This document shows, one piece after another, positions 1 through 64,000 of a stretch of 64,000 nucleotides of DNA. Numbering within the stretch: position 1 is the stretch's first letter; the number at the start of each line of letters is the position of its first letter. The DNA comes from Streptomyces leeuwenhoekii. Its GTDB lineage: Bacteria > Actinomycetota > Actinomycetes > Streptomycetales > Streptomycetaceae. A program made the translations under genes and the position numbers. The notes beneath the pieces are model-generated. The model saw only the letters and a program-made list of their open reading frames with translations. It was not told the DNA's origin and did not search any database. The stretch is taken from contig NZ_LN831790.1 of the NCBI RefSeq assembly GCF_001013905.1, forward strand, positions 6,896,001-6,960,000, read 5' to 3'.

Positions 1-55
1 CCTGAAAGTTTCGGGTGTCCGGCTCGTGACCGGACGGCACCCGTGCCGGGAGGTG

Positions 56-87
56 CCGGCGCCGCCGCGGGGCGGTGGCGGCGCCGG
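56..87 (-). terminator. GC-rich hairpin downstream of the GH9 cellulase
   Basis: Arms 56-68 and 75-87 pair over 13 positions with one G-T wobble, around a 6-nt loop. The hairpin begins about 30 nt beyond the cellulase stop codon. No U-tract follows, as is usual for Streptomyces terminators. Confidence 0.6.
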
Positions 88-115
88 ACCGGCGAACGCT
101 TCCGGCGAGCCCCTC

Positions 116-2986
<2,871 letters not shown>

Positions 2987-4012
2987 TCAGGCGGAGTCCC
3001 GGAGCACCAGTTCCGTACGGAGGATGACGTGCCGCCATGCCACCGCGGAGTCCTCCATCTCCTCCAGGAGCAAGCGCACCATGGTCCGGCCGATCTCCTC
3101 CAGCGGCTGACGGACCGTCGTCAGTTTGGGCTCCGTGTGCCGGGCCCGCAGGAAGTCGTCGAAACCGATCACCGCCACGTCCTCCGGCACCCGGCGTCCC
3201 GTGGCGTGCAGGACGCTCAGCGCTCCGGCGGCCATGGAGTCCGACGCGGCGAGGACGGCGTCGATCTTCGGTTCCCGGTCGATGAGTTCGGCCATCGCAC
3301 GGCGCCCGCTCTCCTCGGTGAAGTCCCCCTCCACGACCCAAGTGGGCTTGATTTCGACCCCCGCCCTCTCCAGGGCATCTCGGTAGCCGCGCAACCGGCA
3401 TTGGGCGACGTACATGTCGAGCGGTCCGGTGATCGTCGCGATCGCGCCTCGACCGCTGTTCAACAGGTGTGCGACCGCGCTGCGTGCGCCACCGGCATTG
3501 TCCGCGTCCACGTAGGTGACGGTCTCGTCGGCCGAGCGCCGCCCCAGCATGACGGTGGGCAGACCGGCATCGGCGAGCATGTCCGGCAGTGTGTCCTCGG
3601 CGTGCACGGACATCAGCAGGACTCCGTCGACCCGGCCGCCCCGCGCGTACTCCACGAAGCGCCGCCGGTCCGCGTCGGTGCGCACCAGGGTGAGCAGCAA
3701 CTGCACCTTGGTGTCGGCCAGTGCGTCACCGACGGCCCGGACGGCCTCCGCGAAGAACGGATCGCCGAACTTCCGCCAGTCCGGCTCCGTCATGACCAGT
3801 GCCACGGCGTCCGCGCGCCGCCCGGCCAGGGAACGGGCCGCGAGGTTGGGCACATACCCCAGCTCCGCGATGGCGCGCTGCACGGCACGGCGTGTGGAGT
3901 CCCTGACGCCCGCCGCGTTGTTGATGACACGTGAGACCGTCCCGCGCCCCACCCCGGCGAGGGCGGCCACCTCCTCCAGTGTCGGTGTGCCAGGGCGCTG
4001 TCTGCTGCCCAT
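2987..4012 (-). CDS. LacI-family transcriptional regulator
   Basis: This is a ligand-responsive DNA-binding repressor of about 341 residues, a normal length for the family. An N-terminal LacI helix-turn-helix (TLEEVAALAGVGRGTVSRVINN) and hinge (YVPNLAARSLAGRR) precede a periplasmic-binding-protein-like sensor domain. The C-terminal domain has the usual VAVIGFDDF and LTTVRQP segments. The start at 4012 has GGAGG five bases upstream; an adjacent ATG at 4015 is possible. The gene is transcribed toward the cellulase, and the perfect operator palindrome lies in the gap between them. A role in controlling cellulase or oligosaccharide genes is likely, but the ligand cannot be read from sequence. It could be CebR itself or a paralogue. 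Confidence 0.93.
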   Translation of the reverse strand: MGSRQRPGTPTLEEVAALAGVGRGTVSRVINNAAGVRDSTRRAVQRAIAELGYVPNLAARSLAGRRADAVALVMTEPDWRKFGDPFFAEAVRAVGDALADTKVQLLLTLVRTDADRRRFVEYARGGRVDGVLLMSVHAEDTLPDMLADAGLPTVMLGRRSADETVTYVDADNAGGARSAVAHLLNSGRGAIATITGPLDMYVAQCRLRGYRDALERAGVEIKPTWVVEGDFTEESGRRAMAELIDREPKIDAVLAASDSMAAGALSVLHATGRRVPEDVAVIGFDDFLRARHTEPKLTTVRQPLEEIGRTMVRLLLEEMEDSAVAWRHVILRTELVLRDSA

Positions 4013-4278
4013 CATGACCTCCCCCAACCTCCCCCACGAGATCACCCGATACTACGATCCGCGGACCTTTGGGCCGAAGGCGCCCCGATGAGCCAGGTGT
4101 CCGATCACCGCCCTTGCCGGCTCGGCACTCCTCCGGTTGGGATGTCGGAGCGGGGAACAGGAGCGCGCCCGCATGACGCGCCCGTGGGTCACGTCCCCCG
4201 CTCACAGGCGGTTGGTGCCGGTCGTGGTCACCGACGGGCCGCGGCGGTGACGCGGAAGCCTCCGCGCGGGCGTCGGGG

Positions 4279-4881
4279 TCAGGCGAGCAGATTGACGAGT
4301 CTGATGTACCGGGTCCAGTCCCAGTAGGGGCCGGGGTCCGTGTGGTCGCTGCCCGGTACCTCGTGGTGCCCGATGATGTGCGCCCGGTCCTTGGGTATGC
4401 CGTACCTGGCGCAGACCGCCGCGGTGAGCCGGGCGGACTGCTCGTAGAGGGCGTGGGTGAAGTACGCCGGGCGGTCCACCCAGCCTTCGTGCTCGATCCC
4501 GATGCTGCGTGTGTTGTAGTCCCAGTTCCCCGCGTGCCAGGCGATGTCCGCCTCACGGACGCACTGCGCGATGCGCCCGTCGGCGGACCGGACGACGTAG
4601 TGCGCGGACACCTTCCGCTGCGGGTCGCGGAAGATGGACAGGGTGTCGGCGTAGGTCTCCTGCGTGACGTGGATGACCACGTGGTCGAGGCGGTGGCTCG
4701 TGGGGCGGTTCGCCACCGTGTAGTTGGAGGGGTTCGCCGGCTGCCACTCGGCGCCCGGGTGGTCGACGGCCTGGGGACTCGCGCCGGCCCGCGGGCCGGA
4801 GAGCAAGGCGTGGGGGACGGTGGCGAGCGCGGCGCCCATCAGGAGCCGCCGCCTGCCGGGCAGCGGTGCTGTTCGGTCCAT
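4279..4881 (-). CDS. Tat-exported N-acetylmuramoyl-L-alanine amidase (Amidase_2/PGRP fold)
   Basis: This is a zinc-dependent peptidoglycan amidase of about 200 residues that cuts the bond between N-acetylmuramic acid and L-alanine outside the cell. A twin-arginine signal (RRRLLMGAAL, residues 10-19) marks Tat export. The amidase domain carries the HVVIHVTQ metal-ligand segment, NTRSIGIEHEG and a C-terminal GHHEVPGSDHTDPG motif with the remaining ligands. The start at 4881 has an AAAGG ribosome site eight bases upstream. The frame remains open further upstream, but that part translates as low-complexity sequence. The neighbours do not suggest an operon. Confidence 0.92.
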   Translation of the reverse strand: MDRTAPLPGRRRLLMGAALATVPHALLSGPRAGASPQAVDHPGAEWQPANPSNYTVANRPTSHRLDHVVIHVTQETYADTLSIFRDPQRKVSAHYVVRSADGRIAQCVREADIAWHAGNWDYNTRSIGIEHEGWVDRPAYFTHALYEQSARLTAAVCARYGIPKDRAHIIGHHEVPGSDHTDPGPYWDWTRYIRLVNLLA

Positions 4882-4992
4882 GCGATTGCCTTTCGCTGGT
4901 CCTGAGGTGGGTGGGTTACCGGTGCCTTTCGGTGGTCCGTACGCGGTGGGCCGGGCTGCCGGTGCCTCTGGGGGCGACGGCAGTACCTCGGC

Positions 4993-5046
4993 CGGGTGCG
5001 GGTGCGGGTGCGGGTGCGGGTGCGAGTGGGGGTGGGGGTGCGGGGG
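4993..5046. repeat. Tandem GGGTGC hexamer repeat
   Basis: Five exact copies of a 6-bp G-rich unit, then degenerate copies, lie in the 215-bp gap between the formamidase stop and the amidase start. It resembles the GGGTGCGT tract in the cellulase leader. Confidence 0.8.
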
Positions 5047-5096
5047 TCGGTGGCCGGTGGTCGACCGGGGTGCTCGCACCGCCGGCGGGGAGGCGT

Positions 5097-6110
5097 TCAG
5101 CTCCGCAGCGTGGCCGCCACCTCGCGCAGCCGTGCGTGCATCCCGCGGTGCGTCTCGCGTGCGGGCAGCCACTGCTTGCGGAGTTTGGCCACGCACGTGT
5201 AGTTGGTGTCGCAGACATTGGCCAGCGGGGACTCGACGGTCTGGGTCGCGAACTGGTACGCGTCCAGCTCGCTGAACCCGTAGTCGCGCACCAGCCACTG
5301 CACCAGGTCCAGTTGCGATATGCGGAAGGCGTCCTCCAGCGGACGTGCCGAACCGGTCGAGATGATGTGGGTGTCGGACTCGATGCGGGGCCAGGGTGTG
5401 GCGAGGCCCTTCAGCAACTCGACGATCACCACCGTGTTCATCGCGCACTCCACGGCGACTCCGCAGGTCTCTCCCTCGCCCTGCCGTGCGTGCCCGTCGC
5501 CGAGGCTGAGCAGCGCGCCCTCGACGTTGACCCCGAGATAGCAGGTGACACCGGCCCGCATCTCGGGCGTGTCCATGTTGCCGCCGTGCGCGTCGGGGAC
5601 CAGGGCCGAGCGCACCTCCAGGTTGGCGGGGGCCACCCCCACCGTGCCGTGCATGGGGTCCATGGGCAGCTCCACCTCGATGTCGCTGTCCTGCGCCCGG
5701 AACATCGCCGTACGCCGGGTCCGGTCCAGTTGCCAGATCCAGACCCTTTCGGGCAGCGGCGGCTGGAGCGTGGCCGTGGTGTGCGTGGAGGTGAGCGCAC
5801 CGAACAGGGGGACCGTGGTCGACGCGGCCCAGTCCCGGGCCGGCTCGATCGACACGAAGTGCACGGCGACGGTGTCCCCGGGCTCCGCGCCCTCCACGTG
5901 GAAGGGGCCGGTCTGGGGGTTGAGGAACGGGAACGCGCAGACCTCGGACACCAGGTCCTTCTCGGACCGCACCCGGCCGGCGAAGCAGTCCTCGGTGTAC
6001 AGGTCCAGGACCGTGCCGGGGGCGATGCGTGCGACGGGCGGTGCCCCGCCGAACGTCCAGGCGTATTCGTCCGGTCCCGGACGTACGGTCAGGATGCGGG
6101 GGGCGCTCAT
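5097..6110 (-). CDS. Acetamidase/formamidase family protein (FmdA/AmdA)
   Basis: The protein has 337 residues and belongs to the FmdA_AmdA amidohydrolase family, which releases ammonia from formamide, acetamide or similar short amides. Family hallmarks include the early FGGAPPVARIAPGTVLDLYTED strand region, GPFHVEGAEPGDTVAVHF, the metal-site DAHGGNMDTPEMRAG segment and LSLGDGHARQGEGETCG. The length is a little below the roughly 400 of bacterial formamidases but typical of actinobacterial members. GGAG lies about 11 bases before the ATG. It is transcribed toward the Tat amidase with 215 bp between them, so co-transcription is possible but unproven. The substrate is unknown. Confidence 0.9.
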   Translation of the reverse strand: MSAPRILTVRPGPDEYAWTFGGAPPVARIAPGTVLDLYTEDCFAGRVRSEKDLVSEVCAFPFLNPQTGPFHVEGAEPGDTVAVHFVSIEPARDWAASTTVPLFGALTSTHTTATLQPPLPERVWIWQLDRTRRTAMFRAQDSDIEVELPMDPMHGTVGVAPANLEVRSALVPDAHGGNMDTPEMRAGVTCYLGVNVEGALLSLGDGHARQGEGETCGVAVECAMNTVVIVELLKGLATPWPRIESDTHIISTGSARPLEDAFRISQLDLVQWLVRDYGFSELDAYQFATQTVESPLANVCDTNYTCVAKLRKQWLPARETHRGMHARLREVAATLRS

Positions 6111-6320
6111 CGCTGCACGGCTCCGTTCTGACGAAGGGCCGGCGGGGGACAGGCCATCGCCGGTGCGTTCTCGCGGATCACGTTACGGCGCCCGCCCGTT
6201 GGGCAGAAGGCGGCGGCCCGGATCCGTGGACGGCCGGGGGGTTGTGGACAACTCGCTCACTCGACCGGGTGAGGGAAGGGGACGAGGGGGCTGCCGGGGC
6301 GCGGGCCGGCGAAGCCGGGC

Positions 6321-7529
6321 TCAGCCGCGTTCCGCCACGGCCGCCGGATCGTCCAGCACCGCCCGCACCACCGCGTGCGCGGCGCCCAGCAACGGCCCCT
6401 CGGGCCCGAGTTCCGACACCGACACGGGGCATGCCGGGCCGGCCGTGCGCCGGGCCAGTTCCTCCCGGAGGGAGGGCAGCAGCCAGGGAGCGAGCCCGGC
6501 CAGTGCGCCGCCGAGGACCACGGCCTCCGGATCGAGCAGGTTGACGGCTCCCGTCAGGGCGATGCCGAGCGCCGTCCCCGCCGCGCGCAGGGCACGCCGG
6601 ACCTCCTCGTCACCTGCTTCGGCCCGCCGGGCGAGCAGGCCCACCCGGTCCTCGCCCGGCTCCAGACCGGCCGCGCGCAGCACCGCCTTCTCACCGGCGT
6701 ACTGCTCCAGGCAGCCGCGCCCCCCGCAGGGGCACGCGGGACCGTCGGGCCACACCGGCACATGCCCCAGCTCGCCCGCGAAGCCGCGGGTTCCGCGCAG
6801 CAGCAGCCCGTCGACGACGACGGCGGCACCGATGCCGATCTCGGCGGACACGTGCAGGAAGTCCCGCGGCGTGCCCTCGCCGAGCCAGAGTTCCGCGAGG
6901 GCGCCGAAGTTGGCCTCGTTGTCCACGGTCAGCGGTATGTCCGCGGGCAGCAGGGCGCTCAGATCCGCGTCGTGCCAGTCGAGGTTGGGGGCGCGTACGA
7001 CGGTCCGGGCGTCGCGGGCCACCAGGCCCGGCACCGCCACGGCGAGCCCGGCCGGCCACAGGCCCTCCCCCTCCGCCTCGGCGACGACCCGCCGCACCAG
7101 TGCGGCGAGCTGCTCGATCACCGGTTCCGGTGAGCGGCCGCGGTGGGTGCCGTACCGCACGGCCCGCGCGCGCACCCGGCCGCGCAGGTCGACCGCGCAG
7201 GCCGCCAGGTGGTCGACGCCGACCTCGGCGCCGAGCCCCGCGGGACCGCGCGCGCTGACGGCGAGCGCCGACCCCGGGCGGCCCACCCGTCCGGGACGCT
7301 CGGGGCCGAGTTCCTCCAGCAGCCCCGTGCGGATCAGCTCGTCCACGAGGGTGGACACCGCCGCCCGGGTGAGGCCGATCCGTGAGGCGACGGCCGCCCG
7401 GGACAGGGGGCCCTCGGCGCTGACGGTGTGCATCACCCGGGCGAGGTTGCGGCGGCGCATGCCCTGCTGGGTGTCCGGCAGCGCGCGTCCGGGGCCGGCC
7501 GGGTGTGCCTCGTGCGGGGGTGCGGTCAT
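6321..7529 (-). CDS. ROK-family transcriptional regulator of the xylose locus
   Basis: This is a XylR/NagC-type regulator of 402 residues. An N-terminal winged helix (about 25-90, with SRAAVASRIGLTRAAVSTLVDELIRTGLL) is followed by a ROK sugar-kinase-like domain. The ROK zinc motif CPCGGRGCLEQYAG and the ELGHVPV segment are present. It lies 67 bp downstream of xylB on the same strand and is probably co-transcribed with it. Xylose or a derivative is the expected effector, by analogy with XylR. The xylA-xylB intergenic region is the likely target. An internal ATG at residue 24 would also leave a full HTH. Confidence 0.93.
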   Translation of the reverse strand: MTAPPHEAHPAGPGRALPDTQQGMRRRNLARVMHTVSAEGPLSRAAVASRIGLTRAAVSTLVDELIRTGLLEELGPERPGRVGRPGSALAVSARGPAGLGAEVGVDHLAACAVDLRGRVRARAVRYGTHRGRSPEPVIEQLAALVRRVVAEAEGEGLWPAGLAVAVPGLVARDARTVVRAPNLDWHDADLSALLPADIPLTVDNEANFGALAELWLGEGTPRDFLHVSAEIGIGAAVVVDGLLLRGTRGFAGELGHVPVWPDGPACPCGGRGCLEQYAGEKAVLRAAGLEPGEDRVGLLARRAEAGDEEVRRALRAAGTALGIALTGAVNLLDPEAVVLGGALAGLAPWLLPSLREELARRTAGPACPVSVSELGPEGPLLGAAHAVVRAVLDDPAAVAERG

Positions 7530-7596
7530 GCCTGGCGTCAGTCCTCGGTCGGTGCCGTCTGCGGCCCCGACCCCGCCGGCGGCGGGGCCGGGATGG

Positions 7597-9042
7597 TCAC
7601 TGGGTGTCCGTGCCCCGCTCCAGCAGCGGGGCCGCGTCGGAGACTACCCCGGCGATCCTGGCCAGCGCCGCCTCGTCCCGCTCCACCGCGTCCAGCACCG
7701 GGCCGGCGGTGGTGTTCCAGCGCCGGGCGACCGCGGCCGGATCCTCTCCCGTCAGCAGACCGGCCGCCTGTGCGGCGGCCCCGAGCGCGACCAGTTCCCT
7801 GGCCTCGGGGATCTGGACCGGCCGGCCCGACAGCCGGCGTACGGTCTCCTGCCAGGCCCTGCCGCGGGCGCCGCCGCCGATCAGCAGCAGGGGCGCGGAC
7901 GGGTCCGCGTCCTCGTCGAGGACCAGGTCGAGTGCGCCGAGCAGCGAGTGGACGGCTCCGTCGTAGGCCGCCTGCAGGAGCTGGCCGGCGGTGGTGTCGT
8001 GGCGCAGACCGTGCAGCAGGCCGGAGGCGTGCGGCAGATTCGGGGTGCGCTCGCCGTCCAGGTAGGGCAGGAGGGTGACGCTCGTGCCGGGTTCGACCGC
8101 CTCGCGGTCCAGGCCCAGCAGGGCGGCCACGCGGTCGACGGCGAGGGTGCAGTTCAGCGTGCACGCCAGGGGCAGCCAGTCGCCGCGGGCGTCGGCGAAG
8201 CCCGCCACGGTGCCGCTCGGGTCGGCGGGCCGGTGCCGCGACACCGCGTACACCGTGCCCGACGTGCCCAGGCTCATCACCGGCATGCCGGGACGCAGCC
8301 CGAGCCCGAGCGCGGCGGCGGCGTTGTCCCCCGTGCCGGGCGCGACCAGGGTGCCCTCGGCCAGCGGCAGGTCGTGACGGCCGCGCACGGTGCCCGCCAC
8401 CTCGCCGGGCCGGACCACACGCGGCAGCAGCGCCGGATCGAGCTCCACGCGCGCGAGGATCTCCTCGTCGTACGCCTCCGTGCCGGACGCCCACCAGCCG
8501 GTGCCGGAGGCATCTCCGCGGTCGGTGGTCCCCAGCCCGGTCAGGCGCTCGGTGAGGTAGTCGTGGGGGAGGCGTACGGCCTTGGTCGCGCGGGCCGCCT
8601 CCGGCTCGTTCTCGGCCAGCCAGGCCCACTTCGTGACCGTGAACGACGCGGCCGGGACGAGCCCGGTGCGCTCGGCCCAGAACTTCGCGCCGCCCAGCTC
8701 CTCGGTCAGCCGGCGCGCCTGCGGTGCCGACCGGACGTCGTTCCACAGCAGCGCCGGACGGACCGGCTCACCCCGGTCGTCCAGGGTGACCAGGCCGTGC
8801 TGCTGCCCGCCGATCGACACCGCGGCGGCCTCGTGCGCCGCGTCCCCGCACTGGCGCAGGGCCTCGCACAGGGCGTCCCACCAACGGCGGGGATCGCTCT
8901 CGCGGCGGGACCCGGAGGACACGGTGTGCGGCGCGTGACCGCTCGCGACCACCTGTCCGGTGGCCGCGTCGACGACCAGCGCCTTGGTGGACTGGGTGGA
9001 CGAGTCCACGCCGACGACGAGCGGACCCTCGGCTGCTGACAT
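7597..9042 (-). CDS. xylB: Xylulokinase
   Basis: This FGGY-family sugar kinase of 481 residues phosphorylates D-xylulose to D-xylulose 5-phosphate for entry into the pentose phosphate pathway. The N-terminal phosphate-binding motif GVDSSTQSTKALVVD is present, as are the substrate region SIGGQQHGLVTLD and WNDVRS, the ATP-site GTGDNAAAALGLGL and a C-terminal LLLIGGGARGRAWQ. The start at 9042 has GGGAG eight bases upstream. It is divergent from xylA across about 200 bp and is followed by the ROK regulator gene. Product assignment rests on family motifs and on the xylA neighbour. Confidence 0.96.
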   Translation of the reverse strand: MSAAEGPLVVGVDSSTQSTKALVVDAATGQVVASGHAPHTVSSGSRRESDPRRWWDALCEALRQCGDAAHEAAAVSIGGQQHGLVTLDDRGEPVRPALLWNDVRSAPQARRLTEELGGAKFWAERTGLVPAASFTVTKWAWLAENEPEAARATKAVRLPHDYLTERLTGLGTTDRGDASGTGWWASGTEAYDEEILARVELDPALLPRVVRPGEVAGTVRGRHDLPLAEGTLVAPGTGDNAAAALGLGLRPGMPVMSLGTSGTVYAVSRHRPADPSGTVAGFADARGDWLPLACTLNCTLAVDRVAALLGLDREAVEPGTSVTLLPYLDGERTPNLPHASGLLHGLRHDTTAGQLLQAAYDGAVHSLLGALDLVLDEDADPSAPLLLIGGGARGRAWQETVRRLSGRPVQIPEARELVALGAAAQAAGLLTGEDPAAVARRWNTTAGPVLDAVERDEAALARIAGVVSDAAPLLERGTDTQ

Positions 9043-9113
9043 CGGGCTTCTCCCTCTTCCGCGGCTCAGCGGGATCTGACCTGGGCACCCGCGCGGGGCC
9101 CCGGCCTTCTGCG

Positions 9114-9142
9114 GATGTCCGGACCGGGATGATCCGGACATC
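9114..9142. promoter_or_regulatory. Inverted repeat between xylB and xylA
   Basis: Perfect 10-bp arms GATGTCCGGA (9114-9123) and TCCGGACATC (9133-9142) flank a 9-bp spacer, about 72 bp upstream of the xylB start. It could be an operator for the ROK regulator or a leader hairpin. A second, imperfect pair ending in ACT/AGT (9188-9218) surrounds the sequence AATTTGTAAAC closer to xylA. Confidence 0.45.
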
Positions 9143-9192
9143 ACTCCTTCGGGGACGACGTGTCCCTTCCCAGGAATACGTCCGCATACTAA

Positions 9193-10410
<1,218 letters not shown>

Positions 10411-10438
10411 GCCCGCGCGGGGCACCGCCCGCGACTGC

Positions 10439-10480
10439 CCGGTCGCGCATGTCCGGCCCGTCCCCGGCATGCGCGACCGG
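10439..10480 (+). terminator. Rho-independent-type hairpin after xylA
   Basis: Perfect 13-bp arms at 10439-10451 and 10468-10480 enclose a 16-nt loop, 29 nt after the xylA stop. No U-tract is present. Confidence 0.75.
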
Positions 10481-10678
10481 CTCCCGCGCCGTGCCCCGCG
10501 GACGTCCACGCGAAGCACGGGGTGTCCCAGGGAGCCGGCCGGTGGACGGCCACCGAAGGCCGATCGTGCCCGCGGTGCCTGTGCGCCCGCAGTGCCTGTG
10601 ACACGTTGACGGTCCCGGTACGGCCGTCGTCCGGGGCCCCAGGCGACCGCCCCGCGGTCGCCTGGGAGGATGGCGGGC

Positions 10679-11122
10679 ATGACACGAGAGGATGCGGCGG
10701 TCGCGGTTCCGGGCGCTGGCCCCGCCGAGCCGCTGGCGGTCGTGGCGGCCGCGATCGTCCAGGAGGGGCGCCTGCTGGTCGTGAGCAAGCAGGCGGCCCC
10801 GGACGTGTTCTACCTTCCCGGGGGCAAGCCCGACGCGGGCGAGGCGCCGCTGGAGGCGCTCTGCCGTGAACTCGACGAGGAACTGGGCGTCGAGCCCCTC
10901 CAGCCGCGGCTGCTGGCCCACATCGATTCCGTGGCGGCCCTGGAGGGCGTGCCGATGCGCCTGACCCTGTTCGAGGCGCGCATCGACCGACCGCCCCGGC
11001 CCGCGGCCGAACTGGCCCGCCTGCGCTGGATCTCCGGGGAGGCGACCGAGCTCCGGCTGGCTCCCGCCGTCACGGACCATGTGCTGCCCCTGCTGCGGCG
11101 CAGGGGCTCCATGAAGCCGTAG
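10679..11122 (+). CDS. Nudix hydrolase
   Basis: This small Nudix-family pyrophosphohydrolase has about 147 residues. The Nudix box is complete and contiguous: GGKPDAGE, then REL and EELGV, which bind the metal. The substrate cannot be read; the family cleaves nucleoside diphosphates linked to other groups, including oxidised nucleotides and sugar nucleotides. An ATG at 10670 abuts the GGGAGG ribosome site, so the in-frame ATG at 10679, nine bases downstream of it, is preferred. It converges with the SWIM protein gene. Confidence 0.9.
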   Translation: MTREDAAVAVPGAGPAEPLAVVAAAIVQEGRLLVVSKQAAPDVFYLPGGKPDAGEAPLEALCRELDEELGVEPLQPRLLAHIDSVAALEGVPMRLTLFEARIDRPPRPAAELARLRWISGEATELRLAPAVTDHVLPLLRRRGSMKP

Positions 11123-11207
11123 CGGCCACCGGGCGCGGCGCCTTCCGTCCCGCCGGCCGGCGGCACGTCCGGCAGGACGCGCCGCGGTCGGTCACCGGTC
11201 TCGGGTG

Positions 11208-12482
11208 TCACGGCTCGTCCCCCGCCGCCGGCCCGGCGGCTTCCAGGGCCGCAGCGGGGTCGTGGGCCGGGTCTCCCGCGGGGAGCCAGCGCTCTCCTTC
11301 CCCGCGGTAGGGCCACCAGCGGCCGTCGTGGCCCAGGCGGAGCTGGCGGGGCGCGCCGACCACCGTCCACCGGTTGGCCCGCGCCCGCAGCGACGGGCGC
11401 TCGTCCTCGTCCCACGCCGATTCCAGGGCGCTACGCGCGCGTGCCAGCGCGTCGCCCTCCACTTCCCACTCCTCCTCCAGCACGGACAGTGCCTCCGCGC
11501 CACCGTGCCGCCACGCGCGTACCGCCGCGGCCATGGCTTGCCCATCCCGCCCCGACCCGTCGGCGAGGCGAGCCGCCACGGACGGTTCCGGATCGCCCAC
11601 GGCAAGCCGTACCGCGTCCTGAGCGACCGTCGGCTCCGCCTCCGGCGCGCTCTCCGCGTGCCCGGGCCGCAACGCCCCGGCGAGCAGACGGTGCGCCTCC
11701 GCCGCCGCCCTGGAGGCCAGCAGGGAAAGCGCGTCGACGTCGATCTCGGGCGGGGGCGCGGCCCCGGTGTCCAGGGACGGGGGCACGCCCGGCTCCCCCG
11801 GCAGCTCGGGCGGGGCGGGCAGCGGAGGCAGCAACGCCCCCGTCGCATAGGCATCGGCGGCGTCCACGCCCTCGGCCCGGGGGGTCTCCTCCCCGTCAGC
11901 CGCGCGGCCGTGCGCCTGGAGGGCGTCCAGTACCGCCTGCTCGCCGCGTCCCCGCATCAGCAGCAGGACGAAGGGATCCTGGTCCAGCAGCCGCGCCACC
12001 TGATGGCACAGCGCCGCCGTGTGCCCGCAGTGGTCCCAGGCGCCGCAGCCGCATGCCGGTTCCAGGTCACCCATGCCCGGCAGCAGCTCGATCCCGGCCG
12101 CCGCCGCGTCCTCGACGAGATGCGGCGGCATCTCGCGCTCGAGCAGCGCCGCGACGTGCCCGGCCCGTTCGGCCGCCATGTCGGTGAAACGGTCCCACTG
12201 TTCGCCGGTCAGCTCCTCCAGCAGCACGTCGGCCCGGTGGGCCGTGCCGTCCCGGTCCCGGACCACGGCCGTGATGCGTCCCGGCCGGACGGAGACCGCG
12301 CCGACCGCCCCCGCGCGTGCGAGCCGGCCGCCCGTCTTGACCTGCTGGGCGTCCAGTGCCGTGTCCTCCAGTGCCCGCAGCCACGCGCGGCCCCACCACG
12401 TCTGTGCGAAACTCCGCCCCCGCACGGGAGGCAGTGCGGTGAACGTGCGCTCCCTGTCACCGTCGTACCGGGTCGTCGTCAT
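11208..12482 (-). CDS. SWIM zinc-finger protein coupled to a SNF2 helicase
   Basis: A protein of 424 residues. It contains a SWIM zinc finger, CxCx5CxH, at Cys144, Cys146, Cys152 and His154. An alanine-rich C-terminal half with no recognised domain follows. SWIM fingers mediate DNA or protein binding. Its ATG overlaps the stop of the upstream SNF2 helicase gene by four bases (ATGA), so the two products are made together and probably act together on DNA. This SNF2-SWIM pairing is recurrent in actinobacteria. The precise role, such as repair, chromatin remodelling or defence, is not shown. Confidence 0.9.
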   Translation of the reverse strand: MTTTRYDGDRERTFTALPPVRGRSFAQTWWGRAWLRALEDTALDAQQVKTGGRLARAGAVGAVSVRPGRITAVVRDRDGTAHRADVLLEELTGEQWDRFTDMAAERAGHVAALLEREMPPHLVEDAAAAGIELLPGMGDLEPACGCGAWDHCGHTAALCHQVARLLDQDPFVLLLMRGRGEQAVLDALQAHGRAADGEETPRAEGVDAADAYATGALLPPLPAPPELPGEPGVPPSLDTGAAPPPEIDVDALSLLASRAAAEAHRLLAGALRPGHAESAPEAEPTVAQDAVRLAVGDPEPSVAARLADGSGRDGQAMAAAVRAWRHGGAEALSVLEEEWEVEGDALARARSALESAWDEDERPSLRARANRWTVVGAPRQLRLGHDGRWWPYRGEGERWLPAGDPAHDPAAALEAAGPAAGDEP

Positions 12483-15373
12483 CGCGTCCCCTCCCGCAGC
12501 TCCACCAGTTCGGCCAGTTCCGCGTCCGTCAGCTCGGTGAGCGCCGCCTCGCCCGAGCCGAGCACCGCGTCGGCCAGTTCCCGCTTGCTGGACAGCAGCG
12601 CGGCGATACGGTCCTCCACGGTGCCCTCCGCGATCAGCCGGTGCACCTGCACGGGGCGGGTCTGGCCGATGCGGTAGGCGCGGTCGGTCGCCTGCGCCTC
12701 GACGGCCGGATTCCACCAGCGGTCGTAGTGCACGACGTGCTCCGCGCGGGTCAGGTTCAGCCCGGTGCCCGCCGCCTTCAGCGACAGCAGGAACACGGGG
12801 GCCTCACCGCTCTGGAAGCGCTCGACCAGTGCCTCCCGCGCGGTGACGGGCGTCCCGCCGTGCAGGAACAGCGACGCCGTGCCCCGGGACGCCAGGTGCC
12901 GCTCCAGGAGGCGCCCCATCGCCACGTACTGGGTGAAGACCAGCACGCTCTTGCCCTCGGCGACGATCGTGTCGAGCAGCTCGTCCAGGAGCTCCAGCTT
13001 CCCCGACCGGCCGGGGATCACCGGACGGTCCTCCTTCAGGTACTGCGCCGGGTGATTGCAGATCTGTTTCAGCCCGGTCAGCAGCTTCACGATCAGACCG
13101 CGCCGCGCCATGCTGTCGGCGCCGGCGATCTCCGCGAGCGCCTCGCGCACCACCGCCTCGTACAGCGCCGTTTGCTCCGGGGTGAGCGACACGGGGTGAT
13201 CGGTCTCGGTCTTCGGCGGCAGTTCGGGCGCGATCCCGGGATCGGACTTGCGGCGCCGCAGCAGGAACGGCCGCACCAGCCGTGCCAGACGCTGGGCGGC
13301 GGCCGGGTCCCGGCCGCTCTCGACGGCCTGCGCGTACCGGCTGCGGAAGGTGCCGAGCCGGCCGAGCAGGCCCGGGGTCGTCCAGTCCAGGACGGCCCAC
13401 AGCTCCGACAGGTTGTTCTCCACCGGGGTGCCGGTGAGCGCCACGCGCGCGCGTGCCCCGATGGTGCGCAGTTGCCGTGCCGTCGCCGAGTAGGGGTTCT
13501 TCACGTGCTGCGCCTCGTCCGCGACGACCAGGCCCCAGGGCACCTCGGCGAGTCGCGGCGCGTCCAGGCGCATCGTGCCGTACGTGGTGAGGACGAACTC
13601 GCCGTCGGCGAGTCGCTCCAGGTCGCGCCCGGCGCCGTGGAAGCGGCGCACCGGCGTGCCCGGCGCGAACCTCTCGATCTCCCGTTGCCAGTTGCCCATC
13701 AGGGAGGCCGGGCAGACCACCAGGGTCGGCCCGGCGGCCGCGGCGTCGGTCTGCCGGTGCAGGTGCAGGGCGATCAGCGTCACCGTCTTGCCGAGGCCCA
13801 TGTCGTCGGCGAGGCAGCAGCCCAGGCCCGACGACGTCATGCGGGCCAGCCAGCCCAGGCCCCGGCGTTGGTAGTCCCGCAGCGTCGCGGCGAGGGCGGC
13901 GGGCTGTTCCACGGCCGGCTGCGCCTCCGGCTCGGCGAGCCGGTCCCGCAGGGACGCGAGCCACCCGGTGGGCCGTACCTCCACCCGGTCGCCGTCGACC
14001 TCGGCCGACCCGGTCAGCGCGGCGGCGAGCGCGTCGACGGCCGTCACCCGGCGATCCCGCCGTGCCCGGGCGCGACGTGCCTCCTCGGGATCGACGAGGA
14101 CCCACCGGTCCCTCAGCCGTACGAGCGGACGGTTGGCCTCCGCCAGGCGGTCGAGCTCCTCCCGCGTGAGCGGCTGGTCGCCCAGCGCGAACCGCCAGTG
14201 GAAGGTGAGCAGTGCGTCGGCGGACAGGAACGACGGTCCCCCGGTGGCGCCGCGACCCGGTCCGGCGCCGTCACCGGCCGGTCCGATATCCGCGCGGGCG
14301 GTCAGGCCGCGAGCCGCTTCCCGCGGCCAGTGGACCTCGACACCGGCACCGGCCAGGGCCCGGGCGCCCGCTCCCAGCAGGTCGCCGACCTCTTCCTCGG
14401 CCAGTTCGACGGCGTCCGGCACGGCGGCCGACAGCAGGGGTCCGAGCGGCGGCCAGGCCCGCGCAGCACGGCTCAGGGCCCGCAGGGCGGCCCTCCGCGC
14501 GAGCGGGCCGAAGGCGTCGCCCGCCGTGCCGGCCCACACGTCGGCGGCGTCCGCGACGAGCGCCGGATCGTTGACGCTGTGCACCTGGGGCACGGCCCGG
14601 AAGGACAGCGCGACGTCGTCCGTGCCATCGGCGGTCAGACCCGGCACCTCGATCCGCAGCGACAGGCGCACGCCCGCGTCGTGCTCGGCCGCCACGTCGT
14701 CCGCCCAGGCCCTCAGCCCCGGCAGGCGCCGCGGTTCCGGCGCCGCGTAGGCGGGGCCGCCCGCCGCGAGCGGCGCGGCGGGGGAGCGGGGCAGGGTGTC
14801 GGCCACGGCGTCCAGGAAGGCGCGCACCAGTCCCTCCGGGCCGGGCAGCCGCGGAGGCCGGGCGTCACCCACCGGGACGGCGTGCGCCTCCGGCGGCATC
14901 GCGGCGGCGAGATGACGGAGCAGTTCGGTCTCCTCCGCGCCCAGCGGGCCCGCGCGCCAGGCGTCCCGGGCGTCCCGCGACAGTCCGGGCAGCAGCAGCC
15001 CGCGTGCCACGAGATGCAGGGCGTGCACGGCGACGGTCCCCCAGAAGACGGCCGCGCGATGCCCGTATCCGCAGGCACGCGCGCGCGTGAGGACGGGAAG
15101 GGCGGCGCGTACCGGCAGCAGGACCGCGGGGACACGGACCGGCTCGACGCCGTCGCCGCCGGGCACGACGACCGTCAGGTCGGTCACGGACCCCGACGGA
15201 ACGGCCGGAAGCGGTCCGCCGTCCGGCCGCCAGAAGGAGACAGTGCCGGTGCGGGCGGGGTCGCCGGGCAGGAACACGGCGCAGCACCGGGCCAGTTCGG
15301 TGGTCTGCGGGGGAGGTGCGGGAGGTGTCTCGTGGAGTGGTGCCGGGGAAGTCGTCTGCGCGGCGATGACCAT
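12479..15373 (-). CDS. SNF2-family DEAD/DEAH ATPase/helicase
   Basis: This is a large SF2 DNA translocase of 964 residues. An actinobacterial N-terminal region (about 1-480) precedes the SNF2 motor. Motif I is DDMGLGKTVTLIALH, motif II DEAQHVKNP, motif III ALTGTPVENNLSELW. The C-terminal RecA lobe has VHYDRWWNPAVEAQATDRAYRIGQTRPVQVHRL, which is diagnostic for SNF2/Rad54-type ATPases. It is expected to use ATP to move along double-stranded DNA or strip proteins from it. The downstream SWIM gene is translationally coupled. GAGGA directly abuts the annotated ATG, so the exact start is uncertain. Confidence 0.93.
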   Translation of the reverse strand: MVIAAQTTSPAPLHETPPAPPPQTTELARCCAVFLPGDPARTGTVSFWRPDGGPLPAVPSGSVTDLTVVVPGGDGVEPVRVPAVLLPVRAALPVLTRARACGYGHRAAVFWGTVAVHALHLVARGLLLPGLSRDARDAWRAGPLGAEETELLRHLAAAMPPEAHAVPVGDARPPRLPGPEGLVRAFLDAVADTLPRSPAAPLAAGGPAYAAPEPRRLPGLRAWADDVAAEHDAGVRLSLRIEVPGLTADGTDDVALSFRAVPQVHSVNDPALVADAADVWAGTAGDAFGPLARRAALRALSRAARAWPPLGPLLSAAVPDAVELAEEEVGDLLGAGARALAGAGVEVHWPREAARGLTARADIGPAGDGAGPGRGATGGPSFLSADALLTFHWRFALGDQPLTREELDRLAEANRPLVRLRDRWVLVDPEEARRARARRDRRVTAVDALAAALTGSAEVDGDRVEVRPTGWLASLRDRLAEPEAQPAVEQPAALAATLRDYQRRGLGWLARMTSSGLGCCLADDMGLGKTVTLIALHLHRQTDAAAAGPTLVVCPASLMGNWQREIERFAPGTPVRRFHGAGRDLERLADGEFVLTTYGTMRLDAPRLAEVPWGLVVADEAQHVKNPYSATARQLRTIGARARVALTGTPVENNLSELWAVLDWTTPGLLGRLGTFRSRYAQAVESGRDPAAAQRLARLVRPFLLRRRKSDPGIAPELPPKTETDHPVSLTPEQTALYEAVVREALAEIAGADSMARRGLIVKLLTGLKQICNHPAQYLKEDRPVIPGRSGKLELLDELLDTIVAEGKSVLVFTQYVAMGRLLERHLASRGTASLFLHGGTPVTAREALVERFQSGEAPVFLLSLKAAGTGLNLTRAEHVVHYDRWWNPAVEAQATDRAYRIGQTRPVQVHRLIAEGTVEDRIAALLSSKRELADAVLGSGEAALTELTDAELAELVELREGTR

Positions 15374-15628
15374 TCCTCAAATTTGACTACTCGGGGTGGA
15401 ACGGCCGAGGGTACCTGATTGCGCGGATCCCCGGGTGCCATGTGGGTGTGATGTGAGTCACCATGCAGGGGGAGCGGGTCCTGGTGCGCCCTCGGCAACG
15501 GAGTCGCCGCCTCAGGGGTGAGCCAGGGTCACCTCAGGGATGTCTCAGGGGCGCGGCCGGAACTGCGGCACGCGCGGTGCCCGTTCTTCCCTACAGACAG
15601 CGGCAAGGGCCGCGAAGGAGGCGACACC

Positions 15629-15811
15629 ATGTCGAAGAACGCCAAGATCGCCGCGGGGGGCGTGGCGGCCGGGCTCATCCTGCTGATCTGGCTGCCCTGG
15701 TGGGCCGCGCTTCTGATCGTCCTGGGAGTCCCGGCCGCCGCGTACCTCGCGCTGGACCCCTCGCAGCGGCGCAGGCTGCGCCGCGTCCACCGCAAGGAGC
15801 TGGGCCGCTGA
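15629..15811 (+). CDS. Small membrane protein of 60 residues
   Basis: The ATG at 15629 has a strong GGAGG ribosome site eight bases upstream. The product has one long hydrophobic stretch or helical hairpin (about residues 7-42, GGVAAGLILLIWLPWWAALLIVLGVPAAAYLAL) and a very basic C-terminus (RRRLRRVHRKELGR), so it is likely a membrane peptide with a cytoplasmic tail. I do not recognise a family. It ends 3 bp from the convergent esterase stop. Confidence 0.75.
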   Translation: MSKNAKIAAGGVAAGLILLIWLPWWAALLIVLGVPAAAYLALDPSQRRRLRRVHRKELGR

Positions 15812-15814
15812 CCG

Positions 15815-17209
15815 CTAACGGGGCGCCGGTGCCGCGCCGCGCAGACCACACGCGTCGACGAGGTCGCCGTCCGCGGGCCTGGCGACCGTCCGGTCCGCGG
15901 GCGGCGGGGTGCCCCGTTCCACCCACCCGGTCAGCGCGTCGAAAGCCGAGCGGTAGCACGGCAGGATCGGCCGCAGCCGGTCCGGGTAGGTGTCGTAGAG
16001 CCCGTCGACGTGTGTTCCTCCCTGAATCGTGTAGTAGCGGTGCAACCCGCCCCGCCCGCTCCGGTCGATCATGCGCGCGTACACGTCGGAATCGGCGGCC
16101 TTCGGCAGCAGGGCATCCAGGTCACCGTGCAAGGTGATGAGCGGTCTGCCGATGCGTCCGGTCAGAGCCACCCGCGCCACGGCACGGTGGACGGACGCGG
16201 GACGCGACGCGTAGTCGTACGTCGCGTCGGCGGGGCACGGCGCCAGGATCTGCTCAGGCGTGCTCCCGGCGGACGGGCCCGGACAGCCGGGGTCGTACGC
16301 GGGGTCGAACTCGGCGCGGTAGATCTTCTGCGTCAGCCCCCAGTAGGTCTTCTCGTGGTATGGCCACAGAAACTCGGAGCCACGGGCGAAGCCCACCGCG
16401 TGCAGATCCTCGTCCCGGGCCGAGCCGAGCGTCCTGGCCACCGCCACGGGCAGGGACGTCAGCAGGCTGGGACCCCGCACCGTCCACAGCGCGCCCTCCC
16501 AGTCGACGCCGCCGTCATACAGCTCCGGATGGTTCTCCAACTGCCAGCGGGTCAGATAGCCGCCGTTGGAGATGCCGGTGATGTAGGTGCGGCGAGGCGT
16601 GTGTCCATAGCGCTGGGCCACCACTCGCCTGGCCGCCCGGGTGAGCTCCGTGGTCCGCGTGTTCCACTCGGCGACCGCGTCACCGGGCCGCTTCCCGTCC
16701 CGGTGGAAGTCGGCTCCGCTGTTGCCCTTGTCCGTCGCCGCGTACGCGTAGCCCTGCGCCAGGACCCGGTCGGAGATCACCTTGTCCGTGGCGTACTGCC
16801 TGCGTGTGCCCGGCGCGCCGGTGACCACCAGGCCGCCGTTCCAGCGGTCCGGCAGCCGGATCACGAACTGCGCGTCGTGCCACCAGCCGTGCGTGGCGTT
16901 GAAGCGGGAGGTGTCGGGGAAGTAGCCGTCGACCTGGATGCCGGGCACTCCGTACGGGGTCCGGGTGGCGCTCGCGGTCAGTCCGGCCTGGTCACCCAGG
17001 TCGGTGTACGGGGTGCCCGCGAGGCCGGTCGTCGTCAGGTCGGGCAGGCAGGTACTCCGCTGAAGCGCCGCGCCCGGTACCCACACCCGCTCCTGACGCG
17101 CGCAGTGACCGCCACCACCGTCCGCCGTGTCGGCGGCCGTAGCCGGGGCGGTGAGCGTGGCCGCGACGAGAGCGGCGATCACGCAGGGGACACCGCGGAT
17201 GAGATGCAT
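15815..17209 (-). CDS. Secreted alpha/beta-hydrolase, tannase/3-hydroxybutyrate-oligomer hydrolase-like
   Basis: This is a secreted serine esterase of about 464 residues. A signal peptide (about 1-25, LIRGVPCVIAALVAATLTAPATA) precedes an alpha/beta-hydrolase fold. The nucleophile elbow is GISNGGY, the acid is probably in LHGDLDALLP and the histidine in IQGGTHVDG. The fold and motifs match the tannase/feruloyl esterase group and the related 3-hydroxybutyrate oligomer hydrolases; the two cannot be separated here. Feruloyl esterase activity would fit the cell-wall-degrading theme. The start at 17209 has GGAGG five bases upstream. An upstream in-frame ATG at about 17299 would add a basic extension and is less likely. 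Confidence 0.82.
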   Translation of the reverse strand: MHLIRGVPCVIAALVAATLTAPATAADTADGGGGHCARQERVWVPGAALQRSTCLPDLTTTGLAGTPYTDLGDQAGLTASATRTPYGVPGIQVDGYFPDTSRFNATHGWWHDAQFVIRLPDRWNGGLVVTGAPGTRRQYATDKVISDRVLAQGYAYAATDKGNSGADFHRDGKRPGDAVAEWNTRTTELTRAARRVVAQRYGHTPRRTYITGISNGGYLTRWQLENHPELYDGGVDWEGALWTVRGPSLLTSLPVAVARTLGSARDEDLHAVGFARGSEFLWPYHEKTYWGLTQKIYRAEFDPAYDPGCPGPSAGSTPEQILAPCPADATYDYASRPASVHRAVARVALTGRIGRPLITLHGDLDALLPKAADSDVYARMIDRSGRGGLHRYYTIQGGTHVDGLYDTYPDRLRPILPCYRSAFDALTGWVERGTPPPADRTVARPADGDLVDACGLRGAAPAPR

Positions 17210-17515
17210 CTGTGCCTCCAACGACGAGGGGACCGGCACGGCTGCGAGGGCGGGTCGGGCAGAGGACGGAAGTCGAGCCGTGGGCGTGCGTCGCCTCATG
17301 ATGCGAGGCTCTTGCACCCCCATCCATGGGTGGAGAACACAGCGAACAAGGCCGTGGGATGGGGTTCGAAGACACCGGGCGGGGCGGGCGCAGGGCCCCG
17401 TCCCCGCCGGCCGGCCGCATCGACCCCGGAGCCACCGGGGATCGCCCGGCGCGACGCCCTGCCCGCGGCCCGAGGGCCGGCGACGGGCCACGACCGGGCT
17501 CCCTGACGCCCACCG
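17210..17515. other. 306-bp intergenic region upstream of the esterase
   Basis: It lies between the esterase start and the stop of the upstream minus-strand gene. No convincing gene is seen, and a weak in-frame N-terminal extension of the esterase is the only coding signal. The esterase promoter should be here, but no good -35/-10 pair stood out. Confidence 0.5.
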
Positions 17516-18358
17516 TCAGCTAGGGCGCACCGCCAGCTTGTCGAGCGCCGCGAGCAGGCCCGGCAGCTCCGGGCCCCGGAGCACCGGCAGCACCTCACCG
17601 GGCTCCTCGTCGAGCAGGACGAAGGCGATGTCGTCGGTCCTGGCCACGAGCGACCAGCCGGGGCCGTCGGTGCGCAGCGTGCGCGCCTCGCCCGGCGCGA
17701 ACGCCGACCGCACACGGCCGAGCGGCGGCGGCGTGTCGAGGTACGCCCTGGCCTCCGCGAGGACCCGACGCACCCCCTGGTGGCCGGAGGCGGCCCGGCC
17801 GGGACCTCCCCGCCCCGAGCCGTCCGTGGCGGCGGAGGCGTCGTCCGGCGCCGTGACGGACGCGGCCTCGACCTGATGCCGCCACAGCGACCACTGGAGC
17901 GCGATCTCGTCGGCGCCCAGGCGTCGCTGGGCGGGACCCCAGGTGTCGTCGTCCGGCGGTGACAGCGCGGGCCGGCCGGCGGTCCCCGGGTCCGGATCGT
18001 GCGGCGCCGGGACCCCGGGGGCCGCCACGGCGACCGGGAGGGGCCAGCCCGGCAGGGCGGCGACGACCGAGCGCTCGTCCGGCGACAGGTCGTACTCCAG
18101 CCCGCAGTCCCACGACGCGATGGCGGCGGCGACCAGCGAGACGTCGTCGACGGCCACCGTCCACCGGGCGCCGTCACCGTCCTGCCCGAGGACCAGGCCG
18201 TAACCGTCGGCCGGCGGCGGGAGGCCGAGCGCCGCGCACGCCTCCGGGTAGTCGTCACCCAGCACGCTCGGGAACGTCGCCGGCGTCAGCAGCGTCGCCG
18301 TGAGCACATAGAGCGCGTCGTCCGCGGCGGTGACGGCGTTCTCGTCCGTCCCGGCCAT
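17516..18358 (-). CDS. Conserved hypothetical protein of 280 residues
   Basis: The protein is soluble and acidic, and I assign no family. The N-terminal part (DDALYVLTATLLTPATFPSVLGDDYPEACAALGL) and the C-terminal part (WSLVARTDDIAFVLLDEEPGEVLPVLRGPELPGLLAALDKLA) look globular. They are joined by an Ala/Gly/Pro-rich middle (about 105-185). GGAGG sits five bases before the ATG, and codon bias is typical for the genome. It sits alone, with a 306-bp gap downstream. Confidence 0.82.
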   Translation of the reverse strand: MAGTDENAVTAADDALYVLTATLLTPATFPSVLGDDYPEACAALGLPPPADGYGLVLGQDGDGARWTVAVDDVSLVAAAIASWDCGLEYDLSPDERSVVAALPGWPLPVAVAAPGVPAPHDPDPGTAGRPALSPPDDDTWGPAQRRLGADEIALQWSLWRHQVEAASVTAPDDASAATDGSGRGGPGRAASGHQGVRRVLAEARAYLDTPPPLGRVRSAFAPGEARTLRTDGPGWSLVARTDDIAFVLLDEEPGEVLPVLRGPELPGLLAALDKLAVRPS

Positions 18359-18500
18359 CCCAGCCTCCCCACATCGGTTCGACCAACGGCGGGCACCCTA
18401 GTGCGGCGGGAAGGCGCTTGTCACGAGGCCCGATCCCGGTGGAACTGCGACTTCACGGCCGGACGCGGTCAGAACGACCCTGCCCGGCGACCGGCCGGAG

Positions 18501-18797
18501 TCAGGCTCCCGGAAGCCCGAGCAGCGAGCGGGCCACCGTCCGGGGAGACTCGCCGCGCTCCCGCGCGAGCGCGAGGACGGCCCGGCACGCCAGCTCGTTC
18601 ACCCCGAACGACAGAGCCTCCGGCGACACCCAGCCCGCCGCCTCGTCGATCCGCTCCAGGTCGTCCTCCGCGCTCGCCGACACATACGCCGCGGCGGCCT
18701 CGAAGAGGTTGTGCGTCCGCCTTTCCGGCTCCCTCACCGCGTCCGCGCGCCAGGCGCCGAGGATTCCGCCGCAGACCTTGCCCACTCTGCCGAACAT
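18501..18797 (-). CDS. Small conserved hypothetical protein
   Basis: A protein of about 98 residues with an N-terminal glycine-rich segment (MFGRVGKVCGGILG) and a helical body including HNLFEAAAAYVSASAEDDLERIDEAAGWVS. No known domain is recognised. Codon use is coding-like. The start is uncertain: an ATG at 18809 and a GTG at 18806 lie in frame just upstream, close behind AGGGG. It is divergent from the MpaB-like gene. Confidence 0.68.
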   Translation of the reverse strand: MFGRVGKVCGGILGAWRADAVREPERRTHNLFEAAAAYVSASAEDDLERIDEAAGWVSPEALSFGVNELACRAVLALARERGESPRTVARSLLGLPGA

Positions 18798-18901
18798 GCC
18801 GACCACCATCCCCTGTGCGGGTGCCGCTGTCCTGGCCGATCACCCATCTACTGCCTCTCAACGTAGAGTTGGAGGCCGGCAGGCAGAAGGGGCAGGGTGC
18901 G

Positions 18902-19798
18902 GTGAAGCGCTACGAACGGCTGGCACAGATCCGGCGGATGGACCCGTACCGGGACGCATCGGAGATCTACCGCCTCATGTCGGCCTACGAGTTCCCCTGG
19001 GACGTCACCCGCGCCCTGGAACTGGCCCTGTACCGCACCTACGCCGTGCCCGGCATCGGCCGGCTGCTCGCCGAGACGGCCGAGCTCACCGACCGCTCGC
19101 AGAAGCGGTACGACGACACGGCCCTGCTCCTCGACACCGTCGTCGAGCACGGGTTCGCCAGCGAACAGGGCCGCACGGCGATCCGCCGCATCAACCAGAT
19201 GCACCGCAGCTACGACATCGGCAACGACGACATGCGCTACGTCCTGTGCACATTCGTCGTGACGCCCAAGCGGTGGATCGACGCCTACGGATGGCGCAAG
19301 CTGTCCCGCCACGAGACCGTCGCCAGTGCCGTCCACTACCGCACGCTGGGACGGCACATGGGGATCAAGGACATCCCCGAGTCCTACGAGGAGTTCGAGT
19401 CCTGCCTCGACGCCTACGAGGAGGCCCACTTCGGCTGGGACGCGGGCGCGCGCCGCGTCGCCGACGCCACACTGGACCTGATGACCTCCTGGTACCCGCG
19501 CCCGCTCGCCCCCGTGCTGCGCACCGGCATCTTCGCCCTGCTGGACGACTCCCTCCTGCGCGCTTTCCGCTACACCCCGCCGAGCCCCGCGACGCGCACG
19601 TGGGTGCGCCGCGCGGTACGGCTGCGGGGCCGCGCGGTGCGCTTGATGCCGCCGCGGCGCGCTCCGCACTACGCCCGGCAGAACTGGGAGATCAAGAGCT
19701 ATCCCGGGGGCTACCGGCTGGAGGACCTGGGCACGCGTCCGGTGCCCGGCGTGCGGGGCTGCCCCGTGCGCCACGTCGGCGGGCCGGCCGCCGAGTGA
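18902..19798 (+). CDS. Oxygenase MpaB-family protein (DUF2236)
   Basis: A protein of about 298 residues that resembles the DUF2236/MpaB family, related to latex-clearing protein Lcp, whose members bind heme b. The conserved core QMHRSYDIGNDDMRYVLCTFVVTPKRWIDAYGWR is present, with further helices (ETVASAVHYRTLGRHMGI). The substrate is unknown; relatives act in polyketide or rubber oxidation. The GTG at 18902 was chosen because the domain begins at once after it (KRYERLAQIRRMDPYRDASEIYRLM) and AGAAGGGGCAGGG lies upstream. The gene appears to stand alone. Confidence 0.82.
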   Translation: MKRYERLAQIRRMDPYRDASEIYRLMSAYEFPWDVTRALELALYRTYAVPGIGRLLAETAELTDRSQKRYDDTALLLDTVVEHGFASEQGRTAIRRINQMHRSYDIGNDDMRYVLCTFVVTPKRWIDAYGWRKLSRHETVASAVHYRTLGRHMGIKDIPESYEEFESCLDAYEEAHFGWDAGARRVADATLDLMTSWYPRPLAPVLRTGIFALLDDSLLRAFRYTPPSPATRTWVRRAVRLRGRAVRLMPPRRAPHYARQNWEIKSYPGGYRLEDLGTRPVPGVRGCPVRHVGGPAAE

Positions 19799-20093
19799 GC
19801 CGGGGGACCGTCCCGGCCGGCCGGGTCCGCAGTGGGATGTGCCCCGCGCGCGGGTGAGGACGCCGCTCCGGAAAGGGGCGTCGAGGGCGGCCCGGCACGG
19901 GCGGCGACGATGCGCCCGGCCGGCCCCCGTGGGCCGCACTCCCGGCGGTCGGGCCGCGAGCCGCGTGTCCGCGGGCGGGCCGGCGGCGAACAGAGGGCCG
20001 TACGGTGCTGAAGGCGGCCGCGTCCGGCGCCGGGCACGGCCTCGCGTACGGCACGCGACGCGTGCGCGGCGGTGGCCGCCGGACGGGCCGGGC

Positions 20094-20693
20094 TCACTCC
20101 TCGCGGACGGCCAGTGCCAGGAACCGCGCGTCCTCGTCGACGTACGACGTCATACGCCACCCCGCACCGGCCAGCAGGGGCCGCAGACGCGGCTCGGCGC
20201 GCAGGTCGTCCGGTGTGATGCGGCGGCCCTGCCGCGCCGCGAGGGCCGCCCTGCCGATCGGATGGAACAGGGCCAGTACGCCGCCGGGGCGCACCACACG
20301 CGCCAACTCCCGCAGGTTCTCCGCCGGACGGGGCAGATGCGCGACCAGACCCGCCGCGAACACCGCGTCGAGCGAGCGCGGGCGCAGCGGCAGCGCGGCG
20401 ACATCGGCAAGCAGAAGCCGCCCGTCCCGGTCCCGCCCGGCCCGTACCGCGGCGTCCAGCATGGCCGGCGTCAGATCGGCCCCGAGCACCACGCCCGTGG
20501 GTCCCACCGCCGCCCGCAGCGGCGGCAGGGCCCGTCCGGTGCCGCAGCCCGCGTCGAGTACGCGGTCCCCCGGGCGCAGGCCGATCTCGGCCACCGCGGC
20601 CGCGTAGGCGGGGCCGTCGTCGGGGAACCGGGTGTCCCAGTCGGCGGCGCGGGCGGTGAAGAACTCCTGGACGTGCGTGTGGTCGTCGCTCAT
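20094..20693 (-). CDS. SAM-dependent class I methyltransferase
   Basis: A protein of 199 residues with a Rossmann methyltransferase fold. Motif I is VLDAGCGTGRALPPL, followed by GVVLGADLTPAMLDAAV, the post-I acidic loop LLLADVAALPLRP and a C-terminal RVVRPGGVLALFHPIG. This is the UbiE/Methyltransf_11 type acting on a small molecule or unknown substrate. The start is either 20693 or the in-frame ATG at 20702; neither has an ideal ribosome site. No operon partner is evident. Confidence 0.9.
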   Translation of the reverse strand: MSDDHTHVQEFFTARAADWDTRFPDDGPAYAAAVAEIGLRPGDRVLDAGCGTGRALPPLRAAVGPTGVVLGADLTPAMLDAAVRAGRDRDGRLLLADVAALPLRPRSLDAVFAAGLVAHLPRPAENLRELARVVRPGGVLALFHPIGRAALAARQGRRITPDDLRAEPRLRPLLAGAGWRMTSYVDEDARFLALAVREE

Positions 20694-20929
20694 GCTCCGC
20701 ATGATCCCGCACCGGCGCCACACCGGCATTGGAAATGCCCACCGCCACGGCTCCGGAACGCCTCCCGCGTGCGCGGCCCGGCCGGGGGGACGCCCGCGGT
20801 GCCGCGCGGCGCGCGCCCCCGACCCCGGGAGGAGGGGCGCTGCTCCGGCTCGCCGAGCACACCGGGCGTGCGCACCCCGCCCGGCGGCCCGGCTCGACGG
20901 GCCGCCGCGAGATCGACCGGGAGCCGGCG

Positions 20930-21358
20930 TCAGTCCGCCACGCCCTTGTGCGCCAGGACCTTGTCGACGGTGACCCGGACCAGGAGTTCACCCGGGACGC
21001 CGTTGCGGGCGCCGAACTCCTCCGCGCGTTCCTCGCCCATGTAGCGGGCACCGATCCGGGCGGCCCAGTGCCGCATCTCGCCGAGATCCTCCGACAACCG
21101 TGCCCGGCCCCGCAGCACGACGAAGTCGAAGGGCGGCCGGTCGTCGTCCACGCACAGGGCGACCCGGCCGTCCCGGGCCAGGTTGCGCCCCTTCACCGTG
21201 CCCTTGCCGGTGTTGAACACCACCTCGTCGCCGTCCAGCAGGAACCAGATCGGCGCCACATGCGGACTGCCGTCCGCCCGGACGGTCGAGAGCTTCGCCG
21301 TGCGGGTGCCGTGGGAGACGAACACCCGCCATTCCTCGTCGGTCATCTTCTGTGCCAT
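20930..21358 (-). CDS. PPOX-class, probably F420-dependent, oxidoreductase
   Basis: A protein of 142 residues with the split beta-barrel fold of pyridoxamine-5'-phosphate-oxidase-like enzymes. The start KLSTVRADGSPHVAPIWFLLDGDEVVFNTGKGTVKGRNLARDGRVALCVDD is typical of the actinobacterial PPOX/F420 family, which reduces or oxidises small molecules with F420 or a flavin. The ATG has GGAGG eight bases upstream. It is divergent from the roadblock gene. Cofactor choice is inferred from family, not proven. Confidence 0.88.
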   Translation of the reverse strand: MAQKMTDEEWRVFVSHGTRTAKLSTVRADGSPHVAPIWFLLDGDEVVFNTGKGTVKGRNLARDGRVALCVDDDRPPFDFVVLRGRARLSEDLGEMRHWAARIGARYMGEERAEEFGARNGVPGELLVRVTVDKVLAHKGVAD

Positions 21359-21460
21359 GTTCTCATCCTCCTTGCCCGCAGCCCGGCCGTGGGGAAGGCT
21401 GGCGGACAGACCCCCTCAGGGGAGACGACGTACGGGGAAAAAACACGGGGAGACCGGACC

Positions 21461-21874
21461 ATGGCGCAGAATCGGGGACTTGGCTGGCTGCTGGACGACC
21501 TGACCGAGCGTGTGCAGCATGTGCGGCACGCGTTGGTGCTGTCCAACGACGGACTGGTGACGGGGGCGAGTACGGGATTGCGGCGCGAGGACGCCGAGCA
21601 CCTCGCCGCCATCTCCTCAGGACTGCACAGTCTGGCGAAAGGCTCGGGCCGTCACTTCGGCGCCGGCCGGGTGCGCCAGACGATGGTGGAGTTCGACGAC
21701 GCGGTGCTGTTCGTCACCGCGGCCGGCAGCGGCAGTTGTCTGTGCGTGCTCAGCGGGGCGGAAGCCGACATCGGGCAGATCGCCTACGAGATGACGCTGC
21801 TCGTGAACCGGGTGGGCGAACATCTGGACGTGGATGCCCGCCAGCCCGAGCGGACGCCCAACAGAGAGCTGTGA
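21461..21874 (+). CDS. Roadblock/LC7-domain protein, CvnB-like
   Basis: A protein of 137 residues filled by one roadblock/LC7 domain (GLGWLLDDLTERVQHVRHALVLSNDGLVTGAS through LVNRVGEHLDV). In streptomycetes such proteins are the B component of conservons: a sensor kinase-like CvnA, CvnB, a DUF742 protein CvnC and a Ras-like GTPase CvnD. No kinase, DUF742 or GTPase gene is adjacent, so this is a solo copy. A GGGGAG ribosome site precedes the ATG at 21461. The role is probably as a scaffold or regulator of a small GTPase elsewhere. Confidence 0.9.
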   Translation: MAQNRGLGWLLDDLTERVQHVRHALVLSNDGLVTGASTGLRREDAEHLAAISSGLHSLAKGSGRHFGAGRVRQTMVEFDDAVLFVTAAGSGSCLCVLSGAEADIGQIAYEMTLLVNRVGEHLDVDARQPERTPNREL

Positions 21875-22003
21875 CCTGGGCGTTCACCCACCCGCGGGGG
21901 AGTTTTCCACAGGCCCCCCCGGCGGGCACCGGTGAGCGGCTACTGTGTGTGATCACACGGGCGCGGACGGCGCCGGTGCGCACACTCCACGGGGGAGACC
22001 ACC

Positions 22004-22996
22004 ATGTCGGGCAAGACCACGACGTACCAGGACCCGGCCGCCACCGAGCGGATCGGCGACGCCCGGCCCACTCCGGCCGGGCGGCACACCTTGATCACAC
22101 GAAGCGACGCGGCGCGTGAACTCGGCCTGAAATCCAGCGAACTGGACATCGCCGTGGACCTGGGACGCGTCCGCACCGTCCCCGACGCCGCCGGCGGCCG
22201 GCACGTCCCGCGTACCGAGATCGAGCGGCTCCGCGGTGAGGAAGGCTTCCCGCGGTCCCTGCGGGAGAGCGTGACCACCGTGGGCACCACGCGGGGCGCG
22301 GCCCTCATGGGGGTGGCGAAGGCCCGGTTCACGCGCCTCGCCCGCCTGGGCCTTCTCGCCCCGGTCACGTTCTACGTCAACCGCTACCGGGCGGTGGTCT
22401 GGCTGTATCCGGCGGACGAACTCCGGCAGTTCGCGACCGACGGGCGCAACGCACAACTGCTGAAGGGCCCCTTGCCCGCCGAACAGCGCGAACGGCTGGA
22501 CACGGGTCCGGACCTGCGTCCCCGCACCTGGCGAGGCCGCCAACTGGGATCCATGCTGCGCCAGGCCGACGACCCCTGGGCACGGGCCGCGGCGGTGGCC
22601 TCGCTGCTCGACCCGGTCCACCTCTCGCGGACCGTGCGGGACCCGTACGAGCGCTCCCATCTGAACCGCCTGCGGAGACAACCGCCGGGGCACGGCCTGC
22701 CCGGCTCACCGGCCGCGCGGATCGCCGCGGGCCTCGCGACGGCCGACGACCCGCAAGAGATCGAGTGGCTCCAGGCGGAACTGCTCCGCGCGCTGGCCGC
22801 CGCCCGCGAGCAGCGGCCGGCGCCCCGGCCGAGGCCGCATCCGGCGGCACGCCGCCCGGCACGGGAGGCGACCGGCCCGCGAGCGGCCTCGCGGCCCACC
22901 GCGTCCCACCCGGCACCGCGGCAGCGGCCACCCGGCGGCCCCGGCGCCGCACGGACCCGCCGGGTGCTGAGCTGGTTCCGCCGCAGAGGCTCGTGA
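22004..22996 (+). CDS. Streptomyces DUF6397-like putative DNA-binding protein
   Basis: A protein of 330 residues. The N-terminal third looks like two excisionase/MerR-type helix-turn-helices: SDAARELGLKSSELDIAVDLGRVRTVPDAAGGRHVPRTEIERL, then RGAALMGVAKARFTRLARLGLLAPVTFYVNRYRAVVWLYPADEL. A helical middle and a very basic, Pro/Arg-rich, probably disordered tail (about 255-330) follow. The match to the streptomycete DUF6397 family is from memory. GGGGGAG lies six bases before the ATG. The function is unknown; a nucleoid or regulatory DNA-binding role is plausible. Confidence 0.78.
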   Translation: MSGKTTTYQDPAATERIGDARPTPAGRHTLITRSDAARELGLKSSELDIAVDLGRVRTVPDAAGGRHVPRTEIERLRGEEGFPRSLRESVTTVGTTRGAALMGVAKARFTRLARLGLLAPVTFYVNRYRAVVWLYPADELRQFATDGRNAQLLKGPLPAEQRERLDTGPDLRPRTWRGRQLGSMLRQADDPWARAAAVASLLDPVHLSRTVRDPYERSHLNRLRRQPPGHGLPGSPAARIAAGLATADDPQEIEWLQAELLRALAAAREQRPAPRPRPHPAARRPAREATGPRAASRPTASHPAPRQRPPGGPGAARTRRVLSWFRRRGS

Positions 22997-23013
22997 GTTC
23001 GCCGGCGACAGCG

Positions 23014-23880
23014 CTACAGAGCCCGGAAGAGCCCTTCCTGGACGACGGACACCAGCAGGCGCCCCTGCACGTCGTAGATCCGGCCCCGGGCCAGGCCCCG
23101 CCCGCCCGTGGCGATCGGCGACTCCTGGTCGTACAGGAACCACTCGTCCGCGCGGAACGGGCGGTGGAACCACATGGCGTGGTCCAGTGACGCCATGTCG
23201 AAGCCCCGCGGTCCCCACAGGGGCTCGACCGGGATGCGCACGGCGTCCAGGAGCGTCATGTCACTGGCGTAGGTCAGGGCGCAGGTGTGCACGAGCGGAT
23301 CGTCACCGAGCGGCCCCACCGCGCGCATCCACACGGCGCTGCGCGGCTCGGCGTCCTTGATCTCCTCGGCGCTCCAGCGCAGCCGGTCGACGTAGCGGAT
23401 GTCGAAGGGCTGGCGCCGGGCCATCCGCTCCAACTGCTCGGGCAGCGCGCCGAGATGCTCACGGATCTCGTCGGCCACCGTCGGCAGGGACTCCGGGAGC
23501 GGGACCTCGCGGGCCGGCGGGAGCTGGTGCTCGAAACTGCCCGGTTCGGGCTTGTGGAAGGAGGCGGTGAGATTGAAGATCGTGCGGCCCTGCTGCACGG
23601 CGGTGACCCGGCGGGTGGTGAAGGACCGGCCGTCGCGGACCCGCTCGACCTGGTACACGATCGGCACGCCCGGCCGGCCCGGGCGCAGGAAGTACGCGTG
23701 CAGCGAGTGCACGGGGCGGCCGCCGTCCGTGGTCCGGCCGGCGGCGACCAGCGCCTGGCCGGCGACCTGGCCGCCGAAGACCCGTTGCAGGGACTCCTGC
23801 GGGCTGCGGCCGCGGAAGATGTTGACCTCGATCTGCTCCAGGTCGAGCAGGTCGACAAGCCGTTCGGCCGGATTCGTCAT
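23014..23880 (-). CDS. tesB: Acyl-CoA thioesterase II
   Basis: A double-hotdog thioesterase of 288 residues that hydrolyses acyl-CoAs to free fatty acid and CoA in the cytoplasm. Family segments are clear: LEQIEVNIFRGRSP, QRVFGGQVAGQALVAAGRTT, VHSLHAYFLRPG, and the C-terminal SLDHAMWFHRPFRADEWFLYDQESP carrying the active-site Asp. The start at 23880 follows AGGAGA. It lies 19 bp downstream of the helicase gene on the same strand and is probably in the same transcript. Confidence 0.94.
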   Translation of the reverse strand: MTNPAERLVDLLDLEQIEVNIFRGRSPQESLQRVFGGQVAGQALVAAGRTTDGGRPVHSLHAYFLRPGRPGVPIVYQVERVRDGRSFTTRRVTAVQQGRTIFNLTASFHKPEPGSFEHQLPPAREVPLPESLPTVADEIREHLGALPEQLERMARRQPFDIRYVDRLRWSAEEIKDAEPRSAVWMRAVGPLGDDPLVHTCALTYASDMTLLDAVRIPVEPLWGPRGFDMASLDHAMWFHRPFRADEWFLYDQESPIATGGRGLARGRIYDVQGRLLVSVVQEGLFRAL

Positions 23881-23899
23881 GGGTGGGTTTCTCCTGTGC

Positions 23900-26413
23900 T
23901 CAGAGCTGACCGACGTCGGTGACGCGGACGACGGCGCGTCCCTCCGCGTCGGAGGCCGCGAGATCGACCTCCGCGCTGATGCCCCAGTCGTGGTCACCGC
24001 GCGGGTCGTCGAAGATCTGCCGGACACGCCACAGGCCGTTCTGCGGCTCCTCCTCGATGATCAGCAGCTTCGGGCCGCGGGCGTCGGGACCGGTGCCCAG
24101 CTCGTCGTGCTCGTCCCAGTACCTGTCCATCGCCTCGCCCCAGGCGTCCGCGTCCCAGCCGGAGTCGGCGTCCATCTCGCCCAGCTCCTCGACCTGGTCG
24201 AGGGCGGCCAGCTCCACCCGGCGGAACAACGCGTTGCGCACCAGCACGCGGAAGGCCCGGGTGTTGGTGGTGACCGGCTTGACCTGGTCGGCCTGCTCCT
24301 GCGCCTCCTCGGCGGTCATCTCCTCCGGGTTGGCGAGCTGCTCCCACTCGTCGAGCAGGCTGGAGTCGACCTGGCGCACCGTTTCGCCCAGCCACTCGAT
24401 CAGATCCTGGAGATCCTCGGACTTGAGGTCGTCCGGGATGGTGTGCTCCAGGGCCTTGTAGGCGCTGGCGAGGTAGCGCAGCACGATGCCCTCGGTGCGG
24501 GCCAGCTCGTAGAAGGAGACCAGCTCCGTGAAGGACAGCGCCCGCTCGTACATGTCGCGCACGACCGACTTCGGCGACAGCGGATGGTCACCGACCCACG
24601 GGTGGCTGCGGCGGTAGGTGTTGTAGGCGTGGAAGAGCAGCTCCTCCAGCGGCTTGGGGTAGGTGATGTCCTGGAGGCGCTCCATGCGCTCCTCGTACTC
24701 CACCCCGTCCGCCTTCATGGCGGCGACGGCCTCGCCGCGCGCCTTGTTCTGCTGGGCGGCGAGGATCTGCCGCGGGTCGTCCAGCGTCGACTCCACGACC
24801 GACACCATGTCCAGCGCGTACGACGGGGACTCCGGGTCGAGCAGCTCGAACGCGGCCAGCGCGAACGTGGACAGCGGCTGGTTCAGCGCGAAGTCCTGCT
24901 GGAGATCGACCGTGAGGCGGACGACACGGCCCTCCGCGTCCGGCTGGTCGAGCTTCTCGACGATGCCGCCGTCCAGCAGCGAACGGTAGATGGCGATGGC
25001 CCGCCGGATGTGCCGGAGCTGCTGCTTGCGCGGCTCGTGATTGTCCTCCAGCAGATGCCGCATCGCTGCGAAGGCGTTCCCGGGCCGGGCGATCACCGAC
25101 AGCAGCATCGTGTGCGTCACCCGGAAACGGGACGTCAGCGGCTCCGGCTCGGACTCGATCAGCTTCTCGAAGGTCTTCTCCGTCCAGCCGACGAAGCCCT
25201 CGGGCGCCTTCTTGCGGACGACCTTGCGGCGCTTCTTCGGATCGTCGCCCGCCTTGGCGAGCGCCTTCTCGTTCTCGATGACGTGCTCCGGCGCCTGGGC
25301 GACGACGAACCCCTCGGTGTCGAAGCCCGCCCGACCGGCCCGCCCGGCGATCTGGTGGAACTCACGCGCGCGCAGCGTGCGGACACGGTTGCCGTCGTAC
25401 TTGGTCAGGGCCGTGAACAGCACCGTGCGGATCGGGACGTTGACGCCCACCCCGAGCGTGTCCGTGCCGCAGATGACCTTCAGCAGACCGGCTTGCGCCA
25501 GCTTCTCCACCAGACGCCGGTACTTGGGCAGCATGCCGGCGTGGTGCACACCGATCCCGTGGCGCACGTAGCGGGAGAGGTTGCGGCCGAACTTGGTGGT
25601 GAAGCGGAAGTTGCCGATCAGCTCGGCGATCTTGTCCTTCTCCTCACGCGTGCACATGTTGATGCTCATCAGCGCCTGCGCCCGCTCCACCGCCTGCGCC
25701 TGCGTGAAGTGCACGATGTAGACGGGGGCCTGCCGGGCCTCCAGCAGATCGGTGAGCGTCTCCGTGAGCGGCGAGTACCGGTACTCGTACGACAGCGGCA
25801 CCGGACGGGTCGCCGAGCGGACCACCGCCGTGGGGCGGCCGGTGCGGCGGGCGAGGTCCTTCTCGAAGAAGGACACGTCACCGAGCGTGGCCGACATCAG
25901 CACGAACTGCGCCTGCGGCAGCTCCAGCAGCGGGATCTGCCACGCCCAGCCGCGGTCCGGCTCCGCGTAGAAGTGGAACTCGTCCATGACGACCTGGCCG
26001 ACGTCCGCGTCCTTGCCGTCACGCAGCGCGATCGACGCCAGCACCTCGGCGGTGCAGCAGATCACGGGGGCATCGGCGTTGACCGAGGCGTCACCGGTCA
26101 GCATGCCGACGTTCTCGGTGCCGAACAGCTTGCACAGCTCGAAGAACTTCTCCGACACCAGCGCCTTGATCGGAGCCGTGTAGAAGGTGACCTCGTCCCG
26201 GGCCAGCGCCGCGAAATGGGCACCCGCGGCGATCATGCTCTTGCCGGAGCCGGTGGGCGTCGACACGATCACGTTCGCGCCGGAGACGACCTCGATCAGC
26301 GCCTCCTCCTGATGGGGGTAGAGCGTGAGACCCCGCTCCTGCGCCCACGTCTCGAAGGCTTCGTAGAGGGCATCGGGGTCGGCGGTCGGCGGGAGCTGAT
26401 CGATGAGGGTCAC
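23900..26413 (-). CDS. Ski2-like DExH RNA/DNA helicase with DUF3516-type C-terminus
   Basis: A superfamily 2 helicase of 837 residues. The N-terminal motor has motif I TPTGSGKSM (about residue 52), TAPIKAL, the Walker B-type DEFH box, SATLG, and motif VI QIAGRAGRAG. The roughly 400-residue acidic C-terminal region resembles the DUF3516 extension of actinobacterial helicases of this type. It is expected to unwind structured RNA during turnover or processing. The GTG at 26413 starts a clean protein (TLIDQLPPTADPDALYEAFETWAQ); the upstream extension is non-coding in character. It is divergent from the YdjM-like gene and probably co-transcribed with tesB. Confidence 0.92.
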   Translation of the reverse strand: MTLIDQLPPTADPDALYEAFETWAQERGLTLYPHQEEALIEVVSGANVIVSTPTGSGKSMIAAGAHFAALARDEVTFYTAPIKALVSEKFFELCKLFGTENVGMLTGDASVNADAPVICCTAEVLASIALRDGKDADVGQVVMDEFHFYAEPDRGWAWQIPLLELPQAQFVLMSATLGDVSFFEKDLARRTGRPTAVVRSATRPVPLSYEYRYSPLTETLTDLLEARQAPVYIVHFTQAQAVERAQALMSINMCTREEKDKIAELIGNFRFTTKFGRNLSRYVRHGIGVHHAGMLPKYRRLVEKLAQAGLLKVICGTDTLGVGVNVPIRTVLFTALTKYDGNRVRTLRAREFHQIAGRAGRAGFDTEGFVVAQAPEHVIENEKALAKAGDDPKKRRKVVRKKAPEGFVGWTEKTFEKLIESEPEPLTSRFRVTHTMLLSVIARPGNAFAAMRHLLEDNHEPRKQQLRHIRRAIAIYRSLLDGGIVEKLDQPDAEGRVVRLTVDLQQDFALNQPLSTFALAAFELLDPESPSYALDMVSVVESTLDDPRQILAAQQNKARGEAVAAMKADGVEYEERMERLQDITYPKPLEELLFHAYNTYRRSHPWVGDHPLSPKSVVRDMYERALSFTELVSFYELARTEGIVLRYLASAYKALEHTIPDDLKSEDLQDLIEWLGETVRQVDSSLLDEWEQLANPEEMTAEEAQEQADQVKPVTTNTRAFRVLVRNALFRRVELAALDQVEELGEMDADSGWDADAWGEAMDRYWDEHDELGTGPDARGPKLLIIEEEPQNGLWRVRQIFDDPRGDHDWGISAEVDLAASDAEGRAVVRVTDVGQL

Positions 26414-26558
26414 GCCCCCATCTTGCCTGGCCCGGGCCCCGATGCGGGAATCGGATGCGGGCTCGAAGATCATGAAGGCTACGCTGTGCCGACGACGGCG
26501 CGTCAACGGGCCAGGCCAACTGAACAGCGGCGCACGAGGAATGGGGCGGGCAACGGCG

Positions 26559-27353
26559 ATGATGGGACCAGCACACTCACTGTCGGGCGCCGCCGCCTGG
26601 CTCGGCGTCGGCGCGGCCGTCGCGGCGGCCGGGCACCCGATGCCCTGGCCCGTCCTGCTGTGCGGCGCGCTGCTCTGCGCCGGGGCCGCGCTCGCCCCGG
26701 ACCTGGACCACAAGGCGGCCACGATATCCCGGGCCTTCGGCCCCCTCTCACGGGGCCTGTGCGAGATCGTCGACAAGCTGTCGTACGCCGTCTACAAGGC
26801 GACGAAGAAGCAGGGCGACCCGCGCCGCTCCGGCGGGCACCGCACGCTCACGCACACCTGGGTGTGGGCGGTCCTGATCGGCGGGGGCACCTCGGTCCTG
26901 GCGATCACCGGAGGCCGCTGGGCGGTGCTGACGATCCTCTTCGTGCACATGGTGCTGGCCATCGAGGGCCTGCTGTGGCGGGCGGCGCGCGGCTCCAGCA
27001 GCGATGTCCTGGTCTGGCTGCTGGCCGCGACCAGCGCGTGGATCCTGGCCGGTGTCCTGGACCGGCCGCGGGGCGGCTCCGACTGGCTCTTCACGGCACC
27101 GGGCCAGGAGTACCTGTGGCTCGGGCTGCCGATCGTGCTGGGCGCGCTGGTGCACGACATCGGGGACGCGCTGACCGTCTCGGGCTGCCCGATACTGTGG
27201 CCGATCCCGATCGGCCGCAAGCGCTGGTACCCGATCGGCCCGCCCAAGGGCATGCGGTTCCGGGCGGGAAGCTGGGTCGAGCTGAAGGTGCTCATGCCGG
27301 CGTTCATGGTGCTCGGGGGAGTGGGCGGCGCGGCGGCGCTGAACGTCATCTGA
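26559..27353 (+). CDS. YdjM/DUF457-type membrane-bound metal-dependent hydrolase
   Basis: An integral membrane protein of about 264 residues with four or five hydrophobic helices. It has the PDLDHKAATISR motif early and GGHRTLTHTWVW in the centre, histidine/aspartate clusters typical of the DUF457 (YdjM-like) putative metal-dependent hydrolases. A late LVHDIGDALTVSGCPILWPIPI segment also fits. The substrate is unknown. I start it at 26559 (MMGPAHSLSG, the usual beginning of relatives); an ATG at 26541 adds six residues. Confidence 0.85.
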   Translation: MMGPAHSLSGAAAWLGVGAAVAAAGHPMPWPVLLCGALLCAGAALAPDLDHKAATISRAFGPLSRGLCEIVDKLSYAVYKATKKQGDPRRSGGHRTLTHTWVWAVLIGGGTSVLAITGGRWAVLTILFVHMVLAIEGLLWRAARGSSSDVLVWLLAATSAWILAGVLDRPRGGSDWLFTAPGQEYLWLGLPIVLGALVHDIGDALTVSGCPILWPIPIGRKRWYPIGPPKGMRFRAGSWVELKVLMPAFMVLGGVGGAAALNVI

Positions 27354-27394
27354 CGCCCCGGCCCGTGCCCGGGCGCCCTGCCCGGCCCCTGCGG

Positions 27395-27664
27395 TCAGGG
27401 CGCGCCGCCGGAGCCCTGGCCCTCACCGCCGTACCGGCGCTCGAACCGGGCGATGCGGCCCTCGGTGTCCACCGTCCGGGCCTTGCCCGTGTAGAAGGGG
27501 TGGCTCTCCGAGGAGATCTCCACGTCCACGACCGGGTAGGTCTCGCCGTCGTCCCACTCGATGGTCTGGTCGCTGGTCGCGGTGGACCGGGTGAGGAAGG
27601 CGTAGCCGGCGGCGCGGTCGCGGAAGACGACGGGGTGGTAGTCGGGGTGCTTGTCCTGCTGCAT
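27395..27664 (-). CDS. rpmE2: 50S ribosomal protein L31, cysteine-free (type B)
   Basis: An 89-residue large-subunit protein. [29 protein letters not shown] and [11 protein letters not shown] are type-B L31 signatures. It contains no cysteine, so it lacks the CxxC zinc ribbon of the main L31. In streptomycetes cysteine-free paralogues replace zinc forms during zinc starvation under Zur. I saw no clear Zur box upstream, so that control is not shown here. GAGGAG lies four bases before the ATG. Confidence 0.95.
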
Positions 27665-27805
27665 GGGTTCTCCTCGTGCGGCGTGGGCCGCGGCCGTGGC
27701 GGTGCGCCCGCTGCGGGGCCGGGGGATGGGCGGGGTGGCGGGGGCGGAGGACGCCGTGGTCTCGTGGGTTCGGCTCGTCGCAGGCGTTCGGTCCGTTCCG
27801 TGGGG

Positions 27806-28285
27806 TCAGGTCGTTCCGCGGGGGAGCACGTCCTCGTCGACGATGTGCATCGCGGCCTCCTCGGCGGAGGCCGCCGCGCCGTCGATGCCCACGTCGGTGG
27901 CGACCAGTGCGGGCTCCTCGTCCTCGTGAGCCCCCTGGTCGGGTGCCACGAGCCGGCCGGAGCGGTCCGCTCCGACCTCGTTGTCCAGCAGCTCTCCATC
28001 GGTGCCCTGGCAGTCGCCGAGACCGTCGCCGTCCGGGGCGACGGTGTCCGGGAGCTCCTCGGCGAGCCGCTGGTCCAGGGTTTCGCCCTCCTGGCGCTCG
28101 GCGGCCGTCACGCCGGTGTGCTCCACGGCCCAGGGCCGCTCCGGCGGGGACCAGCCCCGGTCGAGGGGATCGTCGACACCGTCGTACTCCAGGGTGTCCT
28201 CCGCGTCGAGCAGCCCCGTGTCCTCCCTCTGCTCGGACCGGTCGGGCTGGTAGACGTCGTCTCCCCATCCGTCGGCGCTGTTCAC
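27806..28285 (-). CDS. DUF5709 domain protein
   Basis: A very acidic, cytoplasmic 159-residue protein. The N-terminal half matches the actinobacterial DUF5709 pattern: DDVYQP, LDAEDTLEYDGVDDPLDRGWSPPERPW and GETLDQRLAEELPD. The C-terminal half ends in AAMHIVDEDVLPRG, also typical. The family has no known function. The start is GTG with GGAGG five bases upstream. It is not in an obvious operon; L31 lies 141 bp downstream. Confidence 0.88.
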   Translation of the reverse strand: MNSADGWGDDVYQPDRSEQREDTGLLDAEDTLEYDGVDDPLDRGWSPPERPWAVEHTGVTAAERQEGETLDQRLAEELPDTVAPDGDGLGDCQGTDGELLDNEVGADRSGRLVAPDQGAHEDEEPALVATDVGIDGAAASAEEAAMHIVDEDVLPRGTT

Positions 28286-29011
28286 GGGTACCTCCAGGGG
28301 GTGGGGACGGGCCCCTCGTCACCGCGGGCGGCGGCCCGCCGCTCCCGCTCGGGGCACAGGCGCCACCCGGTGCCGAACCACACGGTTTCCCGGGTGCTCC
28401 CCGAGCCGGTGCCTCTCACCAGCCTTCCATCCCCGTTCGGCACCGCGCAACGGCAGGGGCCCGGGCCGGGGACGAGGCTGCCCGGGCCGGGATCCCCGCG
28501 ACCTGTGCCGCTCGGCCGCGACGCGCATGGCCCGGGACCGCCCGCCGGTGTGCGGCGGGCGGGCCGACGGGGCACGTCCGGAGCGGTCCGGGCCGGGGTG
28601 CCGGACGACCGGCGCCATCCCGCCAGCCCGGGCCGGGGCAGCGTCCCGGGCAGTGCGGGGCGGCGTCCGCCCGGGGACTTCCGGCGCGCTCCTCGCCCCG
28701 CACCCCGGCACGGCAGGCGGTTCCCGTCACCGGCACGGAAGCCGGAAGGCCCCCCGCTCCTGTCCCGTGGCGGCGCCACCGGACGGCACGTGCCCGCCGA
28801 CCGGCGGGCGGCCCGCCGGCCGGCACGGGCCCGCGAGGCGGTACGCCCCCGGCCGGCCCAGGACCCCGGGGCGGTACGCCGGCAGCCGGCCGGTGCCGGA
28901 CCGGCCGCCCCGCGGCGCGCACCCGGCCGGTCCGCCGTGGAAGGCCGCCGGGCGAGCCAAACCACCCGCTTGTACGGCGGGACGGACAGCCGTCCCCTCG
29001 CGCACCCGCGC
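28286..29011. other. 726-bp region without a credible gene
   Basis: Open frames exist on both strands but all translate into Arg/Pro/Gly-rich low-complexity sequence with no domain, a product of extreme GC. It holds several GC-rich inverted repeats, the clearest at 28801-28819. It lies downstream of the ABC exporter and upstream of DUF5709, both on the minus strand, so the DUF5709 promoter and the exporter terminator should be here. Confidence 0.55.
28801..28819 (-). terminator. Short GC hairpin downstream of the ABC exporter
   Basis: Arms CCGGCGGG and CCCGCCGG flank a 3-nt loop, about 190 bp past the exporter stop. It is a plausible but weak terminator, because the whole region is rich in such GC inverted repeats. 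Confidence 0.3.
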
Positions 29012-30793
29012 TCAGCCGTGCCAGGACCGCCACAGGGCCGCGTAGGCGCCGTCCGCGGCGACCAGCTCGTCATGGCTGCCCAGCTCGCTGATCCGGCCGT
29101 TCTCGACCACGGCGATGACGTCCGCGTCATGGGCGGTGTGCAGGCGGTGGGCGATGGCGACCACCGTGCGCCCGTCCAGGACGCGGGCCAGGGACCGCTC
29201 CAGGTGGCGTGCCGCCCGCGGGTCGAGCAGGGAGGTCGCCTCGTCCAGGACCAGGGTGTGCGGGTCGGCCAGCACCAGCCGGGCCAGCGCGATCTGCTGG
29301 GCCTGTGCGGGGGTGAGCGCCGCCCCGCCCGAGCCGACCTCGGTGTCCAGGCCGTCGTCGAGGGCGCGGGCCCAGCCGCCCGCGTCGACCGCGCCGAGGG
29401 CGGCCCACAGTTCGGCGTCGGTGGCGTCGGTGTCGGCGAGTTGGAGATTGTCGCGCAGGGACCCCACGAAGACGTGGTGCTCCTGGTTGACGAGGGCGAC
29501 GTGCGAGCGGATCCGTTCGGCGGGCATCCGGGACAGTTCGGCGTCGCCCAGGGTGATCGAGCCCTCGCGCGGCGCGTAGATGCCGGCCAGCAGCCTGCCG
29601 AGGGTGGATTTGCCGGCGCCGGAGGGGCCGACCAGCGCCATCCTGGTCCCCGGGGCCACCTTCAGGGACACCTCGCGCAGCACGTCGGTGCCCTCGCGGT
29701 ATCCGAACCGCACCCGGTCGGCCCGGACGTCGCGGCCGTCGGGCACCAGGGAGGGGTCCCCGGCGTCCGGTTCGATGTCGCGTACGCCGACCAGCCGGGC
29801 CAGCGACACCTGGGCCACTTGCAGCTCGTCGTACCAGCGCAGGATCAGCCCCACCGGATCGACCAGCATCTGGGCGATCAGCGCGCCCGTGGTGAGCTGG
29901 CCGACCCCGATCCACCCCTGGAGGACGAAGACACCGCCGATCATCAGGACGGAAGCCATCACCGTGACATGGGTGACGTTGATGACCGGGAAGAGCACCG
30001 ACCGCAGCCAGAGGGTGTAGCGCTCCCACGCGGTCCACTCCTTGATCCGGCGCTCCGACAGCTCGATCCGGCGGGCGCCGAGGCGGTGGGCCTCGACGGT
30101 GCGGCCGGCGTCGACGGTCTCGGCGAGCGCGGCGGCGACGGCGGCGTACCCGGCGGCCTCCGAGCGGTACGCGGCGGGGGCGCGCCGGAAGTACCAGCGG
30201 CAGCCGATCACCAGCACCGGCACGGCGAGCAGCACGGCGGGTGCCAGCGGCGGTGCCGTGACCACCAGCCCGCCCAGCAGCAGCACCACCCACACCACGC
30301 CGATCGCCAACTGGGGGACGGCCTCGCGCATGGCGTTGGCGAGCCGGTCGATGTCCGTGGTGATGCGGGACAGCAGATCACCGGTGCCGGCCCGCTCCAG
30401 GACGCCGGGCGGCAGCCCGACCGACCGGACGAGGAAGTCCTCGCGCAGGTCGGCCAGCATCCGTTCGCCGAGCATCGCCCCGCGCAGGCGCACCTGGCGC
30501 ACGAACGCCGCCTGGATCACGAGGGCGACGACGAACAGCGTCGCCGTGAACCCCAGGCGCAGCTCCCCGGACTTGTCGGACACCCGCTCGACCAGGCCGC
30601 CCAGCAGCCAGGGACCGGCCATCGAGGCGACCACGGCGACGGTGTTGACGGTGACGAGCAGCAGGAACGCGCTGCGGTGCCGGCGCAGCAGCTCCGCCAC
30701 GTAGGCGCGTACGGTCGCGGGGGCACCGACGGGCAGGGTGCTCGCCGTCGTCGGGGCCGCCGGGTCGTACGACGGGGGCGCCACGCCGATCAT
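29012..30793 (-). CDS. ABC exporter half-transporter with degenerate signature motif
   Basis: A membrane-fused ABC protein of 593 residues, with six membrane helices (about 45-320) then a nucleotide-binding domain. Walker A is intact (GPSGAGKST) and Walker B is LVLDEATSLLD. The signature is LTPAQAQQIALA instead of LSGGQ. It pairs with the upstream half-transporter, whose defects are complementary, so together they should form a heterodimeric exporter with one working ATP site. The ATG overlaps the partner's stop (ATGA), with GAGGAG upstream. The cargo is unknown. Confidence 0.93.
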   Translation of the reverse strand: MIGVAPPSYDPAAPTTASTLPVGAPATVRAYVAELLRRHRSAFLLLVTVNTVAVVASMAGPWLLGGLVERVSDKSGELRLGFTATLFVVALVIQAAFVRQVRLRGAMLGERMLADLREDFLVRSVGLPPGVLERAGTGDLLSRITTDIDRLANAMREAVPQLAIGVVWVVLLLGGLVVTAPPLAPAVLLAVPVLVIGCRWYFRRAPAAYRSEAAGYAAVAAALAETVDAGRTVEAHRLGARRIELSERRIKEWTAWERYTLWLRSVLFPVINVTHVTVMASVLMIGGVFVLQGWIGVGQLTTGALIAQMLVDPVGLILRWYDELQVAQVSLARLVGVRDIEPDAGDPSLVPDGRDVRADRVRFGYREGTDVLREVSLKVAPGTRMALVGPSGAGKSTLGRLLAGIYAPREGSITLGDAELSRMPAERIRSHVALVNQEHHVFVGSLRDNLQLADTDATDAELWAALGAVDAGGWARALDDGLDTEVGSGGAALTPAQAQQIALARLVLADPHTLVLDEATSLLDPRAARHLERSLARVLDGRTVVAIAHRLHTAHDADVIAVVENGRISELGSHDELVAADGAYAALWRSWHG

Positions 30794-32610
30794 GCTGTCT
30801 CCTCGATCTCTTCCAGTTCCTTCAGGACCTCCCGGACGCGGTCGGCGCCGTGGCCGCCGTCGCGCGCGGTGGCGGCCACGTCCTCCGTCTCTCGGGTCAC
30901 CACGGCCCGGTACCGCGGCTCGGTGCGCAGCAGTTCGCGGTGGCCGCCCACCGCCGCCACCTCGCCCTCGTGCAGGAACACGACCCGGTCGGCGCGGTCC
31001 AGCAGCAGCGGGGAGGAGGTGAAGACGACTGTCGTGCGTCCCGCCCGCAGCTCCCGTACGCCCTGCGCGATCCGCGCCTCGGTGTGCGAGTCCACGGCGG
31101 AGGTCGGTTCGTCCAGGACGAGCACCTCCGGGTCGGTGAGCAGGGAGCGGGCCAGTGCGAGCCGCTGGCGCTGGCCGCCCGACAAGGAGCGGCCCCGTTC
31201 GGTGATGCGGGCGTCCATCGGGTCCTCGGCGCCGAGCGAGCCCTGCACGAGCGCGGCCAGCACGTCCTCGCACTGCGCCGCCGCCAGGGCGTCCGCGGCG
31301 GCGACGCCGCCGGACGCGGGTACGTCGAGCAGTTCCCGCAAGGTGCCCGAGAGCAGCACCGGGTCCTTGTCCTGGACGAGGACGGCCGTGCGGGCGCAGT
31401 CCAGGGGGAGTTCGTCGAGCGGGACGCCGCCCAGCAACGCCGAGGTGCCTTCCTCGGAGGCGTGTCCCCCCAGCCGTTCCGCGAGGCGGCCGGCCGCGTC
31501 GGGGTCCCCGCACACGACGGCGGTGAGCCGGCCGGCCGGAGCGAGCAGCCCGGTGGCCGGGTCGTACAGGTCCCCGGAGGGGACCTCGGCGGCGCGTGAC
31601 CCTCCGGTGTCGGTGGCGCGCTCCAGCGACAGCACGCGCGCCGCCCGCTTGGCCGAGGGACGGGAGAAGGAGTACGCCATGGCGATCTCCTCGAAGTGCC
31701 GCAGAGGGTAGGTGAGGAGCATGACCGAGCTGTAGACGGTGACGAGCTCGCCGACGCCGATGCGGCCCTCACGGGCCAGGTGCACACCGTGCCAGACCAC
31801 CGCGATCAGCAGCAGGCCCGGCAGGAGTACCTGGATCGCGGCGATCAGGGACCACATGCGGGCGCTGCGCACGGCGGCGTGGCGGACCTCCTGGGAGGCG
31901 CGGCGGTAGCGGTCGAGGAAGAGCTCCTCGCCGCCGATGCCGCGCAGCACGCGCAGCCCTGCGACGGTGTCCGAGGCCAGCTCGGTGGCGCGGCCCGCCT
32001 TCTCCCGCTGGACGTCGGCCCGCCGGGTCGCCCGGGGCAGCAGGGGCAGCACGGCGAGCGCGAGCACGGGCAGGCCCACGATGACGACGACGCCGAGGGC
32101 GGGTTGGTACACGACCAGGCTGACACAGACCAGCACGATGGTCAGCGCCGCCGCGGTGAAACGGGAGACGGCCTCCACGAACCAGCCGATCTTCTCGACG
32201 TCGCCCGTGGAGACGGCCACGACCTCGCCCGCCGCCACCCGCCGGGTCAGTGCCGAACCGAGCAGGGCGGCCTTGCGGGCCAGCAGTTGCTGGACGCGGG
32301 CCGCCGCGGTGATCCAGTTGGTGATCGCGGCTCGGTGCAGGAAGGTGTCGCCGACGGCGTTGGCGGCGCAGCACAGAGCCATCAGGCCGCCCGCGAGCGC
32401 GAGCCGGGTGCCGGAGCGGTCGACGACGGCCTGGACGGCGATGCCGACGCAGAACGGCAGTGCCGAGACGGCGGCGAAGTGCAGCAGGCCCCAGGCGAGG
32501 GACTTGAGCTGACCGCCCGCCTGATTGCGGAAGAGCCACCACAGAAAGCGGGGGCCCGAACGTACGTCCGGCACGCCCGGATCGGGAAAGGGAAGGTCTT
32601 GGATCTGCAT
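30790..32610 (-). CDS. ABC exporter half-transporter with degenerate Walker A
   Basis: A protein of 606 residues: six membrane helices (about 40-300) and a C-terminal nucleotide-binding domain. The Walker A position reads CGDPDAAGRLAE, lacking the GKS/T lysine. The signature LSGGQRQRLALA and Walker B VLVLDEPTSAVD are intact. ATP should therefore bind productively only at the composite site built from its signature and the partner's Walker A. I start at 32610 (MQIQDLPFP); an in-frame ATG at 32643 adds 11 residues. It is the first gene of a two-gene operon. Confidence 0.92.
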   Translation of the reverse strand: MQIQDLPFPDPGVPDVRSGPRFLWWLFRNQAGGQLKSLAWGLLHFAAVSALPFCVGIAVQAVVDRSGTRLALAGGLMALCCAANAVGDTFLHRAAITNWITAAARVQQLLARKAALLGSALTRRVAAGEVVAVSTGDVEKIGWFVEAVSRFTAAALTIVLVCVSLVVYQPALGVVVIVGLPVLALAVLPLLPRATRRADVQREKAGRATELASDTVAGLRVLRGIGGEELFLDRYRRASQEVRHAAVRSARMWSLIAAIQVLLPGLLLIAVVWHGVHLAREGRIGVGELVTVYSSVMLLTYPLRHFEEIAMAYSFSRPSAKRAARVLSLERATDTGGSRAAEVPSGDLYDPATGLLAPAGRLTAVVCGDPDAAGRLAERLGGHASEEGTSALLGGVPLDELPLDCARTAVLVQDKDPVLLSGTLRELLDVPASGGVAAADALAAAQCEDVLAALVQGSLGAEDPMDARITERGRSLSGGQRQRLALARSLLTDPEVLVLDEPTSAVDSHTEARIAQGVRELRAGRTTVVFTSSPLLLDRADRVVFLHEGEVAAVGGHRELLRTEPRYRAVVTRETEDVAATARDGGHGADRVREVLKELEEIEETA

Positions 32611-32805
32611 GACGTCCCAGCGGCTTGGGTCGGGGTGCCGCACGACACGGCATCGAGGGGCAGCAAACCGTCAAAGGTTCGCGTCGGCGCGCAGTTGAAA
32701 TCAAACGGTTTTCCGCAGGCCGCACAGAACCGGCTGCCGTGCGGTGCGCGGGTGGTGGCGGACGGGGCCGGAACGCCCGGCCGTCGGCGGTGGGAGGATG
32801 GGGCG

Positions 32806-33555
32806 ATGCGGAAACGGGGTGTGCGGCGTGCGGTGGCCGTGTGGGTGACCGCCGGTTTCCTGATGGTGGCGTCGGCCGCCTGCGGGGGTTCGGACGGAGG
32901 GCGCACGCGGGCGGACGGCACAGGGGCGGAGCCCGCGGGCGGGGCGGCCCGCACCAGCCCGGCGGCGCAGGGCACGTCACGCGTCCCGGGCGTCGGGGAC
33001 CGCCTCCACGGGCGTATCCCCGCCGGTTCCCGCCAGGTCGTCGCGGTGTACGGCGAGGGGAAGGACTCGGCGGACTCGACCGTCGTGCTGTACCTGAGGC
33101 GCGGCTCCACCTGGCGCCCGGTGCGGAGCTGGGCGGCGCACAACGGCACGAAGGGGTGGACGACGCACCACCGCGAGGGCGACAAGCGCAGTCCCGTCGG
33201 GGTGTTCACGCTCAGCGACGCGGGCGGTGTCCTCCCGGACCCGGGGTCCCGGCTGCCGTACACGCGGTCCGCCGCCTTCGCGGCGCCGCGCTGGTGGGCC
33301 AGGGCGTACTGGCACGACTTCGACTATGTGATCGCCATCGACTACAACCGGGTCAGGGGCACTCCGCCGAACGACCCGGTCCGTCCCGAAGGCGCTGCCG
33401 CGGGCGGCGGTATCTGGCTGCATCTCGACCACGGCAGCGGCACCTCGGCCTGTGTGAGCCTGCCGAAGGCGGCCATGGAGTATCTGCTGCGGACGCTCGA
33501 TCCGGAGCTGCACCCGGTCGTGGTGATGGGGGACCGGGCGGACCTGAGGGCCTGA
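32806..33555 (+). CDS. Secreted L,D-transpeptidase-like (YkuD-fold) protein
   Basis: An exported protein of 249 residues. A hydrophobic signal ends in VASAAC, possibly a lipobox with the lipidated Cys at 26. A Gly/Ala-rich spacer leads to a catalytic domain with IWLHLDHGSGTSACVSLP: the histidines and Cys216 match the HxxxxxxxxxS-x-GC-x-R-like active site of L,D-transpeptidases, though the arginine is replaced. Members cross-link peptidoglycan stems 3-3 or attach proteins to them. GGGAGG lies eight bases before the ATG. It is divergent from the ABC exporter and converges with marR. Confidence 0.82.
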   Translation: MRKRGVRRAVAVWVTAGFLMVASAACGGSDGGRTRADGTGAEPAGGAARTSPAAQGTSRVPGVGDRLHGRIPAGSRQVVAVYGEGKDSADSTVVLYLRRGSTWRPVRSWAAHNGTKGWTTHHREGDKRSPVGVFTLSDAGGVLPDPGSRLPYTRSAAFAAPRWWARAYWHDFDYVIAIDYNRVRGTPPNDPVRPEGAAAGGGIWLHLDHGSGTSACVSLPKAAMEYLLRTLDPELHPVVVMGDRADLRA

Positions 33556-33631
33556 TGCCCGGCCTGAAAATACGCGGGAACCGCCCCGGCGAGCGGGCGC
33601 CGACCGCCGTGATGACCCGCCTCGGTGACGT

Positions 33632-33665
33632 CGGCGGTGACCGGGACCGTCCGCCGTCACCGCCG
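33632..33665 (+). terminator. Hairpin between the L,D-transpeptidase and MarR genes
   Basis: Perfect 10-bp arms at 33632-33641 and 33656-33665 with a 14-nt loop lie between two convergent genes, so it may stop transcription from both sides. Confidence 0.6.
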
Positions 33666-33683
33666 CCTCGTCGGGCGGCCGTC

Positions 33684-34148
33684 TCAGGGGGAGGCGCGGT
33701 CGCAGTCCCGTATGGGCGCTCCGTCGACCAGCGTGTCCAGCAGGCTCCCGAGTACCGTGCGCTGTGCCTCCGTCAGCGGGGCCAGGATCTCCTCCGCGGC
33801 CGACCGGCGGGCGCGGCGCAGCTCGCGCAGGGCCGTGCGCCCTTCGGGGGTGAGCTCGATCCGGATCACCCGACGATTGGCCGGATCCGGCACCCGGCGT
33901 ACCTTCCCGGCCTTCTCCAGCCCGTCGACCAGCGTCGTCACGGCCCGGGGCACGACTTCCAGCCGCTGCGCCAGATCGGCCATGCGGGGCGGCGAGGCGT
34001 AGTGCGCCAGAGTGCGCAGCAGCCGGGACTGGGCAGGTGTGATGCCGAGGTCGCGCTGCTCCAGATGGCGTTTCTGAATGCGGTGCACCCGGCGGGTGAG
34101 CCGCAGCAACTGCTCGGCGAGCAGGCCGTCGGGATCGGGGCTGGTCAT
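33684..34148 (-). CDS. MarR-family transcriptional regulator
   Basis: A winged-helix repressor of 154 residues. Recognition region: PPRMADLAQRLEVVPRAVTTLVDGLEKAGKVRRVPDPANRRVIRIELTPEGRTAL, with helix and wing both complete. Such proteins usually bind palindromes as dimers and release them on binding phenolic compounds or drugs. The gene is divergent from an ABC multidrug-type exporter, and an inverted repeat fills the shared promoter region, so it most likely represses itself and the exporter. Confidence 0.94.
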   Translation of the reverse strand: MTSPDPDGLLAEQLLRLTRRVHRIQKRHLEQRDLGITPAQSRLLRTLAHYASPPRMADLAQRLEVVPRAVTTLVDGLEKAGKVRRVPDPANRRVIRIELTPEGRTALRELRRARRSAAEEILAPLTEAQRTVLGSLLDTLVDGAPIRDCDRASP

Positions 34149-34172
34149 GCGGGAACAATATCAGCACAACGT

Positions 34173-34197
34173 TCATTGTGAGTATAGGTAACAATGA
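34173..34197. promoter_or_regulatory. Probable MarR operator
   Basis: A perfect inverted repeat TCATTGT (34173-34179)/ACAATGA (34191-34197) with an 11-bp spacer containing TATAGG lies between marR and the divergent exporter. A second overlapping pair, CACAA (34165-34169)/TTGTG (34176-34180), suggests tandem dimer sites. AT-rich sequence is rare in this genome, which strengthens the call. Confidence 0.75.
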
Positions 34198-34277
34198 GCT
34201 ATGCTCCGTCAGGTCGCGGCCTCGCGGACCTGAGTCGCGGGCCCCCGTCCGTGTCGCCTCACCGCCCGTAGGAGCCC

Positions 34278-36080
34278 ATGCACCCCGACCACCAGCCGTC
34301 CTGGACCCCACCTCCCGACGCCGCCGAACAGCCCCGGCAGGTGCGCCGCGTCCTCAGGCTCTTCCGTCCCTATCGCAGCCGGCTGGCGGTCGTCGGCCTG
34401 CTGGTCGCCGCCTCGTCGCTGGTCTCGGTCGCCACGCCCTTCCTGCTGAAGGAGATCCTCGACGTCGCGATCCCCGAGGGGCGCACGGGCCTGCTGGGCC
34501 TGCTCGCCCTGGGCATGATCCTCAGCGCCGTCCTCACCAGCATCTTCGGCGTGCTCCAGACGCTGATCTCGACCAAGGTCGGCCAGCGCGTCATGCACGA
34601 CCTGCGCACCGCGGTCTACGGCCGCCTGCAGCGCATGTCGCTCGCCTTCTTCACGCGCACCCGCACCGGCGAGGTGCAGTCCCGCATCGCCAACGACATC
34701 GGCGGCATGCAGGCCACCGTCACCTCCACGGCCACCTCCCTGGTCTCCAACCTCACCAGCGTGGTCGCCACCATCGTCGCGATGGTGGCCCTCGACTGGC
34801 GGCTGACCGTCGTCTCGCTCGTCCTGCTCCCCGTATTCGTGTGGATCAGCCGCCGCGTCGGCAACGAACGCCGGAAGATCACTACCCAGCGGCAGAAGCA
34901 GATGGCCGCGATGGCCGCCACGGTCACCGAGTCGCTCTCCGTCAGCGGCATCCTGCTCGGCCGCACCATGGGCCGCGCCGACTCGCTCACCCGCGCCTTC
35001 GCCGACGAGTCCGACCGCCTGGTCGATCTCGAGGTGCGCTCCACCATGGCGGGCCGCTGGCGGATGGCCGTGATCACGATCGTCATGGCCGCCATGCCCG
35101 CCGTCATCTACTGGGCCGCGGGCCTGGCGCTCCACTTCGGCGGCCCCGGCGTCTCGATCGGCACCATCGTCGCCTTCGTCTCGCTCCAGCAGGGCCTGTT
35201 CCGCCCGGCCGTCAGCCTGCTGTCGACCGGTGTGCAGATCCAGACCTCGCTCGCGCTCTTCCAGCGCATCTTCGAGTACCTGGACCTGCCGATCGACATC
35301 ACCGAGCGGAAGGACCCCGTCCACCTCGACCGGATCAAGGGTGAGGTCCGCTTCGAGAACGTCGAGTTCCGTTACGACGACAAGAGCGCCCCCGTCCTCG
35401 ACGGCATCGACGTCACCGTCCCCGCGGGCGGCAGTCTCGCGGTGGTCGGCCCGACCGGCGCCGGAAAGTCCACCCTCGGCCATCTGGTGCCGCGCCTGTA
35501 CGACGTGACCGGCGGCCGGGTCACCCTGGACGGGGTCGACGTGCGCGACCTGGACTTCGACACTCTCGCCCGCGCGGTCGGCGTCGTCTCCCAGGAGACG
35601 TACCTCTTCCACGCCTCGGTCGCCGACAACCTGCGCTTCGCCAAACCGGACGCCACCGACGAGGAACTGGTCGCGGCGGCCATGGCGGCCCAGATCCACG
35701 ACCACATCGCGTCCCTGCCCGACGGCTACGACACCGTCGTCGGCGAGCGCGGGCACCGCTTCTCCGGCGGCGAGAAGCAGCGCCTGGCGATCGCCCGCAC
35801 CATTCTGCGCGACCCGCCGGTCCTCATCCTGGACGAGGCCACCAGCGCCCTGGACACCCGGACCGAGGCGGCCGTGCAGCAGGCCATCGACGCGCTGTCC
35901 GCCCACCGCACCACGCTTACCATCGCCCACCGCCTGTCCACCGTCCGGGGCGCGGACCAGATCCTGGTCCTCGACGCGGGGCGCGTGGCCGAGCGGGGCA
36001 CGCACGAGGAGCTGCTGGAGCGGGACGGGCGCTACGCGGCGCTGGTCCGCCGGGACGCTCAACTGGAACCGACAAAATGA
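34278..36080 (+). CDS. ABC transporter ATP-binding/permease protein, multidrug exporter type
   Basis: A complete half-transporter of 600 residues with six membrane helices (about 35-310) and an intact nucleotide-binding domain: Walker A GPTGAGKST, Q-loop SQETYLF, signature FSGGEKQRLAIA and Walker B VLILDEATSALD. All catalytic motifs are canonical, so it can work as a homodimer. It is divergent from marR, and efflux of a toxic compound sensed by MarR is the simplest model. GGAG lies three bases before the ATG. The next gene starts 4 bp after the stop, or 43 bp if the preferred start is used. Confidence 0.93.
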   Translation: MHPDHQPSWTPPPDAAEQPRQVRRVLRLFRPYRSRLAVVGLLVAASSLVSVATPFLLKEILDVAIPEGRTGLLGLLALGMILSAVLTSIFGVLQTLISTKVGQRVMHDLRTAVYGRLQRMSLAFFTRTRTGEVQSRIANDIGGMQATVTSTATSLVSNLTSVVATIVAMVALDWRLTVVSLVLLPVFVWISRRVGNERRKITTQRQKQMAAMAATVTESLSVSGILLGRTMGRADSLTRAFADESDRLVDLEVRSTMAGRWRMAVITIVMAAMPAVIYWAAGLALHFGGPGVSIGTIVAFVSLQQGLFRPAVSLLSTGVQIQTSLALFQRIFEYLDLPIDITERKDPVHLDRIKGEVRFENVEFRYDDKSAPVLDGIDVTVPAGGSLAVVGPTGAGKSTLGHLVPRLYDVTGGRVTLDGVDVRDLDFDTLARAVGVVSQETYLFHASVADNLRFAKPDATDEELVAAAMAAQIHDHIASLPDGYDTVVGERGHRFSGGEKQRLAIARTILRDPPVLILDEATSALDTRTEAAVQQAIDALSAHRTTLTIAHRLSTVRGADQILVLDAGRVAERGTHEELLERDGRYAALVRRDAQLEPTK

Positions 36081-36123
36081 AGATATGCCGGGTTTGCGGA
36101 GTTTTGAGGGTTACCGTGCCCGC

Positions 36124-36975
36124 ATGCAGATGAACACTTCGCCACGGAGCACGAGGAGCACGATCCGACTGACGCGCCGGGGCCGCCTCGCCCTGATCGC
36201 GACCGGAGCCGTCGTGGCCGGCACCGCCGTGGCGGTGCCGCTGCTGTCCCTGGGCGGCGACGAGAAGCCCCGCCCGACCTCCCTGGTGATCCCCGAGGGG
36301 TGGCGCGCGAGCCAGGTCTACGAGGCCGTCGACAAGGCCCTCGAACTGCCCCCCGGGACCACCAGGAAGTCCCTCGCCAAGGCCCGTCTCAGGCTGCCGG
36401 TCGACGCGGAGGGCAACCCCGAGGGCTACCTCTTCCCGGCGACGTATCCGCTCGGCGGGAACGCCACGCCGGAGAAGCTGCTGGCCGCCATGGTCGACAC
36501 CGCGAACAAGAAGTTCAGCGGCGCTCCCATCGCCGCCGGGGCGCAGCGCAACGCGATGAACGTCTACCAGGCGGTGACCATCGCCAGCATCGTGCAGGCC
36601 GAGGCCGCCACCGAGGCGGACATGGGCAAGGTCTCCCGGGTGATCTTCAACCGCCTGGGCCGCGGCATGCCGCTGCAGATGGATTCCACCCTCAACTACG
36701 CGCTGAACCGCTCCACGCTGAGGACGACGCTCAAGGACACCCGGATCGACAGCCCCTACAACTCCTACCAGCGCATGGGCCTGCCGCCGACGCCCATCGA
36801 CAGCCCCGGCGAGGCCGCGATGCGTGCGGCGATCAACCCCACGCCGGGCGACTGGCTGTACTTCGTCACGGTCAAGCCGGGCGACACCCGCTTCACCGCC
36901 GACTACCGGGAGCACCAGCGCAATGTCGAGGAGTTCAACCGCAACCGGCGCAGCGCGTCCGCGGCGGCCCGCTGA
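36124..36975 (+). CDS. Short MltG/YceG-like endolytic transglycosylase
   Basis: A membrane-anchored protein of about 283 residues. One N-terminal helix (about 20-43) is followed by a YceG-like domain with TIASIVQAEAATEADMGKVSRVIFNRLGRGMPLQMDSTLNYAL and SPYNSYQRMGLPPTPIDSPGEAAMRAAINP. In MltG the catalytic Glu lies in this ASIV-E stretch and cuts nascent glycan strands, and that Glu is retained. It is shorter than the main actinobacterial MltG. The start at 36124 is a choice; ATGs at 36085 and 36130 are in frame. It may be read through from the ABC exporter. Confidence 0.88.
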   Translation: MQMNTSPRSTRSTIRLTRRGRLALIATGAVVAGTAVAVPLLSLGGDEKPRPTSLVIPEGWRASQVYEAVDKALELPPGTTRKSLAKARLRLPVDAEGNPEGYLFPATYPLGGNATPEKLLAAMVDTANKKFSGAPIAAGAQRNAMNVYQAVTIASIVQAEAATEADMGKVSRVIFNRLGRGMPLQMDSTLNYALNRSTLRTTLKDTRIDSPYNSYQRMGLPPTPIDSPGEAAMRAAINPTPGDWLYFVTVKPGDTRFTADYREHQRNVEEFNRNRRSASAAAR

Positions 36976-36987
36976 CCCGGCGGGACA

Positions 36988-38073
36988 TCACGCGGCGACC
37001 GCCTCCCCCGGCCCGGCCGCCAGCAGCCGCCGGATGTCCCGTACGGCGGCGCGGCCCGCACGGTTGGCTCCGATGGTGCTGGCCGACGGCCCGTACCCGA
37101 CCAGATGGATCCGCGGGTCCGCGACCGCGCGGGTCCCCTCGACGCGGATCCCGCCCCCGGCCTCGCGCAGGCGCAGCGGCGCCAGATGGCCGAGTGCCGC
37201 CCGGAACCCGGTCGCCCACAGGATCACGTCGGCCGCCACGCGCCGGCCGTCGCTCCACTCCACGCCGTCGGGCGTGATCCGCTCGAACAGGGGCCGCCGG
37301 TCCAGGGTCCCGTCCTCGATGCCCTTGCGGACGGCGTCGTTCAGCGGCAGCCCCGTCACCGACACCACGCTCCGCGGCGGCAGCCCCCGCCGCACCCGCT
37401 CCTTCACCAGCGCGACCGCCGCCCGGCCCGCGTCCTCGTCGAACGGCCCCTCCCGGAAGACGGGCGGGCGCCGGGTCACCCAGGTGGTGGCCGCGGCGTA
37501 CGGGGCGATCTCCAGCAGGTGCTGCGTGCCCGAGGCGCCCCCGCCGACCACGACGACCCGCTGCCCGGCGAACTCCCGCGGCCCGGCGTACTGCGCGGTG
37601 TGCAGTTGCCGCCCCCGGAAGGTCTCCTGGCCCGGGTAGCGCGGCCAGAACGGGCGGTCCCAGGTGCCGGTGGCGTTGATCAGCGCCCGTGTCGCCCAGG
37701 TGCCCGCCGAGGTCTCCACGAGCAGCCGGCCGCCGTCCCCCTCCCGGACCGCGCGCACCTCGACGGGCCGCCGCACCCGCAGGCCGAAGGCGCGCTCGTA
37801 GGCGGCGAAGTACTCGGAGACCACCTCGGCCGACGGCCGCGCGGGGTCGGCGCCGGCCAGCTCCATCCCGGGCAGGGAGTTCATGCCGTGCACCTTGCCG
37901 TAGGTCAGCGACGGCCAGCGGAACTGCCACGCGCCGCCGGGGCCGGGGGAGCGGTCGAGCACCACGAAGCCGCGCTCCGGCTCGAACCCCGTGCGCCGCA
38001 GGTGGAAGGCGGCGGACAGGCCCGCCTGACCCGCCCCGACGACCACGACCTCGACCTCGCGCACACTGTTCAC
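36988..38073 (-). CDS. NAD(P)/FAD-dependent monooxygenase-like oxidoreductase
   Basis: A two-dinucleotide-domain flavoprotein of about 361 residues, similar to small flavin monooxygenases and putative flavoprotein K+-transport-type proteins. It has the FAD motif VVVVGAGQAGLSAAFHL near the N-terminus, an NADPH motif RVVVVGGGASGTQHLLEI (about 170) and the ATGF segment (ILWATGFRAAL). The substrate is unknown. GTG at 38073 was chosen; another GTG lies three codons on. It is divergent from the YjbQ gene over 90 bp. Confidence 0.9.
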   Translation of the reverse strand: MNSVREVEVVVVGAGQAGLSAAFHLRRTGFEPERGFVVLDRSPGPGGAWQFRWPSLTYGKVHGMNSLPGMELAGADPARPSAEVVSEYFAAYERAFGLRVRRPVEVRAVREGDGGRLLVETSAGTWATRALINATGTWDRPFWPRYPGQETFRGRQLHTAQYAGPREFAGQRVVVVGGGASGTQHLLEIAPYAAATTWVTRRPPVFREGPFDEDAGRAAVALVKERVRRGLPPRSVVSVTGLPLNDAVRKGIEDGTLDRRPLFERITPDGVEWSDGRRVAADVILWATGFRAALGHLAPLRLREAGGGIRVEGTRAVADPRIHLVGYGPSASTIGANRAGRAAVRDIRRLLAAGPGEAVAA

Positions 38074-38162
38074 GCTTCCACCAACAGCGTCATGGCCGTG
38101 GATCTTCCCGGGCCCGCGCCCCCTCCCGGCCGGAGCCCGGCGCATACGTCAGGATGGGAACC

Positions 38163-38585
38163 ATGTCAGATGCCTTCACCACCCGAGTCCTGAACGTCTC
38201 CACCGGCTCCCAGGAGAGGGTCGTCGACATCACCGGCGACTGCGCGTCCTTCCTGCGCGAGGTGGCGGCCGGCCGCGACGGCCTGCTCAACGTCTTCGTC
38301 CCGCACGCCACGGCCGGGATCGCCGTCATCGAGACGGGCGCGGGCAGCGACGACGACCTCCTGGCCGCCCTGCACACCCTCCTGCCGGCCGACGACCGCT
38401 GGCAGCACCGCCACGGCAGCCCCGGCCACGGCCGCGACCACGTCCTGCCGGCCATCGTCCCCCCGCACGCCACCCTGCCGGTCGTGGACGGGCGGCTGGA
38501 ACTGGGGACGTGGCAGTCGGTGTGCCTGGTGGACACCAACCGGGACAACCCCGACCGGCAGGTGCGGTTGTCGTTCCTCGGGTAG
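38163..38585 (+). CDS. YjbQ-family (UPF0047) protein
   Basis: A protein of 140 residues with all UPF0047 features: GLLNVFVPHATAGIAVIE, the HRHGSPGHGRDHVLPAIVPPHATLPVVDGRLELGTWQSVCLVDTN region and a conserved histidine cluster. The E. coli homologue complements thiamine-phosphate synthase mutants, so a weak thiamine-phosphate synthase or other metabolite-repair role is suggested by family only. The ATG at 38163 is preferred over an in-frame ATG at 38154. Confidence 0.92.
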   Translation: MSDAFTTRVLNVSTGSQERVVDITGDCASFLREVAAGRDGLLNVFVPHATAGIAVIETGAGSDDDLLAALHTLLPADDRWQHRHGSPGHGRDHVLPAIVPPHATLPVVDGRLELGTWQSVCLVDTNRDNPDRQVRLSFLG

Positions 38586-38638
38586 GGCCGTGTCTGCCGG
38601 CACCGCGGGAGCGACTTCCCGTCGCACCGAACGAGACA

Positions 38639-38670
38639 CCGCCTGGAGCGGCCGTGGCCGCTCCAGGCGG
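38639..38670 (+). terminator. Strong hairpin after the YjbQ gene
   Basis: Perfect 15-bp arms (38639-38653 and 38656-38670) are separated by 2 nt, 53 nt after the stop. It is one of the strongest hairpins in the window and marks the left edge of the accessory region. Confidence 0.8.
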
Positions 38671-39196
38671 CGGTGCTTCCCGCCGGGGCATGGCCACAGT
38701 CGGACCGGAGCCCCACCGTGCTCGGGGACTGGCCTCCACCACACCGAGCAGTGTGCTCACGTCTGGCGGAGACCGGTCGACGCGACTGGCTGACCGCGTA
38801 GCCGACCCGGGCCACGAAGCCCCAGGAAGGGGCAGGTCCGAAGTGAGGAGCGGCCCTCCCTGGGGCGGATGTTCGGCCAGAGAGCCCACCACGAGTGGAA
38901 GCCACGGCAGCTCTTCGACGAGCGGCGTTCCGAGCCCTTCGGTGGTGCCGGAGGTTGGCGCACTCGTTCGCCCGCTGAAGGGGCGGGCCGGTCCCCGTCG
39001 CCCACGGCATCCGACTTCACCAGCTCCCCCAGGGGGGGCGATGAGGCGGGCGCTGTCCCTGTGGTCGTCCCAGGCCGGCAACCCGGCATCGCACAGTCGC
39101 CGTAAGGCCTGATCGTCGTCCAGCAGGGGGCGAAGCTGTTGCAGGACCGTCGGGGCGAATGCCGACTCTTGCGCAAGGCTCGCGGGGGCATGCCAC

Positions 39197-39218
39197 GCTT
39201 CGTCCGGCCGGACGAAGC
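39197..39218. repeat. 22-bp perfect palindrome
   Basis: GCTTCGTCCGG followed directly by its reverse complement, with no loop, lies in the degenerate region. It could be a relic of an element end, an operator or a hairpin. No partner copy was noticed elsewhere in the window. Confidence 0.6.
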
Positions 39219-39229
39219 AGACGATGCCG

Positions 39230-39310
39230 CCACGCCCTCGCGGCGCTGCCACGCCGCCGCCCCGGCCATGCGATCGCCGACAAGGCATACAGCTCTCGCG
39301 GCTTCGTTCC
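39230..39310 (+). pseudogene. Fragment of an IS5-type DDE transposase
   Basis: The translation at 39267-39305 reads HAIADKAYSSRGF, which matches the conserved D-K-A-Y-S-S-R block around the second catalytic Asp in IS5-superfamily transposases. An Arg/Pro-rich lead-in like that of relatives precedes it. The frame then runs into unrelated sequence, and no start, remaining catalytic motifs or terminal repeats were found. It is a remnant only. Confidence 0.5.
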
Positions 39311-39342
39311 CGCTCTGGGCAGGGTCCGTTCGAAGGCGGACC

Positions 39343-40044
39343 CTACTGCCTGCAACAGGCAGCGTTCGCCCTGTCCTCGTCCTCCGGTGCCGGGGTGGTC
39401 GCGATCAGTCGGCTCGTGATCTCCTCGGCGGTCAGTACGACTGCGAAGCCCTTGCGCAGTACGGCGAGTTCCGGTTCCTGCCGGGACTCGTCGTCGGTGG
39501 CCGTGGTGTCGGATCCGAAGACGACCTTGTAGCCGCGTTCGTATGCCTGCCGGGCCGTGGTGCCGCAGCAGTAGTTGGTGAGGGTGCCTGCGACGATGAC
39601 CGTGTCGCGGCCGAGGTTGCGCAGCATCGTGTCGAGCGGGGTGTCGTAGAACGCGCCGTAGGAGGGCTTGCGGATCAGGACCTCGTCGGGGCGGCGGCCC
39701 ATCGGAGCCCACACCTCGGCGGGACCCGGGCGACGCCAGTCGGTGTCGGCATGCGGGAGGAACCGCAGGGCGTGCGGCCGGTCCAGTCCGAGGTGTGTGT
39801 CGTCGAAGATGGTCCAGATCACCGGGATCGAGACGGCCCGGCAGTCCTCGACCAGTTGCCGCAGTCTGGGAGCCATCCGGGTGGCCGCGGGCACCCAGTA
39901 GGGGCTCCACCCGGGGCGGACGAATTCGTCCTGCATGTCGATGACCAGCAGCGCCGTGCGCTCGGGCCGTACATCGAACGATGCCCGGCCGTGCTCGTAG
40001 GCGTCGCGCGCTCGCGCGGTCACCCATTCCTCGGTGTACGCCAT
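39343..40044 (-). CDS. Isochorismatase-family cysteine hydrolase
   Basis: A protein of 233 residues with the isochorismatase-like fold. The catalytic triad is visible: Asp36 (VIDMQDEF), Lys126 (IRKPSYGAF) and Cys159 (LTNYCCGTTARQAYERGY). Members hydrolyse amides or enol ethers such as nicotinamide, N-carbamoyl compounds or isochorismate; the substrate is unknown. The last 15 or so residues (APEDEDRANAACCRQ) run up to degenerate DNA and may be altered by it. The start at 40044 follows GGGAG. It is divergent from a PadR regulator, which probably controls it. Confidence 0.9.
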   Translation of the reverse strand: MAYTEEWVTARARDAYEHGRASFDVRPERTALLVIDMQDEFVRPGWSPYWVPAATRMAPRLRQLVEDCRAVSIPVIWTIFDDTHLGLDRPHALRFLPHADTDWRRPGPAEVWAPMGRRPDEVLIRKPSYGAFYDTPLDTMLRNLGRDTVIVAGTLTNYCCGTTARQAYERGYKVVFGSDTTATDDESRQEPELAVLRKGFAVVLTAEEITSRLIATTPAPEDEDRANAACCRQ

Positions 40045-40057
40045 CCCGCTCCCTGTG

Positions 40058-40081
40058 TCGTTTCGAGGTACCTCGTTTCGA
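40058..40081. promoter_or_regulatory. Candidate PadR operator
   Basis: A perfect 12-bp palindrome CGAGGTACCTCG (40064-40075) is embedded between two direct copies of TCGTTTCGA (40058-40066 and 40073-40081). It lies in the 54-bp gap between the divergent isochorismatase and PadR genes, so its position fits a shared operator. Confidence 0.6.
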
Positions 40082-40098
40082 TGTGCGAGAGTAGCAGC

Positions 40099-40611
40099 AT
40101 GCTGGAACTCGCGATCCTGGGATTCCTGGCCGAGGGGCCACTGCACGGCTACCAACTGCGCCGCCGGATAGCGCACTTGTCCGGCCATGCCCGCCCGGTC
40201 AGCGACGGCAGCCTCTATCCGGCGATCAATCGCCTGGTCAAGTCCGGGCTGCTCGACCGCAGAGCCGAGCCAGGCGCCTCGGCGGCCCAGCGACACACCT
40301 TGAGCTTGACCGCTGCCGGCCGCACCGAGCTGCTGCGACGGCTGCGGGACGCCGACGGACTGGACATCAGCGACAGCACCCGGTACTTCACGGTCCTCGC
40401 CTTTCTCTCCCAGCTGCCCGACCCCGCCGCCCAGAAGGCGGTACTGCGTCGGCGACTGAACTTCCTGGAACAGCCCGCGAGCTTCTTCCGCGAGGGCGAC
40501 CGTCTCCTGGGCGCCGAAGACACCGACGACCCCTACCGGCGCGGCATGCTCACCATCGCCCGTGCCACCAGCCGCGCGGAACGGTCGTGGCTACGGGAGA
40601 TGCTGGCTTGA
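40099..40611 (+). CDS. PadR-family transcriptional regulator
   Basis: A protein of about 170 residues. The PadR winged helix is clear: LELAILGFLAEGPLHGYQLRRRIAHLSGHARPVSDGSLYPAINRLVKSGLLDRR, then the wing and a C-terminal helical dimerisation part (DSTRYFTVLAFLSQLPDPAAQKAVLRRRLNFLE). PadR proteins repress nearby detoxification or metabolite genes. The ATG at 40099 begins the domain; an ATG at 40081 would overlap the palindromic region. It is divergent from the isochorismatase gene, its likely target. Confidence 0.92.
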   Translation: MLELAILGFLAEGPLHGYQLRRRIAHLSGHARPVSDGSLYPAINRLVKSGLLDRRAEPGASAAQRHTLSLTAAGRTELLRRLRDADGLDISDSTRYFTVLAFLSQLPDPAAQKAVLRRRLNFLEQPASFFREGDRLLGAEDTDDPYRRGMLTIARATSRAERSWLREMLA

Positions 40612-40691
40612 TGCCGATACGGCAGGCCCTCACCCGGACGCTCTCCAGGAGCAGGGCAGCAGGATCCGTTGCAGCACACCTGGCGAAACCG

Positions 40692-40732
40692 CCCTGTCGA
40701 CGACCGGCGACTACGTGCCGTCGTCGACAGGG
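40692..40732. terminator. Hairpin between PadR and the defence-like operon
   Basis: Perfect 13-bp arms (40692-40704 and 40720-40732) with a 15-nt loop lie 81 nt after padR and about 130 nt past the end of the convergent operon. It could terminate both. Confidence 0.7.
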
Positions 40733-40861
40733 TGAACGTCGCCTGATGCGGCACCAGCGTGTCGCGGCACTGCGCCGATCATCGAGGCGGGAACGGCGGA
40801 GCATACGGAGGAACGGCTTCAGAAGCAGGGAGGCGGTCTCCGCCACCCTCGGCAGATCTGG

Positions 40862-41010
40862 TCAGTGTCCGAGCTCGGCATAGCGCACGACCTGGACCGC
40901 GAGCCCCGCGCCCATCGCCGTCTCCGCGGACGAGACCAGCAACAGCGGCCAGCGCAGCGGTCCGAGCAGCCGACGTACTCGGCGAGCAGAAGTCGGCTGG
41001 TGTCGGTCAC
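40862..41010 (-). pseudogene. Frameshifted small ORF at the end of the operon
   Basis: A GTG at 41010 overlaps the stop of the upstream gene (GTGA), with AAGGA six bases upstream, and starts TDTSRLLLAEYVG. In that frame the rest is Cys/Arg-rich and implausible and runs on to 40819. One frame over, the sequence reads LLGPLRWPLLLVSSAETAMGAGLAVQVVRYAELGH and stops at 40862, with a strong third-position G/C bias. A single-base indel near 40968 would join them into a roughly 50-residue protein with a hydrophobic centre. Decay, sequencing error or programmed frameshifting are all possible. Confidence 0.5.
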
Positions 41011-42221
41011 TTCGGTTCCTTCTCCAGTCGGGCCAGTCGGGCCTCCAAGTCGGTGAGGCCCGTCTTCTCGGCACCGGCGCGGAGCCGGGACAGGTCGGGG
41101 ACCTCCAGGCGCAGTTGGCGTGCCAGGCGGGTGACGAGTTCTTCCGCGTCCTGCCGGGTGACCTGGCGTCGGGCACCGAGGCGCTGATCGAGGCGGTCCA
41201 GCAGGGCGCGCTTGCGTGGCGTCTCCGCCGGGCACCACACACGGAAGAAGCGGGTGCCCGTCACCTGGTAGGTACCGATGCGGGACTCCCGGAGCCCGTT
41301 CTCACCGAAGGCGGAGGAGGGCAGCGAGACCGACCAGGTGCCGTCGTCGTCCCGTTCCGGGGCGACTGCGTCGAGCCCCCGATCCCGCAGCCATTTCCGG
41401 GCGGCCCGCAGGACGCGTTCGTCGGCCTCCTCACTCGTTTCCTCGTTGTCGAGGGCGTTGACCAGCTCTGGAGCCCGGGCACAGACCTCGCTGAGCTCCG
41501 GATCGGGTGCGGTCCCCGCTCTCGCCTGGCCGTAGACGAGGAGTCCGTCCCGGCCGCGCACCACGTAGACCGGCAGGAAGACCAGCTCCTCACCCAGGCT
41601 CTCCAGCGCGTCCAACGCGACGGGCAGATTGAACCGGGCGCGGTCCTCGCGCTCCGCCAAGCGGTCCAGGGCCGAGCGGACGAAACCGGAGGCCGCGAGG
41701 ATCGGTGTGAAGCGCGGATAGCTCTCGCTTCGCAGCACCCGGTCCAACGCGTCGCCGGACAGCAGGGTCACGACCTCTTCGTCGTAGTGGGCCCGGGTGA
41801 GCGGTGTGCAGCTCAGGGCCTCGAAGTACAGCTTGCGGCGGTCCTGATGGGTTACCACGTAGCGGATGTCGTCGTCCACGGAACGCTGCCCCAGTGACGT
41901 CAGGGACAGCCGGCCCCCGGACTCCTCCAGGTGGCCGATGGCCGTCAGGAAACGAGCGGCCTGTGCGACCAGGGCACGGTCCAGGGCGAAGAACGCGGCG
42001 AGTTCGTCGACGCTGTGCAGGGCACCGTGCCGAAGCCCGCGCTCCAGGAAGCGGTCGATGAGGAAGAAGTCCTCGCCTTCGGTGATGTCCGCGCGGATCT
42101 CGACCTGCCACACCGGGAGCAACAGCGCGTAGAGGCGGGTGGGCACCATGCCCTGGCCGAAGGCGGCGTCCTCCAGGACTCGCTCCCCGGGGAAGGGCAT
42201 GAGGCGGGTGCCGGTCGTCAC
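41007..42221 (-). CDS. Unknown winged-helix-like protein of the conflict-system operon
   Basis: A protein of 404 residues that I cannot place in a named family. Residues about 70-135 (FLIDRFLERGLRHGALHSVDELAAFFALDRALVAQAARFLTAIGHLEESGGRLSLTSLGQRS) look like a winged helix. A middle beta-rich region includes GEELVFLPVYVVRGRDGLLVYG, and the C-terminus is a charged helix or coiled coil (TDLEARLARLEKEPK). Its GTG start overlaps the stop of the helicase gene by 4 bp with GGAGGGG upstream, so it is made together with the helicase and probably works with it, perhaps as an adaptor or substrate-recognition subunit. Confidence 0.85.
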   Translation of the reverse strand: MTTGTRLMPFPGERVLEDAAFGQGMVPTRLYALLLPVWQVEIRADITEGEDFFLIDRFLERGLRHGALHSVDELAAFFALDRALVAQAARFLTAIGHLEESGGRLSLTSLGQRSVDDDIRYVVTHQDRRKLYFEALSCTPLTRAHYDEEVVTLLSGDALDRVLRSESYPRFTPILAASGFVRSALDRLAEREDRARFNLPVALDALESLGEELVFLPVYVVRGRDGLLVYGQARAGTAPDPELSEVCARAPELVNALDNEETSEEADERVLRAARKWLRDRGLDAVAPERDDDGTWSVSLPSSAFGENGLRESRIGTYQVTGTRFFRVWCPAETPRKRALLDRLDQRLGARRQVTRQDAEELVTRLARQLRLEVPDLSRLRAGAEKTGLTDLEARLARLEKEPK

Positions 42222-45220
42222 GGTCGACCCCTCCGCGCCGATGGGGGAACCGTTTCGTTCATGTCCGCGGCGGCATGGTCGAGCGCACCCATGACGTCGT
42301 GGAAGTCCCTCAGGTCACCGCGGTCGAGCAGATGCCGGTGCATGGCTTCGGCGAGCGTGCGGAAGCCGGGGTCGTCCGCGTTGAGCAGGCTGCTCAGGTC
42401 GCCGGTCAGTACCAGCTGGCTCTTGGCACGGGCGAAGGCCACGTTGATGCGGCGGAGCTCTTTGAGGAAGCCGATCCGTCCTTCGGGGTTGCTGCGTGTG
42501 AAGCCGTACAGGACGACGTCGCGCTCTCCGCCCTGGTAGGAGTCGACGCTGCCGACCGAGGCGTTCGCGAGTTCGGAGTCGCCGATCAGCGGGGTGAGGC
42601 GGCGGACGACCTCCGAGCGTTGCGCGAGGTAGGGGACGATCACCACCCACTCGCAACCACGCTGGTGGTAAAAGGCGGCGAGCCGGGCGAGGAGGCGTGC
42701 CTCACAGGTGTTGGAGAAGCCCTTGAGGGCTCCGCCCTCGGCGCGGCCTCCCTGCGACTCGCGACGTGTGCGCTCGGGCAGGCGGGAGGTGTCGACAAAG
42801 GCCATCGGGCTTGCGAACAAGGGGTCGGTGTGCCGGTGTTCCTTCTCGGTGAGCAGCCGTCCCGCGTAGAAATGGGCCGAGATGAAATCGGCGATCTCGG
42901 CGGGCATGCGGCGCTGCCGGGTCAACTGGACGACGTGTGAGGAGGGGAGTCCGGCACGCAGCTGCTCCAAGGCGCTCTGCGACGTCAGCCGCAGCAGAAC
43001 GGGGTCGCCTGTCGCCCGGGCCCAGTCGGCGACCTCGGTGTCGAGGAAGGGCGGCAGTTGCCGGTCGTCGCCGACCAGGACACCGCGGCGGACCCGGGTC
43101 AGAGGGACCAGCGCGTCCGCGACGCCGATCTGGCCGGCTTCGTCGACGATGCCCAGGTCGAACTCGACACCGGACAGCTCAGGGCGGGACGCGGCTCCGA
43201 TGCAGGTGGCGCCGATCACTTGGGCGTAGCGGATGAGTTCGGGCACGAGCTGGCCCGGGTCCTGGCCCACGGCGGTCTGCCACTGCCTGGTGAGTTCCTG
43301 ACGCGCGGAGAGAACGGGCAGCCACGCCTGCAGACGTCGACACAGCGTGTGCAGTGCGGCGGCCGCCTCGGTCGGGTCACGCAGGAAATCGGGGGCGGAC
43401 ACGCCCGGTACGACCGTGCCGAGTGCCTGGACGGCCACGCCAGCGGCCTCGTAGGCGGATTGGAGGCTGTCGTCGAGCCGCCGCCGCGCGGACTGACGGG
43501 CGGCCAGGCACGCTCGGACAGCGGGGTCCTCGCGTACCGCGCGGTCCGCCTCGGCCTGCGCTGTCTCGGCCTGCCGGCGCAGTTCAGGACCGAGGGCCTC
43601 CAGCCGCTGCATCTCGGCTCCTACCGCGGTGAGCTCTGCCTCTGCGCGGCGGGCCCTGAAGCGGTGCAGCCGGCCGGTCAACAGACGGTTGGAGCGCTGC
43701 TGCTCGGACTGTACCTTCGCCTGGAGCCGCGAGGCCCGGTCGACCAGTTCCCGCTGGGCCGTATCTCGCTCGTGTTCCTCGTACCGGAGCGCTTCCAGCC
43801 GCTCGCGGGCCGGTGCGGAGGCGGTTTGGATCGCGTCCTGCAGGCGCAGGGCCGCGGCCTTCTCGCTCCGGGCGAGGTCATCGACCTGACCGAGCCGGGA
43901 CGCGAGCTCCGCCGTCCAGTCCGCAGCGGCCGCCGCCTCCCGGTAGGCCCGGGTCCGGTGGGCCATGGCATGCCGGATCCCCTCCGACAGGTTCTCCGAC
44001 TGCTCTTCCAGAAGAAGTGGCCTCACATCGGCATGGACCTTGCTCTCGTCCCCGACACGGATCACCACGAGATCCCTCGGCAGCCGGGCGAGCACGTTGT
44101 CCACGGCGCGGTTGGTGTGGGAGGTGACGAGGACCCTGCCGCCGCCGGTGTCGGTCGTGGTCGCGGTGGTGTGCGCGATCTCGGTGATGGTCCGGGTCTT
44201 GCCGGTACCGGGCGGACCAAGCACCACCAGCAGGTCCTCGGTGGTCAGTGCCTTGCGGAAAGCGTCCAGCTGCTCGGGGTCGAGGCTCTCGTGCGGTTGT
44301 GCGGTCGTCGCCGGGATACCGCGTACACGGTGCTCGACCACGGCCGACAGCAGGTGGGGGTTCCCGGCGTTCCCGGTACGCAGACTCGCCACGGCCTGCC
44401 GCTGTTTGCCGAACACCACGGTGTTCGGAACGAGTTCCAGTGCTCCGCGCTCCGGCAGCCGTTCCCACGACAAGGGCCGGTCGAAGCAGACCGTGACGGT
44501 GCCTTCCGTGACGCGTCTCACCCTGCCACGGGTCTCTGTGTCCCCCTGGACGCGCACGAAGGCGCCGACCGGTGGCAGTGCCGGTCCGACGAGCCGGAAC
44601 TCGTACATCGACTGAGGAGTGCCGCTGCGCCTGCCACCGGTGGTCGTCAGGCTCCGGTACGGGAAGGGGGCGGCCTCGCGCTCTTCGCGGGTGGAGTACT
44701 TTTCGGTCACGTCGATCAGCCGGTCCACGGTGTCGAGGAATTCCGACTGGGCTTCGCTGACGGACGCGGCGTCCGGCCGTGCCCGCGTACGGCTGAGACG
44801 CTGCCAGGCATCCGCAAGGGTTTGCCACTGGGCGTCGGAGCCCTCGGGCACCGCCGTCAGTTCGAACACCATGTGCCAGGCGGGCGGGCGCACCAGCAGG
44901 CAGGACCGGGCGAGGCGTGCGTGATCGGCCAGGCGCAGAGGATCGATGTGCTTGACGAAGTAGCCGGTGCCTCGCTTCGTCGCCTCGAGACGGAGCCGGT
45001 AGGCGCGGGTATGAACCAGCAAGGAGGGCTTGTACTTACTGGTTCCGGGACTGAGACTCACGGCGACACCGCTTGGAAGCTCGTTCAGGTCGTGGACGAT
45101 CTGCGTGACGTCGGGCGGAAGTCCAGCACTCGATCGCGACTTCGTACGGAGCTGTTCGTCCAGCTTGAGTCCTGGGACGAGCACCAGCGGAGCGCGCAGG
45201 ACGACGGTGACGGCGGACAT
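42218..45220 (-). CDS. UPF1/DNA2-like superfamily 1 helicase
   Basis: An SF1 helicase of 1000 residues. A roughly 320-residue N-terminal region with a beta-barrel-like part (about 205-265) precedes motif I, GPPGTGKT (335-342). A long coiled-coil insertion with many Glu/Arg/Ala heptads spans about 430-600. Walker B (GIVDEAGQI), GDDRQLPPF, QRRMPAEIADFIS, VGSVDSYQGGERDVVLYGFTRSN and INVAFARAKSQLVLTGDLS complete the AAA_11/AAA_12 motor. It should unwind RNA or DNA 5' to 3'. It starts 9 bp after the nucleosidase-kinase stop (GAGGAG upstream) and overlaps the next gene by 4 bp. Confidence 0.93.
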   Translation of the reverse strand: MSAVTVVLRAPLVLVPGLKLDEQLRTKSRSSAGLPPDVTQIVHDLNELPSGVAVSLSPGTSKYKPSLLVHTRAYRLRLEATKRGTGYFVKHIDPLRLADHARLARSCLLVRPPAWHMVFELTAVPEGSDAQWQTLADAWQRLSRTRARPDAASVSEAQSEFLDTVDRLIDVTEKYSTREEREAAPFPYRSLTTTGGRRSGTPQSMYEFRLVGPALPPVGAFVRVQGDTETRGRVRRVTEGTVTVCFDRPLSWERLPERGALELVPNTVVFGKQRQAVASLRTGNAGNPHLLSAVVEHRVRGIPATTAQPHESLDPEQLDAFRKALTTEDLLVVLGPPGTGKTRTITEIAHTTATTTDTGGGRVLVTSHTNRAVDNVLARLPRDLVVIRVGDESKVHADVRPLLLEEQSENLSEGIRHAMAHRTRAYREAAAAADWTAELASRLGQVDDLARSEKAAALRLQDAIQTASAPARERLEALRYEEHERDTAQRELVDRASRLQAKVQSEQQRSNRLLTGRLHRFRARRAEAELTAVGAEMQRLEALGPELRRQAETAQAEADRAVREDPAVRACLAARQSARRRLDDSLQSAYEAAGVAVQALGTVVPGVSAPDFLRDPTEAAAALHTLCRRLQAWLPVLSARQELTRQWQTAVGQDPGQLVPELIRYAQVIGATCIGAASRPELSGVEFDLGIVDEAGQIGVADALVPLTRVRRGVLVGDDRQLPPFLDTEVADWARATGDPVLLRLTSQSALEQLRAGLPSSHVVQLTRQRRMPAEIADFISAHFYAGRLLTEKEHRHTDPLFASPMAFVDTSRLPERTRRESQGGRAEGGALKGFSNTCEARLLARLAAFYHQRGCEWVVIVPYLAQRSEVVRRLTPLIGDSELANASVGSVDSYQGGERDVVLYGFTRSNPEGRIGFLKELRRINVAFARAKSQLVLTGDLSSLLNADDPGFRTLAEAMHRHLLDRGDLRDFHDVMGALDHAAADMNETVPPSARRGRP

Positions 45221-45229
45221 CGGCGCTCC

Positions 45230-46963
45230 TCAGCGTTGGGGTGGCGGGACGGAGGCCAGCTCCCGGGCGACGGAGAGCAGGGTGAGGCGGAACGTACGCA
45301 TGCGCGGGCGCTCGCCCGGCTTCTGCCGAAGGGCACCGGTCACCAGACGGACGAGGCTGTCCGGTGCGGAGGAGGACGAGAGGGCTGCGGGAGGCGGCCC
45401 GAAAGCCCCGGGGCCGGGTTCTCGGCCGGTCAACGCGCGGTACAGCAACGCCCCCAACTGGTAGACGTCGGTGGCGGGTCCGGGACGGGCGCCGGAGCCG
45501 TGCCGTTGCTCGGGAGCCTGATAAGGGCCGGGGTTCTCGCCGGGGCGTGGTGGTACGGCGGCGAGACCGAAGTCCCGCAGGAGCATCCGCGGTCGGCCCA
45601 TGACGATCGCGGTCGGTCGCAGTGCCCGGTGCGAGAGATTTTTATCGCCCATCCGTTCGAGGACGGTGGCCACTTCGGCGAGCCCCTTCACGACCGACCA
45701 CAGTCGCAGCGGAGTCGCGGGCGCGGGCGGCTCGGGCAGCAGCTCGTACAGGGTCTGCGCGGGGGAGCCGACCTTCGGGTCGGCGGGCCAGGCCAGGGCG
45801 AGCGTGGCGGTGTTCCCGTCCCGGGTCAGATGGACGACGCCGGGGCCGCCCAAGGCACGGCAGAGCCCCGCTTCCCGCTCGAGCGCGGCCAGAGGGTCGA
45901 AGCCACCGTGCCCGGTGAGCGGCCGTATCCACTCGACCTGGCGCAGCCAGGCGTACGAGCCGCGGGAACCCCGGTCGGGCACACGTACCACCGCCTGCCG
46001 CCGGACCACGTCACCGTCCCGCGACTCCTGGAGGAGGTCGCCGGGGCCTTTGTACAGCAGGTACTCCCGTCCTCCGACGTCGAGGACGCAACGCCTGTCC
46101 CAGGCTTCGGCCGCCGGGCCGTGGTCGGGAGCGGACACCAGGACGACAGCGGGTCCTCGGGGCCGCTCCCGGGCCGGCCGCCCGGCAGGGCGCAGGTCAC
46201 GCAGTACCCGCAGGGCGAAGGCTGCGGCGTGCCGTGCTGCCGTCTCCTGTGATCCGGTGGCGTCGGACGCGGCCTTGCCGGGGCCGGCGTAGTCGCTGAT
46301 GCCGCGGATCGAGAGCATCCGCACCGCGCTGTGCATCCTGGCCGCGTGAGCGACACCGTGGCTCTCCATGTCCACGGCCACGGCGTCGTTGTAGTGGCTG
46401 CGGATGCGGCGGGCGGTCTCGGAGCCACGCGAGCCGATCAGCACATCGCCCGACGCGATCGGCTCGAAGTGGATGCGGGGAAGCGAGGCAGGCCGGGCAT
46501 CCGGCGGGAGGAAGACCCACGGGTCGTTCCGGCGAGCGGAGAGCACCAACTGGCTCACGGGGTGGGTCGGTTCCCAGACGTCGGGCCGGGCCTGGAACCC
46601 GTCCGTGCTCTCGCGGCCCCCGTGGTAGCCGTAGACCTTCCGGGCGACGACGACGTCCCCGAGACGGACGTCGTCCTTGACCGCACCGGCGACGCCGACG
46701 AAGAGCAGCGCGTCCGCGTCGAAGTACTCGATCGTGGACTGTGTGATCAGCGCCGCACGGGTATTGGTGGGACCCGTTTCGGCCAGCGCCACTTCCCAGT
46801 CGAGCCCGGGTATCCGGCCGACGTCGAGCAGGGTGCCCTGCGGCAGTTCGACCTCACGGACATCCGCCAGATGGCGATGCACCGCCTCGTGTTCCACCCG
46901 CAGGGCAGTGAGCACCACCACCGTGGGCCGCCGCCCCCTCGCCCGCCCCAATGGACCCCCCAC
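45230..46963 (-). CDS. Nucleosidase (PNP/MTAN-like)-pseudokinase fusion
   Basis: A two-domain protein of 577 residues. Residues about 13-260 form a PNP_UDP_1 nucleoside phosphorylase/nucleosidase-like domain: VGVAGAVKDDVRLGDVVVA (about 89-107), AVDMESHGVAH (Glu199) and RGISDYAGPGK (Asp224) correspond to its active site. Residues about 285-575 are a Ser/Thr-kinase fold with DFGLAA, APEQ and DVYQLGALLYRALTGREP, but the catalytic loop is HRALRP rather than HRD, so the catalytic Asp is Ala. The kinase part is thus probably a non-catalytic sensor or scaffold, the nucleosidase a potential NAD- or nucleoside-degrading effector. GTG start; a TTG at 46951 is an alternative. Confidence 0.88.
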   Translation of the reverse strand: MGGPLGRARGRRPTVVVLTALRVEHEAVHRHLADVREVELPQGTLLDVGRIPGLDWEVALAETGPTNTRAALITQSTIEYFDADALLFVGVAGAVKDDVRLGDVVVARKVYGYHGGRESTDGFQARPDVWEPTHPVSQLVLSARRNDPWVFLPPDARPASLPRIHFEPIASGDVLIGSRGSETARRIRSHYNDAVAVDMESHGVAHAARMHSAVRMLSIRGISDYAGPGKAASDATGSQETAARHAAAFALRVLRDLRPAGRPARERPRGPAVVLVSAPDHGPAAEAWDRRCVLDVGGREYLLYKGPGDLLQESRDGDVVRRQAVVRVPDRGSRGSYAWLRQVEWIRPLTGHGGFDPLAALEREAGLCRALGGPGVVHLTRDGNTATLALAWPADPKVGSPAQTLYELLPEPPAPATPLRLWSVVKGLAEVATVLERMGDKNLSHRALRPTAIVMGRPRMLLRDFGLAAVPPRPGENPGPYQAPEQRHGSGARPGPATDVYQLGALLYRALTGREPGPGAFGPPPAALSSSSAPDSLVRLVTGALRQKPGERPRMRTFRLTLLSVARELASVPPPQR

Positions 46964-47241
46964 GTAGTCGTGACGTGCGACCTGACCTCACGACTCCTGC
47001 CGGTGCTTCGGCTCGGCAGCACGGAGCGGAGCGGAGGAAGGGATCATTTTAGCCTGACGACTCCGAGCGGATCCGGTGGTCGTCGGCACGTTCCGAAGCG
47101 GCGGACCGACCATGTTGTGCCTCCCCGTGCCTGGCGGTCGCTCCGTCCGCTGCGGCCGTCCCGCGTGGGGATGGCCACAGCACCGGACCGATGAGTGTGC
47201 AGTGACCGGTTCGCCGCCTGTGAGGCCCTGTGCGCCTCGGC
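46964..47241 (-). promoter_or_regulatory. 278-bp gap with a possible internal promoter
   Basis: This is the only large gap in the operon. On the minus strand TAAAAT (47046-47051) is a good -10-like hexamer in an unusually AT-rich patch about 80 nt before the nucleosidase start. No good -35 lies at 17-18 bp. The effector half may have its own promoter. Confidence 0.35.
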
Positions 47242-50200
47242 TCACCCGCCGACGGCGCAGCGGCTCACCTCGCCCAGCGACAGTGCCAGGAGTCCGTGGT
47301 CGAGCCCGACGATCAGACGCCGTGCCACCCAGGTGACGGCGAGCGCGGGATGATGTACGGGAATCTCCTCGACCAGCGCTCGGGCCGCCACGTCCCACAG
47401 CCGCACGGTCCGGTCACTGCCGGCGGTGGCGAGGAGGGGCCCGCCCTCACCGACCACGCTCACCGCGTTGACCGCGCCCGTGTGACCGGAGAGCTCTCCG
47501 ACGAGTTCGCCCCGCTCGGCGTCCCACAAGCGCACCCTGCCGTGCGCGTGCGCGGTGGCGAGAGCGGTCCGCCCGGCCACCGGCAGCGTGCACATCGCGA
47601 AAGTCTCGCTCGCCGCGGCCAACCTGTGGTGCCGACCGGAGACCACGTCCCACAGCCAGACCGCGCCGTCCAGCCCGTCCGTGGCCGTGGCGACGTACGG
47701 CCGGCCGGAAAGCTCCACACCACACATGGCGTAGATGCCGCTGGGGAAGCGCAAGAAGCGCGCGGTCTCGCCGGTGAGCGGGTCCCACAGCCATGCGCTG
47801 CCGTCGGTGTGGCCCACAGCCAGCAGTGTCCGGTCGTCCACGTGCACGGAGCACATGGTGTAAGCGGGTCTGCTGCCTCGGCGCCGGGACCGGGGCGAGG
47901 TGTCCCCGGGGCTCCACAGCCACGCCTCCCCGTCGTCACCGCAGCCGGCGAGGTACGGCCGGCCGAGGTGGCGCGGGGAACACAGGGCGCGCACCCAGTC
48001 GCGGTTGCCCTGCAACGTGCCGACCACGGTGCCGGAAGCGGGATCGCGAAGCTCGGTGACGCCGTCGTCGCCTCCGGCGGCCACCAGCACACCGTCGCCG
48101 CTGTACGCGGGGGAGAGGGCGCGGACCGCGCTCACCCGGCTGGCGCGCGGCGCCGCCGGGTCCCACAGCCGCACGGTGTGGTCGGCGCCGCCACTGGCGA
48201 GCAGATCCCGGCCGTTGACGCGCAGGACGCAGAGGGAGTCCACGGAGTCGGAGTGGCCTTGGAGGGTGATGGCGATCCGTCCGGTCTCGGGATCCAGCAG
48301 CCGGACCAGATCGCCGCTCGTGCCGGCGAGCAGCGAGCGCCCCTCGGTCGTGACGGCGCACAGCGTGAAGGCCAGATCCTCACCGGGGAGGGTGCCCACG
48401 CACCAGTCGCCGGCCGGCCCCCACAGCCGAACGGTTCTGTCCGCGCCCAGACTGGCCAGCAGGGTCTGCCCGGCCACCTGCACGGTGCACAGGGCGACGA
48501 TGGAACCCTCGTGTCCCTCCAGGACGCGGACGCGTTCGCCGGTGTCGGGACGCCAAAGAATGACGGAGCCGTCCTGTTCGTCCCCGCCCGAGGCCAGGAG
48601 GGTCTCGCCGGCGACCGCCACCGCGCACACACTCTCGACCCAGCCGCCGTGTCCCGGAAGAACCAGGGTGCACTCCCCGGCGGCGGGATCCCAGACACGG
48701 ACCGTCCCGTCCGCGCCGGCGGTCGCGAGGCGGGGGCCGTCGGCCGTGTCGAACGCGCAGATGTCGCGAATCGAGCTGAGGTGGCCGCTCAGGTGTCCCG
48801 CGGCGCGCTGCCGGGATTCGTTCCACAGCCAGACGTCGCTGTCCGCGGCGACAGCGAGGTACGTCTGCCCGTCGACGATCAGGCCGCACATCGCCCTGAT
48901 GCGGCCGAACCGGGGTGTGAGGCGTCGCACCGTGCGGGCGGTGACCGGGTCCCACAGCCGCACGGTCCCGTCGCCGGAGGCGCTGGCGAGCAGGGTGTGG
49001 GACGCGGGGCCGAGGGCGCACACGGATCGGATCTCGGCGCTGTGGCCCTCCAGGACGGCCTCTTCGGCGCGTGGGGCGACCGCCGCCCAGTCGGCTCGGT
49101 ACGGCCCTTCGGCCGCCAGGGGCCCGTAGAACTGGCCGAACCCTTCCTGCGTCTCGGTCACGCTGAAGAGGGCCGCACGCCGGGCGGGTTCGCGGTCGAT
49201 GGCCTGCGGCGTCCGGCGAAGGACCTGGGCGCGTTCCCTCGCCGCCCCGGAGAGCGCCGCACCGCTCGCCGGGATGAGGCGCCGCAGATCCGCGTGGAGC
49301 GCGTACTCCGCCTCCGCGAGCAGCTCGTCGACGACGCGTCCGCCGACGGCGTGGCGGGGCAGCGAGCGCAGCAGGTACACCGGCGCACGCTCCCAGCCGA
49401 GCCGTCGGCCGTAGGCGATGAAGCAACGGGTGAGGGCACGCTCGTCGGTCACGTTCGAGCCGAGCCGGGCGCGGTTCTTCCGCAGCGCGTCGTTGAGGGC
49501 CTGGTGGAAGAGCCGGAACACGCCGGTGTTCTGGTCGTTGACGCCGGTCTCGACGAGGAAGTTCGCAGCCGACGAGCGCGCCAGGGTCCGCAGTCGCTCC
49601 TCGGTGAGGTGATGGCCCGTGAGCCGTTCCACCGCGGCGCTCCACAGCGGCAGCGGGAGCCCCGGTGCCTCGGCGTAGGCCAGCACGCTCAGGGCATCGG
49701 CCGCGGGAGCGCCGTCGACGGCAGGCAGCCGTGCGAGGTAGTCCTGCAGAGCCGCGGCGACCGTGGGGGTGAAGGCGATGTCAGCGGGCGCGACCGCGTG
49801 GGTGTCGTGCAGGCCGTGACCGCGCGCGGTGAGCCCGGCCACGAGGAAGTTGCCGTCGGCCAGTTCGGCGATGCGGGCAGCGACCGGGCGTGCGGTGTGC
49901 TCGTCGCCGTAAGGATTGTCGGGCCGCTCGTCGCCCAGGAGTCGCAGCGTGGCCATCGTGTACGCGGTGAGGTCCGCCGCGGCGAAGAACTCGGGGGCGT
50001 CGAGGTCGATGACGCGGGCCGCTGTGCCGAACGAGTCGAGCAGACTGCCGGCATCGTCCCTGCGGCGGCTGCCGACCACCACCCTGACGTTGAGATCCGC
50101 GCAGGTCTCCGCCAGAGGGAGGGCGATGTGCCGTGCGATCAGGCGGGCCTGCTGCGCGCTGGTGGCCTCGTCGAGGGCGTCGATGACCACGACGAACGGC

Positions 50201-51321
50201 CTGTCCGCGGAAGCGGGCCGCTCGGACAGCGTGGTCCGCAGCACGGAGGCCAGGTCGCTGGTGCGCTCGGGTGGCGCGGCCGAGGCCGCGGTGGCGATCT
50301 CCTTGGCCACCTCCAGAGCGGTCTTTCCCTTCGCGTGCACGGCGCAGGAGACCGAGCCGAGGGGGGCACGCAGGGCGTCGTCGTCCGCCGGGAGCAGCGC
50401 GGCGATACCGGGATCCGCCGAGGTGACCACACGGCCGAGCACCGCGGACTTGCCCACGCCGGGCGACCCGGTCACCAGCAGTACCTTGCGCGGCGCGGCC
50501 GCGGAGGTCATCCAGCCGATCATTTCGGTGAGCGCGGCGGTACGGCCCCGGAAGCGGAAGCCCTGTTCGGCGTCCGTGCTCACGCCGCGTGCGCGCGGCT
50601 TCCAGTGCCGGCTGGCTTCCGGGTCGTCGTCCAGAGACCAGCCCCACGCCGCGAGCGCCGTTTCGCCCGCCGCCTCGGCCGACCAGTCGGTGAGCAGCGC
50701 GATCTTCTGGTCGGGCAGACACTTGTCGGCCTGATAGAGCGTCAAGGCCCGGGCGTCGCCCGAACCACTGGCCTGCCCGACCAGGCCCACGACCGCCTGG
50801 TACGTCGGCGACCACAAGGCGGCGCCGCTGTAACCGGGTCTGACGGGATAGCGCGAGGACGTGTCGAGCCGCACCCAGCCGTAAGCGAGCGACTCGCCGA
50901 CCGTCCCGTCCGACGAGTTGCCGAACAGATCGCCGTCGGGGAACCCGAAGGCCCACCACGGCTCGCCCACGAGTGCGGACGGCGTCGGCCGCCGCAGCCG
51001 GGCCGCGGGCTCACCGGAGACCGGCTCCGCGAGCAGGAGGACGGCCACGTCCTGCGCACGGCGCTTCGCCGGGGTCTGCGGCGCCAACACCTCCCGTACC
51101 CGGAAGCGCCGCTCCATGAACTGGTCCGACTTGGGGAACGCCACCCACAGCTCACGCGTCTTCTCCCATGTGGGGCAGGCGACATGCGCGCACGTCAGTA
51201 CCCGGTGTTCATCGATGAGGAAGCCGGAACCCAGCGCCGTCTCGTCGTGCTCCGTGCCGTGTGCCGCGGCCACCCAGGCATCGGTGCCCGGGCGCGGGCC
51301 CGAGCCGGCAGCGGCGTTCAT
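47242..51321 (-). CDS. Trypsin-like protease-NTPase-WD40 signalling protein
   Basis: A protein of 1359 residues. Residues about 10-210 are a trypsin-like serine protease with an apparently complete triad: His46 (LTCAHVAC), Asp91 (QDVAVLLL) and Ser165 (PGYSGAALW). Residues about 250-560 are a STAND-type P-loop NTPase with Walker A GSPGVGKS (285-292) and Walker B FVVVIDALDEAT (Asp381/Asp384). A helical linker leads to about 14 WD40-like repeats (DGTVRLWD type, about 735-1355), enough for two propellers. Trypsin-STAND-WD40 proteins are sensor-switch-effector modules of NTP-dependent conflict systems: the propellers sense, the NTPase oligomerises, the protease cuts a target. It starts 6 bp after the Trypco1 stop. 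Confidence 0.93.
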   Translation of the reverse strand: MNAAAGSGPRPGTDAWVAAAHGTEHDETALGSGFLIDEHRVLTCAHVACPTWEKTRELWVAFPKSDQFMERRFRVREVLAPQTPAKRRAQDVAVLLLAEPVSGEPAARLRRPTPSALVGEPWWAFGFPDGDLFGNSSDGTVGESLAYGWVRLDTSSRYPVRPGYSGAALWSPTYQAVVGLVGQASGSGDARALTLYQADKCLPDQKIALLTDWSAEAAGETALAAWGWSLDDDPEASRHWKPRARGVSTDAEQGFRFRGRTAALTEMIGWMTSAAAPRKVLLVTGSPGVGKSAVLGRVVTSADPGIAALLPADDDALRAPLGSVSCAVHAKGKTALEVAKEIATAASAAPPERTSDLASVLRTTLSERPASADRPFVVVIDALDEATSAQQARLIARHIALPLAETCADLNVRVVVGSRRRDDAGSLLDSFGTAARVIDLDAPEFFAAADLTAYTMATLRLLGDERPDNPYGDEHTARPVAARIAELADGNFLVAGLTARGHGLHDTHAVAPADIAFTPTVAAALQDYLARLPAVDGAPAADALSVLAYAEAPGLPLPLWSAAVERLTGHHLTEERLRTLARSSAANFLVETGVNDQNTGVFRLFHQALNDALRKNRARLGSNVTDERALTRCFIAYGRRLGWERAPVYLLRSLPRHAVGGRVVDELLAEAEYALHADLRRLIPASGAALSGAARERAQVLRRTPQAIDREPARRAALFSVTETQEGFGQFYGPLAAEGPYRADWAAVAPRAEEAVLEGHSAEIRSVCALGPASHTLLASASGDGTVRLWDPVTARTVRRLTPRFGRIRAMCGLIVDGQTYLAVAADSDVWLWNESRQRAAGHLSGHLSSIRDICAFDTADGPRLATAGADGTVRVWDPAAGECTLVLPGHGGWVESVCAVAVAGETLLASGGDEQDGSVILWRPDTGERVRVLEGHEGSIVALCTVQVAGQTLLASLGADRTVRLWGPAGDWCVGTLPGEDLAFTLCAVTTEGRSLLAGTSGDLVRLLDPETGRIAITLQGHSDSVDSLCVLRVNGRDLLASGGADHTVRLWDPAAPRASRVSAVRALSPAYSGDGVLVAAGGDDGVTELRDPASGTVVGTLQGNRDWVRALCSPRHLGRPYLAGCGDDGEAWLWSPGDTSPRSRRRGSRPAYTMCSVHVDDRTLLAVGHTDGSAWLWDPLTGETARFLRFPSGIYAMCGVELSGRPYVATATDGLDGAVWLWDVVSGRHHRLAAASETFAMCTLPVAGRTALATAHAHGRVRLWDAERGELVGELSGHTGAVNAVSVVGEGGPLLATAGSDRTVRLWDVAARALVEEIPVHHPALAVTWVARRLIVGLDHGLLALSLGEVSRCAVGG

Positions 51322-51327
51322 CGAGGC

Positions 51328-51639
51328 TCAGGCCCCGTCCGCCGCCGCAGGACGCCACACCAGCGACACCTCGAAGTTGGCGTCCGTAGAGGCCTTGGCG
51401 ACCAGCCAGTTGGCCGTCCCGGTGACCTTGACACCGAACGTCACCTGGACTTCCACGGGGCGGAGCGCCACCGCCTGGTCGAGTACCGCTCGGGCGGCCT
51501 CCACGGCAGGGCGTACGGCTTCGCGGACCTGGCCCGCGATCTCCCCGGCGCCCACCTGATGGAACTCGCTTGTCGGCTCGATCTCGAACCGGACGACCGT
51601 TTCGTCGTCCAGCGCGTACGACACCACCTGATGTGCCAT
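51328..51639 (-). CDS. Trypco1 (CU044_2847 family) trypsin-co-occurring protein
   Basis: A small single-domain protein of 103 residues beginning MAHQVVSYALDDETVVRFEIEP, with AGEIAGQVREAVRPAVEAARAVLDQ and VEVQVTFGVKVTGTANWLVAKASTDANFEVSLVW. This matches, from memory, the CU044_2847/Trypco1 domain, named because it occurs next to trypsin-like proteases in actinobacterial and other conflict systems. Its likely role is as partner, inhibitor or substrate of the adjacent protease. It heads the operon and is followed after 6 bp by the protease-NTPase-WD40 gene. The ribosome site (GGGGGG) is weak. Confidence 0.87.
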   Translation of the reverse strand: MAHQVVSYALDDETVVRFEIEPTSEFHQVGAGEIAGQVREAVRPAVEAARAVLDQAVALRPVEVQVTFGVKVTGTANWLVAKASTDANFEVSLVWRPAAADGA

Positions 51640-51811
51640 CGCGGCCCCCCGGCTGCAGAGTGAGATCACAGCTTAGAGCCAACCCGTCGCCGCGGACGAG
51701 CAGTTCGGTCCTCGCCGTCCTCGCCGGGGAAGGCGCGGTGACTCGCCCGGCAGCAGTACGGCAGGCCGTGGCAGGAGCCGCTGCCACTTGAGCGCTCGTG
51801 CGCAAACGCCG

Positions 51812-53296
51812 TCAGGACGGCACGGCCGGGCAGCCTGCGCCCCGTGGTGGGACTGTCAGGTCTATGAGATAGCCGTCCACGGCCTCCTCCATGCACGGGC
51901 CGCTGGTGACACTGCCGTGCCCCTGGCCCTCGTAGGTGAGGAGCACGCCGCTGCGGCCGAGCTGCCGGGCCACCGAGACCGCCCACGGGTAGCCTGTGGC
52001 GGGGTCGTGCAGCGCGTTGGCCAGCAGGATCGGCGCCGCACCGGGTGCGTCCAGGCGGTGCTGCGGATTGGTGGCCGGCGCTCCCAGACACGCCGCCGCC
52101 ATATGGATGGGCAGCAGATGCGGCAGGTCGGGCGCGGTCCTGTGCATCATGACGACGAGCGAGGCGTACTCCTGGTAGTCGCGCACGGGCAGGTGCCAGT
52201 CCGAGCAGAAGACCGGGGTGGCCGCAGGCAGCGGCGCTGTCGAGGTGGGTGACGCGGGCATGGGCCTGCTCGCGTCCATCCCCGCGATCTCCCTGGCCAA
52301 GCCCGCGTAGTCGGCCTTGTAGAACCTCCGGAACGCGATCTTGTTGACCAGGTCCGAGGACGACAGCGTGGAGCCCGGCTTCGCCGGGTCCTCCAGCTCG
52401 CCGCGCCCGGCCCGGGCCAACAGGCCCTGCCAGACGGCGCGGACGTCGCGGCCGTGCAGTGCGCAGTCCGCGGTACCGTCGCACCACTTCACGAACTCCT
52501 GGAAGGAGTCCTCCGCCGCGGCCGCCCCGGACCGCAGGAAGTCACGGGTGGTCGGGACGCTGTGGTCCATGACGCTTTCCAGGACGATCGCGCGTACACG
52601 ACGCGGGTACGTCTCGGCGTACTGCGCGCCGAGCAGCGTGCCGTACGAGCTGCCGTGGAAGGTCAGACTCCGCTCGCCGAGGGCGGCCCGCAGGGCGTCC
52701 AGGTCCCGGACCGTCTGGGCGGTGTCGAGATGGTCGAAGACCGGGCCGGTACGGGCCCGGCAGTCGGCGCGGAGGCGCCTGTTGTACGCCAGGGTGGCGT
52801 CGAAGTCCGCCTGGCTCTTCAGCTCGGGTGACGGCCGCTGCGCGAGCAGGTCGCTGGAGCAGGCACCGGGTTGCTGCCGCCCACGCCGCGCGGGTCGAAG
52901 CTGACGATGTCGAACCTGCGGCGGACCTCCGGGCTGAACCGGCTGATACGGTCCACCACCATCTCCACACCCGGAGTCGCCCGGCCCGCCGGGGCCGAAC
53001 ACCATCGAGCCGATACGTGCGCCGGGGTCGGTGGCCTTGCGGCGGGCCACGGCCAGGTCGAGTCCCGGCCCGTCCGGGTGCGCCCGGTCGACCGGCACCG
53101 ACAGAGTGGCGCACTCGGCTCCCGGCGGTGCCGGGTCGTCACACGGCGCCCAGCGCAGGGCCGCGGTGACGGACGACGACGCGTGGACGGCGGGCGTGGC
53201 GGCGAGGCCGGTGACGACGGCCATGGCGGCTCCCACGGCCATGGCCGTGCCCCGCGCGACGTGGCGCCGCGGTAAGGATCTGCCCCTGAGCGGCAT
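51812..53296 (-). CDS. Secreted S33-type alpha/beta-hydrolase peptidase with two compensating frameshifts
   Basis: An exported tripeptidyl-aminopeptidase-like protein (SlpD/SlpE/TAP group) of 494 residues. A signal peptide (about 1-39), nucleophile Ser217 in HGSSYGTLLGAQYAE, the acid in NALHDPATGYPW and His in YEGQGHGS are intact, as is the TAP-like C-terminal domain. Residues about 110-145 are nonsense, because the proper family sequence (VEMVVDRISRFSPEVRRRFDIVSFDPRGVGGSNPVP) lies in another frame between about 52969 and 52862. A +1 event and a later -1 event keep the gene open. It may be inactive, or the two indels may be sequence errors. GAGGAGG precedes the ATG. Confidence 0.85.
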   Translation of the reverse strand: MPLRGRSLPRRHVARGTAMAVGAAMAVVTGLAATPAVHASSSVTAALRWAPCDDPAPPGAECATLSVPVDRAHPDGPGLDLAVARRKATDPGARIGSMVFGPGGPGDSGCGDGGGPYQPVQPGGPPQVRHRQLRPARRGRQQPGACSSDLLAQRPSPELKSQADFDATLAYNRRLRADCRARTGPVFDHLDTAQTVRDLDALRAALGERSLTFHGSSYGTLLGAQYAETYPRRVRAIVLESVMDHSVPTTRDFLRSGAAAAEDSFQEFVKWCDGTADCALHGRDVRAVWQGLLARAGRGELEDPAKPGSTLSSSDLVNKIAFRRFYKADYAGLAREIAGMDASRPMPASPTSTAPLPAATPVFCSDWHLPVRDYQEYASLVVMMHRTAPDLPHLLPIHMAAACLGAPATNPQHRLDAPGAAPILLANALHDPATGYPWAVSVARQLGRSGVLLTYEGQGHGSVTSGPCMEEAVDGYLIDLTVPPRGAGCPAVPS

Positions 53297-53469
53297 GGGT
53301 CCTCCTCATGAGGGGGAAGCGGGTGTGTCAGGCGTGTGGACCCGCCCGGGGCACCGTCCTCACGGTAGGCGCACTGCCGCTCACACGACGCTCCTGTCAG
53401 GGACATCTCCGGGGCGGATCGGGGGTCGCTCAGGGGCGATTCGGGTGCGTGAAGTTCACTGTCAGGTGA

Positions 53470-53913
53470 TCAGGTGGGAATTCTTTCGGGTGCCACCCCG
53501 CGGATCAGGGAATCAATGGCCTCCGGCCATGGGCCGAAGCGGGCGATCCAGTCGGCAACGAGGTAGATCACTCCTTGTTCATCCATACCAAGGAAAAAGC
53601 GTTCGGAGTCCAGCTCTCCGATCGGAAAGAGCTGAACGCCCAGTTCTTCGCCCCAGCCGGAGAACCTTTCCTCCTCTCCAAGGCAGAGGTGGGGGTCGAG
53701 TGCAAAGGGCTCGCGTGCGCAGTTGACACCTGGGCCTGTGACTGCGATATCGAGACCGCCGAATCGGGCAAGGAAATGCCGTACTTCCTGAGAGGCGGAG
53801 ATCCCGCGTTCCTCGAACGAGCGTGTCCAGGGCGCTGGGTCGACAGCGCGCTCGGGGAACCAGCCGAAGGACTGGAGTACGCCGGCGACATCCGGAGAGA
53901 ATCGGGCTTCCAT
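53470..53913 (-). CDS. SUKH-3 family immunity-like protein
   Basis: A protein of 147 residues matching the SUKH-3 domain: FGGLDIAVTGPGV, EPFALDPHLCLGEEERF, WGEELGVQLFPIGELDSERFFLGMDEQGVIYLVADWIARFG and PWPEAIDSLIRG. SUKH proteins are immunity factors against polymorphic or contact-dependent toxins. No toxin, WXG100 or RHS gene is nearby, so it is an orphan. The gene is visibly lower in GC than its neighbours, a sign of recent acquisition. GGAG lies six bases before the ATG. Confidence 0.9.
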   Translation of the reverse strand: MEARFSPDVAGVLQSFGWFPERAVDPAPWTRSFEERGISASQEVRHFLARFGGLDIAVTGPGVNCAREPFALDPHLCLGEEERFSGWGEELGVQLFPIGELDSERFFLGMDEQGVIYLVADWIARFGPWPEAIDSLIRGVAPERIPT

Positions 53914-54237
53914 CTTGATCTCCTATGACGGAGTCCATTCCGTGAGGGCAGACCTTCCTCGGCCAGCCCGGCGGCCATGGCCGCCGGGCGCGAGGGGCGC
54001 CGGGGCGCGAGGGGCGCGGCCACCTTACGGGCACGCGCTCGGGTGGCGGGGGCCGGCTGTCGTGCCCCCGCCCGCGTGCGGGACCGGAGGGCGGCGGCCG
54101 GGCGTAAGATCAGCGCAATACCGCAGGTCGGAGGCGTTTTTGCCGGTGCTTGTCCCGCCGGGCGGAGCGTCCCTGGAGGCTCGGCGGCGGTCGGTTTCGA
54201 GCGGTGTGTGAGACACGTGGGGGAGGAGCGGGGCGCC
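53914..54237. other. 324-bp divergent intergenic region
   Basis: It separates the SUKH-3 and HIRAN genes, which face away from each other. No gene is seen. The segment GTAAGATCAGCGCAATAC near 54104 is the only AT-richer patch and may hold the HIRAN gene's -10. Confidence 0.45.
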
Positions 54238-55479
54238 GTGGGAAGCCATACCCGTCGACCGGGAGAGTACGTAAGGCACGCCGGGCGCGTACTGCTCGAC
54301 GACTACTGCCGGGCCACCGGGGAGTACTACGCCTCGGGGACCTGGCACCACCAGGAGTCGCTGAGCGGATTCGGAGCGGGCCGGACGGTCGAGGCCGAGC
54401 TGGTGCCCGAGCCGCACAACCCGTGGGACGCGCGGGCGGTCGCTCTCGACCTGGACGGGCGGCGGGTCGGCTACCTGCCCGCGACCTCGGCGAAGATGTG
54501 GCACGACGTCGTACGGGCGTGGAACGCCGCCGGTTACGCGCTGTACGCCAGGGCGGAGACGAACCGCTGGGGGGACGGCGAGGCGGGGAGCCTCGGCCTC
54601 ACCGTGCCCGCCTGGGACTGGGAATCCCTGCTGGCTTTGGCGGAGGCGGCGGGGCTGCGGGCCGGATGGCAGGCGGCCATGGCCGAGCTGGACGCACAGC
54701 AGCGCCTCCTGCTGTGCGAGGACGGGGGCTACAGCCCCGACGAGTCCGTCCTGAAGGCGATGTGGAAGAGACGTGCGCGGCACCCCCTGTTCAGGTGGGG
54801 AGCGCCGGGCGAGGGGGACCTGACGGAACGGATGCCGTTCTGGTACGGCTACTTCGTCCGCGAGCGGATGCGCGAGGAGACCGGCCGGGAGCGGGAACGC
54901 CTGCGTCTGGCCCGTTCCGTCAAAGCCGCTCTGCTCGGCGAGTTCAGGGCCGAGATCGGCAGAAGGCGGGAGCGGGAGCGTGAACAGGCGCGTCTGCTGC
55001 GCCGGCAGCAGGACGAACGGGCGCTGCGGCTGCAAGGCGAGGGCCGGAGCGTCTCGGACGTCGCCGCCGTACTCGGCCTGACCCCCAAGCAGGCGGAGAA
55101 CGCCCTGGCCCGGGCTCGCCAGGCCGCCGGGGTCACCGCCCGGCGGGTGGCGGACCTGCAGACCGAGCGCCGTCGTGACGCGGCGCGGGCCGTCGGCCTC
55201 AAGAGGTCGGGGTTGGCCCGGGCACAGATCGCCCGGGCCATGGGCCGGTCCGCCGACACGGTCGACGAGTTGTTGAAGGACGGGCTCTTCTACGAGACCC
55301 CCCACGACCAGCCCGAACGGCTGGAGCTGGCGCGGCGGTGCGCGGACCTGCGGGCCGCGGGGCTGGTGAAGGAAGAGGTCCTGAGCCGGCTGGCCGTCAG
55401 CCGGAAACAGGCGCTGCGGGCCTTCCGGGACGCCGCCTTCCTCGAAGCCCAGGGAGCCCAGGGAGCTCAGGAAGTCTGA
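54238..55479 (+). CDS. HIRAN-domain protein with three C-terminal HTH-like repeats
   Basis: A protein of about 413 residues. Residues about 35-110 resemble a HIRAN domain (VEAELVPEPHNPWDARAVALDLDGRRVGYLPATSAKMW), which binds single-stranded 3' DNA ends in helicases such as HLTF. A long charged, coiled-coil-like helix (about 200-270) follows. Then come three helix-turn-helix-like units: GRSVSDVAAVLGLTPKQAENALARA, GLARAQIARAMGRSADTVDELL and GLVKEEVLSRLAVSRKQALRAF. No motor domain is present. GTG at 54238 is preferred for its GGAGGAG site; the frame is open upstream to 53977. The function is unknown, with a DNA-end or regulatory role plausible. Confidence 0.85.
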   Translation: MGSHTRRPGEYVRHAGRVLLDDYCRATGEYYASGTWHHQESLSGFGAGRTVEAELVPEPHNPWDARAVALDLDGRRVGYLPATSAKMWHDVVRAWNAAGYALYARAETNRWGDGEAGSLGLTVPAWDWESLLALAEAAGLRAGWQAAMAELDAQQRLLLCEDGGYSPDESVLKAMWKRRARHPLFRWGAPGEGDLTERMPFWYGYFVRERMREETGRERERLRLARSVKAALLGEFRAEIGRRREREREQARLLRRQQDERALRLQGEGRSVSDVAAVLGLTPKQAENALARARQAAGVTARRVADLQTERRRDAARAVGLKRSGLARAQIARAMGRSADTVDELLKDGLFYETPHDQPERLELARRCADLRAAGLVKEEVLSRLAVSRKQALRAFRDAAFLEAQGAQGAQEV

Positions 55480-55729
55480 GCTCAGTGTCCCCGGGGAGGC
55501 GAGGGAGGCGAGGCGGAGGCGGCTCGGGGAGCCGAGAGCGCCCAGGAGCGGTGAGGCTGCGCCGCGTGACCCGGGGCCGGGGGTGCCGGCCGCGGCGCCG
55601 CGCCCCGGCTCGCCTCAGCCCGCCCCGGTCCCCTTCGCAACCCCTCGTTCGCCTCGGTCCGCCGTCAGCCGTCCTCTGTTCCCTCGGCCCGCCTCGGCCC
55701 CGCCCCGGCCCGCCCCGGCGGCAGGGGCG

Positions 55730-57223
55730 TCAGGCGTCGGTCCGTCCGCGTCGCACCACCCGCTTCACCAGCGGCCATGCCAGCAGCAGCGCGATCACCG
55801 CGTACACCGTCACCGCGAACGGCGTGTCGACCAGGCCCGTGACGCTGCCGTCGCTGATCTGCAGGGCGCGCCGCAACTGCTGTTCCGCGCCCGGGCCGAG
55901 GATGACGCCGATGACGGCGGGCAGAACCGGCAGGCCGTAGCGCCGCATGCCGAAGCCGATCAGACCGATGACCAGCAGGATCACCAGATCGACGGCCTCT
56001 CCGCCGACCGCGTAGGCGCCCACGGCCGCGAAGAAGAGGATCCCCGCGTAGAGGTAGGGGCGCGGGATGCGCAGCAGCTTGGCCCACAGGGGCGCGAGCG
56101 GCAGGTTCAGCGCGAGCAGCAGCACCATGCCGACGAAGAGGGAGGCGATCAGTCCCCACACCAGATCGGGCTCCCGCTCGAACAGCAACGGCCCCGGCTG
56201 GATCCCGTACTGCTGGAAGGCGGCCAGCATCACCGCCGCGACCGCCGTGGTCGGCAGGCCCAGGGTCAGCATGGAGACCAGGGTGCCCGCCGCCGAGGCC
56301 GACGCCGCCGACTCCGGGCCCGCGACGCCCTCGATGGCGCCCTTGCCCCACTCGTCCTTGTGCTTCGACAGACGCTTCTCCACGACGTACGACAGGAAGG
56401 TGGGGATCTCGGCGCCGCCCGCCGGGATCGCGCCGAACGGGAAGCCGATGAACGGCCCGCGCAGCCAGGACTTCCATGTCCGCCGCACATCGCCGCGCCC
56501 CAGCCAGGGGCGGCCCACCGGGATCGGCTCGGCGGGCCGGCGCCGCAGATGGGCGGCGACCCACAGGGCCTCGCCGATCGCGAAGAGACCGACCGCGACG
56601 ATCACCACGTCGATGCCGTCCGCCAGTTGGAGGGAGCCGAAGGTCAGACGCTGCTGCCCGGTCATCCGGTCCAGGCCGACCAGGCCGAGGGTGAGGCCGA
56701 TCAGCAGGGAGGCCAGGCCGCGGATACGGGAGGAGCCCAGCACGGACGTCACCGCGATGAACGCCAGCACCATGAGGGCGAAGTAGTCCGGCGCGCCGAT
56801 GTCCACCGCCAGCTCCGCGACCGCCGGCGCCAGCGCCACCAGCAGGACGGTGCCGACCATGCCGCCCGCGAAGTGGCCGATGGCCGCCGCCGCGAGCGCC
56901 TGGGCGCCACGCCCCGCCTTGGCCATGGGGTTGCCCTCCATGGCCGCGACGACGGCGGCGCTCTCACCGGGGGTGTTGAGCAGGATGGAGGTGGTCGAGC
57001 CGCCGAACATCGCACCGTAGTAGATGCCCGCGAACATGATGAACGCGCCGGTCGGGTCCAGTCCGTACGTCACCGGCAGCAGCAGCGCGACCGCCATCGC
57101 GGGTCCGATGCCCGGCAGGACGCCGATCGCCGTGCCGAGCAGCACACCGAGCGCGGCCCACAGCAGGTTGAGCGGGGTGAGGGCCGTGCCGAAGCCGTCC
57201 ATGAGGGAGGTGAGGGCGTTCAT
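55730..57223 (-). CDS. Tripartite tricarboxylate transporter, large permease TctA
   Basis: An integral membrane protein of 497 residues with about 12 helices, the transport channel of a TTT-family tricarboxylate importer. Signatures: [64 protein letters not shown] near the N-terminus and [45 protein letters not shown] in the middle. It starts 1 bp after the tctB stop, and the three genes form one operon (tctC-tctB-tctA). The substrate is probably citrate or another tricarboxylate. Confidence 0.95.
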
Positions 57224-57224
57224 G

Positions 57225-57761
57225 TCACAGCACTCCCATCAGCGGGCCGCCGGGCAGCGGCACCCCGAGCAGCTTGTCGAAGACGGCGTAGGTGATCAGG
57301 GACAGGGCGGCCGCGATCAGCGGGTCGCGGTCGACGCGGCGGCTGCCGAGCGCGAAGGCCGCGCCCCAGAAGAGCAGGGCGCCCGCGACGGGGAAGCCGG
57401 CCGGTTCGATGAGGACGGCCGCGCCCAGGAAGATCCCGGACAGCAGCAGCACGGTGCGCCAGTCGGCGGGCTCCGACAGATCGACGTCCTCCCCGCCCTC
57501 GGCCCGGCCCCGGCCGCCGCGCAGGACGTCGACGGCCAGCAGGGCGGCGATGACGAGCAGACCGGCACCGACGGCGACCGGTACCGTCCGGGGTCCGACC
57601 GGGCCGCGCTGGGCGATGTCGACGTCCATCGTCAGCGCGTCGGTCAGGACGAGCACACCGAGCCCCAGCAGCAGGGCGCACACGCCGAGTTCGGAGTGGT
57701 CGCGCAGCCACGCGCGCCGCCCGGCCGCCTCCTTGGGCGCACGGTCCGTCCCTGTGGTCAC
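57225..57761 (-). CDS. Tripartite tricarboxylate transporter, small permease TctB
   Basis: A membrane protein of 178 residues with four helices (for example [19 protein letters not shown] and [36 protein letters not shown]), the usual size and helix count of TctB. The GTG start overlaps the tctC stop (GTGA), and the stop is 1 bp from tctA, so translation of the three genes is coupled. Sequence conservation in TctB is low; position and topology carry the assignment. Confidence 0.9.
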
Positions 57762-58744
57762 AGTCCCAGCTCCTTCAGCACCGACACCACGCGCTTGTCC
57801 TGGGCGTCCAGGAACGCGCCGAACTTCTCCCCGGCCAGGAAGGCGTCGTCCCAGCCGTTCTTCTCCAGGGACCGCCGCCACTCGGGCGAGTCGTGCAGCT
57901 CCTCGGCCAGGCGGACGAGCTTTTCCCGCTCGGCGCCGGACAGACCGGGCGGGGCGACGAGGCCGCGCCAGTTGGTGAACTCCACGGCGTAGCCGGACTC
58001 CTTGAGCGTGGGCGCGTCCTTCAGCTCGGGCACCCGCTCGGGCCCGGTGACCGCCAGGACGCGCAGCTCGCCGGCCTTGATCTGGTCCAGGTACTCGCCG
58101 ACCCCGGAGACCCCGAAGGCGACCTTGCCGCCCAGGATCGAGGCGAGCAGTTCGCCACCGCCGTCGAAGGGGATGTAGTTGACCGCCTTGGGGGAGATGC
58201 CGGCGGCCCGCGCCATCAGCATCGGCGCCAGGTGGTCGGGCCCGCCGGGGGACGAACCCCCGCCCACCGGGAGCTTGCCCGGGTTCTTCCGCCAGGCGCC
58301 GATCAGCTCGTCGATCGACCGGTACGGGGAGTCCTTGCCGACGACCACGACGTCCTGCTCCTCGGTGAGCCGGGCGATCGGGGTGGTGTCGGCGAGTGTC
58401 CTCGGCGCGTGGTTGGAGCGGACGGCGCCGACGACGCCGAGCCCCATCGACATCGCCAGCCTGCCGTTGCCGTGCTCGCTCACCAGCCGGCTCAGGCCGA
58501 CCGTGCCGCCGGCACCGGGCAGGTTGAACACCTCGACGTTGTGCGTGAGCCCGGCGTCCTCGGCGTTCTTCGCGGCCGTACGGGCCGTGATGTCGTAGCC
58601 GCCGCCGGGCGTGTTGGGGACCATGAAGCGCAGGCCCGGGATCTGCGTGCCGGTCTCGGCGCCGCCGCCGGCGGAGAGCAGCGGCGGTCCCACGAGGACG
58701 AGCACGGCGGCCCCGAGCAGGGCGAGGGGGGTGCGCAGGCGCAC
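57758..58744 (-). CDS. Tripartite tricarboxylate transporter substrate-binding protein TctC (Bug family)
   Basis: An extracytoplasmic binding protein of about 328 residues. A short hydrophobic N-terminus (about 1-27) acts as signal or anchor. The Bug-family fold follows, with LRFMVPNTPGGGYDITARTAAKNAED, NLPGAGGTVGLSRL, IPFDGGGELLASILGGKVAFGVSGVGEYLDQIKAGELRVLAVTGPERVPELKDAPTLKE and WRGLVAPPGLS. It captures the tricarboxylate and hands it to TctAB. No lipobox cysteine is visible. The start is uncertain: GTGs at 58744, 58753 and 58756 are all in frame near AGGTGG. Confidence 0.92.
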   Translation of the reverse strand: MRLRTPLALLGAAVLVLVGPPLLSAGGGAETGTQIPGLRFMVPNTPGGGYDITARTAAKNAEDAGLTHNVEVFNLPGAGGTVGLSRLVSEHGNGRLAMSMGLGVVGAVRSNHAPRTLADTTPIARLTEEQDVVVVGKDSPYRSIDELIGAWRKNPGKLPVGGGSSPGGPDHLAPMLMARAAGISPKAVNYIPFDGGGELLASILGGKVAFGVSGVGEYLDQIKAGELRVLAVTGPERVPELKDAPTLKESGYAVEFTNWRGLVAPPGLSGAEREKLVRLAEELHDSPEWRRSLEKNGWDDAFLAGEKFGAFLDAQDKRVVSVLKELGL

Positions 58745-59020
58745 GAGTGCCACCACCTGTCGGTTGGGTCTGTCGGTAAGGGGAGCCCTGTGGGGCAGGG
58801 GACGAGGGCCACATGGTGCCCGTCCGCCCGCGGGCTGTCTGCCTTGCGGAACCAATGGAGGTTGTGGTCATTGAGGTCACGGTTGACCGGGCGGCGCCCG
58901 GTATCCCTTTCCTTCCCCGCAGGTGGGCGCCATCATGGGCGGTCCGGCACACCGGCCGACCGCCGTGGCGCCGGACCGGAGGGCCGGCGCGGCGGTGGAG
59001 GGAGCGGGAGGAGCGGACCG

Positions 59021-59839
59021 ATGACCAGCACGCAGGAGACCCCGGCCACGGGCGGCCGGTGCGGTGCGGCCGGTGTGATCGACGTGCTCGTCGTCGACGA
59101 CGACTTCATGGTGGCCCGGGTCCACCGCGCGTTCGTCGAGCGGGTCGCCCCCTTCCGCGTCGCCGGTGTCGCGGGCACCGGCGAGCAGGCCGTCGCCGCC
59201 GCCGACGAACTCCGCCCCGACCTGGTGCTGCTCGACCTCTACCTGCCCGACACCTTCGGCCTGGACGTCATCCCCCGGCTGCGGACCGCCGGGCACGACT
59301 GCGACGTCATGGTGGTCAGCGCCGCCCGGGAGGCGGACGCGGTACGCGGTGCCGTCCGGCACGGCGTCGTGGACTACCTGCTCAAACCGTTCGAGTTCGA
59401 CGACCTGCGCGCCCGCCTGGAGCGCTACGCGGCCCAGCGGGGCCGGCTGCGCGAGGCGGTGGTGCGCAGCCAGGCCGACGTGGACCGCGTCCTGGCCGGC
59501 GCCCCCGCCCCGGCCCCGCCGGTCCCGGCGCTGCCCAAGGGCATGAGCGCGGAGACCGCCGCTCTGGTCGAACGGGTGCTGCGCGACGCCGACGGCTCCC
59601 TGTCCGCCAGCGAGTGCGCGGCCCTCACCGGCCTCTCACGCGTCAGCGCCCGCCGCTACCTGGAGCACTTCCACACCGTCGGGGACGCCGAGGTCTCGCT
59701 GCGCTACGGCGCGGCCGGCCGGCCCGAACGCCGGTACCGCTTCCGCGGCGAGCGGCCCGAGCCCGGCCCGGGCGCCGCGGCCCACGGCCCGCGCGCACGA
59801 GCAGGGGCGTCGTGCGGACCGGGCACGTTCGGAGGGTGA
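59021..59839 (+). CDS. Response regulator of the citrate/malate (CitB/DcuR) type
   Basis: A protein of 272 residues. The N-terminal receiver domain has acidic residues VVDDD (26-28), phosphoacceptor Asp72 (LVLLDLYLPD), and the conserved Lys in YLLKPFEF. The C-terminal DNA-binding part includes LSASECAALTGLSRVSARRYLEHFHTVGDAEVSLRYGAAGRPERRYRF, typical of the CitB/DpiA/DcuR output helix. It is divergent from tctCBA and probably activates it. The expected sensor kinase gene is absent on both sides. GGGAGG precedes the ATG. Confidence 0.93.
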   Translation: MTSTQETPATGGRCGAAGVIDVLVVDDDFMVARVHRAFVERVAPFRVAGVAGTGEQAVAAADELRPDLVLLDLYLPDTFGLDVIPRLRTAGHDCDVMVVSAAREADAVRGAVRHGVVDYLLKPFEFDDLRARLERYAAQRGRLREAVVRSQADVDRVLAGAPAPAPPVPALPKGMSAETAALVERVLRDADGSLSASECAALTGLSRVSARRYLEHFHTVGDAEVSLRYGAAGRPERRYRFRGERPEPGPGAAAHGPRARAGASCGPGTFGG

Positions 59840-59848
59840 GGGCCGGGG

Positions 59849-59894
59849 CCGGTGCGGACTCGGCGGCGCCGCGTCACCGCCGAGTCCGCACCGG
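59849..59894 (+). terminator. Strong 18-bp hairpin after the response regulator
   Basis: Perfect arms at 59849-59866 and 59877-59894 with a 10-nt loop begin 10 nt after the stop codon. It is the longest perfect stem noticed in the window. Confidence 0.85.
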
Positions 59895-60145
59895 TGCCGC
59901 GGCCCGCGCCGCGGCGTCGCCAGGCTCGCTTCCGGCAGACCGTTCCGACCGGTGGTCGGACGGCCGGCTGGTCGGCCGGCGGGCCGGTCGACCGGTCCGC
60001 CGGCTCGTGCTGATCGACTGGTGACGGCCGGGGGGCGGGCGTACGGTCGAACGGTGACCGCGCGGTGGACGCAGCCGTGCACCGCCGTGGCACAGCCGTT
60101 CACCGACCCCTCCCGAGGGCCCGTCCCTCTGCGAGCGCGAACGCC

Positions 60146-61699
60146 ATGAGCAGTAGCCCCCGATCCACCTCCGCGCCGTCCGCCACCGCCCGGGAAGGCG
60201 GCGGTGGCGGAAACACGATGGCACTGCTGGTCATCGCGTCCTGCCAGCTGATGGTGGTCCTGGACATCACCATCGTGAACATCGCGCTGCCGGACATCCA
60301 GCGCTCCCTGGACTTCTCCACCACCGGCCTGTCGTGGGTGGTCAACGCCTACACGCTCACCTTCGGCGGACTGCTGCTGCTCGGCGGCCGGGCCGGCGAC
60401 ATCCTGGGCAGACGGCGCGTGTTCGTCTTCGGGGTGCTGCTGTTCGTGCTCGCCTCCCTGCTCGGCGGGTTCGCCCAGAACTCCGGCCAACTCCTCGCCG
60501 CCCGGGCCCTGCAGGGCATCGGCGGCGCCATCGCCTCTCCGACCGCCCTCGCCCTGATCGGCACGACGTTCCGCGAAGGCCCCGAACGCAACCGGGCGTT
60601 CGGGGCCTTCGCCGCGGTCTCGGCGGGCGGCGGCGCGATCGGCCTGCTGGCGGGCGGCGTGCTCGTGGAGTGGCTGAACTGGCGGTGGGTGCTCTTCGTC
60701 AACGTCCCCGTCGGGCTGCTGGTCGCCCTCGCCACGCCCCGCTGGATCAGGGAGTCCGAGCCTCATCCGGGCCGCTTCGACGTCACCGGAGCGCTGACCT
60801 CCACCGCGGGCATGGTGCTGCTGGTGTACGGCTTCATCAGGGCCGGGCAGGACGGCTGGCGGGACGGTCTCACGCTGGCCGCGTTCGCCGCGGCCGTCGT
60901 CGTCCTCGCCGTGTTCGTGCTGACCGAGCGGCGGTCCGGGCAGCCGATCACACCGCTGCACATGTTCGCCGACCGCAACCGGGCGGGCACCTACGGCATC
61001 ATGCTGTTCCTCGCCGCCGCGATGCTCGGCATGTTCTTCTTCCTCACGCTCTTCGTGCAGAACGTGCTGGACTTCAGCCCCCTGCGGGCCGGGCTCGCCT
61101 TCCTCCCGGTCAGCGCGGTCATCGCGATCGGCGCCGGGGCGGCCTCGCGGCTCCTGCCCCGCTACGGCCCCAAACCCTTCATGGTCGTGGGCGCGGTCCT
61201 CGCGGCGGCGGGGCTGGCCTGGCTGACCCTGACCGACGTCCACTCCACCTACGCGGGCAGTGTCCTCGGCCCGATGCTGGTCTTCGGCCTCGGCATGGGC
61301 ATGCAGTTCGTCTCGCTCACGCTCATGGCGCTGTCCGGCGTCTCCGGCCGGGAGACCGGGGCGGCCTCCGGACTGCTCAACGTCACACAGCAGGTCGGCG
61401 GCTCGCTCGGACTGTCCCTCCTGGTCACGATGTTCGGCACGGCCGGTGACGCCGAGGCCCGCAGACAGATCCCCCGCTTCCTGGCCGAGGCGTCCCCGGC
61501 CGAGCGCCTGTGGTTCCGGCGTACGGGGGAACTGCCCGGGCGCTGGGCCGACGAGATCCTCACCGCGGGGGTGTCGGCCGCCTTCGTCATGGCGGCGATC
61601 TTCACCGTGGTCGCCGCTCTGATCGCCCTGGTGGTCATCCAGGTCCGTCCCTCCGATCTGGAACGCCTCCAGGGCGGGACGGGCCCCGGCCCGAGGTGA
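60146..61699 (+). CDS. MFS exporter of the DHA2 (EmrB/QacA, 14-helix) type
   Basis: A membrane protein of 517 residues with about 14 helices. DHA2 motifs include LDITIVNIALPDIQRSL (motif D1), WVVNAYTLTFGGLLLLGGRAGDILGRRRVFVFG (motif A) and an antiporter motif C-like AVSAGGGAIGLLAGGVL. It should export drugs, dyes or metabolites by proton antiport. No regulator is adjacent, and the upstream response regulator is separated by a strong terminator. The ATG at 60146 has only a weak ribosome site. Confidence 0.92.
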   Translation: MSSSPRSTSAPSATAREGGGGGNTMALLVIASCQLMVVLDITIVNIALPDIQRSLDFSTTGLSWVVNAYTLTFGGLLLLGGRAGDILGRRRVFVFGVLLFVLASLLGGFAQNSGQLLAARALQGIGGAIASPTALALIGTTFREGPERNRAFGAFAAVSAGGGAIGLLAGGVLVEWLNWRWVLFVNVPVGLLVALATPRWIRESEPHPGRFDVTGALTSTAGMVLLVYGFIRAGQDGWRDGLTLAAFAAAVVVLAVFVLTERRSGQPITPLHMFADRNRAGTYGIMLFLAAAMLGMFFFLTLFVQNVLDFSPLRAGLAFLPVSAVIAIGAGAASRLLPRYGPKPFMVVGAVLAAAGLAWLTLTDVHSTYAGSVLGPMLVFGLGMGMQFVSLTLMALSGVSGRETGAASGLLNVTQQVGGSLGLSLLVTMFGTAGDAEARRQIPRFLAEASPAERLWFRRTGELPGRWADEILTAGVSAAFVMAAIFTVVAALIALVVIQVRPSDLERLQGGTGPGPR

Positions 61700-61717
61700 G
61701 GCCGGGGCCGCCGGACG

Positions 61718-63355
61718 TCAGCCCACGGTGCAGGCGGCACCGTTCAGGGCGAACGCGGTGGGGCTGGGGTTCGCGGTCCCCCGGGAGGCCGTGAAGCCGA
61801 GGGTGACGGAGCCCGCCGCGGGGATGGACGCCGTGTACGGGGCGGACGCGACGGTGACCTCCGCGCCCTCCTGCGCCGCCGTACCGCCCCACAGGTTGGT
61901 CACGCGCTGGCTGTCGGGGAAGGTCCAGCGCAGGGTCCAGCCGTTGATCGCCGAGGTGCCGGTGTTGCGCACCACGATCTCGCCCTGGAAGCCGCCGGGC
62001 CACTGGCCCGTGACCTTGTAGGCGACCCCGCACGCGGCCGGGGCACCGCCGGAGGACGAGGTGGTCACCGCGACCGTGCCGGACCGCTGGGAGCGGTTGC
62101 CGGCGGCGTCGCGGGCGTAGACGGCGAAGGTGTACGACGTGGCCGGCGTCAGGCCGGTGACGGTGGCGGAGGTGCCCGTGGTGGTGGCGACGGCGGTCTC
62201 CGCCCCGCCGCTGATCCGGACGACGTCGTAGCCGGTGACGCCGTTCGCGTCGGTGGCGGCGGACCAGGACAGGGTGACGGACGAGGACGTCACCGCGGAG
62301 GCGGCCGGGGTGCCGGGGGCGGTCGGTGCGGTGGTGTCGCCGCCGGAGGAGGAGTAGACGGCGGCCTCCTTGGCCGTGGCGGCGATGCCGTTCGGGCCGT
62401 TGAAGAGCCGCCGGCCCCACGAGGTGAGCTGGTTCGGGTCGAAGTTCGTGACCATGTCCAGGTACTCGACCCCGCCGCCGTTGCCGCTCCAGGACCAGCC
62501 GAGGTAACCGAGGCCGAGCTGCTGCGTCACCGACAGGATGGCGTCCTCGTCGGGGTTGCCGTCGGAGTGGTCGTGCCCGAACTCGCCCACCACGATGGGC
62601 AGCTTCGCGGTGACGAAGCGGTTGAGGTAGTCGCCGACCTCGGCCGCGGTGTCGAAGACGCCGTACATGTGGATGGAGAAGACCGTGTTGCGGTCCGGGT
62701 CGGCGGCGAACACCGAGGCGGCGTTGTCGCGCATGGTGAACGCCCAGTCCTGGCCCCAGTTGGGCGCGTCCACCATGATCGTGTGGTCGAATCCGGCGTC
62801 GCGCAGCTTCTGCACGGCCGCCTTGGTGTCGGCGGTCCAGCTCGCGTAGTTGGTGTTGCCGAACGGCTCGTTGCCGATGTTGACGATGACGTAGTCCTCT
62901 TGACCCGTCAGGGCGCTCTGCACGCTGATCCAGTAGTCGGCGGCGCGGGAGAGCGTGACGGCTCCGCTCTGCTCGCCGTAGCCCGTGGTGTCGTGCACCT
63001 CCAGGACGCAGATCAGGCGGTTCTGCTTGCACTGGCCGACGACGTTCGCCACGTCCGCGGTGTCGTTGCGGGTCCAGCGGTCACCGCTGGAGAGGACCAC
63101 GCGGACGGTGTTGGCGCCCTTGGCCTTGATGTGGGCGAGGGAACTGATCCGGTCCGGGTACCAGGTGTGGGCGTGGTTGACGCCGCGCATCACGAAGTCG
63201 TTCCCGGACGACTCCAGCAGCCGGCCGTTCTCGACGCGGAAGCCGGTGGGTGCCGCGTGGGCCGGGGTGACGAGGGCGAGCAGCGGCAGGAGGAGCCCCA
63301 GCACGGCGGTCATGACGGCGGCCAGGCGGGGGACGGGGGCGGTGGGGGATCTCAT
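61718..63355 (-). CDS. Secreted GH5 beta-mannanase with FN3 and CBM2
   Basis: A secreted endo-1,4-beta-mannosidase of 545 residues. A signal peptide (about 1-35, ending AHA) precedes a GH5 domain (about 36-335) closely resembling subfamily 8 Streptomyces mannanases: FVMRGVNHAHTWYP, NTVRVVLSSGDRW, ICVLEVHDTTGYGE, the acid/base Glu163 in VIVNIGNEPFGN and the nucleophile Glu258 in VVGEFGHD. A fibronectin type III domain (about 345-430) and a C-terminal CBM2 follow. GGAG lies six bases before the ATG. It follows the SGNH-CBM2 gene by 31 bp, so both are likely co-transcribed. Confidence 0.95.
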   Translation of the reverse strand: MRSPTAPVPRLAAVMTAVLGLLLPLLALVTPAHAAPTGFRVENGRLLESSGNDFVMRGVNHAHTWYPDRISSLAHIKAKGANTVRVVLSSGDRWTRNDTADVANVVGQCKQNRLICVLEVHDTTGYGEQSGAVTLSRAADYWISVQSALTGQEDYVIVNIGNEPFGNTNYASWTADTKAAVQKLRDAGFDHTIMVDAPNWGQDWAFTMRDNAASVFAADPDRNTVFSIHMYGVFDTAAEVGDYLNRFVTAKLPIVVGEFGHDHSDGNPDEDAILSVTQQLGLGYLGWSWSGNGGGVEYLDMVTNFDPNQLTSWGRRLFNGPNGIAATAKEAAVYSSSGGDTTAPTAPGTPAASAVTSSSVTLSWSAATDANGVTGYDVVRISGGAETAVATTTGTSATVTGLTPATSYTFAVYARDAAGNRSQRSGTVAVTTSSSGGAPAACGVAYKVTGQWPGGFQGEIVVRNTGTSAINGWTLRWTFPDSQRVTNLWGGTAAQEGAEVTVASAPYTASIPAAGSVTLGFTASRGTANPSPTAFALNGAACTVG

Positions 63356-63386
63356 GGCGGCTCCAGGGAAGTGGGGCGCGGACGGG

Positions 63387-64000
63387 TCAGGAAGTGGCGG
63401 CGCGTGCCGTGCAGCCGACGGTCGCCGACGGCGTGCCGGCCGTGTCCGAGGTGGTGGCGATGAAGCCGAAGGTGGTGCTCGCTCCCGGTGCGAGCGTGCC
63501 GTTCCAGGCCGTGCTGGCGACCGTGGCCGTTCCGTCGGCGGCCGTGGTGAGGCTGCCGTTCCAGACCTGGGTGACCCGTGCGCCGCCGGACGGTGCGACG
63601 GTGACGGTCCAGCCGGAGACGGGGGCGGTGGAGGTGTTGCTCACCGTGACCTCGCCCTGGTAGCCGCCCCGCCAGGTGGAGACGGCCCGGAAGGCCGTGG
63701 TGCAGGCGGGGCCGCCGCCCGGCTCGCCGGGTTCCCCGGGGCCGCCCGGTGTGCCCGCGTCGAGCAGCGCGGCCAGGGCCGGGTACCAGCGGGCCGCGAT
63801 CTTGGCGTCGCCCGAGGCGTTGGGGTGCACACCGTCGTAGGTGTCGGTGGCCGTGCTGAAGCCGGTCCACTGGTCGACGACGGTCACCGGGGAGGCCGCG
63901 GTGCTCGTCGCCCGGGCCCAGTCGGCGATGCGCGCGTTGAGCGTGACGACGCGCTGGGCGCACTCCGCGCAGGTGCTGGGGTTCATGGGGATGAGCTGCG
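63387..64000 (-). CDS. SGNH/GDSL hydrolase with CBM2, 5' end outside the window
   Basis: Partial: only the C-terminal part (about 204 residues) is in the window. The DGVHPNASGDAKIAARWYPAL segment is block V (Asp-x-x-His) of SGNH esterases, such as acetyl xylan or rhamnogalacturonan acetylesterases. A Gly/Pro/Glu linker (GTPGGPGEPGEPGG) leads to a CBM2 (CTTAFRAVSTWRGGYQGEVTVSNTSTAPVSGWTVTV). It probably removes acetyl groups from plant polysaccharide alongside the mannanase 31 bp downstream. Confidence 0.9.
   Translation of the reverse strand, partial: QLIPMNPSTCAECAQRVVTLNARIADWARATSTAASPVTVVDQWTGFSTATDTYDGVHPNASGDAKIAARWYPALAALLDAGTPGGPGEPGEPGGGPACTTAFRAVSTWRGGYQGEVTVSNTSTAPVSGWTVTVAPSGGARVTQVWNGSLTTAADGTATVASTAWNGTLAPGASTTFGFIATTSDTAGTPSATVGCTARAATS

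What the first reader, a model, noticed from the sequence alone, without database searches (positions are those of the whole stretch)
40862..51639. Six-gene Trypco / protease-STAND-WD40 / nucleosidase-pseudokinase / UPF1-helicase operon
All genes are on the minus strand, with gaps of 6 bp, 278 bp and 9 bp, then two 4-bp overlaps. The N-terminal pair (Trypco1 plus trypsin-NTPase-WD40) is a recognised hallmark of NTP-dependent conflict systems. The additions are unusual: a nucleosidase fused to a kinase lacking its catalytic Asp, a 1000-residue SF1 helicase, a winged-helix-like protein of unknown family and a small terminal ORF. A workable model is that the WD40 propellers or the helicase sense foreign nucleic acid or infection. 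The NTPase then oligomerises and frees the protease, and cleavage unleashes the nucleosidase to deplete NAD or nucleosides. The surrounding region looks like an island.
Basis: partly seen in the sequence, partly recalled or inferred. Interest (0 to 1): 0.9.

Follow-up and report, generated by a model that had tools for sequence, protein, structure and literature searches.

The report
Mokosh-like defence operon with nucleosidase effector
Three neighbouring genes in a soil bacterium look like a variant of the Mokosh anti-phage system in which the usual nuclease is missing and a nucleoside-cleaving enzyme sits on a dead kinase instead; relatives carry other death-type domains in the same place, so one sensor seems to have been wired to different weapons.

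Summary
The genes and spacings are real, but they are not one six-gene operon. The conserved unit is nucleosidase-pseudokinase (45230-46963), SF1 helicase (42218-45220) and MkoB-like protein (41007-42221). Trypco1 plus protease-STAND-WD40 is a separate module: absent from 33 of 33 related loci and from the same site in two relatives. The sixth 'ORF' is a broken remnant of a membrane-protein gene. The helicase matches PADLOC MkoA (E=4e-101), the kinase half the N-terminal part of that profile, and the 404-aa protein MkoB (E=1.5e-10), N-domain only. It is Mokosh-related, but fused kinase, catalytic Asp and PLD nuclease, features of type I, are not met. In 52 non-duplicate loci with this helicase-MkoB pair, a kinase-like domain (49 of 52) carries PNP (16), SEFIR (15), an amyloid-type motif (13), TIR (3) or a BTAD association (2). 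Best model: helicase and MkoB sense infection, the pseudokinase couples, the exchanged N-terminal domain acts; here by cleaving an adenine nucleoside or nucleotide. Defence, trigger, substrate and coupling are inferred. No structure was predicted: the machine stayed busy.

The parts
45230..46963 (-). Nucleosidase (PNP_UDP_1, MTAN-like) fused to a pseudokinase; core gene 1 (proposed effector + coupling domain)
   Evidence: Pfam PNP_UDP_1 15-254 E=9.5e-26; PDB MTA/SAH nucleosidases E=2.8e-20 with the profile of A2; Glu24, Glu200, Asp224 invariant in 17 of 17 rows; HRD Asp replaced by Ala447; kinase part matches MkoA profile 117-283, E=2.2e-11
42218..45220 (-). SF1 UPF1-like helicase, MkoA-type but without the fused kinase; core gene 2 (proposed sensor)
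   Evidence: PADLOC MkoA PDLC03920 E=4.3e-101, residues 41-962 vs profile 326-1099; Walker A GPPGTGKT, VDEAG and QGGERDVV motifs present; control: the only other match to the helicase part of that profile in the own genome scores 55+51 bits against 387 for the window's two genes together
41007..42221 (-). MkoB-like protein, winged-helix-like N-domain (by likeness of profiles only), no recognisable PLD nuclease; core gene 3
   Evidence: PADLOC MkoB E=1.5e-10 over residues 32-269 only; no Pfam match; hhalign of A1 with four canonical MkoB: probability 94.6, N-domain only; HxKxxxxD motif in 0 of 26 rows of A1; no PDB relative at E<0.35
40862..41010 (-).
   Evidence: N-terminal letters at 41010 and C-terminal 42 residues at 40996-40871, 67% identity, in another frame; full-length in 7 of 13 Streptomyces loci L010-L022
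47242..51321 (-). Trypsin-like protease-STAND-WD40 protein: separate module, not part of the core
   Evidence: Trypsin_2, AAA_16, WD40; absent in 33 of 33 loci; absent at the same site in S. harenosi and S. fumanus
51328..51639 (-). Trypco1: partner of the protease, separate module
   Evidence: PF19493 E=6e-17; 5 of 5 nearest relatives sit beside protease-STAND; none of the 4 with downstream DNA held sits beside the core

Best explanation
The core is a three-gene, Mokosh-derived defence unit. Shown by sequence: the helicase and the N-domain of the 404-aa protein are homologues of Mokosh MkoA and MkoB; the kinase domain that canonical MkoA carries at its N-terminus sits here on a separate gene, has lost its catalytic Asp and is fused to a nucleosidase whose catalytic positions are kept; the PLD nuclease of MkoB has no recognisable counterpart. 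Inferred: helicase plus MkoB-like protein bind an infection signal (probably phage RNA or an RNA-protein complex); the pseudokinase, held by the helicase complex, restrains or clusters the nucleosidase; on sensing, ATP-driven rearrangement releases or oligomerises it; it then cleaves the N-glycosidic bond of an adenine nucleoside or nucleotide (ATP or a related pool is my guess), stopping growth before phage release. Relatives carry SEFIR, TIR or an amyloid-type motif at the same place, which suggests that the effector is exchangeable and the pseudokinase is the adaptor.
For: MkoA/MkoB matches with own-genome comparison and canonical comparators L077, L104, L105, L106. Adjacency: 30 of 31 loci with a near-full MkoB-like protein have the helicase beside it. 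The kinase-like domain lies upstream of the helicase in 49 of 52 non-duplicate loci. N-terminal classes: PNP 16, SEFIR 15 (one, L034, frame-broken), amyloid-type motif 13 (by eye), TIR 3, BTAD association 2; classes are clustered on the helicase tree, 7 changes against a shuffled mean of 32.6. PNPs on this pseudokinase fall in several places among PNPs of other proteins; starred branches force at least 3 changes. PNP catalytic positions invariant in 17 of 17; kinase HRD Asp absent in 17 of 17 rows of A2 and 14 of 14 family kinase ORFs, and in 17 of 18 non-duplicate rows. HxKxxxxD, seen in 3 of 4 canonical MkoB, is in 0 of 26 rows of A1. Patchy distribution.
Against: No phage assay. No relative was confirmed in viral contigs and the MkoB-like protein had no plasmid match, so spread by such elements is not seen there. 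The MkoA profile alone is unspecific: 13 of 14 control genomes ring at E<=0.001, and other kinases of the own genome score up to 131 bits on it, so the kinase link to MkoA is weaker than the helicase link. One TIR-kinase (L184) keeps HRD. Three loci (L024, L042, L186) show no family kinase. In the careful tree of 40 rows the PNP class is not one group (2 changes; one group in 2% of bootstrap trees). The PLD loss rests on sequence only: of four canonical MkoB only one Pfam PLD match exceeds the curated cut-off, two are just below it and one (L104) has none. Substrate and trigger untested.
Confidence: 0.6

Rival explanations
1. The operon is in essence Mokosh type I with a split MkoA: helicase plus MkoB destroy phage nucleic acid themselves, and the PNP-kinase is only a regulator or a source of a second messenger.
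For: Helicase and MkoB N-domain are homologous to Mokosh; the MkoA profile runs through both window genes, which lie in one reading frame with one TGA between; Kaur et al. 2020 (PMC7159879, passages) suggest PNP-type domains may generate a second messenger.
Against: The MkoB-like protein lacks a recognisable PLD nuclease; the kinase is inactive by motif; domains of unlike fold (PNP, SEFIR/TIR) replace each other at the same place, which a mere regulator would not need.
Confidence: 0.18
2. It is not a defence system but an RNA-surveillance or stress unit in which the nucleosidase tunes nucleotide pools.
For: UPF1-like helicases serve RNA quality control in eukaryotes (recalled); the core lies at the same site, by both flanks, in the window, S. 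harenosi and S. fumanus, and shares the left flank in L013, L014 and L015, so it is not visibly mobile there; no relative in viral contigs or plasmids.
Against: Patchy presence (8 of 297); exchange of death-type domains; similarity to MkoA/MkoB and bSEFIR defence models.
Confidence: 0.14
3. One reading: one six-gene cascade in which the protease cleaves and unleashes the nucleosidase.
For: Same strand and adjacency in the window.
Against: Protease pair absent in 33 of 33 loci and 26 of 26 further fetched loci, 7 of them repeats; absent at the same site in S. harenosi and S. fumanus; found without the core in 4 of 4 informative relatives.
Confidence: 0.03

Closest known systems
Mokosh type I (MkoA kinase-helicase + MkoB with PLD)
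   Same: Homologous SF1 helicase with its preceding region, kinase fold related to that of MkoA, homologous MkoB N-domain, helicase-MkoB gene order with overlapping ends (4 bp in the window and in L104, L105; longer in L077, L106)
   Different: Kinase on its own gene, fused to PNP, HRD lost; no recognisable PLD on MkoB; a fourth membrane-protein gene in some PNP-type relatives
PNP-type immune effectors (Cap17, Detocs and others; Rousset 2023 as cited in PMC10952713, passages seen)
   Same: PNP_UDP_1 domain in a multi-domain immune protein; that paper's table gives degradation of (d)ATP/cell death
   Different: Closest solved sequences are MTA/SAH nucleosidases; (d)ATP cleavage untested here; partnered with a pseudokinase and a Mokosh-like helicase
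bSEFIR and TIR defence proteins
   Same: SEFIR (PADLOC bSEFIR E=1.9e-28 in L033, 2e-21 in L025) and TIR_2 (3 of 3) stand in the place of PNP in relatives
   Different: Here they are N-terminal to the kinase-like domain beside the same helicase-MkoB pair
Trypco1/trypsin conflict systems (Kaur 2020, PMC7159879, passages)
   Same: Trypco1 beside a trypsin-like protease fused to STAND and WD40: the neighbouring module in the window
   Different: Not part of the core; present or absent independently

Membership tests
Mokosh type I | MkoA-type SF1 (UPF1-like) helicase | tested here: met
   PADLOC MkoA E=4.3e-101; own-genome comparison
Mokosh type I | Kinase fused to the helicase in one protein | tested here: not met
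   Separate genes in the window; one protein of 1137-1155 aa in 4 of 4 canonical comparators (kinase by Pfam in the 3 scanned)
Mokosh type I | Catalytically competent kinase (HRD) | tested here: not met
   Ala447 in place of Asp; HRD present in 4 of 4 comparators, absent in 17 of 17 rows of A2
Mokosh type I | MkoB N-terminal domain | tested here: met
   PADLOC MkoB E=1.5e-10, residues 32-269; hhalign probability 94.6
Mokosh type I | PLD nuclease on MkoB | tested here: not met
   No Pfam or PADLOC match over the C-terminal part; HxKxxxxD in 0 of 26 rows. Comparators: Pfam PLD match in 3 of 4, above cut-off in 1. Sequence only; no structure
Mokosh type I | NERD domain (listed for Mokosh type I in PMC10952713) | tested here: not met
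   No Pfam NERD match among the families shown for the three core proteins; none shown either for the comparators scanned, so it may not be defining
Mokosh type I | Helicase and MkoB genes adjacent in operon | tested here: met
   4-bp overlap in the window; adjacent in 30 of 31 loci
Mokosh type I | Anti-phage activity | not testable with these tools
   needs bench work
PNP/MTAN nucleosidase effector | Intact nucleosidase catalytic positions | tested here: met
   Glu24, Glu200, Asp224 invariant in 17 of 17 and aligned to solved MTA/SAH nucleosidases; their catalytic role is recalled from E. coli MTAN
PNP/MTAN nucleosidase effector | Cleaves (d)ATP on infection | not testable with these tools
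   no assay
Trypco conflict system (for the whole six-gene locus) | Trypco-protease pair conserved beside the core genes | tested here: not met
   0 of 33 loci, 0 of 26; absent at the syntenic site in two species
Amyloid-signalling (BASS3/RHIM-like) module in relatives | Shared motif on a neighbouring or cognate effector | tested here: inconclusive
   Motif shared with NB-ARC proteins of the same genomes, 4 of 4 large proteins scanned; no cognate effector identified; membership in BASS3 is by eye; the window gave no match to the motif pattern

The most novel reading that the evidence does not exclude
An effector-agnostic immune chassis: one Mokosh-derived helicase-MkoB sensor reads infection and a (mostly dead) kinase domain plugs it into unrelated outputs: nucleosidase, SEFIR, TIR, or an RHIM-like amyloid motif shared with NLR-type proteins of the same genomes. 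If so, the helicase and MkoB's N-domain are the sensor in Mokosh generally, and the PLD nuclease is just one of several replaceable effectors.
Probability: 0.45. Interest if true: 0.78.

Novelty: new variant of a known kind. Interest (0 to 1): 0.64.

Why it matters
In the passages I read, the division of labour in Mokosh (who senses, who kills, what the kinase is for) is not explained. A natural series in which helicase and MkoB N-domain stay while the killing domain changes and the kinase decays makes that testable: swap PNP, SEFIR and TIR on one chassis. It would also join helicase sensing to NLR-type amyloid signalling in actinobacteria.

Tried and rejected
Six-gene cascade: rejected by neighbourhoods and synteny. 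Alignment A1 was too diverse for the search for related loci; the tighter A3 worked. Mobility: viral contigs gave 13 pattern matches but no confirmed relative; the MkoB-like protein had no plasmid match. PADLOC MkoB alone is an unspecific search model, because its PLD half hits many proteins (91 of 296 genomes; 8 of 14 control genomes ring); PADLOC MkoA likewise (13 of 14 ring). Of the matches only three N-domain ones were fetched; one (L077) became a canonical comparator, L078 and L079 were not pursued. Of 19 plasmid records with a distant relative of the helicase three were opened. Avs1b similarity of the protease is weak (E=4e-5) and was not followed. A cognate amyloid effector was not found. 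PDB search for the MkoB-like family gave nothing below E=0.35. Papers: in the listings of searches (titles and starts of abstracts) I saw no description of a Mokosh-like helicase with nucleosidase, SEFIR or pseudokinase; only open-licence papers are held, the listings were capped, and DefenseFinder's Mokosh subtypes (recalled) could not be checked. One search did not list the original Rousset 2023 paper; searches served motif and Trypco background. Passages only were read of PMC10952713, PMC11291487, PMC7159879, PMC8195603, PMC8086366, PMC12839542 and PMC10013915; none was read whole.

L162 and L163 are near-copies and both are counted. In one search, 38 of 297 genomes matched, 33 of them long; 7 of the 33 were in hand, 26 were fetched, the five short matches were not. 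SEFIR by Pfam: L023, L025, L033, L039 and L161 above cut-off, L038 below it, L182 no match; the other eight or L034 assignments and L182 rest on my own profile built from five of these domains. HRD counts: A2 rows come from the protein database and may overlap with the loci, so the counts are given apart; L028 was in none of them. In the PNP tree the label 'oth' includes one fragment (P0191). One search read a wrong output column and printed no rows; one search repeated the reading.

Full report
WHERE IT IS. The window lies at 6.896-6.960 Mb of a 7.9-Mb contig in an 8.12-Mb genome; its 404-aa protein is 98% identical to one of Streptomyces leeuwenhoekii. No tRNA was found in the window. G+C of the three-gene core is 0.706, against 0.728-0.737 in the four other stretches measured.

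OBSERVATION.

TWO MODULES, NOT ONE. The genome-contig scan returned 33 loci with a relative of the 404-aa protein. None of the 33 has Trypco1, the protease or its STAND part within the DNA held (tblastn, E<=1e-5; about 5.2 kb upstream of PNP in the Streptomyces loci), nor have the 26 loci, 7 of them repeats (E<=1e-4). In contrast, 13 of 13 Streptomyces loci L010-L022 carry PNP-kinase, helicase and MkoB-like gene in the same order; a further Streptomyces locus (L040) holds only fragments. Trypco1 relatives occur in 87 of 150 genomes of the genus; the five nearest were fetched, all five sit beside protease-STAND, and none of the four with downstream DNA held (5.8-8.1 kb) has the core; in L103 the contig ends there. 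In S. harenosi the core lies at the same chromosomal site: window 40976-47091 and 54075 onwards are collinear at about 90-92% identity, and window 47092-54074 (both Trypco-module genes and an alpha/beta-hydrolase gene) is replaced by about 300 bp; in S. fumanus window 41007-47077 and 55769 onwards are about 95 bp apart.

WHAT THE CORE IS. The helicase matches PADLOC MkoA at E=4.3e-101 over residues 41-962 (profile 326-1099); the kinase half of the PNP protein matches the same profile at 117-283 (E=2.2e-11); the 404-aa protein matches MkoB at E=1.5e-10 over residues 32-269. In a search of the whole genome the MkoA profile runs from the kinase through the helicase across the gene boundary (387 bits, one TGA inside, the two genes sharing a reading frame), while the only other match to its helicase part gets 55+51 bits and other kinases at most 131; at E<=0.001 the profile rings in 13 of 14 control genomes, so a bare hit means little. 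Four canonical pairs served as comparators: one Streptomyces-genus genome (L077), and plasmids of Agrobacterium, Oscillatoria and Streptomyces (L104-L106). There MkoA is one protein of 1137-1155 aa with HRD in 4 of 4; MkoB has 465-503 aa, a Pfam PLD match in 3 of 4 (above cut-off in 1) and HxKxxxxD in 3 of 4. The window's system differs in three defining points: kinase on its own gene, HRD Asp lost, no recognisable PLD (HxKxxxxD in 0 of 26 relatives). [quoted passage not shown]

INDEPENDENT SIGN OF AN OPERON. In five named genomes the locus tags of PNP-kinase, MkoB-like and membrane protein are spaced as in a four-gene row (for example ACOBQB_12980, _12990, _12995; ABZ746_17595, _17605, _17610; also ACH4VR, AB0I22, ACFU99).

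THE NUCLEOSIDASE. The PNP domain is closest among solved sequences to MTA/SAH nucleosidases (E=2.8e-20), with Glu24, Glu200 and Asp224 invariant in 17 of 17 relatives; that these are the catalytic positions is recalled from E. coli MTAN. Substrate: unknown; an adenine nucleoside or nucleotide is inferred. PMC10952713 (passages) lists PNP domains of other defence systems with degradation of (d)ATP.

EXCHANGEABLE N-TERMINAL DOMAINS. After removing re-fetched copies, 52 loci have helicase and MkoB-like gene side by side: the window, 30, L080 and L084, and 19 of the 26 fetched. Upstream of the helicase a kinase-like domain of this family is found in 49. Its N-terminal partner is PNP in 16, SEFIR in 15 (in L034 the frame is broken), a short region with a motif of the type HGxVxGxVVQAGxIxGDVHxH (by eye) in 13, TIR in 3, and a BTAD protein in 2 (fused in L029, separate gene in L031); L024, L042 and L186 show no such kinase. 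Pfam confirms SEFIR in five of the seven SEFIR proteins scanned, L038 is below cut-off and L182 has no match; the rest are by my own profile. On the helicase tree the 52 form one group against the 4 canonical MkoA, and the classes are clustered: TIR 3 (SH-aLRT 99), SEFIR 15 (92), BTAD 2 (100), short-motif 13 plus L042 (100), PNP 16 (76; 14 of them 100); 7 changes in all against a shuffled mean of 32.6 (quick method, no bootstrap; long branches join the two halves). In the earlier careful tree of 40 rows PNP is not one group (2 changes; one group in 2% of bootstrap trees). A tree of the PNP domains puts those on the pseudokinase in several places among PNPs of other proteins; well-supported branches force at least 3 changes, which may be one gain and two losses. 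So exchange took place a handful of times, not at every locus.

THE DEAD KINASE. HRD Asp is absent in 17 of 17 rows of A2 (Ala 11, Cys 2, Leu, Asn, Glu, His), in 14 of 14 family kinase ORFs (a fifteenth row, from L024, is an unrelated kinase), and in 17 of 18 non-duplicate rows. The exception, L184, is a TIR-kinase in the group that branches first from MkoA; degeneration may have been gradual.

PAIRED SEFIR AND AMYLOID-TYPE MOTIF. Of 14 SEFIR-kinase loci scanned (5 of them re-fetched), 13 have a second SEFIR ORF transcribed the other way beside it; L168 (=L033) has none. The short-motif kinases share their motif with larger proteins of the same genomes; 4 of 4 scanned are NB-ARC proteins. PMC8086366 (passages) describes BASS3 as RHIM-like; that our motif belongs there is my reading, not a test. 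The window has no such motif by the pattern used.

A FOURTH GENE. A 175-aa protein, called integral membrane protein in some records, directly follows the MkoB-like gene in 7 of 13 Streptomyces loci (L012, L013, L016, L018-L021), is broken in L010, and was not found in five (L011, L014, L015, L017, L022); L080 has it upstream of PNP, L084 lacks it. It was not found at E<=0.1 in L023-L042 or L161-L186. In the window only its two ends remain. It may belong to the PNP effector rather than to the chassis.

DISTRIBUTION. 8 of 297 genomes of the family (own genome and one fragment included); in a phylum sample of 396 the own genome plus four weak short hits; 38 of 297 in the family of an Actinophytocola genome, 33 of them long. 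No confirmed relative in viral contigs; no plasmid match of the MkoB-like protein; distant relatives of the helicase, canonical MkoA in the three opened, occur on 19 plasmid records.

MECHANISM. Shown by sequence: homology, domain exchange, loss of kinase and PLD motifs, kept nucleosidase and helicase motifs. Inferred: sensing of phage RNA, restraint and release by the pseudokinase, nucleotide cleavage, abortive outcome. PMC11291487 (passages) states that Mokosh degrades foreign viral transcripts, citing other work; I did not see the primary data.

VERDICT. A real, recurrent, Mokosh-related operon with exchanged effector; new variant of a known kind.

Noticed in passing
window 47092-54074: Segment with Trypco1, protease-STAND-WD40 and an alpha/beta-hydrolase gene is absent at the same site in S. 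harenosi (about 300 bp instead) and in S. fumanus.
   Followed up: yes
window 38585-39337 against L010: S. harenosi holds about 5.3 kb between the stretches that match these points of the window: another place of gain or loss beside the core.
   Followed up: no
L161, L162, L163, L165, L166, L169, L173, L175, L177, L179, L180, L181, L182: A second, divergently transcribed SEFIR ORF lies beside the SEFIR-kinase gene; in L161 a third one, past MkoB, is fused to NPCBM.
   Followed up: partly
L184:6691-8058: TIR-kinase that keeps the HRD Asp while its relatives lost it.
   Followed up: partly
L026, L027, L028, L030, L032, L035, L036, L164, L167, L170-L172, L174: Kinase N-termini with an RHIM-like motif; NB-ARC proteins with the same motif lie elsewhere in the genomes that were searched (those of L026-L036); cognate effector not found.
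   Followed up: partly
L013:11212-11739: Small membrane-protein family (723 matches, best 120 listed) beside PNP-kinase operons; one record shares a contig length with a PNP protein outside this family (14424 bases, P0233 and P0317), so it may travel with PNP effectors in general.
   Followed up: partly
L037: MkoB-like gene without the helicase, next to large NTPase-like and SEFIR/TIR-like ORFs (judged by eye): perhaps a further reuse of the MkoB domain.
   Followed up: no
L182:13284-13802: A PNP-like ORF reaches the end of the fetched stretch about 4.4 kb from the second SEFIR gene of a SEFIR-kinase locus.
   Followed up: no
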